Positions 1-64,000 of a stretch of 64,000 nucleotides of DNA are shown here, one piece after another; the stretch's first letter is position 1; every line of letters starts with the position of its first letter. Position numbers and translations under genes: made by a program. This stretch comes from Ignavibacteriales bacterium (GTDB lineage: Bacteria; Bacteroidota; Ignavibacteria; Ignavibacteriales; Melioribacteraceae): contig JAGUYK010000044.1 in the NCBI GenBank assembly GCA_020061355.1, positions 185,658 through 249,657 on the forward strand, given 5' to 3'. Under the pieces are notes generated by a model. The model had not been told where the DNA came from and searched no databases. It saw nothing but the letters and a program-made list of their open reading frames with translations.

Positions 1-10
1 GAAAGAAGAA

Positions 11-38
11 AAGAATCGTCACTAAAGTGACTCAAAGA
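11..38. repeat. left inverted repeat flanking the IVP-like gene
   Basis: The arms AAAGAATCG and CTCAAAGA surround an inner hairpin (GTCACT 18-23 pairing with AGTGAC 26-31). The same two arms, in inverted orientation, recur at 401-423 beyond the broken gene. This is seen directly; that the repeats bound an element is inference. Confidence 0.6.
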
Positions 39-50
39 AGGCAAGAATAA

Positions 51-400
51 TTGAAAACCTTTGAGGATTTACCCATTTATCAAAAAGCGAAAGAATTATG
101 TGTTTGTATTTATAAAATTGACGATTCAAAGTATTTAAAAGACTATGGATTCAAAGACCAGCTGTATCTGTAATGAATAATATTGCCGAAGGTTTTGAAA
201 GAGGAAGTAACAGAGATTTTGTTAAATTTTTATATTATTCAAAAGGATCGGTTGGAGAAATTCGAAGTTTATTAAATCTTGCAAAAGAACTGAAGTATAT
301 AGAAATAGAAACGTACGAGAACATGAAAAAGGATTGTTTAGATATTTCAAAGCAGTTATCAAATTTTATTAAATATCAAACGGACAAATTGGAGAAATAA
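51..400 (+). pseudogene. four-helix-bundle protein (23S rRNA IVP/Avd-like family), frameshifted
   Basis: Two overlapping frames together give one four-helix-bundle protein. From TTG at 51 the first frame reads KTFEDLPIYQKAKEL and ends at TAA 171-173 after KDYGFKDQLYL. The second frame, open from the ATG at 173, reads MNNIAEGFERGSNRDFVKFL and continues to 400. Family members (TIGR02436-type, the proteins encoded in 23S rRNA intervening sequences) have KDQIRRAAVSVMNNIAEGFERG across this junction. Here the bases before ATG 173 read A-V-S-V in the second frame, so about 10 bp encoding the I-R-R-A part appear to be missing. The remaining 75-residue downstream frame might still be translated, but it lacks helix 1. 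No rRNA is adjacent, so this is an orphan copy. Confidence 0.75.
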
Positions 401-448
401 TCTTTGAGCGAAGCGATTCTTTCCTTTTTTGAACAAAGTGATTCTTTT
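401..448. repeat. right inverted repeats of the IVP-like element (two units)
   Basis: Unit one (401-423) begins TCTTTGAGCGAAGCGATTC and is the reverse complement of the arms at 11-38 with a different, shorter centre. Unit two (427-448) begins TTTTGAACAAAGTGATTC and lies in the same orientation. The second unit ends 17 bp before the hemN start codon, so it lies in the hemN leader. Confidence 0.55.
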
Positions 449-465
449 ATTTAAAACGGTGATTT

Positions 466-1842
466 ATGTTTAATATTGATATAGAACTTATAAAAAAATA
501 CGATCGTCCCGGGCCGAGGTATACAAGTTATCCGACTGCTCCACAGTTCAATGATTCATTTACGCCGGATAAATACTTGGACGAAGTGATCCGTACCAAC
601 AATCACACTAAACCTCCTGATCTTTCATTGTATTTTCATATTCCATTCTGCGATACGCTCTGCTACTTCTGCGGCTGTAATATGATTATCACGCGGAACC
701 GTGATAGAATAAAGGAATATATTAAGTATGTTAAAAATGAGATTGATCTCCTGCGTTCATACATTATTAATGGGCGCAAGGTTGTACAATTGCACTGGGG
801 CGGTGGAACTCCCACTCACCTTAACCCTGATGAGATAAATGACTTAAAATCATATATCAATGCTAACTTCACATTTTCTGCAAGTGCAGAGGAAGGATGC
901 GAAATTGATCCGCGCGGATTAACAAAAGAGCATTTAGAAGCTTTAAGAAACAGCGGATTCAATAGAATCAGCATGGGTGTTCAGGACTTCAACGAAAAAG
1001 TACAGCAAGCGGTTAATAGAATTCAGCCCGAAGATATGACACGTCAAGTCGTCTATTGGGTAAGGGAACTGAACTTCCAGAGTATTAATCTCGATTTAAT
1101 TTATGGACTACCATTCCAATCGGCAGATTCATTTGCCAAAACTGTTGATGCAATAATTGATATTTCGCCTGACCGTATAGCTGTATTCAATTATGCTCAT
1201 GTACCGTGGATGAAAAAGCATATGGCACTTATTAAACCCGAGGATTTGCCTCAGCCGGAAGAGAAACTACAGATACTTAAAATGACAATCGAGAAACTTA
1301 CTTCTGCCGGATACATTTTTATTGGAATGGACCATTTTGCAAAACCGGATGATGAACTGGCAATCGCTTTAAGAGACAAAAAGTTATATCGAAATTTCCA
1401 GGGTTACAGTACACATGCCGGAGCGGATCTGTACGGTTTTGGCATTACAAGCATCAGCCAGATAGGAAAGTGCTACGCTCAAAATGTTAAAAAGGAAAAC
1501 GAATATTTCAAACTTCTTAATAATAATACTTTACCAATTGAACGCGGGTATTATTTAAACGACGACGATTTATTACGCAGACATGTTATTACACGCATAA
1601 TGTGTGATTTTGAATTAGATTTTTTGGAAATCGAAAATAAATTTAAAATTGAATTCGAAAAATATTTCGCTGTTAGTCTAGAAGGATTGAAAGAGTTTTT
1701 TGATGATCAATTAATTTTAATTAAAAACCGGAAATTAATTGTAACACAAATGGGCAGATTGCTGATAAGAAACATTGCAATGTGTTTCGACTGGTATATC
1801 GAACAAAAGGCAGATAAAGCTAAATATTCAAGAACGGTATAA
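466..1842 (+). CDS. hemN: oxygen-independent coproporphyrinogen III dehydrogenase
   Basis: A radical SAM enzyme that oxidatively decarboxylates coproporphyrinogen III to protoporphyrinogen IX without oxygen, in the cytoplasm. The 458-residue length is normal for the family. Residues 11-24 contain the family motif YDRPGPRYTSYPTA. The 4Fe-4S cluster cysteines lie in FCDTLCYFCGC (C62, C66, C69, with C71 as the extra family cysteine), the same spacing as E. coli HemN, and a GGGTP SAM motif follows near residue 112. The C-terminal HemN domain is present, which separates it from HemW. It is the first of five heme genes in the window and ends 1 bp before the convergent ATP-grasp gene. Confidence 0.96.
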   Translation: MFNIDIELIKKYDRPGPRYTSYPTAPQFNDSFTPDKYLDEVIRTNNHTKPPDLSLYFHIPFCDTLCYFCGCNMIITRNRDRIKEYIKYVKNEIDLLRSYIINGRKVVQLHWGGGTPTHLNPDEINDLKSYINANFTFSASAEEGCEIDPRGLTKEHLEALRNSGFNRISMGVQDFNEKVQQAVNRIQPEDMTRQVVYWVRELNFQSINLDLIYGLPFQSADSFAKTVDAIIDISPDRIAVFNYAHVPWMKKHMALIKPEDLPQPEEKLQILKMTIEKLTSAGYIFIGMDHFAKPDDELAIALRDKKLYRNFQGYSTHAGADLYGFGITSISQIGKCYAQNVKKENEYFKLLNNNTLPIERGYYLNDDDLLRRHVITRIMCDFELDFLEIENKFKIEFEKYFAVSLEGLKEFFDDQLILIKNRKLIVTQMGRLLIRNIAMCFDWYIEQKADKAKYSRTV

Positions 1843-1843
1843 T

Positions 1844-3037
1844 TCAATCCATCGGTTTTTCAGGTACAGGTGCCGACGTAAAAAACTCATTGTAGAACCG
1901 CTCAGTATACTGTTTCATTAACTCTTCCACCCTATTACAATTCGGCGAAGTCAGAATAAGTCCTGCATGAAATCTTTTCTTTAGTCGCCAGACTACCTCC
2001 GGATCATAAAATGAATTCATATCGGGCCATTCCTGTTTGGAGAGTGATTGCAATATTGCTGAATAATCATTCTTAGCTTGAGGGATTTTATACCTATCAT
2101 TCAGCTCAAGCTTAGCCCACTCTCTCCAAAGGTTAATACCTGTTGCATAAAATACAAGATCAGCTAAGTTTGCTCCGCCTACCCTAGCAGAGGTTTCAAG
2201 AAAATAAAATTTGCCTTCGTTACTTTTAATAAACTCCGAATGTGATACTCCTTTCAAAAGACCAAGTGATTTCAATAAATGATCGTTCATACTTATTAAT
2301 TTTCTCTCATCCTTTGAACCACGCTTCATAGTCCGGCTTGAAAAGACTCTTCCCTCGTGAGCAACTTCCATCGGCGGCAGACCGTATTGACTTGCAGTTG
2401 CAAATAAAACTTCCCTGTTAACAATTATGCTGTCAACATGATAAATATTTCCGGGAACATACTTCTCCAGGAGAAAGAACGATTGCCGGTCACCGAGTAT
2501 TTCAAGATTCTGCCAGAGTTCAGATTCGTTATTTATTTTTTTTATACCGATAGCTCCGGCTTGCATTCTTGGTTTCAGAACATAAGGAGGTTCAACCTCG
2601 GAGAGATATTTTTTTATTTTATCATAATTCAATACATGAACAAATGGAGGGACATTAATCCCCTCTTCTTCAGCACGCATTCTCATAGCCAGTTTGTCAC
2701 GGAAATATCGCGCTGTAGTATCGCCCATTCCGGGGACGCGCATATGCTCTCTTAGACGCGCAGCTTTTTCGACATCAAAATCATCAAGTGCAATAATTCT
2801 GTCAATCTGTTCCTTGCGAGCCAGAAAACTAACAGCGTTTATCATATGTTCAATATTCCATTCCTTATTCACATCGGGCATATAAAATATTTCGTCTATA
2901 CTTTCCTTTGGCCAAGGTGCCTCGTGCAAACTCTGTGAAGTAAGAAGCAAAACTCTGCTTCCATCCTCTTTTGCCTGCTTCATAAAATCGAAGCCTTTTT
3001 CATAACTTGAAATGCAAAGAACAGTAAGTTTATTCAT
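1844..3037 (-). CDS. ATP-grasp domain protein (carboxylate-amine ligase-like)
   Basis: About 397 residues from the ATG at 3037; a GTG four codons upstream (3049) is an alternative start. The N-terminal part resembles a pre-ATP-grasp domain. The ATP-grasp core follows: MRAEEEGINVPPFV, a PPYVLKPR segment supplying the nucleotide-binding lysine, and a FLETSARVGGAN segment with the acidic/Asn metal ligands. The fold joins a carboxylate to an amine via an acyl-phosphate; the substrate cannot be read from sequence. It sits antisense between hemN and hemH, but nothing shows a role in heme synthesis. It could belong to the broad family of biotin carboxylase-like or peptide-ligase ATP-grasp proteins. 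Confidence 0.75.
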   Translation of the reverse strand: MNKLTVLCISSYEKGFDFMKQAKEDGSRVLLLTSQSLHEAPWPKESIDEIFYMPDVNKEWNIEHMINAVSFLARKEQIDRIIALDDFDVEKAARLREHMRVPGMGDTTARYFRDKLAMRMRAEEEGINVPPFVHVLNYDKIKKYLSEVEPPYVLKPRMQAGAIGIKKINNESELWQNLEILGDRQSFFLLEKYVPGNIYHVDSIIVNREVLFATASQYGLPPMEVAHEGRVFSSRTMKRGSKDERKLISMNDHLLKSLGLLKGVSHSEFIKSNEGKFYFLETSARVGGANLADLVFYATGINLWREWAKLELNDRYKIPQAKNDYSAILQSLSKQEWPDMNSFYDPEVVWRLKKRFHAGLILTSPNCNRVEELMKQYTERFYNEFFTSAPVPEKPMD

Positions 3038-3228
3038 AAAAGATTCCACTAATTTTATTATGAACTTATTTTAGCGAATTATGCTCAATAACTCAACCAA
3101 AATGTTAACAAAATGTTTGTCTGTTAGACGGCTTTACCTGATTATCCTCATCTTTTACCTGAAAATTTCAGTTGAAAATCCTTAAATTTGCCGTGCATTT
3201 AATAAGAATTTTTAAGAAAGGACTTTTA

Positions 3229-4182
3229 TTGTCAAAGACAGCCGTTGTACTTTTTAACCTTGGCGGACCGGATTCGCTTGAATCGGTCGAACCGTTTTTA
3301 TATAACCTGTTTTGCGACCCCGATATTTTTAAGCTCCCATTCGGACAGAGATTATTTGCAAAAATAATTTCAAGCAGACGCGCTCCTAAAGTTGCCGAAG
3401 AGTATAAACTTATCGGCAGTAAGTCTCCAATTAACGAATGGACCGAAATTCAACGCTCGCTCCTTGAGAAGAAATTAAGAAAAATAAATTTGTCGACAGA
3501 TGTATTGATTGCAATGAGGTATTCAAAACCTTTTACAAAGGAGACTGCTGAAGAAATTGAATCCGGTAATTACGATAAAATATTTCTTCTCCCCCTTTAT
3601 CCGCATTATTCAATTACAACTACTGGTTCCTCTTTTAATGAATGGAAAAGGAATTATAAGGGCGAGAAGTCAAAATTGATTTTTATAAATAGCTATCCAG
3701 CTAATTCAAGTTATATTGCTGCCCTCAATCAAAGAATAGATGAATCATTATTAAAATTTCCGGAAAGATTAAGAAATAATGTTCAGCTGGTTTTTAGTGC
3801 TCATGGAACGCCGGTTAGTATAGTTAAAAAAGGTGACCCGTACAGTCATCACATAAAAGAAACTGTTGAAGCCGTAATGAAAGCACGGGGCAACTCTCAT
3901 AAACACCATTTGTGTTATCAAAGCAAAGTCGGACCAATGAAATGGCTTGAACCGGCTACGGATACAATGATAAAAGAACTTGCAGCCAAGAATAAGAAGC
4001 ACTTACTTATAATTCCGGTAAGTTTCGTCTCAGATCATATCGAAACATTATTCGAACTGGACATTGAATACCGCCATGTTGCCGATGAATGCGGAATAGA
4101 AAATTATATTGTCATGAAAGGATTGAATGATTCTCAATTATTTGTTGATGCATTAACAGAACTCGTGAGAAGTGAAATATAA
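3229..4182 (+). CDS. hemH: ferrochelatase
   Basis: Inserts Fe2+ into protoporphyrin to give protoheme. The start is placed at TTG 3229 because AGAAAGGA (3215-3222) lies 6 bp upstream and the family begins with KTAVVLFNLGGPDS. The open frame continues to TTG 3172, but those 19 residues are not conserved in kind. With this start the protein has 317 residues. VFSAHGTP holds the catalytic histidine (residue 192) and SFVSDHIETLFELDIEY holds the conserved glutamates. The YQSKVGPMKWLEP segment is also typical. There is no C-terminal membrane segment, as in many bacterial forms. Confidence 0.95.
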   Translation: MSKTAVVLFNLGGPDSLESVEPFLYNLFCDPDIFKLPFGQRLFAKIISSRRAPKVAEEYKLIGSKSPINEWTEIQRSLLEKKLRKINLSTDVLIAMRYSKPFTKETAEEIESGNYDKIFLLPLYPHYSITTTGSSFNEWKRNYKGEKSKLIFINSYPANSSYIAALNQRIDESLLKFPERLRNNVQLVFSAHGTPVSIVKKGDPYSHHIKETVEAVMKARGNSHKHHLCYQSKVGPMKWLEPATDTMIKELAAKNKKHLLIIPVSFVSDHIETLFELDIEYRHVADECGIENYIVMKGLNDSQLFVDALTELVRSEI

Positions 4183-4211
4183 ATCAGGAAAATAATCCGT
4201 TTCCCGTCTAC

Positions 4212-4246
4212 CGTTTCACTTTTCACACAAATAGATAAATGAAACG
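4212..4246 (+). promoter_or_regulatory. short hairpin in the M3 peptidase leader
   Basis: CGTTTCA (4212-4218) pairs with TGAAACG (4240-4246), enclosing a 21-nt loop directly before the GAGGAG ribosome binding site. The pairing is seen; any regulatory function is inference. Confidence 0.25.
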
Positions 4247-4257
4247 AAGAGGAGAAA

Positions 4258-6354
4258 ATGAGAACAAAACTAATTTTATTTATTACAGCAATATTATTCA
4301 GTATAACCATGAACATCGCACAGAACAAAAATGCGAACAATCCATTCTTTATGGAGTGGAAAACACCATACGAGACTCCCCCTTTTAATGAAATAAAAGT
4401 TGAGCATTTTCTACCAGCTATTGAGGAAGGGGTTCGACTTGAAAAAGCTGAAATAGATGCAATCGTAAATAATCCTGAAAAAGCGACATTCAAAAACACT
4501 ATTGTGGCGCTCGAAAAATCAGGAGAATTTCTAACCAGAGTAAACCGCGTATTCGGGGCATTAAATGGTGCTAATACAACTGATGAGATTCAGAAAATTG
4601 CACGAGTAACCACTCCTTTACTTTCAAAGCATAGAGATGATATAGTATTAAACGAAAAACTTTTTGAAAGAATTAAATCAGTTTATTTGGAAAAAGAAAG
4701 CTTGTCTGAAATAGAACAAAATGTAGTAGAAAACTACTATAAAAATGCCGTAAGAAGCGGTGCCGATCTTGATGAAACAGGAAAAGAAAAGCTGAGAAAG
4801 ATAAATCAGGAGCTTTCAATGCTCGGATTAAAGTTCAGCGAAAATGCTCTAAAAGAAACCAATTCAATTGCACTTATTATTGATAAGAAAGAAGATCTTG
4901 CCGGATTGTCTCAAGACGTTATAAATGCAGCAGCTGAATTAGCAAAAGCAAAAAAAATAGAAGGCAAGTGGGCATTCTCGCTTCAAAAGCCAAGCTTCAT
5001 TCCGTTTCTTCAGTACTCACATAAAAGAGAACTTCGGGAAATAATTTTTAAAGCATATATAAACCGGGGAAATAATAATAACGAACTCGACAACAAAAAA
5101 ATTGTCTCCCGTGTTGCTGCGCTCCGTGTTGATAGAGCTAATCTTTTAGGATACAAAACCTATGCTGACTTTGTACTGGAACGTAACATGGCAAAAAATC
5201 CCGATAACGTTTACAAATTCCTTAATGATCTCTGGACACCGGCAATTAAGAGAGCTAAAATGGAAATTTCCGATATGCAGAAGATTATAGACAACGAAGG
5301 CGGTAATTTTAAGTTGGCTGCCTGGGATTGGTGGCATTATGCCGAGAAAGTTAAAAAAGAAAAATACGATCTTGATGAATCAATGCTTCGCCCCTATTTC
5401 AAAATGGAAAATGTACGTGCCGGTGCTTTTGCGGTAGCCTCAAAATTATATGGGATAAAATTTATTAAACGTGATGACATTACAGTCTATCATCCTGATG
5501 TAGAAGTCTTTGAGGTTCAGGAATCCAATGGTAAACATATAGGAATTTTTTATAGTGATTATTATCCGCGTGACGGAAAGAGAAGCGGTGCCTGGTCAAG
5601 CGGTTTCAGAGGCCAGTCCAACATTGAAGGGAAATTTATAACCCCTTTGGTTTACAATGTTGGTAACTTTTCCAAACCGACAGCTGATAAACCGGCATTA
5701 ATGAGCATTGACGAAGTGAATACTTTATTCCACGAACTTGGACACGGATTGAATTCTTTGTTCTCCAATTATGATTACCCCGGTGGAAGAAACACTCCGC
5801 GCGATTTCGTTGAGTTACCGTCACAGATAATGGAGAATTGGGCTCTTGAACCGGAGGTATTAAAGATTTATGCAAAACACTTTCAGACAGGTGAAGTTAT
5901 TCCTCAACAATTGATTGATAAAATTGTCAATTCGCGATTATTCAACCAGGGATTTGAAACAGTGGAATATCTTGCTGCGTCATTTCTTGATATGGATTGG
6001 CACATGCTTTCAGAAAATATTGAAAGGGATGTTGTACAATTTGAAAGATCAGCATTTGAGAAAATCGGATTAATGTCTGAAATCGAATCACGATATCAAA
6101 GTACAAATTTCGGACACATTCTCGGTGGATATGCTGCCGGATATTATAGTTATATCTGGGCAGCAGTTTTGGATGCTGACGCTTTTGAAGCATTCAAAGA
6201 GAAAGGTGATTTGTTCGATCAAGCCACTGCAACCGCATTTAGAAATTTTATTCTCGCTATTAGCGGATCTGATGACGCAATGACACTCTATAAAAAATTC
6301 AGAGGAAGAGAGCCGAAAGTTGATGCTTTATTAAATAGAAGAGGATTGAATTAA
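4258..6354 (+). CDS. M3 family metallopeptidase (oligopeptidase A / Dcp-like), exported
   Basis: A zinc peptidase of the thimet-oligopeptidase family, 698 residues. The zinc site HELGHGLNSLF gives H492, E493 and H496, and the third ligand E519 sits in RDFVELPSQ with the spacing of the family. The N-terminal MRTKLILFITAILFSITMNIAQ looks like a signal peptide, so it probably acts in the periplasm on short peptides. The start follows a clear GAGGAG Shine-Dalgarno (4250-4255). A strong terminator follows at 6365-6397. Whether it is a dipeptidyl carboxypeptidase or an endo-oligopeptidase is not decided by sequence. Confidence 0.92.
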   Translation: MRTKLILFITAILFSITMNIAQNKNANNPFFMEWKTPYETPPFNEIKVEHFLPAIEEGVRLEKAEIDAIVNNPEKATFKNTIVALEKSGEFLTRVNRVFGALNGANTTDEIQKIARVTTPLLSKHRDDIVLNEKLFERIKSVYLEKESLSEIEQNVVENYYKNAVRSGADLDETGKEKLRKINQELSMLGLKFSENALKETNSIALIIDKKEDLAGLSQDVINAAAELAKAKKIEGKWAFSLQKPSFIPFLQYSHKRELREIIFKAYINRGNNNNELDNKKIVSRVAALRVDRANLLGYKTYADFVLERNMAKNPDNVYKFLNDLWTPAIKRAKMEISDMQKIIDNEGGNFKLAAWDWWHYAEKVKKEKYDLDESMLRPYFKMENVRAGAFAVASKLYGIKFIKRDDITVYHPDVEVFEVQESNGKHIGIFYSDYYPRDGKRSGAWSSGFRGQSNIEGKFITPLVYNVGNFSKPTADKPALMSIDEVNTLFHELGHGLNSLFSNYDYPGGRNTPRDFVELPSQIMENWALEPEVLKIYAKHFQTGEVIPQQLIDKIVNSRLFNQGFETVEYLAASFLDMDWHMLSENIERDVVQFERSAFEKIGLMSEIESRYQSTNFGHILGGYAAGYYSYIWAAVLDADAFEAFKEKGDLFDQATATAFRNFILAISGSDDAMTLYKKFRGREPKVDALLNRRGLN

Positions 6355-6364
6355 TTACATAATC

Positions 6365-6397
6365 AAAACGGGAAACGATTCTCTCGTTTCCCGTTTT
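6365..6397 (+). terminator. Rho-independent-type terminator after M3 peptidase
   Basis: A perfect 14-bp stem (AAAACGGGAAACGA, 6365-6378, with its complement 6384-6397) closes a TTCTC loop. The 3' arm ends in TTTT. It separates the peptidase from hemG. Confidence 0.8.
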
Positions 6398-6413
6398 ACC
6401 TTTCACATAATAT

Positions 6414-7796
6414 ATGAACAATAAAAAATCTATTGTAATTATTGGTGCCGGAATTTCCGGACTGGCAACAGCACATTGGCTTCATGAAAACGGATTCGAT
6501 GTAACAATCCTTGAATCCAAAAATGAAGCCGGCGGTGCTATGGAAACCTTACATGAAAATGGATTCCTAATTGATTTTGGTCCTAACTCCGGATTGGAAA
6601 CTACTCCCCTTATCCGCCTGATTGTTGATGAAGTCGGATTGTCGAATGAAATGATCTATGCAAGTGAGTCTTCGAACAAAAGATACATTCTGCGGAACAA
6701 CGAATTGCATGCATTGCCGACTTCGCCACCGGCATTTATTAAAGCAAAATTATTTTCCACAAAAGCAAAGTTCCGTGTGATGGCTGAACCTTTTATCGGA
6801 AAGTCGGAAGATGGTTATTATCAAAGTATGGCTCAGTTTGTACGAAGAAGATTAGGACAGGAATTTCTGGATTATGCGATTGATCCGTTTGTAAGCGGAG
6901 TTTTTGCCGGAGATCCGCACAAGCTGAGTGTTAAGTCTGCTTTCCCTAAACTCTATAGGTTGGAAGAAGTCTATGGTGGATTAGTAAAAGGTTTGATAAA
7001 AGGAGCACGTGAAAGGAAGAAACGTGCCGAGCAATCGAAACAGAGCGCAAAAATGTTTTCCTTCATTAATGGAATGCAGACTTTTCCGAAAGCAATTGCG
7101 AATCGTTTGAACAATAAAATTCATTATGAGTGCAGAGTTCAGAGTGTAGAACGAAGAGCACAGAATTGGATTATCCGATATGAAAAGAATGGTTATCTGA
7201 AAGAAATAAATTCTGATTACATTCTATCTACTATTCCCGTTCATACTGCTGCTAAAATCTTTTCCGGATTGGATCAGAATTTTCAACTCCATTCGGATAA
7301 TATTTACTATCCTCCAGTTATGGTATTATATCTTGGATTCAACAAAAAAGATATCGGAAGAGATCTTGATGGGTTCGGGTATTTAATTCCCTCAAAAGAA
7401 AATAAAAGTTTTTTAGGTGCAATCTGGAGTTCTACAATTTTTCCGAACCGATGCGATGAAGATAAAGCAGCTTTTACATTATTCGTTGGCGGTGCCCGTT
7501 CGCCTCATTTGTTTGATATCGAGAAAGATAAATTACTCAATCAGGTTTTAAAGGAATTTAAAAAAATTATGCGAATCAACGCCGATCCGGTTTTTATGAG
7601 AGATCGGATGTGGCAGAAGGCGATCCCTCAGTATAATATCGGGTACATAGAGCATGAGAATTATTTTGATAAATTTGAAAAGGCAAATCCAGGAATTTTT
7701 ATAAGCGGTAATTTCCGTGGTGGAATTTCCGTCGGTGATTGCATTAAGAATTCCGAAATAGTGTTTAATAAAATTAAAAACTCTGCGTCTCGGTGA
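6414..7796 (+). CDS. hemY: protoporphyrinogen oxidase (HemY/HemG type FAD enzyme)
   Basis: A 460-residue FAD-dependent amine-oxidase-fold enzyme. The Rossmann dinucleotide motif [17 protein letters not shown] is at residues 5-21 and [12 protein letters not shown] follows, as in HemY-type protoporphyrinogen/coproporphyrinogen oxidases. The C-terminal FAD-binding segment is [13 protein letters not shown]. Neighbours hemN, hemH and hemB support a heme role. With HemN making protoporphyrinogen IX, the expected reaction is protoporphyrinogen IX to protoporphyrin IX, although HemY-type enzymes can also act on coproporphyrinogen III. There is no clear ribosome binding site. The last codons (N-S-A-S-R-stop) lie in the left arm of a palindromic repeat. 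Confidence 0.93.
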
Positions 7797-7840
7797 CTCT
7801 GCGGTTATTTTTTACCGCAGAGACTAAAAAACACAGAGAA
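7781..7840. repeat. intergenic palindromic (REP-like) repeat between hemY and hemB
   Basis: CTCTGCGGT (7797-7805) pairs with ACCGCAGAG (7814-7822) around TATTTTTT. Outer CTCTGCGTCT (7781-) and ACACAGAG (7831-) extend it imperfectly. The hemY stop (7794-7796) is within the left arm and the hemB ribosome binding site abuts the right arm. Similar CCGCAGAGAC repeats are common between genes in this bacterial group (recall, not searched). Confidence 0.65.
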
Positions 7841-7849
7841 GGAGAATCA

Positions 7850-8833
7850 ATGGCAACTTATCCGACTAAAAGATTAAGACGATTAAGATATAGCCCTCTT
7901 GTCCGCGACATGGTTCGTGAGACAGTTTTAACAAAGAATGATTTAATCTATCCCTTATTTGTTGTGCCGGGAAAAAATGTTAAGAAGGAAGTCCGATCAA
8001 TGCCGGGTGTCTTTCAAATGTCGATTGATACAGTCGTTGAGGAATGCAAGGAAGTTGAAAAGCTTGGTATTCCTGCTGTAATTCTTTTTGGTATTCCGGA
8101 TCATAAAGATGAAGTAGGTTCCGGCGCTTATGACCCAAACGGAATAATCCAGCAAGCAGTCCGTACAATTAAAGCTGAAGTAAAGAAGCTGCTTGTGATC
8201 ACCGATGTCTGTTTATGCGAATATACTTCTCACGGACATTGCGGAGTTTTGCATGGCGAAAATATATTAAATGATGAAACAGTATCACTACTTGCTAAGG
8301 AATCTGTCTCTCATGCAGAAGCCGGTGCTGATATAATTGCACCATCGGATATGATGGACGGACGCGTTTCTGCTATACGAAAAGCACTTGATTATAAAGG
8401 ATTCTCGCATATTCCGATTTTAAGTTATGCAGTAAAATATGCTTCCGGATTCTATGGTCCGTTCCGTGATGCGGCAGAATCAGCACCTGCATTCGGCGAC
8501 CGACGTTCACACCAAATGGATATTGCAAACAGCGATGAAGCATTACGCGAAGCAGAGAGTGACATAGAAGAGGGTGCTGATATGATAATGGTTAAACCTG
8601 CCGGCGCTTATCTTGATATTATCTGGCGTGTAAAAGAAAAGTTCGGGATGCCTACTGCCGCTTACCAGGTGAGCGGTGAATATGCTATGATTAAAGCTGC
8701 CGGAAAAAATAACTGGATTGACGAAGAACGTGTTATGATAGAGTCGTTAATTGCAATTAAACGTGCTGGTGCTGATATGATCCTAACATACTTTGCAAAA
8801 GAAGTAGCGCGATATTTAGATAAGAATAAATAG
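7850..8833 (+). CDS. hemB: delta-aminolevulinic acid dehydratase (porphobilinogen synthase)
   Basis: Condenses two 5-aminolevulinate molecules to porphobilinogen. The ATG at 7850 is chosen because GAAGGAG precedes it by 5 bp and the family begins near [11 protein letters not shown]; the open frame upstream only reads through the palindromic repeat. The protein has 327 residues. The two Schiff-base lysines are K196 ([13 protein letters not shown]) and K249 ([14 protein letters not shown]). C121, C123 and C131 in [13 protein letters not shown] form the zinc site, marking the Zn-dependent class. SDMMDGRV is also conserved. Confidence 0.97.
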
Positions 8834-8849
8834 TGTTTCATAATCATGC

Positions 8850-8902
8850 GCTTGATCATATAGAGTTAAATAAAAGGTAGATTAAGATTAAGAGCATGAT
8901 CA
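8850..8902. repeat. inverted repeat between hemB and the MFS gene
   Basis: TTGATCAT (8850-8857) and ATGATCAA (8895-8902) form inverted arms in the short spacer. It has no T tract and does not look like a terminator. Confidence 0.3.
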
Positions 8903-8916
8903 AGATCAAAAATTAA

Positions 8917-10221
8917 ATGTTAAAAGCTGATCCGGATTCTGAAATAACCTCTGTAATCGTTCCTCCCGAAGATGGAAGTCTAAAAAGATTTTTCCCTAAT
9001 AAGAAATTTAGTATTCGAAATACCTTTGCTGCGTTATCTTACCCGAATTATAAGCTCTGGTTTTGGGGACAAATGATTTCACTCTTTGGATCGTGGATGC
9101 AGACAACTGCATTCGCATTTTTCATATTTGAACTAACAAAATCTCCTGCATATTTAGGTTATGTCGGATTTGCAAGTGGTATCCCGGCATGGATATTTTC
9201 ATTTTACGGTGGTGTTGCTGCCGACCGTTTTTCAAGAGTAAAAATTTTATTCGTTACACAAACTTCCCTGATGTTGATGGCATTTATTCTAGCACTATTT
9301 ACATTCACAGGTATAATTGAACCATGGCATTTACTTGGTTTTGCATTCCTCACTGGTATTGCTAATGCATTCGATGCACCAACACGGCATGCTTTTGTTA
9401 ACGAGCTTGTTGATAAAGAAGATCTTATAAATGCAATCGCTCTTAACTCAACAATGTTTAATACTGCCACGGCTGTTGGTCCGGCACTTGGTGGAATTAC
9501 GTACGCACTATTTGGTCCGGCATGGTGTTTTACAATCAATGGGGTATCATTTGTAGCAGTTCTGTATAATTTGAGCAGAATGAACTTGAAAAAAGTTACC
9601 CGGAGTAATAACGGGAATTCCGTTTTTACAGAAGTAGCCGATGCTATCCGTTATCTAAAAACGAATAATGTTATTAGCGGAATTCTATTAATTACTGCAA
9701 TGCTCAGTGCATTTGGGATGGGTTTGGTAACATTATTCCCCGCATGGGCAGTAGATATTTTGCATGGTGATTCGACTACAAACGGATTTTTACAATCGGC
9801 ACGGGGATTAGGAGCCGTTGCATTTGCACTAATAATCGCAACAGTTTATAAATACATCGATAGGGGTAAATATTTAATGTTCAGCGTACTTTCCCTTCCG
9901 GTAATGCTCTTCATCTTCTCCTTCAACCGTTCATTCTGGATTTCAATAATTCTCCTGATAATTATAGGCGGTTTAATAATAACCCAGTATAATCTTTCAA
10001 ACGGGTTAATACAGACTATGGTTGAAGAAAAATTCAGAGGCAGAGTATTAAGCTTTTATACTTTTACATTTTTTGCACTTTACCCGCTGGGATCTTTATG
10101 GATTGGTTATGTTGCAGAACATTTTGGTATAACAACAGCGGTTCTTATTAACTCTATTATCCTTTTTCTCTTTTTTATAATTTTTCGAATTAAAAACCGT
10201 CATTTATCAATTATCCATTAA
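8917..10221 (+). CDS. MFS transporter, EntS/MFS_3-type exporter
   Basis: A 434-residue inner-membrane carrier with about 12 hydrophobic segments beginning at YKLWFWGQMISLFGSWMQ (near residue 46), the family signature of MFS_3 exporters related to enterobactin exporter EntS. The loop motif GGVAADRFSRVK after TM2 and the FDAPTRHAFVNELV segment after TM4 are typical. The cytoplasmic N-terminus is about 40 residues. The substrate is unknown. It lies between hemB and hemL, so a tetrapyrrole or siderophore-like substrate is possible but not shown. No convincing ribosome binding site is visible before the ATG. Confidence 0.85.
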   Translation: MLKADPDSEITSVIVPPEDGSLKRFFPNKKFSIRNTFAALSYPNYKLWFWGQMISLFGSWMQTTAFAFFIFELTKSPAYLGYVGFASGIPAWIFSFYGGVAADRFSRVKILFVTQTSLMLMAFILALFTFTGIIEPWHLLGFAFLTGIANAFDAPTRHAFVNELVDKEDLINAIALNSTMFNTATAVGPALGGITYALFGPAWCFTINGVSFVAVLYNLSRMNLKKVTRSNNGNSVFTEVADAIRYLKTNNVISGILLITAMLSAFGMGLVTLFPAWAVDILHGDSTTNGFLQSARGLGAVAFALIIATVYKYIDRGKYLMFSVLSLPVMLFIFSFNRSFWISIILLIIIGGLIITQYNLSNGLIQTMVEEKFRGRVLSFYTFTFFALYPLGSLWIGYVAEHFGITTAVLINSIILFLFFIIFRIKNRHLSIIH

Positions 10222-10223
10222 AA

Positions 10224-10730
10224 TCATATTTCGATTTCCTTGGGATCTGTTTCCAGTTCAACAATTCTCCATTCATTCTCTTCCCTGTTGAATTCACTAA
10301 TTTTTTTCAACGGTACCTTTAGGTACTTACCGTAAGCAGTCGCTGCAACCTCACCATTGCTCAATATAATTTCTCCTGTTCCCTCGAACATCCGATTATT
10401 TTCGTTCGTTATTCTTCCAACTACTTTTAACTGCTCGTTTAACGGAAGCGGCTTCTTAAATTTTACATTCAATTCAATCGTCACTCCCCATACCTCTTCT
10501 TCATATCTATTTAATATTGCACGGCCGATTGTTTCATCCAGAACTGCAGAGGCGATTCCGCCGTGGAGTCTGCCCGGATAACTTTGATGTTCCTCCGAAG
10601 GAGTAAATAATGCAATCAATTCCTTGTTTTCAGTAATATAAAAATGTGTATGTATCCCAAATTTATTTTTCAATCCGCATACAAAACACAACTTCGAGTT
10701 GTGCTGTTTTCCTGTAATTTTATGAACCAT
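10224..10730 (-). CDS. PaaI-family hotdog thioesterase
   Basis: A 168-residue single-hotdog protein. HQSYPGRLHGGIASAVLDE carries the HGG(I/V) plus Asp/Glu signature of PaaI/YbgC-like acyl-CoA thioesterases. An N-terminal LCFVCGLKNKFGI segment with two cysteines is common in this subfamily. The ATG follows GGGGAT. It converges on the MFS gene with a 2-bp gap and is divergent from hemL. The acyl-CoA substrate is unknown. Confidence 0.82.
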   Translation of the reverse strand: MVHKITGKQHNSKLCFVCGLKNKFGIHTHFYITENKELIALFTPSEEHQSYPGRLHGGIASAVLDETIGRAILNRYEEEVWGVTIELNVKFKKPLPLNEQLKVVGRITNENNRMFEGTGEIILSNGEVAATAYGKYLKVPLKKISEFNREENEWRIVELETDPKEIEI

Positions 10731-10939
10731 GATATCCCCATATTCGATTTTCTCTTATGCTAATTTACCAAAGAATAGAATAACTTTTTATTATTAGATA
10801 AGCCGCAACTAAAATTGATTATGAGAATACACAGATTTATCTGTCTTTCATTACATTCTTATAAGCAAAATTCATTTTTTAAACTGAAGTGTTTAATCTT
10901 TATTTTAAGCCAGCAATTTTTAATGATTATGGAGATATA

Positions 10940-12223
10940 ATGAATAGAAGCGAACAATTATTCGATCAGGCAAAAAAATATATTCCAGGCGGAGTTAATT
11001 CACCTGTACGTGCGTTCAAATCGGTTGGTGGAAATCCGGTTTTTATGAAGAGCGGGGCGGGTTCAAAAATGTATGATGTGGATGGAAATGAATATATAGA
11101 TTATATAGGAAGCTGGGGACCTCACCTGTTTGGTCACAATCCACCGTTTATTATTGAAGTATTAAAGAAAGCCATAGACAACGGAACCAGTTTCGGCGCA
11201 CCGACTGAAATTGAAGTAAAGATGGCACAATTAATTACAGAGCTTGTTCCTTCAATAGAAATGGTTCGAATGGTAAATAGCGGAACAGAAGCAACTATGA
11301 GCGCAATACGTGCCGCACGAGGATTCACTGGTAAGGAAAAGATTATCAAGTTCGAAGGATGCTATCATGGTCATGGTGATTTCTTTCTGATAAAAGCCGG
11401 AAGCGGTGCCCTGACATTTGGTGTTCCTACATCTCCCGGTGTGACAAAAGGAAATGCAGCTGATACTCTTGTTGCCGACTTCAATAACATTGACTCAGTA
11501 AAAAAAGTAATTGCTCAGAATAAAAATGAAATTGCCGCGGTGATTATTGAACCGGTTGTTGGGAATATGGGGACAGTAATTCCTGTAAATAAATTTTTAA
11601 CTGAACTTAGGGATTTATGCAGCCAAGAAAAAATAGTATTGATATTCGATGAGGTAATGACCGGATTCAGATTATCAATAGGCGGTGCGCAGGAAGTTTT
11701 CGGTATTAAGCCTGATCTTTCAACCTTCGGGAAAATTATAGGCGGCGGTTTACCTGTTGGGGCATACGGCGGCAAAAGAGAAATTATGGAAATGGTTTCA
11801 CCGAGCGGTCCGGTTTACCAGGCCGGGACATTAAGCGGAAATCCATTAGCTATGAATGCCGGATATGCGGCATTGACATATATAAAAGAACATCCTGAAG
11901 TATATCAGAAGCTTGAAGAAAAATCGTCATTCCTTGAAAGCGGTATTAGGGATGCAATTAAAAGCATCGGGAAAAATTTCCAGATCAACCGTATCGGTTC
12001 GATGATGACATTATTTTTTACTGAGGAACCTGTAACGGATTATAATTCTGCAGTGAAATCTGATGCTAATTTATTTGGAAAGTACTTTCATGAAATGTTG
12101 AATCGTGGAATTTACTTACCGCCTGCACAATTTGAAGCAATGTTCGTTTCTACTGCTCATACAAAAGATGATCTTGATAAAACAATTGAAGCAAGCTTGC
12201 AATCTCTCAAAGCTATTTTATAA
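10940..12223 (+). CDS. hemL: glutamate-1-semialdehyde 2,1-aminomutase
   Basis: A PLP enzyme of the C5 pathway converting glutamate-1-semialdehyde to 5-aminolevulinate, so the organism makes heme from glutamyl-tRNA. The ATG at 10940 has GGAG at 10931-10934 and gives [19 protein letters not shown], the usual N-terminus. The longer frame from 10889 adds 17 unconserved residues. At 427 residues the length is standard. The PLP lysine is K265 in [18 protein letters not shown], the same number as in E. coli. hemA, hemC, hemD and hemE are not in the window. Confidence 0.97.
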
Positions 12224-12234
12224 ATGTTTTCAAC

Positions 12235-13221
12235 ATGAAATACGCCCCTTCATATATTAAATTATTTGAATCCGATGAATTGAAGGAACGTGCGGAAATA
12301 GCTTACAAAATTTTAGAAGCTTGCAATAGTTGTCCCCACGATTGTAAAACCAACAGACTTAAAGAGGAGTATGGAATTTGCGCAAGTGGTTATTTACCGA
12401 TTGTTTCGTCCTACACTACCCATCACGGTGAAGAACCTGTGCCTTCCGGAAATCGAGGAGCGGGAAATATTTTTTTTGGTAATTGTAATCTGAGATGTAT
12501 CTACTGTCAGAATCATGAAATAAGCCAGAACTGGAAGGTTGAACACCATCATGAAGTATCGCATGAAAGATTAGCAGAGATCATGATTGAGCTTCAGGAG
12601 AGAAATTGCCACAACATCGGACTTGTCTCTCCAACGCACTTTTCTTCTTCGATATTAAAATCAGTCTATCTTGCTGCCGAAAAAGGATTGAACCTACCAA
12701 TCATTTACAACTCAAACGGCTATGATTCTGTAGAAATGTTAAAACTGTATGACGGAGTGATTGATGTATATCTGCCGGATTTTAAGTATGGTGATGATGA
12801 GAATGCAAAAAAGTATTCCAATGCTGAGAATTATTTTGAACATATAAAGAGAGCTTTAAAGGAAATGTTTAGACAGGTCGGCGATGAACTCATTTATGAC
12901 GGGAATGTTATTGTACGGGGAATGATAATAAGACATTTAGTTTTACCAAACGGAATCGCGGATTCTGATAGAGTATTCAGGTTTATTACCGAAGAATTAA
13001 GTCCAAAAGTTCATATTTCACTAATGTCTCAGTACTATCCTGCCAACAATTCTCACCGGGAGATTTTATTGAATAGAAAATTAAGAATCTCCGAATATGA
13101 AAAAGCGATTGAATTGTTAGATAGATACGGATTAAAAAATGGTTGGATTCAGGAAATAGAGAGCAATGAATATTACCAGCCTAACTTTAACGAAAGCAGA
13201 TCTGAACCATTTAGTTTGTAG
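12235..13221 (+). CDS. radical SAM protein, PflX/COG1313-like
   Basis: A 328-residue radical SAM protein. GNCNLRCIYCQNHEIS supplies the SAM cluster cysteines C84, C88 and C91. An N-terminal cysteine cluster (C30, C33, C37, C49 in CNSCPHDCK and YGICASG) could bind a second metal. This two-part layout fits the uncharacterised pyruvate-formate-lyase-activating-enzyme-like family (PflX). It starts 11 bp after hemL and is probably co-transcribed. No glycyl-radical partner is nearby, so an activase role is not supported, and its function is unknown. Confidence 0.8.
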   Translation: MKYAPSYIKLFESDELKERAEIAYKILEACNSCPHDCKTNRLKEEYGICASGYLPIVSSYTTHHGEEPVPSGNRGAGNIFFGNCNLRCIYCQNHEISQNWKVEHHHEVSHERLAEIMIELQERNCHNIGLVSPTHFSSSILKSVYLAAEKGLNLPIIYNSNGYDSVEMLKLYDGVIDVYLPDFKYGDDENAKKYSNAENYFEHIKRALKEMFRQVGDELIYDGNVIVRGMIIRHLVLPNGIADSDRVFRFITEELSPKVHISLMSQYYPANNSHREILLNRKLRISEYEKAIELLDRYGLKNGWIQEIESNEYYQPNFNESRSEPFSL

Positions 13222-13228
13222 AATTTTA

Positions 13229-13624
13229 TTAAGCAAAAATTCTTGTAGTTCTTCTTATCTTTTTAATAGATGATTCCAATCGTTCTCTTAACATCGTTAT
13301 AAATTTTGTCTTAAGAATATAGTCATCAATACCAAAGTTCAGAATTTTTTGGATACATTCTTTATCATCAGTATTTGATAGTACCACAATAGAAACATTA
13401 GAATTAATAGGATTGACTTTTTCAAGAAACTGGAGTCCGCTTACTTTGGGCATATTTAAATCTAGAAAAATGATATGAGGTTTTATAGAAAAGTAAATTT
13501 CTAATCCTTTTTCACCATTGGTTGCCTCGAACACTTCAAAATCATAATATCTTTCCAATAAACGCTTAAGCAATAAACGTAATTGGTCATCATCATCAAC
13601 AATTAAAGCTCTTTTCATGTCCAT
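13229..13624 (-). CDS. single-domain response regulator (CheY-like)
   Basis: A stand-alone receiver domain of 131 residues. The acidic pocket is VDDDD (residues 9-13), the phosphoacceptor is D55 in IIFLDLNMP, the switch Ser is in VVLSNTDD, and the conserved Lys is in DDYILKTKF. There is no output domain, so it signals through protein contacts. The cognate kinase is not adjacent. A second in-frame ATG at 13618 is equally possible. Confidence 0.88.
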   Translation of the reverse strand: MDMKRALIVDDDDQLRLLLKRLLERYYDFEVFEATNGEKGLEIYFSIKPHIIFLDLNMPKVSGLQFLEKVNPINSNVSIVVLSNTDDKECIQKILNFGIDDYILKTKFITMLRERLESSIKKIRRTTRIFA

Positions 13625-13692
13625 CCACGGCTTTTTTACTTAATTATCGAAAAAACCCGTTCATACTTTAGTCATATTAATCCAATTAGAGA

Positions 13693-15600
13693 TCATTCAA
13701 TTCTGCCTATAATTGTCATATTTTGTTGATTATAAATATCCTTTCCTTCAGCAGTATATAAATAGTCGATTCTATTCTTATAAAACTCTGTAATTTTGCC
13801 CCTGACAATCTTAAGCGTGCTATTCATAAACTGATTCTGCTCGGTAAAACCCTCTCCTAAAACAGCGAAAGTGGAAGGGAGCCATCTCGACGGAAACATA
13901 TCTTTATACTGCCCATCCTTAAACTGACCTATTGTATCATCAAGTAATTTGAGAGCGGCTTTTTGCCCTTCTTTAGAATGATGATTAAGATTCTTCCCGG
14001 CAAGATATTTCTTAATTGCCTCTTTATTAGGAACTATCAATGCAATTGTATAAGGAGACTGATTATTGTAAAGCATTACCTGGTCAGTGTAAGGCGAAAG
14101 TTCCGTTAATGCTTCTTCAATGCCTTCAGGACTGTATTTTTCACCATCGCTGCTGATCAATAAGCTTTTAAATCTTCCGAGTACATACAGGAAGCCATCT
14201 TTATCCATAAAACCCATATCCCCCGTGTAAAGCCATCCGTCTTTAACTGTTTCAGCGGTTGATTTTTCATTTTTCCAATAACCAGCCATAACATTTTCAC
14301 CCTTTACAACAATTTCTCCTTTTTCACCTTGTTTCAATTCCTTTCCATTTTCATCGCAGATTTTAACCTGAAGATTTATAACCGGTTTACCCGATGAACC
14401 AAGTTTGTGTTGCGCAGGGACATTAGCTGAAATAACAGGAGTAGCTTCCGATAATCCGTAACCTTGAAACATTGGAATTCCGATTGCATAGAAAAACTTT
14501 TGAAGCTCAATATCTAGCAGAGCACCGCCGCCAATAAAGAATTCCAATCTACCGCCGAAACTCTCTCTAATTTTACTGAATAAAATTTTATCATAAAGCA
14601 TTATCAACGGTTTTTTGAATTTTTGAATTCCTGTTCCTTTATTCCATCCTTCTTTATTAAATTCAATTACAGTCTTAAGTGCGGCATTAAAGAGTTTTTC
14701 AACCTTGCTTCCTTTTTCGCGAATTCCTTTTTCAATATTCTTTTTGAAATTTTTCGCAAGAGCAGGTACGCTTAAGAGAAATGTCGGTTTTATTTCTTTA
14801 ATGTTAAGCGGGATATTTTTTAGCGTCTCAAGCGGTGTTGCACCAAGTTGAATTGAAGCCATACTGGCACCGTTCTTCATTAAAGTATAGATACCCGCAA
14901 CGTGGGCAAAGCAGTGATCCCATGGAAGAATTAAGAGTGAAGTGTAACTTTGTGGAATTGGCAGAAGTGCTGTTGCCTGTTCAACATTTGCAGTATAATT
15001 GCGATGTGTTAATACAACTCCTTTTGGATCGGCAGTTGTTCCTGACGTGTATGAAATGGTTGCAAAGTCATTTTCTTTAACCGATTGCCACCTTTTTTCG
15101 AATTGTGACTTATTCTGTTTAAGAAATTCGATCCCTTTTATCAAAACATCCGATGAACTTAACTCATCTGCATCATAAGATTCTTTCTGATCCAGAACAA
15201 TAATTTTTTCAAGTTCGGGGAGGTCGATCTTAATTTTCTGAATTTTATGATAGTGATTCCTCGAAACCACAACCATTCTCGAACCTGAGTGTGCTATTCT
15301 GAATTTGAGATCATTAAGCTCTTCAATTTTAACAGAGATAGGAACGTTTACAGCTCCGGCAAATAAAATCCCGAGTTCAGCCATAACCCAATCATTTCTT
15401 CCTTCAGAGATAAGTGATACACAGTCTCCATGTTTAATTCCAAGTGCAATTAAACCAGCTGAAAATTGATAAACCATATTTTGCATCTCTCCATAGGTCG
15501 TCCCTTCATATTTAGCTCCTGTTTTCTCCCACATTAGTACATTGTTTTTATACTTTTTAACACTATCTTCAAACATTTGTGGTATTGTCCGGTTTGACAT
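13693..15600 (-). CDS. fadD: long-chain acyl-CoA synthetase (AMP-forming)
   Basis: A 635-residue adenylate-forming enzyme activating fatty acids to acyl-CoA via acyl-AMP. The P-loop-like A3 motif ISYTSGTTADPKGVVLTH lies near residues 180-197. The A5 motif GYGLSEATPVIS, the A7 motif YTGDMGFMDKDG and the A8 segment (GRFKSLLISSDGEKYSPEGI) follow. The C-terminus extends about 60 residues beyond the minimal domain, typical of the FAA1/LACS-like clade. It is single on its strand, with spacers of about 70 bp downstream and 120 bp on the far side. Confidence 0.93.
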   Translation of the reverse strand: MSNRTIPQMFEDSVKKYKNNVLMWEKTGAKYEGTTYGEMQNMVYQFSAGLIALGIKHGDCVSLISEGRNDWVMAELGILFAGAVNVPISVKIEELNDLKFRIAHSGSRMVVVSRNHYHKIQKIKIDLPELEKIIVLDQKESYDADELSSSDVLIKGIEFLKQNKSQFEKRWQSVKENDFATISYTSGTTADPKGVVLTHRNYTANVEQATALLPIPQSYTSLLILPWDHCFAHVAGIYTLMKNGASMASIQLGATPLETLKNIPLNIKEIKPTFLLSVPALAKNFKKNIEKGIREKGSKVEKLFNAALKTVIEFNKEGWNKGTGIQKFKKPLIMLYDKILFSKIRESFGGRLEFFIGGGALLDIELQKFFYAIGIPMFQGYGLSEATPVISANVPAQHKLGSSGKPVINLQVKICDENGKELKQGEKGEIVVKGENVMAGYWKNEKSTAETVKDGWLYTGDMGFMDKDGFLYVLGRFKSLLISSDGEKYSPEGIEEALTELSPYTDQVMLYNNQSPYTIALIVPNKEAIKKYLAGKNLNHHSKEGQKAALKLLDDTIGQFKDGQYKDMFPSRWLPSTFAVLGEGFTEQNQFMNSTLKIVRGKITEFYKNRIDYLYTAEGKDIYNQQNMTIIGRIE

Positions 15601-15723
15601 GGTTGGTCCTGATTTGTGATAGATTTACTGAGTGGAAATATTATTTCCGGATGGCTAAAAGTCAAGGAAAGTTAAAAATAAACTCCTGATAAGAGGAGGA
15701 GATGTCAGCTAAATATCACCATG

Positions 15724-16365
15724 TTAAAAGAAAAATCTGAAACCAACCCTCATCATAATTCCACTCATATCAAAATTTCTTTCAAATATTTTTGTTCTAC
15801 CGGTTTGACTGTCATGAACTTCGTATTCATAAGACGGACGTGAATAATGATACGTTAATTCTACGAATGCATCCGAACGTCTTCCCAATTCATAAGCAAT
15901 ACCTCCTCCAAGCCGCCAGGTAAAATCAAAAGCTCCTTCGAATTCATCGTCTTGCGGGCGCTGAAAATTCCTGTAAAAAATTAACAGCACTTCAATACCG
16001 GCGCCACCTGTGAAAAACGCTCTCGTCTTTGGTGCAATCAATTGATTTGCATTAATAGAAACCATTAAGGGGATTGAATGCAGATTAGTTCTTGAGCGTA
16101 ATTCATTTAACTCACTCTGGATGGGTCCGAAAAAATCATTGTACTGATCGACAAGTCGTCTATCCACATAATTCCTATGAAACCAATCAGCACTCCACCC
16201 GAAGAGGAAATTATCATCGATTTGCCAGCCACCTTCGTACCCGATAATGAAGCCGGCATCGGTTGCAGAAGGATTGAAAGAGCCAAGTTTAACGGCGCCT
16301 ACATCAAATTGAGCTGAAATTACTAAAGGGAAACAAATTGAAAGTGTAAAAATTACTTTTTTCAT
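15724..16365 (-). CDS. outer-membrane beta-barrel protein
   Basis: A 213-residue protein with the signal peptide MKKVIFTLSICFPLVISAQ, then alternating hydrophobic strands and a final aromatic C-terminus (MMRVGFRFFF) as in small outer-membrane barrels. It resembles PorT/OmpA-N-type barrel proteins of Bacteroidota-like bacteria. No function can be named. Confidence 0.75.
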   Translation of the reverse strand: MKKVIFTLSICFPLVISAQFDVGAVKLGSFNPSATDAGFIIGYEGGWQIDDNFLFGWSADWFHRNYVDRRLVDQYNDFFGPIQSELNELRSRTNLHSIPLMVSINANQLIAPKTRAFFTGGAGIEVLLIFYRNFQRPQDDEFEGAFDFTWRLGGGIAYELGRRSDAFVELTYHYSRPSYEYEVHDSQTGRTKIFERNFDMSGIMMRVGFRFFF

Positions 16366-16594
16366 TTTAATTCTCTTAATTGATGAGCCTTATATAGACA
16401 AAGATAATGCCAGTAAAAAAGTAAATATCCTATTTCTAATTCAGCGTTTTCATATCATCAGCTGTTTATTAATATGAACAATTTTCGTATTGATTAGACG
16501 ATATAAAAAGGTAAACACAGCATATGCATGGAAATGTTTTATCAGCTCGTTGAGGATTTTAAATTGAAGGGAATTGAAATATTGTATAAAATAA

Positions 16595-16619
16595 AAAAGG
16601 CGGTGTTCAGCCGCCTTTT
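16595..16619 (-). terminator. terminator of the ccm operon
   Basis: A perfect 9-bp stem (AAAAGGCGG 16595-16603 with CCGCCTTTT 16611-16619, loop TGTTCAG). Read on the minus strand it lies just after the ccmF stop and ends in a six-T run. Confidence 0.9.
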
Positions 16620-16638
16620 CCCAATCAATAATAGATAT

Positions 16639-19044
16639 TTATGTTACAGATTCTTTCGATCTTCTATAAGCGGAAAAAATAAATCCAACAACCATTAATA
16701 TTACTCCTATCCAGACCAGGCTAATGAACGGTTTTATACTTGCTTCAACAGTTAGAACTTCTTTTGAAATCTGGCTATGTGAAGATCCGCTGTTTTCATC
16801 AAGATTCGAAATTTCAATATCAACTCTTCCGGAACCGGCTTCCATATTTGTTATTTCAAAACGCAGATTTTTTTCTTTGAGTTCGGCGGATTCGGATTTT
16901 CTTCCATCACCCTGGATAATCATTGCCGGTTTGACAAAGTATTCTTTTCCATCAGCAATAACTTTCAATGATGCACCAATTTTAAATTCACTGCCGCTTG
17001 ACATTGCTGCCATTCCTTCCTTGGGCATTTCAAAAGATTCAAAAATAATCTTCATACCGTTATAATCTGTACTCTGCCCTTTCGTCAGCGAAACAACATT
17101 TCCGTGATTATGTCCATCATCTTCTCCACTTTCATATCCTACGGGAGCAATATAAAAATCTTTAGTCAATCCGACTAAAATATCCGGCTCTCGCATAAGA
17201 CTATTGTTAAACTCTGCAATAAACATTACAGGCTTAGCGATCATTATTGAGCTTCCCTTTGTAATTTCAACATTAAATGCATATTTCTTTCCATTATCAA
17301 TCGGCTCGTAACCTGTAAAAGATAGATCATAACCAAATACATTTAATTTTTCTCCTTTTACCAGGTCAACCTGTTTGTGATCTGAATAACCACCGCTTGC
17401 AACTACACCTATAAGAAATACTGCAATACCGATATGAGCAATGTAAGCACCAAGAAAACTCTTTCTTCCTCTTAAAATTTTCAACATGATTTCGCCATTA
17501 ACGAATAATGCAAATGCAGATGAAAGCAGAAGGACAACCAGCATTATTTCGGATACACCACCAAATAGAACTATTAAAGCGGTTAATACAACAGCAGCAA
17601 TCATAGAGAATCGGGATTGTTTCCAAAAATCTTTTTTCTCGGTCAGCTTCCATTTAAGAAGCAAACTTGACCCGTTAAGTATTCCAATAATAATTGCAAT
17701 AGGCAGGTTGAGTTCGTTATAAAATTTAATTTCAACTGTTTGACCGAAAATAGGAGCGCTTGTACCTACTAACACTATAATTGCTGATGCCAATAAAGCA
17801 ACCGCACCAGTAAACAATCCTAATTCTCTCGATAAAACGTTTTCTTCTTCATTGAAATTAACAGTTAAGTATTTCCATCGGTAGGCAATCATTCCAAATC
17901 CTATTATTACAAATAATCCGAGAAAGATTACAAGGAAGAGATAAACTGTCATTCCAGGGTCAACAAATGAGTGAACCGAAGCATCACCCAGAATTCCGCT
18001 TCTGGTTAAAAATGTACTATAAAGCACCAGAAGAAATATCATTATACTTAAAATAAGGTTTGTCTTAACAAACCTTCCACTTCCCTTTTCCTGAGTTTTT
18101 CTTTGAACAAGAAGAGTATGAATTGAAGCTACACCCACAAGCCATGGAACTAAAGATGAATTTTCAACCGGATCCCATCCCCAGTAACCTCCCCAACCGA
18201 GAACGCCATAAGCCCAATAACCGCCAAGCATTATCGCCAGACCAAGAACCATTGTTCCTGAAAGAACCCAGGGCAATGCCTGTTTAACCCAATCTTTATA
18301 TTCGTTCTTTAAAAGAGCGGCAAGTGCAAATGAAAACGGAACAGCTGACATTGCAAATCCGACAAATAGGATTGGCGGATGAATCTGCATCCAGAAATTC
18401 TGTAGGAGGGGATTCAGACCCTTGCCCTGAATAATAAATTCATTAACAGAAATATTATTTGCCGTAAGAACCGAATAAATATCCCTGCTCATTTGAACAA
18501 ATTGTTTGTTTGATTGCGGATCGCTGAACATAAAATTTTGAAGAGCCGGTAATGATAAGAATGCGGGATTAATATTCTTGAGATCAATAAAATCCGGTGT
18601 AGTCCAGAGATAAGTAAAAGGAGATTTTAAAAGTGGATTAACCATAATAAGTAAAAATGTTAACGCTAATCCGAAAATCATCATCACTCTCTGCTCAAGG
18701 TCACTTCGTTTAGATGTATAATCCAAAAGTATCAATCCTATTATCGCTGTGAATAAAGTCCACAGCATAAAGCTTCCCTCCTGTCCTGCATAAAAAGTGG
18801 AAATAAGAAGCCCAAGCGGAAGATCACTCCCGCTGTAATTATAAACGTATTTATACTGATATTGATGTGTAAGGATTGCATGAAGTAATAATGCACTTGC
18901 TGTAAGAATCATTACTGACATTGTATGATAACCAATACGTGCCATTGATAATGTATTCTGGTAACCTCTAAATGTGAGGTAATACATTATAACAGAAAAG
19001 ACCCCGGCAACCAATGCCAGAGTTAATGCTATGTTTCCAATCAT
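16639..19044 (-). CDS. ccmF: heme lyase CcmF/CcsA-family cytochrome c assembly protein
   Basis: A polytopic inner-membrane protein that attaches heme to apocytochrome c on the periplasmic side. The tryptophan-rich heme-binding (WWD) motif is WGGYWGWDPVENSSLVPWL, near residues 265-285, and TFLTRSGILGDASVHSF follows. At 801 residues it is about 150 longer than the usual CcmF. The extra length lies mainly in a large soluble segment before the last helix (about residues 560-770), including a His/Asp-rich stretch DDGHNHGN. AGGAGC precedes the ATG. It is the last gene of the ccmC-D-E-F operon. Confidence 0.93.
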   Translation of the reverse strand: MIGNIALTLALVAGVFSVIMYYLTFRGYQNTLSMARIGYHTMSVMILTASALLLHAILTHQYQYKYVYNYSGSDLPLGLLISTFYAGQEGSFMLWTLFTAIIGLILLDYTSKRSDLEQRVMMIFGLALTFLLIMVNPLLKSPFTYLWTTPDFIDLKNINPAFLSLPALQNFMFSDPQSNKQFVQMSRDIYSVLTANNISVNEFIIQGKGLNPLLQNFWMQIHPPILFVGFAMSAVPFSFALAALLKNEYKDWVKQALPWVLSGTMVLGLAIMLGGYWAYGVLGWGGYWGWDPVENSSLVPWLVGVASIHTLLVQRKTQEKGSGRFVKTNLILSIMIFLLVLYSTFLTRSGILGDASVHSFVDPGMTVYLFLVIFLGLFVIIGFGMIAYRWKYLTVNFNEEENVLSRELGLFTGAVALLASAIIVLVGTSAPIFGQTVEIKFYNELNLPIAIIIGILNGSSLLLKWKLTEKKDFWKQSRFSMIAAVVLTALIVLFGGVSEIMLVVLLLSSAFALFVNGEIMLKILRGRKSFLGAYIAHIGIAVFLIGVVASGGYSDHKQVDLVKGEKLNVFGYDLSFTGYEPIDNGKKYAFNVEITKGSSIMIAKPVMFIAEFNNSLMREPDILVGLTKDFYIAPVGYESGEDDGHNHGNVVSLTKGQSTDYNGMKIIFESFEMPKEGMAAMSSGSEFKIGASLKVIADGKEYFVKPAMIIQGDGRKSESAELKEKNLRFEITNMEAGSGRVDIEISNLDENSGSSHSQISKEVLTVEASIKPFISLVWIGVILMVVGFIFSAYRRSKESVT

Positions 19045-19066
19045 TGTAAGCTCCTAACTGCTCGAT

Positions 19067-19456
19067 TTATGAGCTGGCGTTTTGAACCGGCTGCTCTTGG
19101 TATTTGGATGGACATTTGGTAAGAATGTCTGTCGCATGAAATACACCATTATTGTATTTGCCAGTTACGACAACACTTGTTGATGATTCAAAATTATTTG
19201 GAATTGTACCGTGGTACATCACTTTCATTATATTGCCTTGATCGTCCTTCATGTAAAATGAAAAGGTGCTGTTCTGTCTGTCTATTTCATAATTTCTTTC
19301 TTTAATCCAGCTTCCTGTAGCTTTTACAGTTTTTTCCGACTGCATAACTTTTGTAAAACTGCTTTCATAAGTTACATTAGTTTGAGTGAATAGATAGATC
19401 ATAACTCCAAGAAATACAACTATTATAAAACCGCCGAACATATATTTATTTTTCAT
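19067..19456 (-). CDS. ccmE: cytochrome c maturation heme chaperone CcmE, CXXXY variant
   Basis: A 129-residue periplasmic heme chaperone anchored by one N-terminal helix (residues 6-23), followed by the OB-fold beta barrel. In classical CcmE the heme binds covalently to the His of HXXXY. Here the site is ILTKCPSKY, with C115 in place of His and Y119 conserved, which is the CXXXY form described for System I* (Desulfovibrio and some archaea). No ccmG or ccmH is next to it, as in System I*. The ATG follows a GGAG that lies inside the end of ccmD. Confidence 0.92.
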   Translation of the reverse strand: MKNKYMFGGFIIVVFLGVMIYLFTQTNVTYESSFTKVMQSEKTVKATGSWIKERNYEIDRQNSTFSFYMKDDQGNIMKVMYHGTIPNNFESSTSVVVTGKYNNGVFHATDILTKCPSKYQEQPVQNASS

Positions 19457-19460
19457 AGAA

Positions 19461-19631
19461 CTAATTCTCCTTTCCCTCAGATGTTACTTTACCAAATTCT
19501 TTTTCAATTGCTTTAAGTCGTTTATCAGTATTTAATATAAATAAAAAAATACCGAGCCAGACAACAAGCACAATAAACAAAACAATATAGATTGAATTAT
19601 TTTCTAGAAATCCTAAAAATCCGCCTTCCAA
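19461..19631 (-). CDS. ccmD: CcmD-like small membrane protein
   Basis: A 56-residue frame between ccmC and ccmE, read from TTG 19631 to TAG 19461-19463. A GAGG ribosome binding site lies about 5 bp upstream of the TTG. The protein has one hydrophobic helix (SIYIVLFIVLVVWLGIFLF, residues 13-31) and then a charged tail TDKRLKAIEKEFGK, the exact layout of CcmD, which holds CcmC with CcmE. Position between ccmC and ccmE supports the call. It is too short for most gene callers and starts with TTG. Confidence 0.82.
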   Translation of the reverse strand: MEGGFLGFLENNSIYIVLFIVLVVWLGIFLFILNTDKRLKAIEKEFGKVTSEGKEN

Positions 19632-19643
19632 TGTTACCTCAAT

Positions 19644-20336
19644 TTATTTCTTTGAAAGATTTTCATTAATAATTATTGACTTATACCTGATCTTCCACAT
19701 CCACCAGTAAAGAATTGTAAATGCAATGAGCGATAAATAGAAGACCATTTGCATATTTGCATTCATTTTAAAATCCACTACCGGTCCGGAAGTATCGTCG
19801 TTTGCTGAACCGGGATGTAACCCAACCATTATTCTAGGCATTATAAAAATAAAAAACGGTACTGTTAAAAATGCAATAATCGAATAGACCGCAGAAAGCC
19901 GTGCACGCTTATCTTCATTTTCAATTACAGAACGAAGTGCAAATAATGAACCGTAAATTAAAAGTAGAATAAATATACTTGTTTCGCGTGGATCCCAATG
20001 CCAGAATGCACCCCATGTAAATTTTGCCCAGATCGATCCGGTTATAGTTGCAAGAATTGCGAATACCATTCCAAGTTGAAGTGCTGCTGCTGATTTTGCA
20101 TCCTCATCGAGATTTTTATTTTTTAAATATCTTATTCCATAGACCATTGCCATTAAAAATGCAATTACAGCTAGCCATGCAGTCGGAACATGAAAGAAAA
20201 TAATTTTTGCTTTTTCTTCCAATCCGGGAATAACTGGAAATTGATACCAGCTTGTTGGTTGAGGTACTATTGGAAATGCGATTCCGGCTATAATTACGAA
20301 TGTCATTAATAAAAAGAGGATTAACTTCCAGACCAT
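19644..20336 (-). CDS. ccmC: heme exporter/handling protein CcmC
   Basis: A 230-residue six-helix membrane protein that loads heme onto CcmE. The WWD heme-binding motif is FTWGAFWHWDPRETS, and conserved flanking histidines appear in IIFFHVPTAWLAV and MVGLHPGSA. It heads the operon in this window. ccmA and ccmB, the ABC transporter that releases holo-CcmE, are not immediately upstream and must be elsewhere if present. Confidence 0.94.
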   Translation of the reverse strand: MVWKLILFLLMTFVIIAGIAFPIVPQPTSWYQFPVIPGLEEKAKIIFFHVPTAWLAVIAFLMAMVYGIRYLKNKNLDEDAKSAAALQLGMVFAILATITGSIWAKFTWGAFWHWDPRETSIFILLLIYGSLFALRSVIENEDKRARLSAVYSIIAFLTVPFFIFIMPRIMVGLHPGSANDDTSGPVVDFKMNANMQMVFYLSLIAFTILYWWMWKIRYKSIIINENLSKK

Positions 20337-20774
20337 GTTACCTTTCTTTTATGATTCAATTAAACGATAAATATCAAACCAGATAAAAATCGAATCTTTT
20401 CGTGGAAAATTAGAATATTTGCACTAAGACGGTTCAAAAATATGAAAGAAGGGTATTATTTCCAAAGATATTAGGACTTTGATTGTTGGTAAAAATCCGG
20501 TATTGCTATTCATCTTCAAAAATTGTCAAAAATATTTGAAATCATTAGACTTCTTTACTTTTCGCTTCAATTTCTTAACGGTTGTACGGATTACAACAAA
20601 ATATTTTTTCAATTCGCCTGTTTGGTCGAGAGGTACCGACAATCCGGTAGAATCATGTCATTACTACCAGTTAATAAATCTGGTTGTGCCCCAATTTCCA
20701 AACAATTTAAGATGGCATAATACTTTATACTACTTAATAAAACTTGTAAGATTTATAAACGAAGAGGTAAAAAA
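20337..20774. other. divergent intergenic region
   Basis: 438 bp between the minus-strand ccmC start and the plus-strand secreted-protein start. Open frames here (for example 20479-20778) have no recognisable product. It should hold both promoters. GAAGAGG precedes the ATG at 20775. No confident promoter or riboswitch is seen. Confidence 0.5.
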
Positions 20775-21197
20775 ATGAAAAGAATAATTTCTTTATTGAT
20801 ATTAATGACAATCGTAGCCTTCTATTCGAATTTATCGGCTCAGACACAGAATCCCCCGCCACCGAAAGAACACGGCAAAAACTTTGTTGATAAGAACGGC
20901 GATGGTTATAACGATAATGCACCGGATCATGACGGCGATGGAATTCCAAACGGATTAGACCCCGATTTCCTAGCTATCAAGAACAAAAATGGCCAGGGTC
21001 GATTCGTAGATCTTGACGGGGACGGAATAAAAGATAATCCCGGCAAAGGACGGAAAGGCAAAATGGGCAAAGGCGGTTTTGGTCCGGCAGATGGTACCGG
21101 TAATAAAGGCGTTGGATTCAAAGACGGAACAGGGAATAATTCCGAGAATCCTTCTCAAGGAACAAACAGAGGCGGAAAGAAGTGGGGCAAAAAATAA
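20775..21197 (+). CDS. small secreted Ca-binding-type repeat protein
   Basis: A 140-residue protein with the signal peptide MKRIISLLILMTIVAFYSNLSAQ. Then come Asp/Asn/Gly-rich loops DKNGDGYNDNAPDHDGDGIP and DLDGDGIKDNPG, which match thrombospondin type 3/dockerin-like calcium-binding loops. The rest is a Gly/Lys-rich, low-complexity tail. It is probably exported and metal-binding. It heads a run of same-strand genes (outer-membrane protein, DUF4405, kinase, regulator) but is separated from them by a terminator at 21227. Confidence 0.7.
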   Translation: MKRIISLLILMTIVAFYSNLSAQTQNPPPPKEHGKNFVDKNGDGYNDNAPDHDGDGIPNGLDPDFLAIKNKNGQGRFVDLDGDGIKDNPGKGRKGKMGKGGFGPADGTGNKGVGFKDGTGNNSENPSQGTNRGGKKWGKK

Positions 21198-21226
21198 TCT
21201 TTGCTAATTAACAGTTGTGTTTTGGT

Positions 21227-21253
21227 AAAAGGGACTCTCATTGAGTCCCTTTT
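21227..21253 (+). terminator. terminator after the secreted repeat protein
   Basis: A perfect 11-bp stem (AAAAGGGACTC 21227-21237 with GAGTCCCTTTT 21243-21253, loop TCATT) followed by AATA. It may only attenuate, because the next gene begins 17 bp on. Confidence 0.8.
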
Positions 21254-21269
21254 AATAGATGAGGCTGGT

Positions 21270-22421
21270 ATGAAAAACTTTTGGGGAAATAAAATTTTAA
21301 TCAGGACAATTCAAATTTTTATAACAGCAATGCTTTTATCTAACCCCACGTTTGCTCAATGGACATTCGGTTTATCAACTGATCAGGAATATAATTCAAA
21401 CCCGTTCCGTTCACCAATTACGACACCATCTTTAATTTCATCTTTTGATTTCGGTTTAGAAAACGAAATGAATAATTTCTCAATCGGATACTACGGAAGT
21501 TATTTAAACATAAGTGCAATTGCAGAAAGAAATTTTTACTGGCATCAATTTGCTTTATGGAAAGATTTTGAAAATAGTTCTCTTGGCATTTATGCAGAAC
21601 AAAGAATCAACCGCGAACTCTATTCTTATTTTGATTACACGAACATTACCACCTATTACAGACAGCAATTCAATTTCCATGAGTTTTATTTTTCAATAAA
21701 TCCCAATATCAGCTATACAAAGTATGATAACATCAGCATTCTTGATAATCTTAAGGGAAGTTTCGGATTAAATGTTAATCACGGATTTGAATCCGAAACC
21801 ACTCTCATTCTTGGTAGTACAATTAATTACAAAAAGTACTTGAGTCCTTCTCAAACAGAAACAATATCATATTTAGATGAATCGAATAATTTAATAACAG
21901 AAACTTTTTCTGATAAAAACATTTCATCTATTACTCAATTAGTGTCCTATATAAGGGTTGCCCAATCATTAGCAGAGGAAACCGGAATTGCCGCTCAATT
22001 TACAAATCGAAGCATTCTGAATGGTTTTGCAACTTCTGTGAAAGAAATAAATATGGTTTATGGTGATGAAGCTGAAATCTTTGATGATCCCATAAATTAT
22101 GAGGGTAACAACCTCTCATTTGAACTTACCCAGGTTCTGTTTAATGATATGTCTTTGAAGGCCGGGTATTACTTTAATAAGAAATATTATCCATCTCAAG
22201 GGATCTATGATGAACTTTCAGCTTACGATACAGGCATAATGCGTACAGATACACAAAATATTTTTAGTCTTTATTTAAGTAAACGTTTTTCACTCGATTC
22301 CTCCGATAACGTGGGCTTATCGGCAGGTTTAACTTTCCGATCCATTAATAACAAATCAAACAGTTATTGGTTTAATTATAAAAGTAATTCAATCAATTTG
22401 AGTTTAAGTCTGGAATTTTAG
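21270..22421 (+). CDS. putative outer-membrane beta-barrel protein
   Basis: 383 residues from the ATG at 21270, preceded by GATGAGGCTGG. The open frame goes back to TTG 21201, but that would run through the terminator. The signal peptide is near IQIFITAMLLSNPTFAQW, followed by many alternating aromatic beta-strand segments and a C-terminal SINLSLSLEF typical of barrel proteins. No family is recognised. It ends 8 bp before the DUF4405 gene, suggesting co-transcription. Confidence 0.65.
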   Translation: MKNFWGNKILIRTIQIFITAMLLSNPTFAQWTFGLSTDQEYNSNPFRSPITTPSLISSFDFGLENEMNNFSIGYYGSYLNISAIAERNFYWHQFALWKDFENSSLGIYAEQRINRELYSYFDYTNITTYYRQQFNFHEFYFSINPNISYTKYDNISILDNLKGSFGLNVNHGFESETTLILGSTINYKKYLSPSQTETISYLDESNNLITETFSDKNISSITQLVSYIRVAQSLAEETGIAAQFTNRSILNGFATSVKEINMVYGDEAEIFDDPINYEGNNLSFELTQVLFNDMSLKAGYYFNKKYYPSQGIYDELSAYDTGIMRTDTQNIFSLYLSKRFSLDSSDNVGLSAGLTFRSINNKSNSYWFNYKSNSINLSLSLEF

Positions 22422-22429
22422 GAGTATAA

Positions 22430-23272
22430 ATGAAAAAGAAATTCAGCTTCCGGGGTTTTATCAGTTTGTATATAACACTCTCTTTTCTTGTAATGGTTGT
22501 ATCAGGTATCATACTCTACTTTGCCCCTCCCGGAAGAGTAGCAAATTGGTCATACTGGACATTTCTTGGATTGTTAAAGAATCAATGGCAGTCTATCCAC
22601 ACAATTTTCACGTTTATCTTTGTTGTTGCCGCTGGCTTCCATCTTTTTTTTAATTGGAAACCTTTCATCGCTTATTTAAAAACTAAATTTGAATCTAAGG
22701 TTAAATTAAGAAAAGAATTAATCACTTCTTCTCTACTTGTTATTCTGTTCTTTTTTATGACCATAAATAATTTTTTCCCTTTTAAGTCCGTTATGGATAT
22801 AGGAGAGGAGCTTAAAGAATCCTGGACAACTGAAAGCATGGAGCCACCAATACCCCATGCTGAAAATTTAACGATTTCACAATTTGCAAAAACAATAAAT
22901 ATTTCTGTTGATGTTATGTTAGACAAGCTTACCGAAAAAAACTTGCAATTTTCAAAGGAAGATATAACACTAAAGGAACTGGCTGAATTAAACAAAATTT
23001 CCCCAAACAAAATTTGGAACATGCTAAAAAACCCGGCAGCCAATGAAAACTCATCTTTAAGCGAAGGAAGGGGTTTTGGACGAAAATCATTAGAAGATGT
23101 ATGTTCACAGAATAATTTCATGCTAGAAATTGCATTAAATAATCTAAAAGCAGAAGGAATAAATGCTGATGGGAATGAGAAGTTAAAAGATATTGCAATG
23201 CGTCATAACTTACTTCCTATTGATGTTGCGAACATAGCACTTGGCATTAAAAAAACACCGGATAATATTTGA
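22430..23272 (+). CDS. DUF4405-like cytochrome b-type membrane protein
   Basis: 280 residues. The first ~115 form three hydrophobic helices: residues 9-31, 48-68 (with QSIHTIFTFIFVVAAGFHLFF) and 85-104. The two histidines in helix 2 could ligate heme, as in DUF4405/cytochrome b561-like domains. The remaining ~160 residues are soluble and show three diverged repeats of about 40 residues (TISQFAKTINISVDVMLDKL, and the matching EDVCSQNNFMLEIALNNLKA), so it may be a sensor or assembly domain. AGGAG precedes the ATG. Position upstream of a kinase suggests a redox or respiratory link, which is inference. Confidence 0.7.
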   Translation: MKKKFSFRGFISLYITLSFLVMVVSGIILYFAPPGRVANWSYWTFLGLLKNQWQSIHTIFTFIFVVAAGFHLFFNWKPFIAYLKTKFESKVKLRKELITSSLLVILFFFMTINNFFPFKSVMDIGEELKESWTTESMEPPIPHAENLTISQFAKTINISVDVMLDKLTEKNLQFSKEDITLKELAELNKISPNKIWNMLKNPAANENSSLSEGRGFGRKSLEDVCSQNNFMLEIALNNLKAEGINADGNEKLKDIAMRHNLLPIDVANIALGIKKTPDNI

Positions 23273-23347
23273 ACCCATTCGACAAACTTTACTTCAAATT
23301 AATTCTGATTTTTTTGATTAATTTAACGGTGTACAAGGAGAGTTGAA

Positions 23348-25357
23348 GTGAAGTTTATTAAGAATATACTGATTCAGCCTAAAAATCTTATTCTGATATT
23401 TGTCGTAACTGCACTTATTATTTTAGCAACTGCTGTAATAGAATTAAATCAAAGTAAAAATGAAATGCTTGAGTTGATGCAGCAGCAGTCTCACACTCTT
23501 TTAGAGTCACTTCTCGCTTCATCACATAACGCTATTCTATCCCATGATAAAATTGAAGAAGAAATGAAAGCCCGGTTATTAAATAATGCGGGTATGATCA
23601 AACTTCTTTATATGAAAAAAATGATTTCAAATTCTCTTTTAGAATCGATAGCCAGTAAAAACAACATTTTCCGGATTAATATATTCAGCCGGAATGGGAA
23701 AAAAATATTCTCCAGCCATCAGGAAATCCATAATGAATTAGAAGAAAAAGAAAATCCGATGGATTACCTGAAGCCAATTCTTGAAGAAGAAGCCGACACT
23801 TTAATATTAGGCATCAAACCTTCCCGTTATGGAGATGAGATAAGATATGCCATTGCAATTGCTTCCGGCAATGGCGGAGCAATCGTATTAAATGTTGATG
23901 CAGAAAAGTTATTGGAGTTCAGAAGGCAGGTCGGATTTGGTATTTTACTTAAGAGTATTTCTCAGAATGAACAGATCGAATATATTGCTCTGCAAGATGT
24001 TGATGGAATAATAGCCGCATCCGGTAAACTCGATGACCTAGAATCTATTGAGTCTTCCGATTTCCTAAGCGAAGGATTAGAAAATGAAAATTATATGTGG
24101 CGAATTGCAGAAGTAGATTCAACTAATGTATTTGAAGCAATTTATCCGTTCGAACATAATGAAGAATTAATCGGTATTTTTCGTCTTGGCCTGTCGCTCA
24201 AACCTATCAATGATATTAATGAAGGAATAATAAGAAGGTTGTTAATTCTTGGTCTGTTTCTTTTCGTATTCGGTTCTATCACTATTACGCTAATTTTTGT
24301 CCGGCAGAATTTTAACCTGCTATCAAGAAAGTTTTCAGCTATTGAGAGATATTCAAGAGAGATAATTGATAATGTAAGCGATGCCATTATCGTAATTGAT
24401 ACAAAAATGAAAATAAAGTCATTCAACAATGCAGCAATGCAATTACTAAACAATGGGGAACCTACTAGCGACAAACTTTTTTCCTTATTCGAAGAAGAAA
24501 AATGTTCTCAGCTCATCAATTTACCATCGCACATTGAAGAAGTTGAATGCAGAGTAAATGGAGTTAATAGGATTTTTCTCCTTTCAAAAAGTGATTTCAC
24601 CGATGAGAAGAAGGAGAAGAATATAATTCTGGTAATACGGGATCTGACTGAAATTAAAGCTCTGGAAAATCAGATCCAGCGTAAAGAAAGATTGGTTGAG
24701 ATGGGAGAACTTGCTTCTTCCGTTGCTCATGAAATCCGTAATCCTCTAAATACAATCGGCACAATAACGCAACAGCTTGGAAAGGATTTTAAGCCTGTAA
24801 ACAACATTTCAGAATTTAAGGATTTGACAAAACTTGTTTATAAAGAAGTTAGAAGAATTAATGATATTATCGAGAGCTTCCTAAAATTTTCAAAACCTCA
24901 GCCGATCAATCCGATAACATTTAATTCCAACGAACTATTCGATCAAATTTCGAAGCAATACTCTGCTTTACTTAATGAAAAAAAGATTACACTTATTATA
25001 ACTGAAAGTTGGAAAGGGAATGTAGTATGGGACAAAACCCAGATGACACAAGTTTTTATCAATCTTATTGAAAATGCAATTGATGCAGTGAATAATGATG
25101 GAAAGATATCGATCGATGTAAAAGAAAAATCATCATCTCACCTAGAAATTATTTTTAGTGATAACGGCAAGGGTATTTCCAAAGAAGATAAAAATAAAAT
25201 TTTCCATCTCTATTTCACCACAAAAACCAAAGGGAGCGGTATCGGTTTAAGTATTGTTCAAAAAATAGTTGCCGAACATAACGGCATAATTTCAGTTGAA
25301 AGTGAACCTAATAAAGGTACATCTATTATTATATCAATCCCAAAAGTGTTTTCATAG
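23348..25357 (+). CDS. membrane sensor histidine kinase with PAS domain
   Basis: 669 residues from GTG 23348 (AAGGAG upstream). TM1 covers about residues 12-32. An extracytoplasmic sensor domain of about 250 residues ends at TM2, near 292-314. A PAS domain follows at about 335-430, then HisKA with H461 in SSVAHEIRNPLN. The HATPase has its N box in NLIENAIDAVN and the G boxes in SDNGKGIS and GSGIGLSIV. This is the NtrB/ZraS-type kinase layout, which fits the NtrC-type regulator 8 bp downstream. Confidence 0.93.
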   Translation: MKFIKNILIQPKNLILIFVVTALIILATAVIELNQSKNEMLELMQQQSHTLLESLLASSHNAILSHDKIEEEMKARLLNNAGMIKLLYMKKMISNSLLESIASKNNIFRINIFSRNGKKIFSSHQEIHNELEEKENPMDYLKPILEEEADTLILGIKPSRYGDEIRYAIAIASGNGGAIVLNVDAEKLLEFRRQVGFGILLKSISQNEQIEYIALQDVDGIIAASGKLDDLESIESSDFLSEGLENENYMWRIAEVDSTNVFEAIYPFEHNEELIGIFRLGLSLKPINDINEGIIRRLLILGLFLFVFGSITITLIFVRQNFNLLSRKFSAIERYSREIIDNVSDAIIVIDTKMKIKSFNNAAMQLLNNGEPTSDKLFSLFEEEKCSQLINLPSHIEEVECRVNGVNRIFLLSKSDFTDEKKEKNIILVIRDLTEIKALENQIQRKERLVEMGELASSVAHEIRNPLNTIGTITQQLGKDFKPVNNISEFKDLTKLVYKEVRRINDIIESFLKFSKPQPINPITFNSNELFDQISKQYSALLNEKKITLIITESWKGNVVWDKTQMTQVFINLIENAIDAVNNDGKISIDVKEKSSSHLEIIFSDNGKGISKEDKNKIFHLYFTTKTKGSGIGLSIVQKIVAEHNGIISVESEPNKGTSIIISIPKVFS

Positions 25358-25365
25358 GTGAATTT

Positions 25366-26724
25366 ATGAACAGTTTTTCAATTTTAGTTATCGATGATGA
25401 AAATTCTCAATTGCAATCCTTAAAAACATTTCTTAGCAAACGGGATTATAAAATATTTACAGCATCGGACGGTGAAAGCGGATTCAAAATTGTTCAGGAG
25501 AATCTTATTGATATTGTTTTAACCGACTTCAAAATGCCTGGCTGGGACGGACATACTGTTCTTAAAAATATCAAAGCACTAAATCCTGAAATTGATGTAG
25601 TTGTTATGACAGCATTCGGCACAATTGAAAATGCAGTAAATTTAATGAAAGATGGCGCATTCGATTATCTAACCAAACCGATTGACCTCGATGAACTAGA
25701 AAACATATTGAATAAGATAAAAGAACGTAAGCATTTAATTTCCGAGAATAAACTATTACGAGAACAACTTCAGGATAAATTCAGGTTCGAGGCGATTGTT
25801 TCCCGATCAAAAGTAATGGAAACCGTTTTAAGTACCGCTTCTCGTGTAGCACAAACAAAATCAACCGCACTTATAAGAGGCGAAAGCGGTACAGGGAAGG
25901 AATTGATTGCCAAAGCGATTCATTTTGCAAGTCCACGAAAAGATAAACCTTTCATCACTGTTAATGTGGCTTCTCTATCAGATAATTTATTAGAGAGTGA
26001 ATTATTTGGACATGAAAAAGGTTCGTTCACCGGGGCAATAAACCAACGGGTTGGTAGATTTGAAGAGGCAAACGGAGGAACAATTTTTATTGATGAGGTA
26101 GGTGAAATACCGCTTCCAATACAGGTGAAACTTTTGCGGGCAATTCAATTTGGTGAAGTACAAAAAATCGGAAGCAACTCAACATTTAGAACCGATGTGA
26201 GGATTATTGCAGCAACTCATAGAAACCTGGAAGAGATGATTAAACAGAACGAGTTTCGCGAAGACCTATATTACCGGTTAAATGTAGTTACAATTAATTT
26301 ACCTCCACTTCGTCAGAGGAAGGATGACATACCAATTCTAATAGATCATTTTATCGCTAAGTATTCGGCTGTAATGGAAAAACCAATCAAAGGAATTTCG
26401 AAAGAAGCTCTTGATCAATTATTAAAACATGAATTCCCCGGGAACATTCGCGAACTCGAAAACATGATTGAGCGGGCAATAGTATTATCAAGAGATGAAT
26501 TTATTAAAAAGGACGACTTACCTTTATCAATAGCTGATAAAAGCGGAAACCGGGCATTTGATCCTTATAGCCTTGAAGATAATTATGAAGCAAAAATGAA
26601 ACTCTTTGAGAAAGCAATGATTTCCGAGGCTCTGAATCGAACAAACGGTAATAAAAGTGCTGCGGCAAGGTTACTTGGAATAACTGAAAGACATTTACGA
26701 TCTCGTTTGGAAAGACTCGATTAA
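25366..26724 (+). CDS. sigma-54-dependent NtrC-family response regulator
   Basis: 452 residues: receiver (D54 in VLTDFKMPGWDG), AAA+ sigma-54 activation domain (Walker A GESGTGKE near 171-178, the sigma-54 contact loop GSFTGA at about 219-224, Walker B GGTIFIDEVGEIP), and a C-terminal Fis-type helix-turn-helix (NKSAAARLLGITERHLRSRL). The contact loop is GSFTGA, a variant of the usual GAFTGA. It should activate sigma-54 promoters in response to the upstream kinase. The targets are unknown. Confidence 0.95.
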   Translation: MNSFSILVIDDENSQLQSLKTFLSKRDYKIFTASDGESGFKIVQENLIDIVLTDFKMPGWDGHTVLKNIKALNPEIDVVVMTAFGTIENAVNLMKDGAFDYLTKPIDLDELENILNKIKERKHLISENKLLREQLQDKFRFEAIVSRSKVMETVLSTASRVAQTKSTALIRGESGTGKELIAKAIHFASPRKDKPFITVNVASLSDNLLESELFGHEKGSFTGAINQRVGRFEEANGGTIFIDEVGEIPLPIQVKLLRAIQFGEVQKIGSNSTFRTDVRIIAATHRNLEEMIKQNEFREDLYYRLNVVTINLPPLRQRKDDIPILIDHFIAKYSAVMEKPIKGISKEALDQLLKHEFPGNIRELENMIERAIVLSRDEFIKKDDLPLSIADKSGNRAFDPYSLEDNYEAKMKLFEKAMISEALNRTNGNKSAAARLLGITERHLRSRLERLD

Positions 26725-26810
26725 TTATCATAAATTAACCAACAAATTTGCGTGTGTTTCGTCTAAATTTCCGGGGGTTTTAAATTTATTGATATCAATT
26801 GGGATAAATA

Positions 26811-27893
26811 GTGTCCGGGCAAAATCCATTAAAAAGAATTTTTGAACTTTATACCTCCGATCTCAGCTATCAGGAGATTGAACGATTAGTAAAACGCGAA
26901 GCAAGCGAAGTTTATGAATTTTTTAAAGCCGATATTCCAAAAGCCGATCAATCCAAAAACAAATTTATCAGAGGTCTAATCTTTGCACGAAGTTTATTCA
27001 ATGCATTCATTCTTAAATTAACCCCGGCACGAAGAATATTCTTTTTAATATCTCTACTCTTCTTTTTTGTCGGTTATACTCAGAACAATCCATTATATAC
27101 ATTAACAGCATTCCTGATTGCGATACTACTTTTAGCATTCGAACTTGCAGATAAACTTTCAGCCAAGAGTGAATTGGAAGTAGCACGCAAAATCCAATTT
27201 GACCTTATCCCCAAGAATAACGCGCAAATTGAGGGTTATGATGTTGCAACTTATTATGAACCTGCACGCGAAGTTGGCGGAGATTATTTCGATATAATAG
27301 AAACACCGGATCGAACCTTTATAATAGTCGGTGATATCTCCGGCAAAGGAATGGCCGCGGCATTATATATGGTTCGTGTTCAGTCCATTTTTTACTCATT
27401 AATCGATTCTTACACAGGTGTTAAGGATATAATGATAAACTTAAAAAAATACTTCTCTAAAAATTTGCGAAGAGAATTTTTCCTGACATTAACAATTGCA
27501 TCGATTGAAAAAGACGGAACAATGAAAATTGCACGTGCAGGTCACCCGCCTGTATTTCACTTAAGGAGTGAATCGAAGGAAATTTCTGTATTGAATCCTA
27601 CCGGAATGGGAATCGGTTTGAACGATAAAGGTTTATTCGAGCAGACACTTGAAGAGTTAACATTTACTCCTCAAAAAAATGATGTAGTATTATTTTATTC
27701 TGATGGTTTAACTGAAACGATGAATATTGCTAGAGATCAGTTCGGTGAAGAAAATGTGAAAAGGATTATTAAAAACAATTCCGAAAAATCCGCAGAAGAA
27801 ATCAAAGGAGCAATACTAAGAGCCGCCGAGGGTTTCCGTGGTACAGCATTACAATATGACGATTTAACAATGGTAGTTCTAAAGGCTTATTAA
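26811..27893 (+). CDS. membrane-anchored RsbU/SpoIIE-type PP2C phosphatase
   Basis: 360 residues from GTG. A soluble N-terminal ~70 residues precede two hydrophobic helices (about 82-98 and 103-120). Then comes a PP2C/SpoIIE phosphatase domain with AREVGGDYFDI, VGDISGKGMAAALYM and YSDGLTETMN carrying the metal-binding aspartates. Such phosphatases dephosphorylate anti-sigma-factor antagonists (RsbV type). An RsbW-like kinase lies 1.6 kb away at 29453. The stop overlaps the convergent Sel1 gene by 4 bp. Confidence 0.9.
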   Translation: MSGQNPLKRIFELYTSDLSYQEIERLVKREASEVYEFFKADIPKADQSKNKFIRGLIFARSLFNAFILKLTPARRIFFLISLLFFFVGYTQNNPLYTLTAFLIAILLLAFELADKLSAKSELEVARKIQFDLIPKNNAQIEGYDVATYYEPAREVGGDYFDIIETPDRTFIIVGDISGKGMAAALYMVRVQSIFYSLIDSYTGVKDIMINLKKYFSKNLRREFFLTLTIASIEKDGTMKIARAGHPPVFHLRSESKEISVLNPTGMGIGLNDKGLFEQTLEELTFTPQKNDVVLFYSDGLTETMNIARDQFGEENVKRIIKNNSEKSAEEIKGAILRAAEGFRGTALQYDDLTMVVLKAY

Positions 27894-29416
27894 TCCGGCT
27901 CATAAATTTGAAACTCATCATCCATAGGTCTAATTTCATCATACAATCTTTTTAATGAATTCATTGCGGCTTGATTTCCTCTTTGAGCAGCTTGGCGGTA
28001 AAACCGGACAGAAGCTGCGCGGCTCTCTTTTACACCCAATCCTTTCTCATAACACAATCCAAGTAGCGCTTGTGCTAAAACAGAACCTTGATTTGCAGAG
28101 TTTCGTAGAATTTGCATCTGAGATTCAACATCGTGAGTTCCGGTATTTTCCGAAATCGTTATAAATGCTATTCTCACTTCGGCTTCCTTACTCCCCATAT
28201 TCTTTGCCAACTCCCAGTATTCAATAGCCTTGTCACGGTTCTTATCGACTAATGTACCAGAACTATAAAGGAGTCCGAGTTCTATCATTGAAGGAATATG
28301 TTTTTTATCAACTGCAGTTTTCAAAAAATCTAATGCTTGTTTTTCCGACAGCTGATTGTTGTAACCAAGGGCGGCTATTCCTGCCCATACAAACATTGCC
28401 TCTGCATCGCCGGCTTTAATTCTCTCCTTCAATAAATTTTCAAAATTTTCGTTCTGCATAAGTCGGAAAAGATTTTCACCGGATTTAAACGAACCTAACC
28501 TGTAGGCTCTTAAATAGTTTGATGCTGATGAAATTATATTCTCCTGAAATATTTTTCCTGTTTCGTACCCTTTACCAATTATTAACAATGCTTCCGGACT
28601 TCCATTGTCGGATGCAAATTTTAAAATCCCAATTCCGGATGTATCCTTTATCCCTAAATTTTCATTAAAGTCATTCAATCCAAATAATCTTTTTAACTCT
28701 GTACTTTTCTTATTTAAGAGTTCTTCAATATTAGAATCATCATTATTTATATTTTCAGTTTTGTCGAAATCATAAAAATCCAGATCCCAATTTGGATTAA
28801 TGATTTTCGCAGTTTCATCATTAACAATTGTAGAATTCTCTTTAGAATTGGGATCGGTGACAGGAATAAAATTCATTTTTTCAAATTGCTTTAACACTTC
28901 TTTAGCCGGTTCATACCCGGCTTTTGCTGATTTGCTTATAAGTTGATAAGCTTCATTCAAGTTACGGTTAACAGTAAGATTATCTGTCAGCAGTATTCCA
29001 TAAGCAAACTGTGCCTCAGGTAATCCGGCTTGTCCTGCTAATCTAAAGTTTAGATATGCTTCATACGGATTCCAGGGGACACCAATTCCGTTGTGAAGTA
29101 ATATACCATAATTAAAACGTGCCGCCGGTAAATTTTGATCTACTGCTTTATTAATCCAGTAGACAGATTTAACGGTATCAGCTGCAAAACCCTGTCCAAT
29201 AAGATATCTTATTCCAAGCTCATGCTGTGCAAACGGATCCCCGCGGTTTGCTTCAGTTACCAGAAGATACCCGGCAAGAAGCGAATATGACGGATACTTA
29301 GCTTTGAAAATTGATGGCTTATAAAACCGATTATTTTTGAATGCCTCGCTTCGTGTTGAATCCTGACCATATAAAACTGTAACAAGTAAAAACAATATTA
29401 TTATTCTACGAAGCAA
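27890..29416 (-). CDS. secreted Sel1-repeat protein
   Basis: 508 residues from TTG 29416 (AAAGGAA upstream). The signal peptide is MLRRIIILFLLVTVLYG. Several Sel1/TPR-like repeats follow, in two blocks (about 65-165 and 265-500), recognisable by GIRYLIGQGFAADTVKSVYW, AQALLGLCYEKGLGVKES and FYRQAAQRGNQAAM. A low-complexity Asn/Asp linker joins the blocks. Sel1 proteins act as scaffolds; the partner is unknown. Confidence 0.88.
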   Translation of the reverse strand: MLRRIIILFLLVTVLYGQDSTRSEAFKNNRFYKPSIFKAKYPSYSLLAGYLLVTEANRGDPFAQHELGIRYLIGQGFAADTVKSVYWINKAVDQNLPAARFNYGILLHNGIGVPWNPYEAYLNFRLAGQAGLPEAQFAYGILLTDNLTVNRNLNEAYQLISKSAKAGYEPAKEVLKQFEKMNFIPVTDPNSKENSTIVNDETAKIINPNWDLDFYDFDKTENINNDDSNIEELLNKKSTELKRLFGLNDFNENLGIKDTSGIGILKFASDNGSPEALLIIGKGYETGKIFQENIISSASNYLRAYRLGSFKSGENLFRLMQNENFENLLKERIKAGDAEAMFVWAGIAALGYNNQLSEKQALDFLKTAVDKKHIPSMIELGLLYSSGTLVDKNRDKAIEYWELAKNMGSKEAEVRIAFITISENTGTHDVESQMQILRNSANQGSVLAQALLGLCYEKGLGVKESRAASVRFYRQAAQRGNQAAMNSLKRLYDEIRPMDDEFQIYEPD

Positions 29417-29452
29417 TGGATTCCTTTAATAAAAACTTGAAGAAGTGTAATT

Positions 29453-29869
29453 TTAATAGAGCCATTTTTTCAGGATGAAATAATTTTTTCCGCTTTTCGA
29501 ATTGTAGGTGAGCTCATCCATTAATTGTTTCATAATGTAAAGTCCCATTCCGCTTTCGGGGAGATTGTTAATATCTTTTGGATCGAAGTCAAGATCGGGT
29601 ATTTCAAATTTTAAACGTGGTTCTCCTTCATCAATAATTTCCATCTCAATCAATTTACTGTCAATTTTCAGCTTTACACATATATAATTATTCTTTTGTT
29701 CCTTGTAGGAATGTTTAATTACATTGTTAACACTTTCCATTATACAGATTTCAAATGCATTAAGAATATACGATTCAACTCCTTCATCTTCTAAAATTTC
29801 ACGTACCTCTTTATTGACTTTAGCAACATTATCATAGTCGCTTAATATTTTTATCTCGAATTCTTTCAA
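29453..29869 (-). CDS. RsbW-type ATP-binding anti-sigma factor/serine kinase
   Basis: 138 residues forming a GHKL ATPase: N box FEICIMESVNNVIKHSY, then IIDEGEP and the glycine box ESGMGLYIMKQLMDEL. This is the HATPase_c_2/RsbW family, which phosphorylates an antagonist and sequesters a sigma factor. The nearby SpoIIE-type phosphatase is the natural opposing enzyme; no RsbV-like antagonist or sigma factor is in the window. Confidence 0.87.
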   Translation of the reverse strand: MKEFEIKILSDYDNVAKVNKEVREILEDEGVESYILNAFEICIMESVNNVIKHSYKEQKNNYICVKLKIDSKLIEMEIIDEGEPRLKFEIPDLDFDPKDINNLPESGMGLYIMKQLMDELTYNSKSGKNYFILKKWLY

Positions 29870-30013
29870 AAGAGTTAATCTGCTTTTGTTTCAATATAAA
29901 TATATAAAAGTGTTTATTAAGGGTAAAGTAATTGCTTCACTTTGGCGTTTTATTTTAGGTAAAATGATATGACTGTCGAAAAGTCAAAAAATGTATGTAA
30001 GCAGGAATTTGTC

Positions 30014-30044
30014 GGGACAGAAAGAAATGATTTCTTTCTATCCC
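30014..30044. terminator. AT-rich hairpin between DUF2892 and rsbW-like genes
   Basis: The 15-nt arm GGGACAGAAAGAAAT (30014-30028) pairs with 30030-30044 with a single G-T mismatch. There is no strong T tract on the minus strand, so its role as terminator for the upstream gene is uncertain. Confidence 0.4.
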
Positions 30045-30083
30045 ATAAAATTATTATTTACTAACTATAAGAAAATAGCCGAA

Positions 30084-30284
30084 TTACTTGGTCTCAGGTG
30101 TCTTCGTTTTGCAGGTCGAAATACCAAATGGTAAATAAGCCGGGCACCACCCAATTAATGCTGTAAAAATCGGAACGATACCTATTATTCCCCACAATGA
30201 TTCGAAATTGATTCCAAGGGCAATAATGATTAGACCTAATACTATTCTAAATACTTTATCTGCACTGCCAACATTTTTTGTCAT
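30084..30284 (-). CDS. DUF2892/YgaP-like small membrane protein
   Basis: 66 residues. The start MTKNVGSADKVFRIVLGL is the DUF2892 signature. A hydrophobic hairpin follows (about 12-28 and 29-45), and the end is GWCPAYLPFGISTCKTK with a conserved CPAY...G.STC cysteine pair. In other bacteria this domain accompanies rhodanese modules; here it stands alone. Probably an inner-membrane protein of unknown function. Confidence 0.88.
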   Translation of the reverse strand: MTKNVGSADKVFRIVLGLIIIALGINFESLWGIIGIVPIFTALIGWCPAYLPFGISTCKTKTPETK

Positions 30285-30347
30285 TTTGAAACTCCTTTAT
30301 TTTGGTAATAGTTAGATATCCTCCCGCTAAAAAGGATTCATTATATT

Positions 30348-31802
30348 TTACTTCAATAATAACATTTTTTTAACTAAAGAGTTGCCATTTACAGTCAACT
30401 TATAAAAATAAACACCGGTTGAGAGTTGAAAATCGTTAGTAGATAGTTGTACGGAATATTTTCCATCCGGTTTAAATTCGTTTACTAATGTTGTTATCTC
30501 TCTTCCAAGGAAATCATAAATCCTTAAATTCACATAAGCGGCAACTCCCAACTTAAAACTGATAACTGTTTCAGGGTTAAATGGATTAGGGTGATTTTGA
30601 TGAAGAACAAACTCTTCTGGTAATTGATTTCCTGTTTCTACTGAGGAAGGATTTACGAATTTTTTATCAATTAAATTCCATAGCTCACTTCTATTTCCGT
30701 CATATCCAAGAGCCCAGATACCAATACCTTTTAGATTTTTTTGAATTGCAAAATCGTATTTAAGATCTAAACTTAATGAATCGTCATACCAGACCTGGTT
30801 CCACCCATTATCATTCCATCTAATCCAGGGAGTTTGAGAAACTACGTCCCATATTTTTTCATATTGAATATAATCTGAAACTATTTCTCGATATGCTACG
30901 ATTTTTTGCCAATTGTTTTCAGTGCTATCACTGCTGAATGGAATAACAGGAGCATAAGGATTAGGTGAATTGCTTTTCCAGAAATTTCCATAGTATGGAA
31001 CTCCCAGTATGATTTTATCCGGAGGTACATCGTTGTATTCATCTTCAATAGATTTTATAACACTGAAATAGTTTCCGGTCAAAGGTGCGGATGGGCCGGT
31101 AGATTCCGACCAGCGACCCCAATAATCATAATTCATTATAAAAAGATAATCAGTATTATCAGCTAATAATTTAAAATCCCATTTCCCAAAACCATAGGAC
31201 GGTGATGCAAATGATACTTCCAGAGGTTTGTTGATAACGCTAAGATGACTCTTTAATGACTTTAAAAAATCAACTAGTACTATTTTAATATCTTGATCAA
31301 GGAGATTTTCAAAGTCGATATTAACGCCATCAAAATTATGTAGAACGATAGTATTAAGTATATTTTGAAATAACCGGTTAGTTACTTCCGGTTCATTTAA
31401 TATTCTATGAATATCATTTCCATCAAAGTTTGTAACAGTCATTATTACTTTCAGGCCATGTGAATGCGCCGTGGTAATTAGATCATTCCATGGCCATTCT
31501 GGAGGATTTTTCAAATTTCCTTCTGAATCTGCTTCAAAAGAAAACAGAGAAATATGCGATAAAAGATCATAGTGTATATGCTGGTGAAATCCTTCAACAT
31601 ATTCCCACCAAGGTAAAAAACCGAATACTGATTTATTCAATTTGGAAGTGCTATTGCTTTTAGTTAGGCTATTATCAGCAAGTGCTCCAAAATTTTTGCT
31701 TTCTTTTTCTGAAAGCTTTTTATAAAAATTATTTTCCGCCTGGTGCAAGGATTGTGCTAACGAGATAGAGGTCATGATTAATAATAGGAAAATGCTTTTC
31801 AA
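30348..31802 (-). CDS. secreted GH18-family glycosidase-like protein with T9SS sorting domain
   Basis: 484 residues: signal peptide (about 1-17), then a GH18 barrel whose catalytic motif is FDGVNIDFENL with D158, D163 and catalytic E165. This resembles the YaaH/SleL type more than classical chitinases. The barrel motifs WWEYVEGF and YDYWGRW are also present. The C-terminal ~85 residues are a T9SS type A sorting domain (LHQNHPNPFNPETVISF to GVYFYKLTVNG). It should be exported through the outer membrane and may act on a glycan such as peptidoglycan or chitin; the substrate is not shown. Confidence 0.88.
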   Translation of the reverse strand: MKSIFLLLIMTSISLAQSLHQAENNFYKKLSEKESKNFGALADNSLTKSNSTSKLNKSVFGFLPWWEYVEGFHQHIHYDLLSHISLFSFEADSEGNLKNPPEWPWNDLITTAHSHGLKVIMTVTNFDGNDIHRILNEPEVTNRLFQNILNTIVLHNFDGVNIDFENLLDQDIKIVLVDFLKSLKSHLSVINKPLEVSFASPSYGFGKWDFKLLADNTDYLFIMNYDYWGRWSESTGPSAPLTGNYFSVIKSIEDEYNDVPPDKIILGVPYYGNFWKSNSPNPYAPVIPFSSDSTENNWQKIVAYREIVSDYIQYEKIWDVVSQTPWIRWNDNGWNQVWYDDSLSLDLKYDFAIQKNLKGIGIWALGYDGNRSELWNLIDKKFVNPSSVETGNQLPEEFVLHQNHPNPFNPETVISFKLGVAAYVNLRIYDFLGREITTLVNEFKPDGKYSVQLSTNDFQLSTGVYFYKLTVNGNSLVKKMLLLK

Positions 31803-31927
31803 TGTATTATTGAATTTTTGGGGTTATAAAATAATATTTTTAATAGGAAAAAGGATGCCCTAAAAGATTATAAAAACTTTTAATATATAAAACTTCCGGG
31901 CTTATGAAAGTGTAACATAATTAAAAC

Positions 31928-33088
31928 TCATCTTGAAACGATAAATTTTTTTGTAGCTCTGAAATTACCGGCATTCAAATGATAGAAATAGACTCCGCTT
32001 GCTAAATTTGATCCATCAAATTTTATTTCATGGTAACCCTCTTTAAGGCTTTGGTTAATAACTTCAGAAACCTGTTCTCCCAATAAATTAAAAACTTTTA
32101 TAGAGACAAAGTATTCTAAGGGTAATGAAAATCTTATTGTTGTAGTTGGATTAAATGGATTCGGGTAATTCTGTTCTAATGTGAATTGATTTATCCCTTT
32201 AAGAGTAACAGCAACCTCATTAGAGTATTCATATGAACCGTCAAAATCAATCTGTTTCAAACGGTACTTAAAATTTATTCCTCCTAACGGCTGATCTGTA
32301 AATGCATAGTTCTTCGGAGAATTGCTATTTCCGTTCCCCTGAACAAAGCCAATTTTTTTCCACTCTTCATTCTGAGTTCTTCGTTCTACACTAAAACCGT
32401 AATTGTTAACTTCTGTTGCAGTGGACCAGGTCAATTGTATTTTATTACCAAAGACAATTGATATAAAGGATAATAGTTCAACAGGAAGGGGTGATGGAGA
32501 ATAATTAATCCAAAAATCATTGCCGTTATTATCCGTATCTGTGCCACTTCCATTAGAGCCATAAGTTTGGCTTCCATTATTATCAGCTCTGCAAATGCTT
32601 GAAACTGTAGAAGGTGATGGAGCGGGATTATTGCCTTCTGAAGAATTTGCTGTTGATCCATATCCAACAAAATCTATCACATTTGAGTCGTCGATTCCAA
32701 TAATATAATTTTGATCATTTACTAATGCGACTTTTCCAGCAGTAGCATTTAGAGAAATAGTGCCTATAACATTTGGTGGAATTGGTAAATCTATTCCATT
32801 AGTTCCTCCACTTTCTTGAATAATATAATAACTATTTGCTGATATTGAGCCAGTTAAATTTGTTTTATAGTTTGTCCAAGGTGATGAAATCCCAGTAGCT
32901 GATTGATATTGAATGGACCAGGACGTTAAATCGATACTCGAAAAAGTAGGATTGTATAAAACTATATAGTCGTATCTATAAGTGGCTCCACTATTACCTC
33001 CAGCTCCATATATTTCGGCAATAACCAAATGATTTGTCTGACCTGAAATAATTAAAGGAAATAAGAAAAAGAATAATATTTTTTTCAT
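31928..33088 (-). CDS. T9SS-exported lamin-tail-domain protein
   Basis: 386 residues from the ATG at 33088, which has a GAGGTGG ribosome binding site; the open frame begins 7 codons earlier. The signal peptide is MKKILFFFLFPLIISGQ. A lamin-tail-like beta domain (VIAEIYGAGGNSGATYRYDY, SSIDLTSWSIQY) follows to about residue 190. Next comes an LPVELLSF linker with a fibronectin-like segment, then the T9SS type A sorting domain (LEQNYPNPFNPTTTIRF). Probably a cell-surface or secreted protein; its function is unknown. Confidence 0.85.
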   Translation of the reverse strand: MKKILFFFLFPLIISGQTNHLVIAEIYGAGGNSGATYRYDYIVLYNPTFSSIDLTSWSIQYQSATGISSPWTNYKTNLTGSISANSYYIIQESGGTNGIDLPIPPNVIGTISLNATAGKVALVNDQNYIIGIDDSNVIDFVGYGSTANSSEGNNPAPSPSTVSSICRADNNGSQTYGSNGSGTDTDNNGNDFWINYSPSPLPVELLSFISIVFGNKIQLTWSTATEVNNYGFSVERRTQNEEWKKIGFVQGNGNSNSPKNYAFTDQPLGGINFKYRLKQIDFDGSYEYSNEVAVTLKGINQFTLEQNYPNPFNPTTTIRFSLPLEYFVSIKVFNLLGEQVSEVINQSLKEGYHEIKFDGSNLASGVYFYHLNAGNFRATKKFIVSR

Positions 33089-33250
33089 ACCCACCTCGTG
33101 GCTAAACATTCTATTTATTTAGTTTAATTTTCGAGGATGAGAATAACATCGTTTTAAATTTAGCAAATCTTAACTAAAAAGTAAGTGGAATTTTTTATAA
33201 AATTATTTTGTTCTATATAAATAAGACAAGCTGCCTTAAAAGGAAATTTC

Positions 33251-33886
33251 ATGAAATACTTTTTGGTTCTAACAATCATATTTTTTGCAGGCTGTAATGT
33301 AAACAAGAGCAATATTGCTCAAACAGTGAAAGAGGAAGAGATGATCGACACTTCAAAATATTCGGTAGCAACATTCGGTTCGGGATGCTTCTGGTGTACA
33401 GAAGCTATATTTGAATTGGTCAATGGTGTTATTAAAGTTGAATCAGGATACTCGGGCGGGAATGTACCTGAGCCAACATATGAAGCAGTATGCAGCGGTC
33501 TTACCGGACATGCTGAGGTAATTCAGATATTTTACGATCCCGAAAAGATTTTATACCCCCAGCTTTTAGAAATATTTTGGAAAACACATGACCCGACCAC
33601 ATTAAACAGGCAAGGTGCGGATGTCGGAACACAATACAGGTCGGTAATCTTTTACCAAAATGATGAACAGAAAAAGTTAGCCACGGAATACAAAAAGAAA
33701 TTAGACGATGCTAAAATCTGGGGCGATCCGATTGTTACCGAAATAACTCAATTTAAGAAATTTTACAAAGCTGAGGATTACCACCAGAACTATTATGCCA
33801 ATAATCCCTATCAAGGATATTGCAGTTTTGTAATAACACCGAAGATTGAAAAATTTAAAAAGGTCTTCACAGATAAATTGAAATAA
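33251..33886 (+). CDS. msrA: peptide-methionine (S)-S-oxide reductase, lipoprotein form
   Basis: 211 residues. The N-terminus MKYFLVLTIIFFAGCN has a lipobox with C15, so this MsrA should be a periplasm-facing lipoprotein and not cytoplasmic. The catalytic motif GSGCFWC gives the nucleophile C46 with C49. The MsrA signature YDPEKILYPQLLEIFWKTHDPT follows, and a candidate resolving cysteine is in NPYQGYCSFVI. It repairs oxidised methionine. The ATG follows AAAAGGAAATTTC. Confidence 0.95.
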   Translation: MKYFLVLTIIFFAGCNVNKSNIAQTVKEEEMIDTSKYSVATFGSGCFWCTEAIFELVNGVIKVESGYSGGNVPEPTYEAVCSGLTGHAEVIQIFYDPEKILYPQLLEIFWKTHDPTTLNRQGADVGTQYRSVIFYQNDEQKKLATEYKKKLDDAKIWGDPIVTEITQFKKFYKAEDYHQNYYANNPYQGYCSFVITPKIEKFKKVFTDKLK

Positions 33887-33944
33887 GTAATCCAATCGAA
33901 CTTATTAAGCCAATCTTTTCAACCGAAGAATTATTTAAAACAAA

Positions 33945-33971
33945 AAACCCCGACTTTTATAGCCGGGGTTT
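33945..33971 (-). terminator. terminator of the cold-shock gene
   Basis: AAACCCCG (33945-33952) pairs with CGGGGTTT (33964-33971). Read on the minus strand the stem is followed by TTTTTTG, just past the csp stop codon. It also separates the convergent msrA. Confidence 0.88.
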
Positions 33972-33994
33972 CGGTTTGAATTGCATTGTAAAAA

Positions 33995-34207
33995 TTATTG
34001 GATAACTTTTACTTCCTGAGCTTGTGGGCCTTTCTGACCTTGAGCAACCGTGAATTCAACTTGCTGTCCTTCTTGAAGAGTTTTGTATCCTTCACCAACA
34101 ATAGCCTGGAAATGAACAAACACGTCATCTCCGTCTTTGCGTTGAATGAATCCATAACCTTTTGCGCCGTTGAACCATTTTACGGTTCCTTTTACTCGTT
34201 CTGACAT
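33995..34207 (-). CDS. cspA: cold-shock protein (CspA family)
   Basis: A 70-residue single cold-shock domain that binds single-stranded RNA/DNA. RNP1 is KGYGFIQ (residues 16-22) and RNP2 is DVFVHF (28-33). [16 protein letters not shown] is diagnostic. AGGAG precedes the ATG. The long A+T-rich leader upstream is typical of cold-shock genes. Confidence 0.96.
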
Positions 34208-34529
34208 CTTATGATGCTCCTAAAAAAATGAAAAAATATTAATTTAAAGACGAACAGAGCACCTGCAAATTTTTGTTAATAATTAATCAACAAACTACCA
34301 TTGCTCAAGTTCATGAAAAGGACTTTAGCTTAACACGCATGCCCTTTTACAATGCGTGAAGGATTAGAATTATTCTCATCCTCAAACTTGTAATTATGGT
34401 TCTTAATCAATCTGGCTGGTTTCCTGCAAAATTAAGTCTGTTATGTGAGCGAACTACTAAATGGAAAAACTTCAACTTCAAAAACAGATAAAAAATAATG
34501 CAACAAGTAATGCTAAATATTAATACCTT
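34208..34529 (-). promoter_or_regulatory. long leader/upstream region of the cold-shock gene
   Basis: About 320 bp with no gene. The sequence is very A+T-rich, with a C/G-bearing stretch around 34330-34420. A long structured 5' UTR is usual for cspA-type genes, but no named element (cold box) is recognised, so the leader call is inference. Confidence 0.35.
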
Positions 34530-34559
34530 TTAATTCAATATATATAAGAACCAACTCAA
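34530..34559 (-). pseudogene. GIY-YIG N-terminal remnant (second tandem copy)
   Basis: From TTG 34559 the frame reads M-S-W-F-L-Y-I-L-N-stop, matching the first eight residues of the intact GIY-YIG gene at 34901, with the same ribosome-binding site upstream. It is the truncated end of a 342-bp tandem duplication. Confidence 0.75.
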
Positions 34560-34613
34560 ATTACTCCTGATTTTCCGGAGCTCTTTGCTCCGCGGGTAGG
34601 GCTCGAACCTACA
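34544..34613. repeat. 70-bp perfect direct repeat, left copy
   Basis: Identical to 34886-34955, offset 342 bp. It covers the last part of tRNA-Asn (T arm and acceptor), the tRNA-to-nuclease spacer, and the start of the GIY-YIG frame. About 15 further bp on the left match imperfectly. Confidence 0.95.
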
Positions 34614-34666
34614 TCCCGACTTCGTCGGGATAACAGTCTCATGCTATACTTCGATTTGCCCGCAGA
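34588..34666 (-). pseudogene. degenerate tRNA-Asn copy carrying a palindrome
   Basis: The 3' part (T arm and acceptor, 34588-34613) is identical to tRNA-Asn. The part AGCATGAGACTGTTA matches the anticodon region AGCATGCGGCTGTTA at 13 of 15 positions. The 5' end TCTGCGG can still pair with the acceptor, with one G-U. The anticodon stem and variable loop are replaced by the palindrome at 34613-34631. The 5' end overlaps the final codons of the GIY-YIG gene. Confidence 0.75.
34613..34631. repeat. 19-bp palindrome in a tRNA-Asn remnant (copy 1)
   Basis: ATCCCGAC and GTCGGGAT arms around TTC form a perfect 8-bp hairpin. The same palindrome, with one central base changed, is at 35042-35060 in the other broken tRNA. 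Confidence 0.9.
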
Positions 34667-34901
34667 GTATTTTATTTATCGCTGTTTTACTTTTCCAATC
34701 TTTTATTTTCATTTCTGCACTATGTGCATCAACCCTTGTCTTGTATTCTTTCTTAAATACAATTCTCCATGGTCGGTACCTGGAGGTAAACCCTTTCTCA
34801 ATTGTATTGTGATACTCTAATCTTCTTATTGGATTTTGAGAAATCCCAACGTAAAATTTTTCACATACTTTTGATTTCAATATGTATAAGAACCAACTCA
34901 A
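34644..34901 (-). CDS. GIY-YIG domain endonuclease, tRNA-associated
   Basis: 85 residues from TTG 34901, with AGGAG about 6 bp upstream. It is the minimal GIY-YIG nuclease domain: FLYILKS and KFYVGIS are the two strands with the conserved tyrosines, NPIRRLEYHN follows with the Arg/His pair, and AEMKIKDWKSK carries the catalytic Glu. It starts 29 bp after the tRNA-Asn 3' end, on the same strand. Its last six codons lie in a tRNA-derived sequence. After the TAG the same frame stays open for another 38 codons through the remnant tRNA into the second GIY-YIG start. Such single-domain proteins are often misnamed UvrC-like. The nuclease target is unknown. Confidence 0.85.
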   Translation of the reverse strand: MSWFLYILKSKVCEKFYVGISQNPIRRLEYHNTIEKGFTSRYRPWRIVFKKEYKTRVDAHSAEMKIKDWKSKTAINKILCGQIEV

Positions 34902-34955
34902 ATTACTCCTGATTTTCCGGAGCTCTTTGCTCCGCGGGTAGGGCTCGAACCTACA
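34886..34955. repeat. 70-bp perfect direct repeat, right copy
   Basis: Right-hand partner of 34544-34613, overlapping the 3' end of the intact tRNA-Asn and the first codons of the GIY-YIG gene. Confidence 0.95.
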
Positions 34956-35001
34956 ACCCTGCGGTTAACAGCCGCATGCTCTGCCATTGAGCTACCGCGG
35001 A
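34930..35001 (-). tRNA. tRNA-Asn (anticodon GTT)
   Basis: 72 nt with all four stems perfect: acceptor TCCGCGG/CCGCGGA, D stem GCTC/GAGC, anticodon stem TGCGG/CCGCA around loop CTGTTAA, and T stem GTAGG/CCTAC around TTCGAGC. The discriminator is G and CCA is not encoded. It is the only intact tRNA found in the window. Confidence 0.97.
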
Positions 35002-35030
35002 ATTTAATAAAAATTTTTAGAACTTTTTTT

Positions 35031-35081
35031 CTGCGGTTAACATCCCGACTTTGTCGGGATCTGCCATTGAGCTACCGCGGA
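35031..35081 (-). pseudogene. truncated tRNA-Asn copy interrupted by a palindrome
   Basis: The 5' half (acceptor strand, D arm to GGCAGA, 35059-35081) and the anticodon 3' part GTTAACCGCAG (35031-35041) match tRNA-Asn. Between them the palindrome at 35042-35060 replaces the GCATGCGGCT segment. The T arm and 3' acceptor are missing. It lies 29 bp upstream of the intact tRNA, same strand. Confidence 0.85.
35042..35060. repeat. 19-bp palindrome in a tRNA-Asn remnant (copy 2)
   Basis: ATCCCGAC and GTCGGGAT arms around TTT, identical to copy 1 (34613-34631) except for one central base. Confidence 0.9.
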
Positions 35082-35360
35082 ATTTATTAAGTATAAATTA
35101 TATACAAAATTGAGGTCTAAAAATAGATTTTAGACAATGATTTGTCAAGTTTCTGATTATAATTTTTTTAACTGATTTTCCATTATAGATAACTTTATTC
35201 CAATAAATGAGAAGTGAATTTAAAAAAATATAAGATTTGTTCTCTTTAATTAATGTAATTCAGTAAATTCACACAGCAAACTCTGTTTTAATTGAAGTAA
35301 ACTGATTCCATTATAGGCATATTAATTGCATTAAGTATCAATTCTCAGAAGGAATTAACA
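35082..35360 (+). other. upstream region of the methylmalonyl-CoA module
   Basis: About 280 bp of A+T-rich sequence with no gene; it should carry the promoter. No cobalamin riboswitch-like conserved box is recognised. AAGGA lies just before the ATG at 35361. Confidence 0.4.
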
Positions 35361-37040
35361 ATGACCATTGATGAATTAAAAGAAAAAGTGCAAAGTGCTT
35401 ACAAAACGTGGGAAGAATTACATTACAAGAAAACGATCTCTAAGTTTCCCGAAAGACAAAAAGAATTTACAACTCAATCATTTACCAAAGTTGATCCCCT
35501 ATACATCCCCTTAATAAATGATTCTGAAATCTACGATGAAAAATTAGGATTCCCGGGGCAATATCCTTTTACTCGCGGGGTTCAACCGACGATGTACCGC
35601 GGGAGATTCTGGACAATGAGGCAATATGCCGGATTCGGTTCAGCAAAAGAATCAAATGAAAGATATCGTTATTTACTAACTCAGGGACAGAGTGGATTAT
35701 CAGTTGCATTCGATCTTCCAACTCAAATTGGTTTTGACAGTGATGATCCGATGGCCCTTGGAGAAGTTGGAAAAGTGGGTGTTGCTATTGACACGCTAGC
35801 CGATATGGAAATCCTGTTCGATAAAATTCCACTTGATAAAGTTTCTACGTCAATGACGATCAACTCACCGGCCTCAGTTCTGCTTGCAATGTATATCGCG
35901 GTTGCCGAAAAGCAAGGTGTTGGCAAAGATAAGATCATCGGAACTATTCAAAACGACATCTTAAAAGAATATGTTGCGCGAGGCACTTATATTTATCCGC
36001 CTAAACCTTCTATGAGATTGATTACAAATATTTTTGAATATTGTTCTAAAGAAGTACCGAAATGGAATACAATTTCAATTTCAGGTTATCATATTCGTGA
36101 AGCCGGATCAACTGCTGCTCAGGAAGTTGGTTTTACTTTAGCAGATGGAATTGCATACGTTGAAGCTGCTATAAAAGCCGGATTGGATGTTGATAATTTT
36201 GCCGGACAGCTTTCATTCTTTTTCAACGCCCATAACGATCTTCTTGAAGAAGTTGCAAAATACCGGGCAGCAAGAAGATTGTGGGCAAAAATTATGAAAG
36301 AGCGATTCGCTGCAAAAAAAGATAAATCTCAAATGCTTCGCTTCCACACACAAACCGCCGGTTCAACATTAACTGCCCAGCAAGTGGATAATAATATTGT
36401 TCGTGTTACAATGCAAACATTAGCTGCTGTGTTAGGTGGAACCCAAAGTCTGCATACTAATTCCCGAGATGAGGCTCTGGCATTACCAACAGAAGAATCA
36501 GTTAAAATTGCTTTACGCACTCAGCAAATAGTTGCATATGAAAGCGGTATTACTAATACAATTGATCCGTTGGCCGGTTCTTATTATATCGAAGCACTTA
36601 CCGATCAAATTGAAAAAGAAGCGGAAGAATATATCAACAAAATCGATTCCTTAGGCGGTGTTGTTAATGCAATAGAAGCCGGTTATATTCAAACCGAAAT
36701 TCAAAAATCAGCTTATCAATTTAACCAGGAACTTGAACGTGGTGAAAGAATTGTTGTAGGTATAAATAAATTTGTTGAGAAAGAAGAGCACAAAGGGAAG
36801 TTATTAAAGATTAATGAGGCAATTCAAAAAGATCAGATAGAATTTTTAAATAAAGTACGGTCGCAAAGGAATCAAAAAGAAGTTGATCAAAAATTAGCAT
36901 CTTTAAGAAAAGCTGCCGAAGGAAATGATAATCTAATGCCGTTCATCCTGGATGCAGTAAGAGTTTATGCAAGTATCGGTGAAATCTGCAACACAATGCG
37001 TAACGTATTCGGAGAATACAAAGAACATGTTGTAATCTAA
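35361..37040 (+). CDS. mcmA1: methylmalonyl-CoA mutase large subunit (catalytic, without B12 domain)
   Basis: 559 residues: the TIM-barrel substrate-binding part of acyl-CoA mutase, interconverting (R)-methylmalonyl-CoA and succinyl-CoA with a separate adenosylcobalamin-binding subunit. Diagnostic segments are [20 protein letters not shown] near residue 75, [14 protein letters not shown], and the barrel-end segment from [11 protein letters not shown] to [18 protein letters not shown]. It ends without the C-terminal DxHxxG cobalamin domain. The small subunit is not in the window. The epimerase follows 24 bp downstream. Confidence 0.93.
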
Positions 37041-37064
37041 TCAAGGTTTATGAGGGAGTACAAA

Positions 37065-37472
37065 ATGAATTTAACACATGTAGAGCATATCGGGATTGCA
37101 GTAAAAAATCTTGACGAATCAATTAAGTACTACGAGAATATCCTCGGATTGAAATGTTATGCAATTGAAGAAGTGAAAGATCAGAAGGTCAAAACAGCAT
37201 TTTTTATGGCTGGTCAAACTAAAATTGAGTTACTCGAATCGACCGAGTCGGATGGTCCGATCGGAAAGTTTATTGAAAAGAAAGGTGAAGGGATTCATCA
37301 CATTGCATTTGCAATTAACAACCTGGCAGAAGGACTTAAAGAAATTGAGGCGAAGGGAATCCAGTTGATAGATAAAGTACCTCGTCAGGGCGCGGAAGGA
37401 TTGAACATTGCATTTCTTCATCCCAAGTCTACCAACGGTGTTTTAACTGAATTATGCGAGCACCCTGAATGA
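37065..37472 (+). CDS. mce: methylmalonyl-CoA epimerase
   Basis: A VOC-fold metalloenzyme interconverting the (S) and (R) epimers of methylmalonyl-CoA. The ATG at 37065 has GAGGGAG 8 bp upstream; an ATG at 37050 would overlap that site. The 135 residues contain the metal ligands HVEHIGIAVKNL, GEGIHHIAFAI and LTELCEHP, in family order. It links the mutase and the decarboxylase that follows. Confidence 0.95.
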   Translation: MNLTHVEHIGIAVKNLDESIKYYENILGLKCYAIEEVKDQKVKTAFFMAGQTKIELLESTESDGPIGKFIEKKGEGIHHIAFAINNLAEGLKEIEAKGIQLIDKVPRQGAEGLNIAFLHPKSTNGVLTELCEHPE

Positions 37473-37769
37473 GTTCAGAACGAAGAGTTCGGAGAATAGA
37501 GTGAAATAAAAAGGTCTTTGAATTATTTGTATAATATGAAATTTTATATTAACACAAAAATTTTATTAATAAACTGATGATATCATTATAAGAATCTTGA
37601 GAAACAGATTACTGGTTACATCTATCAAAAGAAACTGAATTAGTATTTAAAAGTTTAACTAAGGATTGTGAAGGGATGACAAAAATGTTAGTGAGCAGCA
37701 TAAAAACTTCGAGGGGTTTATAATCCTGCTCTCTTCATTCTACACTCTTCACTTTTAGCCGGAGGTAAA
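37473..37769 (+). other. intergenic region between mce and mmdA
   Basis: About 300 bp. It contains short repeated-looking stretches (CTCTTCATTC, ACTCTTCACTTTTA) and a 15-codon frame at 37676, neither of which is convincing. GGAGG lies at 37760-37764 before the ATG. A second promoter is possible; nothing else is seen. Confidence 0.35.
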
Positions 37770-39329
37770 ATGGCAATACAAGATAAGATTAAAGAGTTGA
37801 TGGATATGCGCGTAAAAGCGCGGCTTGGCGGTGGTGAAAAAAGGATTGAATCGCAACACCAAAAAGGAAAATTCACTGCCCGTGAAAGAATTGACATGCT
37901 GCTTGACGAAGGAAGTTTCGAAGAGTTCGATATGTTTGTTTCGCACAGAACCGTTGATTTCGGACTTGATAAGCAAACATACTTATCAGATGGTGTTGTA
38001 ACCGGTTATGGTACAATCGATGGTCGACTCGTATATGTTTTTTCACAGGACTTTACAATTTTTGGCGGCTCCCTGTCGGAAATGTACGCTCAGAAAATTT
38101 GCAAGGTTATGGATAAAGCAATGAAGGTTGGTGCACCAGTAATTGGAATTAACGACAGCGGAGGTGCTAGAATTCAGGAAGGTGTAAAAAGTCTTGGCGG
38201 TTATGCTGATATTTTTCAAAGGAATATTTTAGCTTCTGGAGTTATCCCGCAGATTTCCGCCATCTTCGGACCATGTGCGGGCGGTGCGGTTTACTCCCCG
38301 GCTTTAACCGATTTTACAATAATGTCCAAAGGAACAAGCTATATGTTTGTTACCGGTCCAAAGGTTGTTAAAACCGTTACCGGAGAAGTTGTTACCGATG
38401 AAGAACTTGGCGGTGCAATGGTACACGGTTCTAAATCAGGTGTGTCACACTTTGTTGCTGATGATGAACAAGAAGGAATCCTTTTGATAAGAAAACTTTT
38501 AAGTTATATGCCGCAAAATAATCTGGAGGATCCGCCACTAGCTGTTTGTGATGACCCGATTGACCGGTTGGAAGATTCCTTGAATGAGATAATTCCCGAA
38601 AGTGCTAATAAACCTTACGATGTAAAAGATATTATTCATGCAATTGCAGATTACCACGAATTTCTTGAAGTACAGCGTCACTTTGCTCCAAATATGATCA
38701 CTGGTTTTGCGCGCTTTAACGGAATACCCGTTGGAATTGTAGCAAACCAGCCAAGTTATTTAGCCGGCGTTCTCGATATCAATTCTTCACGTAAAGCAGC
38801 ACGTTTTGTACGCTTCTGCGATGCATTCAACATCCCCATTGTAACATTAGTCGATGTTCCCGGATTCTTACCCGGAACAGCTCAGGAATATGGCGGAATA
38901 ATTTTACATGGCGCAAAACTGTTATTTGCTTACGGCGAAGCTACAGTTCCAAAGATCACAATTATTTTGCGTAAAGCTTACGGCGGTGCTTATGATGTGA
39001 TGGGCTCAAAACATTTACGGGGCGATATAAACTATGCATGGCCAACTGCCGAAATTGCAGTTATGGGTCCTCGGGGTGCTATCGAAGTTCTTCATCATAA
39101 AGAGATTTCCGAAATTATGGATGATCAGGAACGGATCAAATTTATAAATGATAAAGAGGAACAATATAGAAATAAATTTGCCACACCTTATGTTGCAGCA
39201 AAATACGGATATATTGATGATGTGATCGAACCGCGCAATACTCGTTTTAGAATTATCCGTGCGCTTCAATCTCTCTCAACAAAAAAAGATGTCAATCCTC
39301 CAAAGAAACATTCAAACATTCCATTATAG
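37770..39329 (+). CDS. mmdA: methylmalonyl-CoA decarboxylase / propionyl-CoA carboxylase carboxyltransferase subunit
   Basis: 519 residues with two crotonase-like carboxyltransferase domains. N-terminal acyl-CoA binding and oxyanion segments are [19 protein letters not shown] and [16 protein letters not shown]. The C-terminal domain carries [17 protein letters not shown] and [13 protein letters not shown]. It moves the carboxyl group between methylmalonyl-CoA and biotin. Followed by gamma, biotin-carrier and Na+-pump beta genes, it is best read as the alpha subunit of the Na+-translocating methylmalonyl-CoA decarboxylase and not as an ATP-driven carboxylase. Confidence 0.93.
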
Positions 39330-39335
39330 GGGGAA

Positions 39336-39749
39336 ATGATGATAATTGCACAAGCGGTTGCTACGGCAGATTCATTAGCAAAATCAAAAATTGCCGAAAA
39401 CTCGAAAAAGTTTATTGAAATTGATCCCTGGGGTATCGGGATGACATTTGTTGGAATGGCAGTCGTATTCCTATCACTGCTTCTGCTTTATATGCTTTTC
39501 CTAAACATTGCTAAATTTTTAAGTTACAGATTAAAGAAAGCGCAGAAGAAAATAGGAAAGGAGAATTTAGAGAAAGAGAAAATATCTGAACTATCAGGAG
39601 AAGTAAACGCTGCTATTGCCATGGCCCTACATCTATATATGAGTGAAATGCATGACCGCGAGAGTGCAATACTCACTATAAATAAAGTTGCAAGAACTTA
39701 TTCCCCGTGGAGTTCTAAGATCTACGGAATAAGACAATTTCCAAGATAA
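39336..39749 (+). CDS. mmdD: sodium pump decarboxylase gamma subunit (OadG-like)
   Basis: 137 residues with one membrane helix (WGIGMTFVGMAVVFLSLLLLYML starts near residue 30) and a charged cytoplasmic tail. The segment DPWGIGMTFVGMAVVFLSL is characteristic of OadG/MmdD, which holds the soluble and membrane parts of the pump together. The C-terminal HLYMSEMHDRESAILTI to PWSSKIYG is common in this group. It lies 6 bp after mmdA. Confidence 0.88.
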   Translation: MMIIAQAVATADSLAKSKIAENSKKFIEIDPWGIGMTFVGMAVVFLSLLLLYMLFLNIAKFLSYRLKKAQKKIGKENLEKEKISELSGEVNAAIAMALHLYMSEMHDRESAILTINKVARTYSPWSSKIYGIRQFPR

Positions 39750-39761
39750 GGGATTGAAATA

Positions 39762-40205
39762 ATGAAAAAATTTAAACTGACAATTAACGGCAATCAATAC
39801 GATGTAAATATTATTAATGTTGAAGATAATATTGCCGAAGTGGAAGTGAACGGGACTCATTACCAGGTAGAAGTTGATAAGCAAATTCAGAAAACAAAGA
39901 CACCAAAATTAATCCGCTCGGTAGCATCACCCTCAACCGATTCTGCTTCGTCAATTCAAAAAACCAGCAGCCCGGCAGTACCAAAAGGAGTGGGATTTGT
40001 GAAAGCTCCATTGCCGGGTGTAATCCTCAATGTTCATGTGCGAGAAGGTGATGTTGTTAAAATCGGAGATAAACTAATTACCCTTGAAGCCATGAAAATG
40101 GAAAACAGTGTTAATGCCGATAAGGAGGGTAAAATTTTATCGATAAAAGTTAGACAGGGAGATTCCGTCCTCGAAGGTGATCTTCTAATTGAGATCGGGA
40201 GTTAA
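39762..40205 (+). CDS. mmdC: biotin carboxyl carrier subunit of the decarboxylase
   Basis: 147 residues: an N-terminal ~45-residue beta domain, a Pro/Ser/Lys-rich flexible linker (about 45-78), and a biotinyl domain with biotin attached to K112 in EAMKMENSV. The stop codon shares one base with the ATG of the beta subunit (TAATG), so translation is likely coupled. Confidence 0.93.
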
Positions 40206-41371
40206 TGATGGAAAAATTTCTAGAGTTTACTGCTCACGGTTTCGATCAATTCTTTAGATATACTGCATTTGCCAATTTTACAATTGGTCATGTGATTATG
40301 ATTGTCGTTGCATTGATATTTCTATATCTGGCAATTGTTAAGGATTATGAACCACTACTATTAGTTCCAATTGGATTCGGTATGCTAATTGGGAACATTC
40401 CATTTCTTGAAAGCGGCAATCTTCAAATAGGTATTTATGAAAAAGGAAGTGTCCTAAATTACTTATACTTTGGTGTTACTCAGGGAATTTACCCTCCCCT
40501 GATATTTCTTGGTATTGGTGCAATGACGGATTTTTCAACATTACTTTCTAATCCAAAATTAGTTTTGCTTGGTGCAGCCGCACAGCTTGGTATTTTTGGT
40601 GCATACATAATCGCTCTAGCTCTTGATTATTTACCGCAGCAAGCAGCTGCTATCGGAATTATCGGCGGCGCAGATGGACCAACCGCAATATTTCTTTCGG
40701 CAAAGTTGGCTCCCGAATTAACAGGTGCCATTGCAATTTCAGCTTATTCATACATGGCATTAGTGCCGGTGCTTCAACCGCCCATTATGAAACTACTGAC
40801 AACAAAGGAAGAGCGGGTTATTAAAATGAAACCGCCACGCCAGGTTTCCAAGCTAGAAAAAGTTCTTTTCCCTATTGTGGGATTAATACTTACCTGTTTT
40901 ATTACACCAAGTGCTCTTCCACTTTTAGGAATGTTATTCTTTGGAAATATCCTGAAAGAAAGTGGAGTTACAAAAAGATTATCCGATACAGCAAAAGGTC
41001 CTCTAATCGACATAGTCACAATTTTAATTGGGTTAACGGTTGGAGCTTCAACACAGGCAACAACATTTTTAACTGCAAAGTCTGTCGGAATTTTTGGACT
41101 CGGAGCATTTTCATTCATGATAGCAACAACGGGCGGAGTTTTATTCGCAAAGCTTATGAATCTCTTTTTAAGTGATGAAAATAAAATTAATCCGTTAATC
41201 GGTAATTCCGGTGTTTCGGCCGTCCCGGATAGTGCACGTGTTTCGCAGGTTGTTGGTTTACAATATGATCCCAAAAATCATCTTCTAATGCATGCCATGG
41301 CTCCGAATGTCGCCGGGGTTATTGGCAGTGCTTGTGCTGCAGGTATATTACTTTCTTTCTTTTTAGGATAA
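40205..41371 (+). CDS. mmdB: Na+-translocating decarboxylase beta subunit
   Basis: A 388-residue polytopic membrane protein that decarboxylates carboxybiotin and pumps Na+ outward. The signature [20 protein letters not shown] lies near residues 150-170. The C-terminal [20 protein letters not shown], with the Na+/proton-site residues, is also conserved. With mmdA, mmdD and mmdC it completes a four-subunit pump. Confidence 0.96.
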
Positions 41372-41463
41372 ACAATTTACTGAATACTCATAATGAATGA
41401 TTTTTCGATTGACAATTAATATCGTAGATTACAATCGCATGTATCTAGAATAAGGCCTCTATA

Positions 41464-42396
41464 GTGCACAACCATTTTATTTTCTGGATAGTCTTCGCAG
41501 TTATTATCATTACTCTATTTTATATCGATCTATATGTCACCGACCACCGTAAAGGAAAGATAGGGATAAAATCTTCATTAAAATGGAGCGGCATCTGGAT
41601 TTTATCAGCTCTTGTATTCAATCTTATTATATTTCTTTTTCTGGAAGACGGAAAAACAAAAGCAATTGAATTCCTCACCGGTTATTTAATTGAAAAATCA
41701 CTATCGGTCGATAATCTTTTTATTTTTCTGATGATATTTAGTGTTATGGGGATTTCCGAGGAGAAACAGCCGCATGTTCTTAAATGGGGAATTATCAGTG
41801 CTATTGTACTGCGAATAATTTTTATTATGATAGGTGTTACAATTATTTCATTATTCCATCCTGTCATTTACATATTCGGTTTAATTCTTTTTTATGCTGC
41901 ATATAAAATGGCATTTGCGCAGGAAACTACAATTGATTACAAGAATAACTGGCTTATCAAAATTGCATCAAGATATTTGAATATTACTACAGACTATAAA
42001 GGTGCAAGGTTCTTTGTAAGACAAAAAAATAAAATATTAGTCACACAAATATTCTTAACACTGCTTTTAATTGAATCGGCCGACATAGTTTTTGCCATTG
42101 ATTCAATTCCCGCTGTAATTGCTATTACGCGGGATCCATTTATTATCATAACCTCAAACATTTTTGCAATACTTGGATTAAGAGCACTCTATTTTGCATT
42201 AGCCGGAATAATTGAGCTTTTTATCTACCTTAAGTATGGGGTCGCAACTATTCTGGCTTATGTCGGCATTAAGATGATCATTTCCGATTTCTACAAGATT
42301 CCCACCATAGTTTCTCTTGGGGTTATTTTATTATGCATTGTAATTCCAATTGCTATTTCCTTATTTTCTGACAGGAAGAAAAAGGCAAACAGTTAA
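41464..42396 (+). CDS. TerC-family integral membrane protein
   Basis: 310 residues from GTG 41464, with eight or nine hydrophobic helices. The TerC motif IESADIVFAIDSIPAVIAIT (near 205-224) and SNIFAILGLRALYFALAG are diagnostic; EKSLSVDNLFIFLMIF is the earlier acidic motif. Family members (Alx/TerC) relate to metal-ion, notably manganese, export. It is not clearly linked to the pump upstream, from which it is separated by about 90 bp. Confidence 0.92.
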   Translation: MHNHFIFWIVFAVIIITLFYIDLYVTDHRKGKIGIKSSLKWSGIWILSALVFNLIIFLFLEDGKTKAIEFLTGYLIEKSLSVDNLFIFLMIFSVMGISEEKQPHVLKWGIISAIVLRIIFIMIGVTIISLFHPVIYIFGLILFYAAYKMAFAQETTIDYKNNWLIKIASRYLNITTDYKGARFFVRQKNKILVTQIFLTLLLIESADIVFAIDSIPAVIAITRDPFIIITSNIFAILGLRALYFALAGIIELFIYLKYGVATILAYVGIKMIISDFYKIPTIVSLGVILLCIVIPIAISLFSDRKKKANS

Positions 42397-42545
42397 AATT
42401 TTCTTCTTAATCCAAAAAAACAATTATTGATTTTAAATAAACTGATTAATCTTTATTAAATCATAATATTTTTAATATGTTTTGAGAAATGATTTTGCCT
42501 ACAGTAATTTATTAATGAATTATTAAATAGGGGCCGAACCGGAAT

Positions 42546-44516
42546 ATGAAAAAACTACTTGTATTGACAGTTTTTCTTTTATTTATATCTACTCTTAAAG
42601 CTCAAAGCGGTGAAGAGGAATGCTCGGCATCCAAAATAGCCGCATACGAAAGATTAAGTAAAATTGATCAAATCGCTTATCCGGGCGATTACCAAATCGA
42701 CGTTACTTATTACAAACTGAATTTGAACATTACTAACAATCCTCAATATTTACGTGGAATAGTTACTGTTAAAGCTAAACCAGCAAAAGATAAATCAAGT
42801 TCGCTTTATCTCGATCTCCGGTACGGATTCAAAGTTAATTCAGTCAAATCAAATGGTCAGTTATTAAATTTTTCATTGACATCTGATGATCGATTAAACA
42901 TAACATTGGATCGAACTTATCAGAACTACGAAGAATTCAGTATTGATATCGACTATGAAGGAGTTCCTTTCAATACTGGTGGCATTGGCGGAAGTTTTGT
43001 TTTTGGAACGACTCCATACAGTCAACAGATTATCTGGACTTTATCCCAGCCATACGGTGCCAAGGATTGGTGGCCCTCTAAAGACACACCCGGCGATAAA
43101 GCAGATTCATCCGATGTTTGGATTACAGCAGATTCTTATTTTGTTTCTGTTTCAAATGGTATGTTAAAAGAAGTTGCGGCAAATCAGGATGGAACAAAGA
43201 CTTACAAATGGAAAAATCATTACCCGATTTCCAATTACTTAATTTCATTAGCTATGACGAATTATTACGAGTATCAAACTCAATTTGAATATGAAACCGG
43301 AAAGTTTATGCCGGTCGTTCACTATGTATACCCCGAGGTATTTGCTTCACAACAAGCAAATCTTGATAAAACAAATGATATGCTTAGAATTTTTTCAGAA
43401 ATGTTTGGACCGTACCCATATCCTAAAGAAAAATACGGACATGCTCAATGCGGTTTCGGAGGAGGAATGGAGCATCAGACCGTTTCCTCAATGGGAGGAT
43501 TTGGTGAATCGCTTGTAGCCCACGAGCTTGCTCATCAATGGTTTGGTGATAAAGTTACATGTAAAAACTGGGAAAGCATCTGGCTTAACGAAGGATTTGC
43601 AACTTATTCGGATAAGTTATATCACCAGAAAAAATATGGCGATGCAACTTTTGCTTCTCAAATGAATTCTATTTTCACATCTGCAAAAACTGCTAATGGA
43701 ACTATTTACGTACAGAATATTAATAGCGTGGATGAGATTTTTAATGGTCGAAGATCATACAGTAAAGGGGCTGCAGTTCTCCATATGCTCAGAGGTATAA
43801 TTGGTGACGAAAAATTTTTTCAAACTCTTAAAGAATATCTATCCGAACCAGGTCTTTCTTATAATGTAGCTGTTACAGAAGATTTTCAACGGATTGCAGA
43901 AAGAGTCTCCGGACAAAATCTGAATTATTTTTTCCAGCAATGGATTTTCGGTGAGAAGCACCCTAAATATACTTTTGGATGGAGAGGAGAACAGGTTTCA
44001 GGTAATAATTATAATCTCATTGTCCGTGCAACACAACAAACTAATACTAATCCTAAATTTTTTACAATGCCCATTCAGATTCGATATGTAACTTCATTAG
44101 AAACTAAAACAGTAACAGTTATTAATGATAAACAGGAACAGGGATGGGTTATTCCGGTCAACGGGCAACCAACCTCGGTTCAATTTGATCCTAATAACTG
44201 GATATTAAAGGAAGTACTTGGAATTACTTCGTTTAATGAAGAATCTCTTCCAACTGAGTTTGCTTTATTTCAAAACTATCCTAACCCTTTTAATCCAAAT
44301 ACAGTTATCAGTTTTAAACTTCCGGTAGGCAGTTTTACACAATTAAAGGTGTTTGATATTCTTGGAAGAGAAGTTGCAAAACTTGTAGATGAATATAAGC
44401 AAGCAGGTTCTTATGTTGAGACTTTCCACGAAACATCTCTACCAGGTGGAATTTATTTTTACTCGTTGAAAGCCGGTAATTATTCTTCGACAAAGAAGAT
44501 GGTTTTACTTAAATAG
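42546..44516 (+). CDS. M1-family aminopeptidase with T9SS sorting domain
   Basis: 656 residues. The signal peptide is MKKLLVLTVFLLFISTLKAQ. The M1 N-domain beta fold leads to the exopeptidase motif GGGMEHQT and the zinc site HELAHQWFGDKVTCKNWE, giving H326, E327, H330 and, in LNEGF, E349. A catalytic-type Tyr lies in RRSYSKGAAVLHML. The last ~85 residues are a T9SS type A domain (FQNYPNPFNPNTVISF to GGIYFYSLKAG). It should release amino acids from peptides outside the cell. Confidence 0.95.
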   Translation: MKKLLVLTVFLLFISTLKAQSGEEECSASKIAAYERLSKIDQIAYPGDYQIDVTYYKLNLNITNNPQYLRGIVTVKAKPAKDKSSSLYLDLRYGFKVNSVKSNGQLLNFSLTSDDRLNITLDRTYQNYEEFSIDIDYEGVPFNTGGIGGSFVFGTTPYSQQIIWTLSQPYGAKDWWPSKDTPGDKADSSDVWITADSYFVSVSNGMLKEVAANQDGTKTYKWKNHYPISNYLISLAMTNYYEYQTQFEYETGKFMPVVHYVYPEVFASQQANLDKTNDMLRIFSEMFGPYPYPKEKYGHAQCGFGGGMEHQTVSSMGGFGESLVAHELAHQWFGDKVTCKNWESIWLNEGFATYSDKLYHQKKYGDATFASQMNSIFTSAKTANGTIYVQNINSVDEIFNGRRSYSKGAAVLHMLRGIIGDEKFFQTLKEYLSEPGLSYNVAVTEDFQRIAERVSGQNLNYFFQQWIFGEKHPKYTFGWRGEQVSGNNYNLIVRATQQTNTNPKFFTMPIQIRYVTSLETKTVTVINDKQEQGWVIPVNGQPTSVQFDPNNWILKEVLGITSFNEESLPTEFALFQNYPNPFNPNTVISFKLPVGSFTQLKVFDILGREVAKLVDEYKQAGSYVETFHETSLPGGIYFYSLKAGNYSSTKKMVLLK

Positions 44517-44606
44517 TATCAATTGCATATACTGAATCAGCCCTATAAAAATATTTTAATTCACTTCGATAATTCATTAACTTAATGCTCAAAAAATGCC
44601 CAATCA

Positions 44607-46739
44607 ATGAATTACGCATCAATGAGCAAATCGGTTTATCTATTACTTTTTTTACTTTCATTTTCACAACACATTATAGGTGAGAACTTGTTTGTAACTG
44701 AAAAAAGAACGGTTGTTTATCAACCCGATACTACAGAATTTATAAAACGGTACAAAGAACTTGATAAGTATTACTCCGATAAAAAACTCGGTTCTTTTGT
44801 TGAAAACGGAACAACATATTTCAAATTATTCGCACCTTCAGCAATTAACGTTAGGCTCTGTACATTTACTAAACCCGACGATAAAAAGTGTAAAGAATAT
44901 TTTATGATCAAAGATGAGAACGGCGTTTGGGAAGCAGAAATTGATGCCGAACATTATGGACTTTTTTACGGCTACAAAGTATACCACAAGGGTGACGATT
45001 TCAGTAATTCTGACAAAACGATCTCTGTTGACCCATATTCTAAAGCGGTTACCACTAAAACAGCTTACATGAATCCGAGAAGATCAATAGTTGTAAAAGA
45101 GGAACCATACGACTGGGAAGGAACTGACTGGTTGAATCACGATTGGCGTGATTTAATAATTTATGAGATGCATGTTCGTGATATGACTGCTCACAAATCA
45201 TCGGGCGCAAAGCATCGAGGTACATATAAAGGGTTAATTGAAAAAGGGAAAAAAGGCGGAATTGATTATATCAAATCGCTTGGTGTTAATGCTGTAGAAA
45301 TCCTTCCTGCCCAGGAATTCGGTTATTGCGAAATTCCATTTAAGGATTCTCTTGAAGGAAAATTTAATACCTGGAATCCTTACGAAAGAAACCACTGGGG
45401 ATATATGACCGGTGCTTTTTTTGCACCAGCATCTTATTACAGCGAGTCCTGGAAAAATTTTAAGCTGAATGAATGGATCGGTTCAAGTGGTAAACAAATA
45501 AACGATTTCAAAGAGATTGTAAAAGCACTCCACAAAGAAAAGATAGCCGTAATTATGGATGTTGTTTATAATCATCTTTCTGAATATGAAATAGGGAATC
45601 TTAAACAAATTGATAAAGAATATTATTTCAGACTGGATAGCAAAGGGAATTATATTGCACAAAGCTGGTGCGGTAATGATCTGAAAACGGAGCGCCCTAT
45701 GGTTCGCAGATTGATTGTTGAAAGCATTCTGCACTGGATGAAAGAATACAAGGTCGATGGTTTCCGTTTCGATTTAGCGACTCTAATTGACTGGAAGACT
45801 ATAGAAGAAATACGAGAACATGCTGTAAGATTAAATCCTAATGTAATTCTAATTGGTGAAGCCTGGGGCGGCGGAGGTTATTCCCCCGATGGATTTTCAA
45901 AACGCGGTTATGCTGCATGGAACGATCAGATTCGAAATGGAATAAAAGGCGAGAACCCGAATGATGGGCTCGGATGGATATTCGGTAAATGGTACAACAA
46001 TAATTCCCCGAAACGAATCAAAAGTTATGTTAACGGAACATTGGTTAAGGATACACTTGGACTTTTTCTTAAGAAGGAACATTCTGTAAATTATCTTGAA
46101 TCGCACGATGGATACACTCTGGGTGATTTTATTCGAATTGGAACTCGTGACGTGGATCCTCACAAAGTAATTAAGGATGTTGATAAACACGTTCGTCTTA
46201 CTCCTACCCAACTGAAAATAAATAAACTTGCCGCACTCTTTCTTCTCACATCGCAGGGGATGACTATGATTCATTCCGGACAGGAATTTGCACGGTCAAA
46301 AGTAATTCATCACAAATCGAAAGTTAAAGATCCCGAAAAAGGGAGGATGGATCATAACTCTTACAATAAGGATAACGAAACAAATTACTTAAATTATAAA
46401 CATGCAGATACGAACAAAGAACTTCTTGATTATTATAAAGGGTTAATAGAATTGAGAAAAAAATATTCTGCTTTCCGCCATGCCGATTATGATCAGGTTG
46501 CTTTCTTAGAACATCCGCTTAGTAAATTTGGTTTAGCATATTTAATAGAACATGAGAGTGAAAATTTTATTGTTTTATTCAATGCCGATAAAAATAGTGA
46601 TTTGGAATTTCCTTTACCTTACGGAACGTGGGAAGTATTAGTTGATAAAAACAGTGCCGGTTTAATTCCTGTCTCAATTGTGGAAAGAACTTTGAAAGTG
46701 GAGTCGTCTACGGGAACTGTACTTAGAAAGATTAATTAA
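44607..46739 (+). CDS. secreted pullulanase/isoamylase-type GH13 glycosidase
   Basis: 710 residues. A hydrophobic N-terminus (MSKSVYLLLFLLSFSQHIIG) suggests export. A CBM48-like beta domain (TTYFKLFAPSAINVRLCTF) at about 60-150 precedes the GH13 barrel. The barrel motifs are DVVYNHLSE, VDGFRFDLA (nucleophile Asp), LIGEAWGGGGYSPDG (acid Glu) and YLESHDGYTLGDF. The YNHLSE and shortness fit type I pullulanase or isoamylase, hydrolysing alpha-1,6 branches of starch/glycogen. There is no T9SS domain. Confidence 0.87.
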   Translation: MNYASMSKSVYLLLFLLSFSQHIIGENLFVTEKRTVVYQPDTTEFIKRYKELDKYYSDKKLGSFVENGTTYFKLFAPSAINVRLCTFTKPDDKKCKEYFMIKDENGVWEAEIDAEHYGLFYGYKVYHKGDDFSNSDKTISVDPYSKAVTTKTAYMNPRRSIVVKEEPYDWEGTDWLNHDWRDLIIYEMHVRDMTAHKSSGAKHRGTYKGLIEKGKKGGIDYIKSLGVNAVEILPAQEFGYCEIPFKDSLEGKFNTWNPYERNHWGYMTGAFFAPASYYSESWKNFKLNEWIGSSGKQINDFKEIVKALHKEKIAVIMDVVYNHLSEYEIGNLKQIDKEYYFRLDSKGNYIAQSWCGNDLKTERPMVRRLIVESILHWMKEYKVDGFRFDLATLIDWKTIEEIREHAVRLNPNVILIGEAWGGGGYSPDGFSKRGYAAWNDQIRNGIKGENPNDGLGWIFGKWYNNNSPKRIKSYVNGTLVKDTLGLFLKKEHSVNYLESHDGYTLGDFIRIGTRDVDPHKVIKDVDKHVRLTPTQLKINKLAALFLLTSQGMTMIHSGQEFARSKVIHHKSKVKDPEKGRMDHNSYNKDNETNYLNYKHADTNKELLDYYKGLIELRKKYSAFRHADYDQVAFLEHPLSKFGLAYLIEHESENFIVLFNADKNSDLEFPLPYGTWEVLVDKNSAGLIPVSIVERTLKVESSTGTVLRKIN

Positions 46740-46752
46740 TAGAAGTGCTTTT

Positions 46753-49700
46753 TCAGTTGAATACAGCTTTCTTTAGAGCTATTTGAATTGCATTTTTAAA
46801 ATCGCTAAGGTTAACAGGTTTCTGAAAAATATATTCAACGCCAAGTTCCTTATACTCACCTTTAACCACATCAGTAATATCACTTGATAAGACAATAACC
46901 GGTGGTTTATAACGCAAATCAGTAATGTTTAATTGCCGGACAAGATCATATCCGCTCATAACCGGCATTTTATGATCTGTAATTACCAGAACCGGGGAGC
47001 TCTGTTTAATAATTTCCAATGCTATTTTACCGTTCTCCGCTTCAATAATATTGTATTGAGGCATCAAATTCTTAATAAGTTTCGAATATAGAAGCCGATC
47101 GGTTTTAGCATCGTCAACTAAAAGAATATTTGTAGAGGCAATGGGAATTGTAAAATTAAATTTTGAACCCTTTCCTAATTCACTTTCCACCCATATTTCA
47201 CCGCCGTGTTTTCTAATAATATCGCTAACCAGAGATAAACCGAGTCCGCTTCCCTTTTCACCGGCAGTTCCCGGTGTAGTAAATTTTGAATCTACTTTGA
47301 ATAGTTTTGATATATCCGACTTTTTCATTCCAACGCCGTCATCTTCAACGAAAAATTGTATCTGGTTCTTTTCCACATCCACAAATGCATTTACATTTAT
47401 GTTACCTCCCGGATTTGTAAACTTAATTGCATTCGAAATCAGGTTGTTAAAAATCTGGAGTAGCAGACCTTCATCTGCGTGGATGAAAAAGTCTTTATTC
47501 AGTTTTGATAGAAGTTTAATATTCTTCTGTAATGTTGACCCCGATAATATTTGGATCGATTTTTCAATCACAGATTTTGCATTTATTCTAACGGGTTCGA
47601 ACTTGATTTTACCGGTCTGCAATCTCGTGTAATCGAGCAGCGAGTTAACTAAGCTCAACATACTCTTCGCCGATTCCTGAATATACAACACGTATTGATT
47701 TCGCTTTTCATCATCAATGTCAGTGTCATTAAGCAGAAAGTCCGTGTAACCTAAAATTGAACTGAATGGTGTTCTAAGATCATGACTAATGATAGAAATG
47801 AACCGGTCCTTGGCTTCATTAAGTTCTTTCAATTCGGAAGCAGATTTTTTGAGTTCTTCTTCGGCACGCTTGGAAATTGTTATATCACTAACGACGCCAA
47901 ATATTTTTTGAATCTCTCCTTTCGAATCGCGTTTTAAAGAAATTTTATTTTCAATCCAGTTAATATTTCCGAGTGTATCTATTATTCTATATTCAAAAGC
48001 TTCAAAAATGCGCGCATTATCTTCATATAAATTCTGCATTCTGGTAGTAATTTCCTCAACATCATCCGGGTGAGTTATATTTTTCCATAATTCAGGATCG
48101 CCTAGGAATTGTTCTGCTGAATAACCGGTAATCTGTTTAATTGCCGGAGTATAGAAAACAGTTTGCATTTTGCCTTCAATTCTCTCGGCTGTAAAAAAAC
48201 TCTCCTTAATATTTTCTGAGATACTGCGGTAACGTTCTTCTGATAGTTGAAGTGCCTCCTGTGATTTTTTCTCATCGGTTATATCCCGCAATACCCAAAC
48301 AATAAATTTTTCTTCATTAGTCTGATAGGAAGAAACTGAGTTTTCAAGTTCAAAAACGGCACCATTTCTTCTTTTTCCCTTAAAATCATAACGTGCCGGT
48401 GTATCACTCCCTGCTTCGGCATTTTTAAGATAGCGTTCAACTTTTTCGTTGTCGTCTTTATGAATAAAATCGAGCGGATCCTGACCGATCACTTCGCTTG
48501 CACTTCTGTAGCCAAACATATTTACAAACGAATCATTTACAAGTACAAATTTCCTTCTGGTTATTAATGCAATTCCATCATGCGAAGCTTCGAATATGGA
48601 ACGAATAAGTAAAAGATCTTTTTCGGATTCTTTCTTTAATGTAATGTCTGTTAGTATTACGCTGTAATATTGAACTATATTATTTAAATCCAGAGCAGCA
48701 GAAAAACTTGCAAGTACAAAAATTCGTTGTCCCAAGCGGTTAATCAAAGGCAATTCAATAGATTGCGAGCTGTATGAAGTCAATTCGTTTATATTAAATT
48801 GATTATATTCTATATACTGTGAATCAACCAGATCTCTAAAATTCATTTTTAAAATTTCATCGGCAGAAAATTCAAATGCTTCAAGGAAATATGGGTTTGC
48901 ATAGATAATTGTTCCTTCCAGGTCAAGTATACAAATGAATTCATGAGAGTTGATTACAATATTTCTGAATTTTTCTTCAGATTGCCTTAGCTCCTTTTCA
49001 ATTTTTGTTTTGATTGTAACATTAGAACAGAGCATAAAATAAGTCTCATCCTTTTCATCATTCATAACGCCTATCTTAACAGAAAAATACTCTGCAATAC
49101 TTTCTTCCTCTCCAATCTTAAACTCCCCTTCCCAAAATTTCTGTTCAATAATCTGTTGAAGCATTTTTTCAAAGTAATCCTGATCAATTTGCTGAAAAAT
49201 CTTACCAATAAACTTTCCGTATACTTCGCTTCTCGTAAGTCCAAATAGCTTAGCAGAAGATTCATTCCAGAAAACTATTTTCCCTTCCTTATTAAACCCG
49301 ATAACACCATCAATTACATTTGCAACTATCTGCTGATAACTTTTTAGCTCTTTAATTTCTTCATTGTTAAAAGTCTGCTCTTCGGGATCCCTGGTAGTAT
49401 CTTTAACCAGGACAATAACCGTATCAACTTTCGTATCGCTCTCTTTAATTGGTATTAATGTAATCTTTGAAAGATGCTCTGTGTTCTCTTTTATAAAAGG
49501 GATTTCAGTCCAGATAGTTTTATTATTTGCTACCGCCGCTTCGAGCTGCTTCTTGAATAAAATGCCCGAAAGTTTTTGAGGATGCTTTGTTCCCTTGGAC
49601 AAGTCCGGCTCAAATAAAAAGGAAAAATTTTCATACCCGGTCGGTGAGTTTAGCTCTACATTACCTTCCTTATCAACAAAGAAAAAACAATCGCTAATTA

Positions 49701-50151
49701 AAAAAAGAAAGTTTTGAAAATTGGGTGAGTGGACAAGTATAATATCTTCTTTAGCAGAACTAATTTTTACATCTTCAACTACTATAACGCCGCCGTTGAA
49801 TTTACCCTCAAGTAAAATAGGGACGCATTTAATAATAATAGATATTTGGTTGCCCGAAAGAGTGCGTGAGGTTATTAATTCTTTTTCAAATGCTATCCCT
49901 TCTTTTAATTCATTCAAATCCTTTCGAAGATCTATTCCTTCGAATAATCTATATTCATAAATACTTTTACCGATGATTTCAGAAGGATTTCCTTTTATAA
50001 CACCGCCGAAATGAAAAAAATTTTTATTAATAAATTTAACCAGGAACTCATTATTGAATACCAGCATTCCTATCGGAGCAGATTCCAATACATTGCGATA
50101 TGAGATATCCGAATGTGAAAAATCGAATGTTTTATTTGAAGAAGATGTCAT
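46753..50151 (-). CDS. hybrid sensor histidine kinase with about six PAS domains and a receiver
   Basis: 1132 residues, with no obvious membrane helix. Six PAS-like units occur in tandem, with starts such as YRNVLESAPIGMLVF, YQQIVANVIDGVIGF, FRNIVINSHEFICIL, IRSIFEASHDGIAL and YRSISENIKESFF. HisKA follows with H790 in SIISHDLRTPFSSILGY. The HATPase has NLISNAIKFTNPGG and GEKGSGLGLSLV, and a C-terminal receiver has VLVITDHKMPVMSG. It is probably a cytoplasmic redox or small-molecule sensor. It has no adjacent DNA-binding regulator. Confidence 0.92.
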   Translation of the reverse strand: MTSSSNKTFDFSHSDISYRNVLESAPIGMLVFNNEFLVKFINKNFFHFGGVIKGNPSEIIGKSIYEYRLFEGIDLRKDLNELKEGIAFEKELITSRTLSGNQISIIIKCVPILLEGKFNGGVIVVEDVKISSAKEDIILVHSPNFQNFLFLISDCFFFVDKEGNVELNSPTGYENFSFLFEPDLSKGTKHPQKLSGILFKKQLEAAVANNKTIWTEIPFIKENTEHLSKITLIPIKESDTKVDTVIVLVKDTTRDPEEQTFNNEEIKELKSYQQIVANVIDGVIGFNKEGKIVFWNESSAKLFGLTRSEVYGKFIGKIFQQIDQDYFEKMLQQIIEQKFWEGEFKIGEEESIAEYFSVKIGVMNDEKDETYFMLCSNVTIKTKIEKELRQSEEKFRNIVINSHEFICILDLEGTIIYANPYFLEAFEFSADEILKMNFRDLVDSQYIEYNQFNINELTSYSSQSIELPLINRLGQRIFVLASFSAALDLNNIVQYYSVILTDITLKKESEKDLLLIRSIFEASHDGIALITRRKFVLVNDSFVNMFGYRSASEVIGQDPLDFIHKDDNEKVERYLKNAEAGSDTPARYDFKGKRRNGAVFELENSVSSYQTNEEKFIVWVLRDITDEKKSQEALQLSEERYRSISENIKESFFTAERIEGKMQTVFYTPAIKQITGYSAEQFLGDPELWKNITHPDDVEEITTRMQNLYEDNARIFEAFEYRIIDTLGNINWIENKISLKRDSKGEIQKIFGVVSDITISKRAEEELKKSASELKELNEAKDRFISIISHDLRTPFSSILGYTDFLLNDTDIDDEKRNQYVLYIQESAKSMLSLVNSLLDYTRLQTGKIKFEPVRINAKSVIEKSIQILSGSTLQKNIKLLSKLNKDFFIHADEGLLLQIFNNLISNAIKFTNPGGNINVNAFVDVEKNQIQFFVEDDGVGMKKSDISKLFKVDSKFTTPGTAGEKGSGLGLSLVSDIIRKHGGEIWVESELGKGSKFNFTIPIASTNILLVDDAKTDRLLYSKLIKNLMPQYNIIEAENGKIALEIIKQSSPVLVITDHKMPVMSGYDLVRQLNITDLRYKPPVIVLSSDITDVVKGEYKELGVEYIFQKPVNLSDFKNAIQIALKKAVFN

Positions 50152-50246
50152 TAATGATATTCTCAGTAGAAATCTGAATTCAATTTATGAAATTGATTGT
50201 AGAAAATAAAAGACTTTGATAGGTTATAAATCTATTAAGTCAAATG

Positions 50247-51527
50247 TTATAAATGAAAATAGATCTCTTTTATTATCCTATCGGAAGCACCTATGTTTTC
50301 TTTAACATAGTCTGCACAGATTTTCCCTTTTTCAATGAGTAAGTTTTTATCCATAAACAGCCTTCGTAAAACACGGAAAGCTTCTTTCTTATTTCGGATA
50401 ATAAAAGCACCGCTTTTGGATACAAGTATATTAGCTTCGCGGCTATTTTCAATCCTGGGACCAAATAGAACCGGGAGCCCATAAACCGCCGGTTCAAGTA
50501 CATTGTGAATTCCTTGTTTAAAGCTTCCTCCCACATAAGCTATACTGGCATATTTATAAAGAGTAAGCAAAATACCAATTGAGTCAACAATTATAACACG
50601 TTCATTATTGTAATTGCCTATATAAGAAAACCGTATAAAGCTAAAATAGTTAAGCAGCGTATTCTCTATTCTTTCGAGATGGTGAACCGTGGGTTCATGA
50701 GGAACTATAATAGTAATAACGTCAGGATCGTATTTCATAAGTTTCATTAAAGCCGGCAGCATGACCTCTTCATCGGATTCCCAGGAACTTCCAAGAACAA
50801 AGACCTTTTTACCATTAAATATATTTTTGTTAAAAAATAATTTCCTTTCTTTGGCTTCAAGACTTTTTTGATAAACTCTATCAAATCTTGTATCGCCGAC
50901 TATTTCAATCTTGTTCTGTGGAATTCCAAATTCCAAAAAGTTTTGAGCATCATCCTTCGAAACCGCAAGAACCCTGGAAACATTTGAAAACAATGATTTA
51001 TGAAAATCGAAGACAATCGGGAGTTTTCGTTTCGATTGGCTTCGCATCGTTGCATCAACAATAAAATATGGAATTCTTTTACGGTCAAGCTGCCAGATCA
51101 TGTTAGGCCAGATATCATAGCGCATAAATATCGCTATATGCGGACGAACTAGGTTTAAAAATCTATTTGTCAACATTGGAGTATCGACCGGTATATAAGA
51201 AATAATATCGGCATACGGGTATTTAAGCGAATTCCTATAACCGGATGGAGAGAAAAAAGTAACAATAATATTTACATCCTCTTCGCTCTTAATTTTTTCG
51301 ATAATTGGTTTTGCCTGCTCAAACTCGCCCATTGAAGCGGAGTGAAACCAGAGCATCTTTTTTCTACGGTCTATACCGGTCAAATCGATAATTAAGTTTT
51401 CAAAAAGTTTTCGACGGTCATGAAGACCTGTTCTTATCTTCACATTAAATAATGAAAGGAAGAATATTACGACCTTTGCAGTGGGAACAATTATTAGATT
51501 ATAAAAAAGGTACCAGATTTTATTCAT
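50247..51527 (-). CDS. waaA: 3-deoxy-D-manno-octulosonic acid (Kdo) transferase
   Basis: 426 residues. A membrane-anchoring N-terminus (about 6-26) precedes a GT-B glycosyltransferase that adds Kdo to lipid A. FHSASMGEFEQAKP carries the catalytic Glu, IVTFFSPSGYRN is typical, and the C-terminal donor site has YVGGSFKQGIHNVLEPAVYG. The start overlaps the stop of the upstream glycosyltransferase by 4 bp (ATGA). Its presence shows lipopolysaccharide-type outer membrane synthesis. Confidence 0.94.
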   Translation of the reverse strand: MNKIWYLFYNLIIVPTAKVVIFFLSLFNVKIRTGLHDRRKLFENLIIDLTGIDRRKKMLWFHSASMGEFEQAKPIIEKIKSEEDVNIIVTFFSPSGYRNSLKYPYADIISYIPVDTPMLTNRFLNLVRPHIAIFMRYDIWPNMIWQLDRKRIPYFIVDATMRSQSKRKLPIVFDFHKSLFSNVSRVLAVSKDDAQNFLEFGIPQNKIEIVGDTRFDRVYQKSLEAKERKLFFNKNIFNGKKVFVLGSSWESDEEVMLPALMKLMKYDPDVITIIVPHEPTVHHLERIENTLLNYFSFIRFSYIGNYNNERVIIVDSIGILLTLYKYASIAYVGGSFKQGIHNVLEPAVYGLPVLFGPRIENSREANILVSKSGAFIIRNKKEAFRVLRRLFMDKNLLIEKGKICADYVKENIGASDRIIKEIYFHL

Positions 51528-52522
51528 AATTTAGACAGTAATTTTAATACGCTTGCAATAACGGTCTCGGGAGTAATTTCTTTCATGCATTTGAAATGCT
51601 TCTTAGGACAACTACTCCTACCGATATGACTGCATGGTCTGCAAGATAACGAATTATTTTCTAAGATTAAATTTGGAACACCATACGGTGCAAAACCAAA
51701 TTCTTTAACTGATGAACCAAAGATTGTTACAATGGGAACTCCAACAGCAGCGGCTGTATGCATTAGTCCCGAATCATTGCATATTATCAACCGGCAGTTT
51801 TTCATCTCCGACAAAGTACTGAACAGCTGGTTATCATTACACAAATTGACAGAACCTTGTATTTGTGATGAAATTAATTCGCATACAAATTTATCCTCCA
51901 AACCACCAAAAAGTAAAATCTTAAATCCTTTTTCATGGAGCTTATTTCCCAGTTCAACAAAATATTCAGGGAGCCATCGTTTTGTAAAATGTTTGGCTCC
52001 GGGACAAATACCTATATAATTATCAGAGGTCGTAAGTACAGATTCTAAGTCAGAAGGAGCAAATAATTCTAGTCCAGCATTATCAAGTTTAAGTCCGGGG
52101 ATCGAGTCAGCATATCTTTGAGTTATTGATTTGACAGATTTGAACCGGTTGATTTTAAATCTAACCAGCAAATATTTATCCCAGGTCGATTTTCGATAAG
52201 AATATGTTGTTTTATTTAAAGATTTGGTGAACAACCTGGACCGGAAATTATTCTGAAGGTCAATAATAAAATCGTAATTATTATCTTTCAGAATTTTTAG
52301 AATGAACTTGCTTTTTTCTGAGCGTGGGAGTGTATAAACAACATTTAAATTGGGATTAAACTTTACAGCATCTGCATATTCTGTTCTAACAAAGAAATCG
52401 ATCATTGTATCCGGGTATTGTTGTTTTAATACTCGAATAACGGGTGAAGTTAATAAAACATCTCCTAACGAGCTGAGGCGGATAATTAGAATCCGGTTTA
52501 CCTTTTCTGCTTTCAATCTCAT
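51524..52522 (-). CDS. GT9-family glycosyltransferase (heptosyltransferase-like)
   Basis: About 332 residues from the ATG at 52522 (an upstream TTG at 52531 is open). RILIIRLSSLGDVLLTSPVI is the ADP-heptose:LPS heptosyltransferase N-terminal motif. The donor-site segments GICPGAKHFTKRW and ICNDSGLMHTAAAVGVP TIFG-type motif are conserved. CRPCSHIGRSSCPKKHFKCM is a cysteine cluster seen in many GT9 proteins. It likely extends the LPS core, with waaA. Confidence 0.9.
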   Translation of the reverse strand: MRLKAEKVNRILIIRLSSLGDVLLTSPVIRVLKQQYPDTMIDFFVRTEYADAVKFNPNLNVVYTLPRSEKSKFILKILKDNNYDFIIDLQNNFRSRLFTKSLNKTTYSYRKSTWDKYLLVRFKINRFKSVKSITQRYADSIPGLKLDNAGLELFAPSDLESVLTTSDNYIGICPGAKHFTKRWLPEYFVELGNKLHEKGFKILLFGGLEDKFVCELISSQIQGSVNLCNDNQLFSTLSEMKNCRLIICNDSGLMHTAAAVGVPIVTIFGSSVKEFGFAPYGVPNLILENNSLSCRPCSHIGRSSCPKKHFKCMKEITPETVIASVLKLLSKL

Positions 52523-52640
52523 AATTGCCAAATTTGAGTGTAAATCTAACCAAATTAAAAAATGCCTTCCACTAGAATTAGTTGTCTGACAAAAATTTCT
52601 TGGTTATTTTTATAGCAACTAATAAATACCGGTAGGAAAC

Positions 52641-52919
52641 ATGACGACTTTATCTGCTCCTTTAACTAAATCTTATCCAGAAAATTCTTTGGAAAAGAAA
52701 GCGTATGACATAGCAGAAAAATTTAAGGATAACCTTCCGTTAATGAATGATAGAAACAGATTGGGCTTTAATCTGTACCGATATATAAAGGGTGAGGGTG
52801 ATAGCCCAGAGGTTATTGTACGATCAGCCAAGTTCACATTAAGCGGAATTACAAAGGAAGAACTTGCCGCAAAATTAAATGAAGAAATAGCAAAACTGAA
52901 GAACGAAACAAAAAGTTAG
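52641..52919 (+). CDS. conserved-looking small protein of unknown function
   Basis: 92 residues, with an acceptable ribosome binding site (GGTAGGAAAC). It is soluble and charged, with no signal peptide. The sequence SLEKKAYDIAEKFKDNLP and a KEELAAKLNEEIAKLKNE helix at the end suggest a mostly helical protein. No family is recognised. It converges on fbp. Confidence 0.5.
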   Translation: MTTLSAPLTKSYPENSLEKKAYDIAEKFKDNLPLMNDRNRLGFNLYRYIKGEGDSPEVIVRSAKFTLSGITKEELAAKLNEEIAKLKNETKS

Positions 52920-52921
52920 AA

Positions 52922-52955
52922 GTACGAACAACTAATTAATCCGTATAATTCGTAC
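52922..52955. terminator. hairpin between convergent genes
   Basis: GTACGAA (52922-52928) pairs with TTCGTAC (52949-52955) around a 20-nt loop. It is in the 45-bp gap between the small protein and fbp stop codons. No T tract follows, so it is only a possible bidirectional terminator. Confidence 0.35.
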
Positions 52956-52964
52956 GCTCTATAA

Positions 52965-53975
52965 TCAATCATTCTCCTCAATTAAAAATTTCTCGACGAG
53001 AGTTACATCTTCTTCACTTCCGATAAAGATTGGAATCCTTTCATGAAGTGATTCAGGTATTTTTTCCAGAATTCTTTTTTTACCATCTATAGCACGGCCA
53101 CCGGCTGCTTCAACAATAAATGCCATTGGATTACATTCATAAACCAGCCTTAATTTTCCTTTTTCATTTCTAGTATCGCCGGGATACATAAATATTCCTC
53201 CGTACAATAATGTTCGGTGAACATCCGCTACCATCGAACCGATATAACGTGACTGGTAAGGCTTTCCGTTAAATTTATTAGCCTGAAGATGTTTTATGTA
53301 ATCTTTTAATCCTTTATGCCAGGAAGAATAATTTCCTTCATTAATACTGTAGATTCTCCCGCGTTTAGGAATTTTAATATCATCATGCGAAAGAAGAAAT
53401 TCACCGAAGGCAGGATCAAGAGTAAATCCGTAAACTCCGTGTCCGGCAGTGTAAACAAAAACAGTGCTTGAACCGTAAAGTATATAACCGGCTACTTCCT
53501 GCCTAAAACCGGGTTGTAAGCAATCTTCTAAAGTGCCCGGTCCATTACCCGGTGTAATTCTTTTGTATATTGAAAAGATTGTACCGATACTTACATTTGC
53601 GTCAATGTTTGAAGAACCATCGAGCGGATCGAATAAAAGCACATACTTACCAATCTTCTGATGAGGAGGAAGGTGAATAATATCTTCATCTTCTTCAGAA
53701 GCCATAACACAGAAATGACCGCCATGATCCATAGCTTTAAGAAGTATTTCGTGAGCAAAGATATCCAGCTTCTTTACTTCATCGCCTGAGACATTGCTAT
53801 TCCCGGTAAATCCAAGAATATCAGCTAATCCGGCTTTGTTTACTTCCATTGAAATTGCTTTTGCTGCAAGACTCAGTTGAAGAAGTATTGTTGAAAGTTC
53901 TCCCGTAGCTTCTGGGTGTAGTTTCTCGCCTTCCAAGATGTGGCGGGGCAACGTCATAAATCTTTTTTTTGCCAT
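52965..53975 (-). CDS. fbp: fructose-1,6-bisphosphatase class 1
   Basis: 336 residues, the usual class 1 length. It hydrolyses fructose 1,6-bisphosphate in gluconeogenesis. The metal site is FDPLDGSSNID (near residue 112) and the substrate segment is RYIGSMVADVHRTLLYGGIF. A conserved AAGGRAIDG follows. It starts 14 bp after the ABC exporter gene and is probably co-transcribed with it. Confidence 0.96.
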   Translation of the reverse strand: MAKKRFMTLPRHILEGEKLHPEATGELSTILLQLSLAAKAISMEVNKAGLADILGFTGNSNVSGDEVKKLDIFAHEILLKAMDHGGHFCVMASEEDEDIIHLPPHQKIGKYVLLFDPLDGSSNIDANVSIGTIFSIYKRITPGNGPGTLEDCLQPGFRQEVAGYILYGSSTVFVYTAGHGVYGFTLDPAFGEFLLSHDDIKIPKRGRIYSINEGNYSSWHKGLKDYIKHLQANKFNGKPYQSRYIGSMVADVHRTLLYGGIFMYPGDTRNEKGKLRLVYECNPMAFIVEAAGGRAIDGKKRILEKIPESLHERIPIFIGSEEDVTLVEKFLIEEND

Positions 53976-53989
53976 TGAGGGTGCCTCCC

Positions 53990-55777
53990 TTAAGCAGTTT
54001 TAGTTATTTCCTGATCTTTATATTGAAGTTCATACAATTTATAATAGATTCCTCGTTTAGCAAGTAGTTCCTGATGTGTTCCGGTCTCTTTTAATTCACC
54101 CTTGTGCATAACAAGTATTTTATCAGCATTCTGAATTGTTGAGAGACGATGTGCAATAACGATTGATGTTCGCCCTACAAGAAGTTTTTCAATCGCATTC
54201 TGAATCAATTGTTCTGTTTCGGTATCCACGCTTGAAGTTGCCTCGTCCAGAATAAGGATTTGCGGATTATAGGCAAGCGCCCGCGCAAAAGAAATTAATT
54301 GACGCTGTCCAACACTTAATGTTGCACCTTTCTCCTTAACTTCTTCATTATACTTATTCGGCAGCTTAGAAATAAACTTATCGGCACCAACAGTTTTAGC
54401 TGAATGGATAATTTGTTCTTCGGTAATGTTTGAATTACCCAGACTGATGTTCGATTTGATTGTTCCGCTGAACAGAAAAACATCCTGAAGAACCATAGAA
54501 ATATATTTTCTAAGGTCTTGCTTATGAAGATTCCGGATATCAATTCCATCGAGAGTTATATTCCCCTTTTCAATATCATAGAATCGGGTAAGAATATTTA
54601 CAATACTTGTTTTTCCCGCTCCTGTAGCGCCAACAATAGCAACCGTGTCACCCGGATTAATTTTAAATGAAACATTTCTAAGCACATGCTCTCCAGGATT
54701 GTATGCGAACCAAACATTCTTAAATTCAATTTCACCACGGACTTTCTGAAGTAATACCGGGTTTTCCGGATTCTGTATAATTGTTTTATCATCAAGCAGA
54801 TTAAAAATCCTCTCGGATGCCGCCATTGCTCTCTGGAGAATATCATATTTTTCAGAAAGGTCGCGTACGGGTCGCCAGAACATTTCTATGTATTGAATAA
54901 ACGCAGTAAGAATACCAAATGTTAAAACTCCCTGTACAATTTCTCCGCTGGCAAACCAGATTACCATTGAAATTGAAACTGCGCTCAGAAGTTCAACGAA
55001 AGGAAAGAATATTGCATAGTAAAATACCGATCTGATATTCGCGGCTTTAAAATCATTATTGATAGAAGAAAATTTATCGAGCTCCTTTTTCTCTTTAGCG
55101 AACATCTGAACAACATTCATACCGGTTACATGTTCCTGCATATACGAATTTAATCGGGCAAGATGTGTGCGGACATTTCTATATTCTTCTCTTACCTTCC
55201 TTCTGAAAAGGAATGTTGCATAAAACAGAAATGGTATTACGGCAAGTGCAACAAGAGAAAGTTCCCAGGACATGCTAAACATAAAAATAAAAATGAAGAC
55301 GATCATAAATACATCGCTGAATACAGTTATTACACCGGACGAAAACATTTCGTTTAATGCATCAACATCATTTGTAACACGAGTTACGGTTCTGCCGATC
55401 GGCGTCCGGTCGAAATATCTAAGGGCAAGTTTCTGAACATGCGAGAAAAGTTGAATGCGTATATCATAAATTATTTTCTGCCCCATCAATTCGGTAAAGT
55501 AAGTAAGATAGTACTGGACGACTGCCTGAACAATGAGTGATACAAATAAAATTCCAACTATTAAGAGAAGTCCGTTATAATCCTTGTTCATTATGTAGTC
55601 ATCAATAGCAACTTTGCTTAAATACGGGCGGAGCGGACCGATGGCGGCTACAAGTATGTTGAATATAATAGCGGCAATTACATAATTTTTATACGGCTTA
55701 ATATAAATAAGAAGCCGCCCCATCAGTTTTGAGTCGTATGCTTTACCTAATATTTCGTCTTCGCGCTGTTCTGCCAT
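53990..55777 (-). CDS. heterodimeric ABC exporter subunit with consensus ATP site
   Basis: 595 residues: six membrane helices (about 30-320) and a nucleotide-binding domain. Walker A is GATGAGKTS, the Q-loop is VLQDVFLFSG, the signature is LSVGQRQ, and Walker B is ILILDEATSSVD with the catalytic Glu, followed by the switch IAHRLST. The partner subunit (55780-57531) has a degenerate Walker B, so the two form a heterodimer of the TM287/288-BmrCD type. It exports drugs or lipids; the substrate is unknown. It lies 2 bp from its partner. Confidence 0.92.
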   Translation of the reverse strand: MAEQREDEILGKAYDSKLMGRLLIYIKPYKNYVIAAIIFNILVAAIGPLRPYLSKVAIDDYIMNKDYNGLLLIVGILFVSLIVQAVVQYYLTYFTELMGQKIIYDIRIQLFSHVQKLALRYFDRTPIGRTVTRVTNDVDALNEMFSSGVITVFSDVFMIVFIFIFMFSMSWELSLVALAVIPFLFYATFLFRRKVREEYRNVRTHLARLNSYMQEHVTGMNVVQMFAKEKKELDKFSSINNDFKAANIRSVFYYAIFFPFVELLSAVSISMVIWFASGEIVQGVLTFGILTAFIQYIEMFWRPVRDLSEKYDILQRAMAASERIFNLLDDKTIIQNPENPVLLQKVRGEIEFKNVWFAYNPGEHVLRNVSFKINPGDTVAIVGATGAGKTSIVNILTRFYDIEKGNITLDGIDIRNLHKQDLRKYISMVLQDVFLFSGTIKSNISLGNSNITEEQIIHSAKTVGADKFISKLPNKYNEEVKEKGATLSVGQRQLISFARALAYNPQILILDEATSSVDTETEQLIQNAIEKLLVGRTSIVIAHRLSTIQNADKILVMHKGELKETGTHQELLAKRGIYYKLYELQYKDQEITKTA

Positions 55778-55779
55778 TT

Positions 55780-57531
55780 TTAGTCCATAACCGAAAGTTC
55801 TTCTTCTAATAATTGTCGTTTGTGTAAATCGGCATAAATTCCATTTAGATTTACTAATTCATCATGAGTTCCTTGCTCTGCGATTTTTCCTTCATGAAGA
55901 ACAAAGATCTTGTCTGCATCTTGCACTGTAGAGATTCTATGACTTATAATAATGCTTGTTCTATTTTTCATAAAATCTTTTAATCGTTTTAAAATTTCTT
56001 CTTCCGTATTGGTATCAACCGCCGAAAAAGAATCATCCAGAATTAAAATTTTAGGATCGATGGCAAGAGCTCGTGCAAGTGTAGAGCGCTGCTTCTGTCC
56101 GCCTGATAATGTAATACCCCGTTCGCCAAGAATTGTATCGTAACCTTTAGGAAAGTTCTCTACATCTTTGGATAGCTGGGCAATACCGGCAACTTTTTCA
56201 ACTACATTTTCATCAATCCTATCAAGACCATAAGTTACATTACTGGAAAGTTTTTCCGAGAAGAGAAAATTTTCCTGAGAAACCATACCAATATTTTTAC
56301 GAAGCGATTCAATTGGAATATTTTTCACATTGATGCCATCAATCAAAACTTCACCGCTCGTTACATCATAAAACCGGGGGATCAGGTTGACAAGAGATGT
56401 TTTACCGGTTCCGGTTTGACCGATAAATGCAACTGTTTGACCCTTTTCAATCTTTATATCAATACCATTTAGGACAAAAGAAAGATTATTAGCGTAACGG
56501 AAAGAAACATTTTTTAATTCTATTTCTCCCTGAATCTCTTTTTTGCTGAAATCAGTTTTATCAGAATCATTGATTTCATATGGTTCATTAAAAATCTTCA
56601 TAAGACGTTTCATGCTTGCATCGGCTTGTTGAATCATTGTTGCCACCCAACCGAAAGAAATCATTGGCCATATAAGCATACCGAGATAAGCATAGAACGC
56701 AACGAGTTCGCCAATAGTGAAGTTACCGTTTATCATTTGTGTGCCACCTGCCCATAAAACTATTATAAACGATAATCCGGCTATAACCAGAAATACGGGG
56801 ATAAACATTGCCTGTAGTTTCACTAAATCCATTTTACGATTTAAATATTCTTTGCTCTCGCTCTTATAATTTTCGATTTCATGTTCTTCGCGTATATAAG
56901 ATTTAACGACTCTGATGCCTGAAAAATTTTCCTGTGCACGCGCGGTTAAATCTGCAAATTTTTCCTGTATCTTGGTATATTTAGCGTGAACGCGGCTCAT
57001 AACGAAGTAAACAACAAATGTCATAAACGGTGACGGAAGCAATGCATACAAGGTTAACAACGGATTCATTGAGACCATTATTACAAATACCATCAAAAAT
57101 TTTGTACCGTTATCTATTGTATACATAACTGAGGGACCGACAAAACTCCGCACAGCATTTATATCATTTGTTGCATGTGACATTATATTACCGATCGAAT
57201 TGTTCTGATAGAATCTTAAGGATAATTTTTGAAGGTGACACCAGAAATCATGACGGAGATCGTTTGCAATTTTCCAGGATGTTACAATAATTGTCTGACG
57301 TATCATAAATCTGAATACGCCGGCAACTAGTGTAGTTATTGTTATAAGTATAACATACTTTAGAACGGAATCTGTGTTAGTGTGGCTGGCAATAGCATTA
57401 ATGCCTTGCTTTATCAGCTGGGGAATATAAACCTGTCCGATGTTGGAGAAAAGAATGAAAATTATTCCCCACACAAAAGACTTTTTATAACGTACAAAAT
57501 ATTTTTTTAGATGAAATAAATTTCTGAACAA
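55780..57531 (-). CDS. heterodimeric ABC exporter subunit with degenerate ATP site
   Basis: 583 residues, six-helix membrane domain plus nucleotide-binding domain. Walker A is GQTGTGKTS and the signature LSGGQKQR is perfect, but Walker B is ILILDDSFSAVD, with Asp where the catalytic Glu should be. The switch IISHRIST is intact. In such heterodimers the site built from this Walker A/B and the partner signature (LSVGQ) does not hydrolyse efficiently, while the other site does. It lies 69 bp after serS and 2 bp before its partner. Confidence 0.93.
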   Translation of the reverse strand: MFRNLFHLKKYFVRYKKSFVWGIIFILFSNIGQVYIPQLIKQGINAIASHTNTDSVLKYVILITITTLVAGVFRFMIRQTIIVTSWKIANDLRHDFWCHLQKLSLRFYQNNSIGNIMSHATNDINAVRSFVGPSVMYTIDNGTKFLMVFVIMVSMNPLLTLYALLPSPFMTFVVYFVMSRVHAKYTKIQEKFADLTARAQENFSGIRVVKSYIREEHEIENYKSESKEYLNRKMDLVKLQAMFIPVFLVIAGLSFIIVLWAGGTQMINGNFTIGELVAFYAYLGMLIWPMISFGWVATMIQQADASMKRLMKIFNEPYEINDSDKTDFSKKEIQGEIELKNVSFRYANNLSFVLNGIDIKIEKGQTVAFIGQTGTGKTSLVNLIPRFYDVTSGEVLIDGINVKNIPIESLRKNIGMVSQENFLFSEKLSSNVTYGLDRIDENVVEKVAGIAQLSKDVENFPKGYDTILGERGITLSGGQKQRSTLARALAIDPKILILDDSFSAVDTNTEEEILKRLKDFMKNRTSIIISHRISTVQDADKIFVLHEGKIAEQGTHDELVNLNGIYADLHKRQLLEEELSVMD

Positions 57532-57600
57532 GTTAAAATAGAATCCTTTCTTTCAGTAACTATAAAGAATCTTCCGTTTACCCTCAAAGAAATTATTGTA

Positions 57601-58878
57601 TCAACCAATAATTTCAAATCCGGTGTACTTATGCAGAACTTTTGGTACAACAACTTTGCCTTCAGGTGTTTGGTTATTTTCCAATAGAGAAACCATTAGA
57701 CGGCTTGTTGCCAGACCTGATCCATTAAGAGTATGAATAAACTCCGGCTTCTTAGTCTCTTCCCTTCTAAATCGAATGTTTGCTCTACGTGCCTGAAAAG
57801 CTTCAAAATTACTGCAGGACGAAGCTTCGAGCCATTTGTTCTCTGCCGGAGACCAAGTTTCGATATCGTAACATTTTGCTGCCGAAAAACTTAAATCGCC
57901 TGTGCATAACATTAAAATTCTATACGGAACATTTAATGCTTTTAAAATATCTTCAGCGTCGTTAACCAACGATTCAAGCTCATTATAAGAATTCTCAGGT
58001 TTAGAAAATTTTACCATTTCAACTTTATTGAATTGGTGAACACGGAGAAATCCTTTCGATTCTTTTCCGTATGAACCGGCTTCGCGTCTGAAACACGGAG
58101 AATATCCGACATATTTAATCGGTAAATCTTTTTCGGATAATATTTCATCGCGGTGAATATTCGTTATCGGTACCTCTGCAGTTGGAATAGGATACAATCC
58201 GTCTTTCTCAATGAAATACATATCTTCTTCCATCTTGGGAATTTGACCGGTTCCTTTCATCGATTCACGGTTAACGAGAACGGGCGGAAGAATTTCCTTG
58301 TAATTGTGATGTTGCAAATGGAAATCGAGCATGAAGTTTATAAGGGCACGTTCAAGAGTTGCGCCTTTACCAGTATAGAGGGGAAAGCCGGAACCTGATA
58401 TTTTGGTGCCCCGTTCAAAATCGAGAATTTGCAGTTTCTTGCCAAGTTCGATATGATCTAATACTTTGAAATCATTCTTAAAAGTAAAACCTTCCGGCAG
58501 CCATTGTCGGGCTTCAACATTATCTTCAGCACTTTTGCCAACCGGTACTGATGAATGAGCAATGTTTGGGGTATTACGCAGAATATCTTCAATTTCATTT
58601 TCAATGTCGCGGAGTTGACCATCGAGAAGAGCAATGTCATCTCCAACACGTTTCATCTCTGAAAAAATTTCAGCAGTATCTTTCCCTTCTTTTTTGAATT
58701 GAGGAATTTGAGAGGAGACCTGATTCTTTTTTGCTTTCAAATCTTCGGTTTTAGCGATAAGTGTACGCCGATTTTCATCTAACTTTATAACATCATCAAC
58801 AATCACCGCAGCATTCTTGTTAAGTAATCCTTGTTTAACCGATTCCGGATTTTCACGAATAAATTTTACATCTAACAT
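57601..58878 (-). CDS. serS: seryl-tRNA synthetase
   Basis: 425 residues of class II synthetase. The N-terminal ~100 residues form the long tRNA-binding coiled coil. Motif 2 is [20 protein letters not shown] and motif 3 is [23 protein letters not shown] precedes the ATG. It sits between leuS and the ABC exporter genes. Confidence 0.98.
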
Positions 58879-58943
58879 TTTTTCCTCATCGCTTTATCTG
58901 TTTTAATCAGTTTCATTTGCTTATTCTGTGTGCTATTAAATAG

Positions 58944-58984
58944 AACGCGGATGACACAGATCATGCGGATTACCGCGGATTTTT
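58944..58984. repeat. GCGGAT-type intergenic repeat after leuS
   Basis: AACGCGGATGACACAGATCA and the following GCGGATTACCGCGGATTTTT stretch show the GCGGAT unit three times, right up to the leuS stop. Such repeats occur between genes in many Bacteroidota/Chlorobi-type genomes (recall). Confidence 0.55.
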
Positions 58985-61436
58985 ATTTCACAACAATATT
59001 ATAAATTTTATTAGGAACGAATATTTCTTTAACAATTTCTTTGTCCTGAATATGCTTAATTACTCTTTCATCAGACTTAGCAGCTTTCGCAGTTGCTTCC
59101 TTATCAGAATTGATCGGTACTTCAATTGTTGCTCTAAGTTTACCGTTTACCTGTACAGCAACATTTACCTTATCTTCAATAAGAGCTGATTTATCAACCT
59201 CAAACCATTTAGGATTTTCAAATAGTGATTTTTCATAACCGAGCAAATACCAGCACTCTTCTCCAAGATGCGGTGCAAGCGGTGCAAACATTAAAGCAAA
59301 TCTTTCCAATACAAACGTCTTGAAATTATTCACGCATTCATCTAAAGACTTTAACTCATTAAGAAGTTCCATTAGAGCTGCGACCGCAGTATTGAATCTG
59401 AAATGTTCAACTTCTGTCTGAATTTTTTCTAATGTTTGATTCACCTTTCTGTAAATAGCTTTTTCAACTTCGCTCAGACCATTAAGATCATATCTTTCTT
59501 TTGAAGGAAAATCAATAGAATAATTTCTGTGATTATTAAACAGTGAATAGGTTCTCTGAACAAACCGGTCAACGCCCACAATCCCTTTATCGCTCCAATC
59601 CCCGCCGAGTTCATAGGGACCCATAAACATCATATACATTCTAAATACATCGGCACCATACTCATAAACAAACTGATTAGGATCAACAACGTTTCCTTTC
59701 GACTTAGACATCTTAGCACCAAGGTTTGTAATGGTGCCCTGGTGAATCAATTTCTGAAACGGTTCATCGCTGATAACCAATCCGATATCACGTAAAAATT
59801 TATGAATGAAACGTGCGTAAAGGAGATGCATCACAGCGTGTTCTGCTCCGCCAACGTACATATCGACCGGAGTCCATGCCTTTCCAAGTTCCGGATCAAA
59901 CATACCTTTATCATACTTAGGATTAAGATAACGCAAGTAATACCATGATGAATCAACAAACGTATCCATCGTATCAACGTCGCGTTTTGCATCCGAACCG
60001 CACTTTGGACATTTGGTATTAACAAATTCCGAATTACTTGCAAGCGGTGATCCGCCATCCGGTTTGAAATTAACATTGTACGGCAACACAACAGGCAGCT
60101 GATCTTCGGGTACAGGAACAAGTCCGCATTCATCGCAATGTATTATCGGTATAGGTGTTCCCCAGTAGCGCTGGCGAGAAATAAGCCAATCGCGCAGACG
60201 GTAATTTATTGTGTGCTTACCAATCCCCTTTTCTTCTAGCCATTTAATAATTTTTTTCTTTGCATCCTCAACATAAAAACCGTTTAAGAATTCGCTGTTA
60301 ATTGCAGGACCGTCCTCGATATAAGCTTTACCCTCAAATCCTTCAGGCGTTTGAACAGTTCTAATAATCGGAAGGTCAAACTTTTCAGCAAATTCCCAAT
60401 CGCGTTCATCCTGTCCGGGTACAGCCATAATAGCACCGGTTCCATAAGTCATCAAGACATAATCTGCAATCCAGATCGGAATATATTTATTTGTAACCGG
60501 ATTTATTGCATACGCCCCTGTAAAAATTCCGGTCTTTTCTTTTACCGTAGACGTGCGGTCAATTTCTGTCATAGACTTGATCGAATCTTTGTATTCATCA
60601 ACTTTCTTTTTGAACTCACTTGTTGTAAGTTTATCAACCAAAGGATGTTCAGGTGCAAGAACCATATATGTTGCACCGAAGAGTGTATCGGGACGGGTTG
60701 TAAATACTTTTATTTTGTCATCTGTTCCGCTAACACTAAAGTCAACTTCGGCACCGATGCTTTTACCGATCCAATTAATCTGCATCGTTTTAGTTTTTTC
60801 AGGCCAGTCAATTTTATTTAAACCATCAAGAAGTTCTTCTGCATAATCGGTAATCTTAAAGAACCATTGTGTTAGATTTTTTTGAACCACTGTCGTACCG
60901 CATCGCTCACATGAACCATCATTTAAGACCTGTTCGCGTGCTAAAACTGTTTGGCAGGAAGGACACCAATTAACCGGTGCATTTTTTCTGTAAGCTAAAC
61001 CTTTTTTGTAAAGTTGTAAAAAGAGCCACTGATTCCATCGATAGTATTCAGGTGCACATGTCATCAGTTCGGAATCCCAATCGTACATACCTCCCATATG
61101 CTTTACCATCGCGCGGATGTCGTTTATGTTCTGAAGAGTGCTATCCTGTGGGTGGATTCCCGTTTTAATAGCATAATTTTCTGCCGGCAAGCCGAATGCA
61201 TCATAACCGATCGGCTCAAAAACATTGTATCCTCTTAACTTCTTAAACCGTGCCCATGAATCGGTTGGACCGTAATTATACCAATGCCCGATATGCATTT
61301 TTGCAGCTGAAGGATAAATAAACATTACAAGGCAGTAAATCTTTTTTTCGAGGTCTGTTAAGTCGGTCTTATAAACTTTCTTTTCTTCCCAAAACTTCTG
61401 CCACTTTAATTCGATTTCCTGAAATGGATATTTCAT
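58983..61436 (-). CDS. leuS: leucyl-tRNA synthetase
   Basis: 817 residues from the ATG at 61436 (MKYPFQEIELKWQKFW is the usual N-terminus; the frame extends 11 codons upstream). The class I motif HIGH is in KMHIGHWYNYGPTD and KMSKS is in GAKMSKSKGNVVD. The CP1 editing domain holds RPDTLFGATYMVLAPEHP (near 240) and GTGAIMAVPGQDERD. Zinc-type CPSC/CERCG pairs sit near residue 160. It is the first gene of a probable leuS-serS-ABC-ABC-fbp unit. Confidence 0.97.
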   Translation of the reverse strand: MKYPFQEIELKWQKFWEEKKVYKTDLTDLEKKIYCLVMFIYPSAAKMHIGHWYNYGPTDSWARFKKLRGYNVFEPIGYDAFGLPAENYAIKTGIHPQDSTLQNINDIRAMVKHMGGMYDWDSELMTCAPEYYRWNQWLFLQLYKKGLAYRKNAPVNWCPSCQTVLAREQVLNDGSCERCGTTVVQKNLTQWFFKITDYAEELLDGLNKIDWPEKTKTMQINWIGKSIGAEVDFSVSGTDDKIKVFTTRPDTLFGATYMVLAPEHPLVDKLTTSEFKKKVDEYKDSIKSMTEIDRTSTVKEKTGIFTGAYAINPVTNKYIPIWIADYVLMTYGTGAIMAVPGQDERDWEFAEKFDLPIIRTVQTPEGFEGKAYIEDGPAINSEFLNGFYVEDAKKKIIKWLEEKGIGKHTINYRLRDWLISRQRYWGTPIPIIHCDECGLVPVPEDQLPVVLPYNVNFKPDGGSPLASNSEFVNTKCPKCGSDAKRDVDTMDTFVDSSWYYLRYLNPKYDKGMFDPELGKAWTPVDMYVGGAEHAVMHLLYARFIHKFLRDIGLVISDEPFQKLIHQGTITNLGAKMSKSKGNVVDPNQFVYEYGADVFRMYMMFMGPYELGGDWSDKGIVGVDRFVQRTYSLFNNHRNYSIDFPSKERYDLNGLSEVEKAIYRKVNQTLEKIQTEVEHFRFNTAVAALMELLNELKSLDECVNNFKTFVLERFALMFAPLAPHLGEECWYLLGYEKSLFENPKWFEVDKSALIEDKVNVAVQVNGKLRATIEVPINSDKEATAKAAKSDERVIKHIQDKEIVKEIFVPNKIYNIVVK

Positions 61437-61629
61437 TATTCTCAATAAATTTATAAAAAATGTGGTCAAAATTAGGCAAATTGTGAAGGGTTATCAAGGA
61501 TTGATTTATTGGGATTTTTTTATGAAATAACCTCTAAACAGATTCCCTTTTATTGAACTAATTTGTTTACTGAATCATTTTTATATTGAAGGCATTAAAA
61601 ATCTCAGAAAGTAAAGAAAAGGACTCGAT

Positions 61630-63150
61630 ATGAACAAACCGGATTCTCATCTGTTTGTAATATTTGGTGCTTCGGGCGATTTGACCAAGCGTAAATTGGT
61701 TCCGGCTATTTATTCATTGTATGTTCAAAATCTTCTGCCGGATAATTTCGCATTGCTCGGTGTTTCAAGAAGCATCTTTAGCGATACAGCGTTCAGAGAA
61801 AAAATGAAAAGTGCACTTCATGAATTCAAAGTAATTAATGATCTAACGAAAGTCGAACAATTCTTACAAAAAATATTCTATGAGGCGGTAGACAGCACGA
61901 AAGCAGAAGATTTTGGTATTCTAAAAAATAAATTGAAAAAATTAAGAGAGAAATTTAAAATAGAAGGAAATACAATTTTTTATTTATCAACTCCTCCAAA
62001 CCTTTATTCAGTAATTCCTAAAAATTTAGCTATTCATGGATTGAATACCCAAAAGGACGGTTGGACAAGACTAATAATCGAAAAACCGTTTGGTTACGAT
62101 TACAATTCCGCACAAAAGTTGGAAAGCGAACTAATTGAATCCTGGGAAGATGAGAAAATTTTTCGTATAGATCATTATCTCGGAAAGGAGACTGTTCAGA
62201 ACCTTTTGGTAACAAGATTTTCTAATGGAATATTTGAACCTCTATGGAATAGAAATTATATTCATCACGTTGAAGTAACCTCTGCCGAAAGTATTGGTAT
62301 AGAAGAACGGGGTGTCTATTACGAATCGACCGGAGCTTTACGAGACATGATTCAGAATCACCTTCTGCAGATTGTTGGTTTAATTGCGATGGAACCGCCA
62401 TCATCTCTTGAACCTTCAGCAATCCGGAATGAAATCCTAAAAGTCCTGCAATCGCTAAGATCTATAAAAAAGGAAGATGTTGGAAAAGTTTCAATACGAG
62501 GACAGTATCTTGCATCCAAAATTAAAGGTGAACCTGTTTTAGGATATCGGGATGAAAAAGAGGTCGACCCCAATTCAACAGTTGAAACTTATGCCGCTTT
62601 GAAATTCTATATCGATAATTGGCGATGGGGCGGAATTCCCTTTTATATTAGGAGCGGAAAACGGTTACCGACCAGCGTAAATGAAGTTGTGATCCATTTC
62701 AATAAAACTCCACATTTTTTATTTAGTAAGGATGGAGAAGTAAATTCGTGCAATCAATTGGTTTTGCGTATTCAACCCGATGAAGGAATTCTGCTAAAAT
62801 TCGGTATGAAAATTCCGGGCACAGGTTTCGAAGTTCAAAATGTCAACATGGATTTTCATTATTCAGATTTATCGGTTGATAGAATTCCTTCGGCTTATGA
62901 ACGATTACTATACGATTCAATGAAAGGTGATTCAACATTATTTGCACGAATTGAGGAGGTAATGGCTGCATGGAAATTTTTAATGCCGGTACTAAATGCA
63001 TGGGAGAACGATAAAAAAATTCCTCTCTTCGGATACTCTGCCGGCACCTGGGGACCCGAACACGCGGACGAATTAATTGAAGGAGAAAATATGAGCTGGC
63101 GCTACCCGTGTAAAAATCTGGCAGACGACGGAGTTTATTGTGAGCTCTAA
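61630..63150 (+). CDS. zwf: glucose-6-phosphate 1-dehydrogenase
   Basis: 506 residues. The coenzyme fold begins FVIFGASGDLTKRKLVPA and the catalytic motif RIDHYLGKETVQN (near residue 180) holds the active-site His and Lys. IIEKPFGYD is also conserved. It oxidises glucose 6-phosphate to 6-phosphogluconolactone. It overlaps pgl by 11 bp, so the two steps are coupled. Confidence 0.97.
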   Translation: MNKPDSHLFVIFGASGDLTKRKLVPAIYSLYVQNLLPDNFALLGVSRSIFSDTAFREKMKSALHEFKVINDLTKVEQFLQKIFYEAVDSTKAEDFGILKNKLKKLREKFKIEGNTIFYLSTPPNLYSVIPKNLAIHGLNTQKDGWTRLIIEKPFGYDYNSAQKLESELIESWEDEKIFRIDHYLGKETVQNLLVTRFSNGIFEPLWNRNYIHHVEVTSAESIGIEERGVYYESTGALRDMIQNHLLQIVGLIAMEPPSSLEPSAIRNEILKVLQSLRSIKKEDVGKVSIRGQYLASKIKGEPVLGYRDEKEVDPNSTVETYAALKFYIDNWRWGGIPFYIRSGKRLPTSVNEVVIHFNKTPHFLFSKDGEVNSCNQLVLRIQPDEGILLKFGMKIPGTGFEVQNVNMDFHYSDLSVDRIPSAYERLLYDSMKGDSTLFARIEEVMAAWKFLMPVLNAWENDKKIPLFGYSAGTWGPEHADELIEGENMSWRYPCKNLADDGVYCEL

Positions 63151-63868
63151 GATTGTTATCTCAGATAGCGTTGAAGAACTTGCCGGAAATTTTGCTAGCA
63201 TACTTTTACACGATGTTAACAACGGTAGGGGTTTATTCAATTTGGCTCTTTCCGGCGGTTCAACTCCAAAAGTAGTTTTTGATTTTTTAGCCTTGGATTA
63301 TAAGACAAAAATAGAGTGGAATAAAATCCGTTTCTTTTGGGGAGATGAAAGATGTGTTCCGCCGGATCATCCCGATAGCAATTATTTAATGACATACAAA
63401 CATCTTTTCAGCAAAATCGTAATACCGGAAAAAAATGTTTTTAGAATTAAAGGCGAGAACGAAACCGAATTGGAAACTCTAAGATATTCTGAGGTAATCT
63501 TAAAAAACGTTCCGTCAGTTAATGATATTCCTTCATTCGATTTGATAATGCTTGGTTTAGGTGAAGATGGTCACACCGCATCAATATTTCCGGATAGCAT
63601 AAACCTGATTAATTCAAAAAGGATTTGCGAAGTATCACAGCACCCGGTTTTCAGCCAAAAAAGAATTACTTTGTCAGGGACAGTTATCAATAATTCAAAA
63701 AAAGTTGTCTTTTTAATTACAGGTAAAAACAAAAATAAAATTATTGATATAATAGTGAATCGAAAGGAGGGATTTGAGAAACTGCCGGCTTCACATATTA
63801 ATCCGGTTAAAGGTGAATTGATCTGGCTGCTGGATAAAGAATCCGGTGAAGGATTATCAACATTCTGA
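63140..63868 (+). CDS. pgl: 6-phosphogluconolactonase
   Basis: 242 residues from GTG 63140, overlapping the end of zwf by 11 bp. It hydrolyses 6-phosphogluconolactone. The family segments are NLALSGGSTPKVVFD, IRFFWGDERCVPPDH and LGLGEDGHTASIFPDS. Length is normal. A gnd gene for the next step is not in the window. Confidence 0.95.
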   Translation: MSSKIVISDSVEELAGNFASILLHDVNNGRGLFNLALSGGSTPKVVFDFLALDYKTKIEWNKIRFFWGDERCVPPDHPDSNYLMTYKHLFSKIVIPEKNVFRIKGENETELETLRYSEVILKNVPSVNDIPSFDLIMLGLGEDGHTASIFPDSINLINSKRICEVSQHPVFSQKRITLSGTVINNSKKVVFLITGKNKNKIIDIIVNRKEGFEKLPASHINPVKGELIWLLDKESGEGLSTF

Positions 63869-63990
63869 CTTTAATTCAACTTTCCAAACAGATTTCATTC
63901 ACTAGAGATTACGAATTGATAATTTGCCTATTTAATTTCCCGTACTCTTTTCATAATTTACAATCAAAATAAAATCATTCGAGGATTCCA

Positions 63991-64000
63991 ATGAAAAAAA
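63991..64000 (+). CDS. start of a gene running off the window
   Basis: ATG-A-A-A repeats after a GAGGA ribosome binding site (63981-63985). Only four codons are visible (M-K-K-...), which suits a secreted or cytoplasmic protein equally, so no product can be named. Confidence 0.4.

Follow-up and report, generated by a model that had tools for sequence, protein, structure and literature searches.

The window, a 64,000-nucleotide stretch from an Ignavibacteriales bacterium, holds a single tRNA gene according to ARAGORN, a tRNA-Asn on the minus strand, and Rfam agrees. A DNA search of the same genome, in which 15 of 38 first-look candidates were scored, returned a single match to tRNA-Asn. Along the minus strand (Table 1), an interrupted 5' fragment of tRNA-Asn (35081-35031) is followed by the intact gene, a 27-bp spacer and an ORF whose PF01541 score of 51.5 bits, against a cut-off of 22.6, places it in the GIY-YIG superfamily. 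Further along lie a second tRNA-Asn copy (34666-34587) with a palindrome in its middle, the duplicated spacer and the stub of a second GIY-YIG gene. The underlying direct repeat (34523-34617 and 34865-34959) spans 95 bp at a spacing of 342 bp, with 90 of 95 positions identical. The preliminary description of this DNA had reported a perfect 70-bp repeat at 34544-34613 and 34886-34955; that repeat is real, and the identical run is one base longer, at 71 bp. When direct copies only are compared, it is the sole exact 40-mer repeat in the window.

Table 1. Features of the tRNA-Asn locus, in window coordinates and in minus-strand order, with the exact repeat last.
Feature	Position	Strand	Basis or remark
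Upstream tRNA-Asn 5' fragment (about nt 1-22)	35061-35081	-	blastn 100%; repeat D2
Palindrome atcccgactttgtcgggat within upstream fragment	35042-35060	.	repeat D4
Upstream fragment continued (nt 29-43)	35031-35045	-	blastn 93%
Intact tRNA-Asn, anticodon GTT	34929-35001	-	ARAGORN; Rfam RF00005 68.2 bits
Spacer from tRNA 3' end to nuclease start, duplicated downstream	34902-34928	-	sequence, repeat D1
GIY-YIG nuclease ORF, 85 aa, TTG start	34644-34901	-	PF01541 E 1.2e-13
Degenerate 5' half of second tRNA-Asn copy, overlapping GIY-YIG 3' end	34632-34666	-	20/35 identical to intact tRNA, by eye
Palindrome atcccgacttcgtcgggat, apparently in place of second tRNA copy's middle	34613-34631	.	hairpin scan
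3' part (nt 43-73) of second tRNA-Asn copy	34587-34617	-	blastn, 97% identical
Stub of second GIY-YIG start, 9 codons then stop	34530-34559	-	translation; repeat D1
71-bp exact repeat, distal copy	34543-34613	-	proximal copy 34885-34955

The second copy has the appearance of a complete but degenerate tRNA gene in which the palindrome atcccgacttcgtcgggat has taken the place of the middle; the sequence TCCCGACNNNGTCGGGA occurs at four places genome-wide, two of them at this locus. The stop and last codons of the nuclease ORF (CGQIEV) come from the degenerate 5' half of this copy. The palindrome-split tRNA copy, the interrupted fragment upstream and the shortness of the second GIY-YIG stub all go beyond what the preliminary description had noted. 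At the corresponding place, a relative from the same clade (L095) retains tRNA nt 21-39; its copy is broken after nt 39 and that of the window before nt 43. The window protein belongs to a six-row clade with proteins from genomes G017, G020, G026, G034 and G038 (support 100/99), in which four of the six rows carry a tRNA-Asn label. The locus is probably a partly decayed tandem copy of a mobile nuclease module that is specific for tRNA genes.

The same arrangement recurs beside many other tRNA genes. Specifically, four of the eight single-domain GIY-YIG genes in this genome lie at tRNAs (Asn, Leu, Ser and Ser), each by a broken copy of that tRNA, and relatives display the pattern at Asn, Ser, Leu, Pro, Asp, Arg, Cys, Lys, Met, Ala and Glu. 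A phylum-wide set of 180 loci was picked from best-scoring hits and from arrays that had been noticed; 20 duplicate or GIY-less loci were skipped, and one duplicate pair without a tRNA (L019/L104) was kept both here and in the tree. A same-strand tRNA lies within 250 bp at 83 of these loci and is absent from 97, a ratio that represents no frequency because the loci were picked. The adjacent tRNAs cover 17 isotypes, with broken copies at 15 (none at the single Tyr and Phe loci), and 69 of the 83 tRNA-adjacent loci carry an extra fragment of the neighbouring tRNA, leaving 14 without any. In the complete GIY-YIG lists of nine chosen genomes, from which 18 hits in frames of at least 500 aa were dropped, 58 of 81 single-domain genes, representing 31 of 53 loci, have a tRNA on the same strand no more than 250 bp away; with 45 tRNA genes assumed in each genome, roughly 0.4% of loci would do so by chance. 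The other 23 genes lie away from tRNAs, and the genomes differ, with 16/16 genes at tRNAs in G035 and 1/4 in G038.

A test set for the Leu lineage, sought by protein alone, comprised the best 80 of 492 relatives. By their titles, these records come from Bacteroidota, one Neomarinimicrobiota and about a dozen groups classed here as Patescibacteria. Among these best 80 of 492, 74 have a same-strand tRNA within 300 bp and none has a tRNA on the opposite strand only; 71 of the 74 adjacent tRNAs are tRNA-Leu, with five anticodons, and 68 of the 74 loci contain a further fragment of the adjacent tRNA. Of the fragment-bearing loci in this best-80 sample, 59/68 show a hairpin at or within 8 nt of the fragment, many being of the CCTGCC..GGCAGG or CCTGTC..GACAGG type. 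Six of the 80 have no tRNA within 300 bp, among them the Neomarinimicrobiota record. Rfam found no rRNA neighbours in 20 short loci, 19 of which are GIY-YIG loci without a tRNA within 250 bp; on the same 20 loci it reported Flavo-1 in L206 and Acido-Lenti-1 in L140.

Tandem arrays have the general structure tRNA[1..x] + (unit)n + tRNA[x+1..end]. Examples are five full units plus a partial one at tRNA-Leu (450 bp), five units of 315 bp at tRNA-Asp and three of 317 bp at tRNA-Pro, which bears out the earlier proposal that a tRNA fragment and a GIY-YIG gene form a unit able to grow in tandem. The first period is 306-474 bp in 23 of 25 tRNA-adjacent arrays, the units are up to 100% identical, and Rfam finds one tRNA per array in all ten loci tested; ARAGORN calls a second tRNA of the same isotype in L103, where it bears a palindrome, and in L192. 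Copy number varies and many tRNAs have such neighbours, in line with the preliminary description, which would have been contradicted by a fixed copy number together with the absence of nuclease genes beside other tRNAs. It had also raised the possibility of an assembly artefact; arrays occur in the single-contig genomes G024, G035 and G037 as well, so a general artefact is unlikely.

The modules come in two mirror forms. A module after the intact tRNA mostly leaves a 3' broken piece, and a module before it mostly a 5' piece. Junctions were sorted with windows that were set after the junctions had been seen (D, after nt 14-25; T, 12-25 nt from the 3' end). In the Leu set, modules before the intact tRNA gave D 55, T 1 and other 28, and modules after it D 6, T 28 and other 28. 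The first set gave D 14, T 7 and other 14 for modules before the intact tRNA (form B) and D 21, T 59 and other 70 for modules after it (form A); here 84 of 185 junctions fall outside the D and T windows and the two forms split less cleanly. At the tRNA-Asn of G012 (L087/L051), a terminator-like hairpin with a T run stands between the tRNA and the nuclease ATG and is duplicated with the unit; it may keep nuclease expression low.

This anatomy bears on two kinds of conventional element. tRNA 3' ends are common attachment sites that integrating elements restore, which would fit an ordinary tRNA-targeting integrative element, or a remnant of one, inserted by a site-specific recombinase. However, a unit of 306-474 bp (23/25 arrays) that is mostly one GIY-YIG ORF is too small for an additional recombinase gene, and both 5' and 3' versions exist. 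A recombinase-bearing element was set aside on the basis of unit size, and an origin of this type is scarcely credible. A group I intron with a GIY-YIG endonuclease was rejected as well, as no intron RNA was found by Rfam at gathering cut-offs in ten loci, which yielded only tRNAs, or in the window stretch, which yielded the tRNA and one sub-threshold RT-6 hit.

The direct repeats and near-identical units would fit unequal exchange, and thus a plain tandem duplication followed by decay through unequal crossing-over, in which spare tRNAs erode and the nuclease is a housekeeping protein; locus L063, with two tandem tRNA-Asn genes and no nuclease, resembles such a duplication. Several observations speak against this account. 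Units that are 100% identical in L070, L071, L072 and L078 already bear the broken fragment and no intact second tRNA, a single Rfam tRNA is present in each of the ten loci tested, and the junctions in tRNA-Asp remnants of eight genomes are identical. In addition, neither same-strand adjacency at 17 isotypes nor the clustering of lineages by tRNA would be expected from it. As such, plain duplication appears a poor explanation.

Alternatively, the arrays might serve a host or domesticated function, for example by supplying more tRNA, or more tRNA fragments, to counter tRNA-cutting defences, in the manner of SegB in phage T6. According to the report on that system, SegB amplification raises tRNA-Tyr expression in T6 (PMC13096335), and the nuclease residues of the modules are highly conserved. 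Against this, the amplified units hold broken fragments with one Rfam tRNA per array (10/10 loci), so that the tRNA dose should not rise, and presence at the same locus, that of tRNA-Leu(CAG), is patchy. A host function is accordingly very improbable. The conservation is high among the tRNA-adjacent proteins, with Y4 present in 73/74, Y15 in 75/75, G17 in 74/75, and R25, H29 and E61 each in 75/75. We take Y15, R25, H29 and E61 to be catalytic residues, with the series filling the Y, Y, G, R, H and E roles of the motif.

The preliminary description had further proposed that the 342-bp unit preserves the reading frame and that the translated tRNA forms part of the protein tail. Translation confirms that 342 keeps the second start in frame and that one stop separates it from the GIY-YIG gene. 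As a mechanism, frame preservation found no support: periods of 311, 316, 317, 323, 350, 380 and 409 also occur, and although multiples of three are in excess among the first periods of tRNA-adjacent arrays (15/25, p 0.009), stops between units are undepleted, with 98 in the nuclease frame against 82 and 103 in the other two. Some GIY-YIG C-termini do enter tRNA-derived sequence (the window, L004 and L007), but this looks like a by-product. The tails in L004 and L007 are also translated from inserted hairpins; that of the window lies at 34644-34666.

Which tRNA a module accompanies is reflected in its ancestry. An IQ-TREE analysis of 165 rows (164 distinct) and 76 columns, with many weak forks and an unsettled bootstrap, requires 23 isotype changes among the 75 tRNA-adjacent rows, compared with 48-59 in 200 shuffles. 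Host family on the same 165-row tree requires 37 changes against 30-40 in shuffles. The module lineages thus follow tRNA isotype and carry no host-family signal, as expected of homing genes, whose lineages track the target over the host. The tRNA-adjacent rows lie outside a 69-row clade that has no tRNA label at all, with a separation support of 100/93. This second GIY-YIG clade includes two copies in G019 (C1:206029 and 212480), which score equally and are separated by about 6.5 kb. The isotype clades also contain some rows labelled 'none', several of them at contig ends; in L094, a tRNA-Asn sits just past the 250-bp limit, and a tRNA-Leu lies some 1.6 kb from L079.

Comparison of occupied and empty sites, which the preliminary description had suggested for tRNA-Asn, revealed module-free loci among relatives. 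In the same-genus genome G001, no module is present at the tRNA-Asn between mcm and msrA; the tRNA-Asn of G019, where mcm, csp and msrA are kept, and that of G010 beside csp and msrA are likewise free of it. At tRNA-Leu(CAG) upstream of a squalene/phytoene-synthase-like gene, presumably hpnC, 30 loci divide into 4 occupied, 16 without GIY-YIG and 10 without that tRNA in the stretch. The occupied sites are those of G000, G023, G030 and, partially, G018; the module-free ones include G001, G005 and also L343, in which only 127 bases before the tRNA are visible. Some relatives hence carry the module at a site that is free of it in others, which is again the pattern of a homing gene. Loci L055 and L131, which hold interrupted tRNA fragments without a nuclease gene, would fit decayed sites.

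The palindromes form a further layer. Nine tRNA-Asp remnants from eight genomes have both tRNA junctions in common, with palindrome interiors that vary while their pairing is kept. Paired cells account for 98.5%, a share that is biased upward because the rows were chosen for having a palindrome, and three pairs have changes on both sides. Covariation is 0.201 compared with 0.050, a level that 0 of 500 shuffles reach, and the number of cells with changes on both sides is likewise higher than in any of the 500 shuffles; two of five measures, pairs changed on both sides (124/500) and further pair types (231/500), are not above shuffles. With loops of 3-6 and stems of at least 6, the elements contain 5.82 hairpins per kb and the DNA around them 0.30, counting overlapping loci twice and with mostly coding DNA outside. 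Hairpins were scored at 115 of 192 fragments and in 52 of the 83 tRNA-adjacent loci, 31 lacking one by the rule used; a looser rule also scores 24 of 71 intact tRNAs, so these counts include some natural tRNA stems. The earlier view of the duplicated tRNA end as a copied target can be made more exact, in that a palindrome often interrupts the broken copy.

The palindromes are not confined to tRNA fragments. The pattern TCCCGAN{3,9}TCGGGA has 24 sites in G000, compared with 1 for the reversed control pattern. By our own count, 8 of the 24 have a tRNA gene or an evident tRNA fragment no more than about 150 bp away, and the other 16 are away from tRNAs or of nearness not established; a strictly tRNA-specific palindrome was rejected on this basis. 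Two of the 24 sites lie next to the non-tRNA GIY-YIG gene of L003. Conversely, interrupted fragments occur without a nuclease gene in L055, L131 and L227 and in the upstream part of L093. In L131 (G000:C12:22700-24800), palindrome-broken tRNA-Arg copies (about 1009-1180, minus strand) stand beside an intact tRNA-Arg (1248-1321), and no GIY-YIG hit was obtained on that contig (G000:C12). In L093 (G038), the region upstream of the intact tRNA-Met contains five 5' fragments of that tRNA, most of them spaced by about 73 bp and bearing palindromes, with no nuclease in the repeat. Since nuclease-free fragments exist and TCCCGA..TCGGGA palindromes are scattered elsewhere, the nuclease and the palindrome may be distinct elements.

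Pursued further, this thought leads to an account in which the palindrome is the mobile part, GIY-YIG its mobilising enzyme and tRNA arms its preferred landing sites, nuclease-bearing units being autonomous and palindrome-only fragments non-autonomous. The dispersed sites in G000 are compatible with it, as are the nuclease-free, palindrome-bearing fragments at tRNA-Arg (L131, L227), tRNA-Glu (L223) and tRNA-Met (five, L093) and the recurrence of the CCTGCC..GGCAGG type in tRNA-Leu remnants of Bacteroidota and of records classed here as Patescibacteria. Across 118 genomes, a hand count gave 24 with this palindrome type, 18 with the Leu-type nuclease and 14 with both (Fisher 8e-9), although the genomes are non-independent and palindromes within modules were counted too. 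However, the Leu nuclease (at E 1e-20) is missing from 10 of the 24 genomes with the palindrome, and the palindrome from 4 of the 18 with the nuclease; palindromes also differ between isotype lineages. On balance we regard this account as improbable. A broader possibility, somewhat less remote and still doubtful, is that GIY-YIG enzymes and small palindromes make up a minimal mobile system of a new class, for which tRNA genes are permanent homes that restore themselves. Here the nuclease would open a tRNA arm, the unit would be copied in with the palindrome at one end, and the enzyme would spread palindromes elsewhere; if true, this would be the hidden source of the CCTGCC..GGCAGG and TCCCGA..TCGGGA palindromes across Bacteroidota and Patescibacteria.

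The available data are most compatible with a model in which a homing-type module inserts into a tRNA gene, restores that gene and amplifies in tandem, and we consider this the likely explanation. Of the readings that the preliminary description had offered, it corresponds to the small tRNA-targeting selfish module, which proved the best. A unit would consist of one active-looking GIY-YIG nuclease and one tRNA gene end, usually with a palindrome at the other end, and would sit inside a tRNA gene, often at a D-arm or T-arm junction or, in the lineage of the window, near the anticodon side. The carried tRNA end would complete the interrupted gene, so that one working tRNA remains, and the displaced native end would stay beside the palindrome as a dead fragment. 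The nuclease may cut uninterrupted tRNA genes, into which repair would copy the module, amounting to homing; the palindrome may prevent recutting of the leftover target, and further units may be added in tandem when the restored tRNA is cut or undergoes unequal exchange. Anatomy, recurrence, one Rfam tRNA per array in the ten loci tested, lineage-by-tRNA clustering, module-free sites, near-identity of units and the conserved motif are direct observations, and the precedents of SegB and fungal mitochondrial mORFs, together with the conserved motif residues, speak for homing that restores the gene, with tandem growth through the repair of breaks.

Some features sit less comfortably with this model. 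I-TevI is a GIY-YIG enzyme with an added DNA-binding domain, and the module proteins appear to comprise about one bare GIY-YIG domain without such an addition to give specificity. Since the intact tRNA in an occupied locus keeps the supposed target, self-cutting must be weak or need flanking sequence. One Leu-type nuclease protein had no match in phage or plasmid collections at E 1e-5, so no vehicle was seen. The weakest part concerns the palindrome at dead junctions, which might protect the target, form an end recognised by the enzyme or be a separate lander.

If the model is true, many bacteria harbour in their tRNA genes a nuclease element that is obliged to keep an essential host gene working, with carriers that include the cultured marine genera Dokdonia, Polaribacter, Aquimarina and Psychroflexus. 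The model would account for the clustering of single-domain GIY-YIG genes with broken tRNA copies and supply a counterpart, on bacterial chromosomes, to the SegB amplification of phages. It would also open to experiment the way in which one bare GIY-YIG domain locates a tRNA gene and the function of small dispersed palindromes. Annotation would be affected as well, through tRNA counts and protein tails translated from tRNA sequence, and assembly perhaps too, as several loci end at contig ends. No title or abstract opening found in the openly licensed literature describes chromosomal tRNA-nuclease modules like these.

Four known systems invite comparison. The modules equal UPF0213-type single-domain GIY-YIG proteins in domain size, and the closest solved sequences are SLX1 chains and 1ywl (UPF0213), all weak at E 0.01-0.03. 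The 69-row clade without tRNA neighbours, which is presumably UPF0213, is separate on the tree (100/93). REP palindromes are mobilised by the RAYT transposase, an HUH/Y1 enzyme, and share with the present elements small dispersed palindromes beside a single-domain nuclease gene; here, in contrast, the enzyme is GIY-YIG in place of HUH/Y1, and the palindromes lie in tRNA fragments and elsewhere. Fungal mitochondrial mORFs, for example in Glomus and Allomyces, are described as endonuclease ORFs that bring along a new end for the gene into which they insert, with that gene's own displaced end lying downstream; one of four in Glomus is GIY-YIG and the others are LAGLIDADG (PMC3630166). The present modules likewise combine an endonuclease ORF and a carried gene end with a displaced native end left behind, and a duplicated gene end flanks the ORF, with one copy completing the gene, in 69/83 loci and in 68/74 among the best 80 of 492. 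Unlike the mORFs of that report, which concern mitochondrial protein genes, they occupy bacterial tRNA genes and occur in 5' and 3' versions, in tandem arrays and with palindromes at many junctions.

The closest parallel is the phage GIY-YIG enzyme SegB, which according to its report cuts in tRNA genes and is required for segmental tRNA amplification, giving nuclease-dependent tandem copies of tRNA plus segB in phage T6 (PMC13096335). Its preferred motif, RAWTSGAAC (PMC13096335), can be read as the complement of the T-loop GTTCGAATC, and the breaks in L073 and L075 split GTTC^GAATC. As with T-even phage SegB and other free-standing GIY-YIG enzymes, the gene stands beside tRNA genes of many isotypes (PMC13096335, PMC2988022), and tRNA and nuclease gene are amplified together as a tandem segment, by a cleavage that is known for SegB and would be expected here (PMC13096335). 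Unlike the SegB group, the modules reside in bacterial chromosomes, encode about one bare domain and form lineages tied to tRNA isotypes; their unit carries a tRNA gene end, and the leftover fragment often holds a palindrome.
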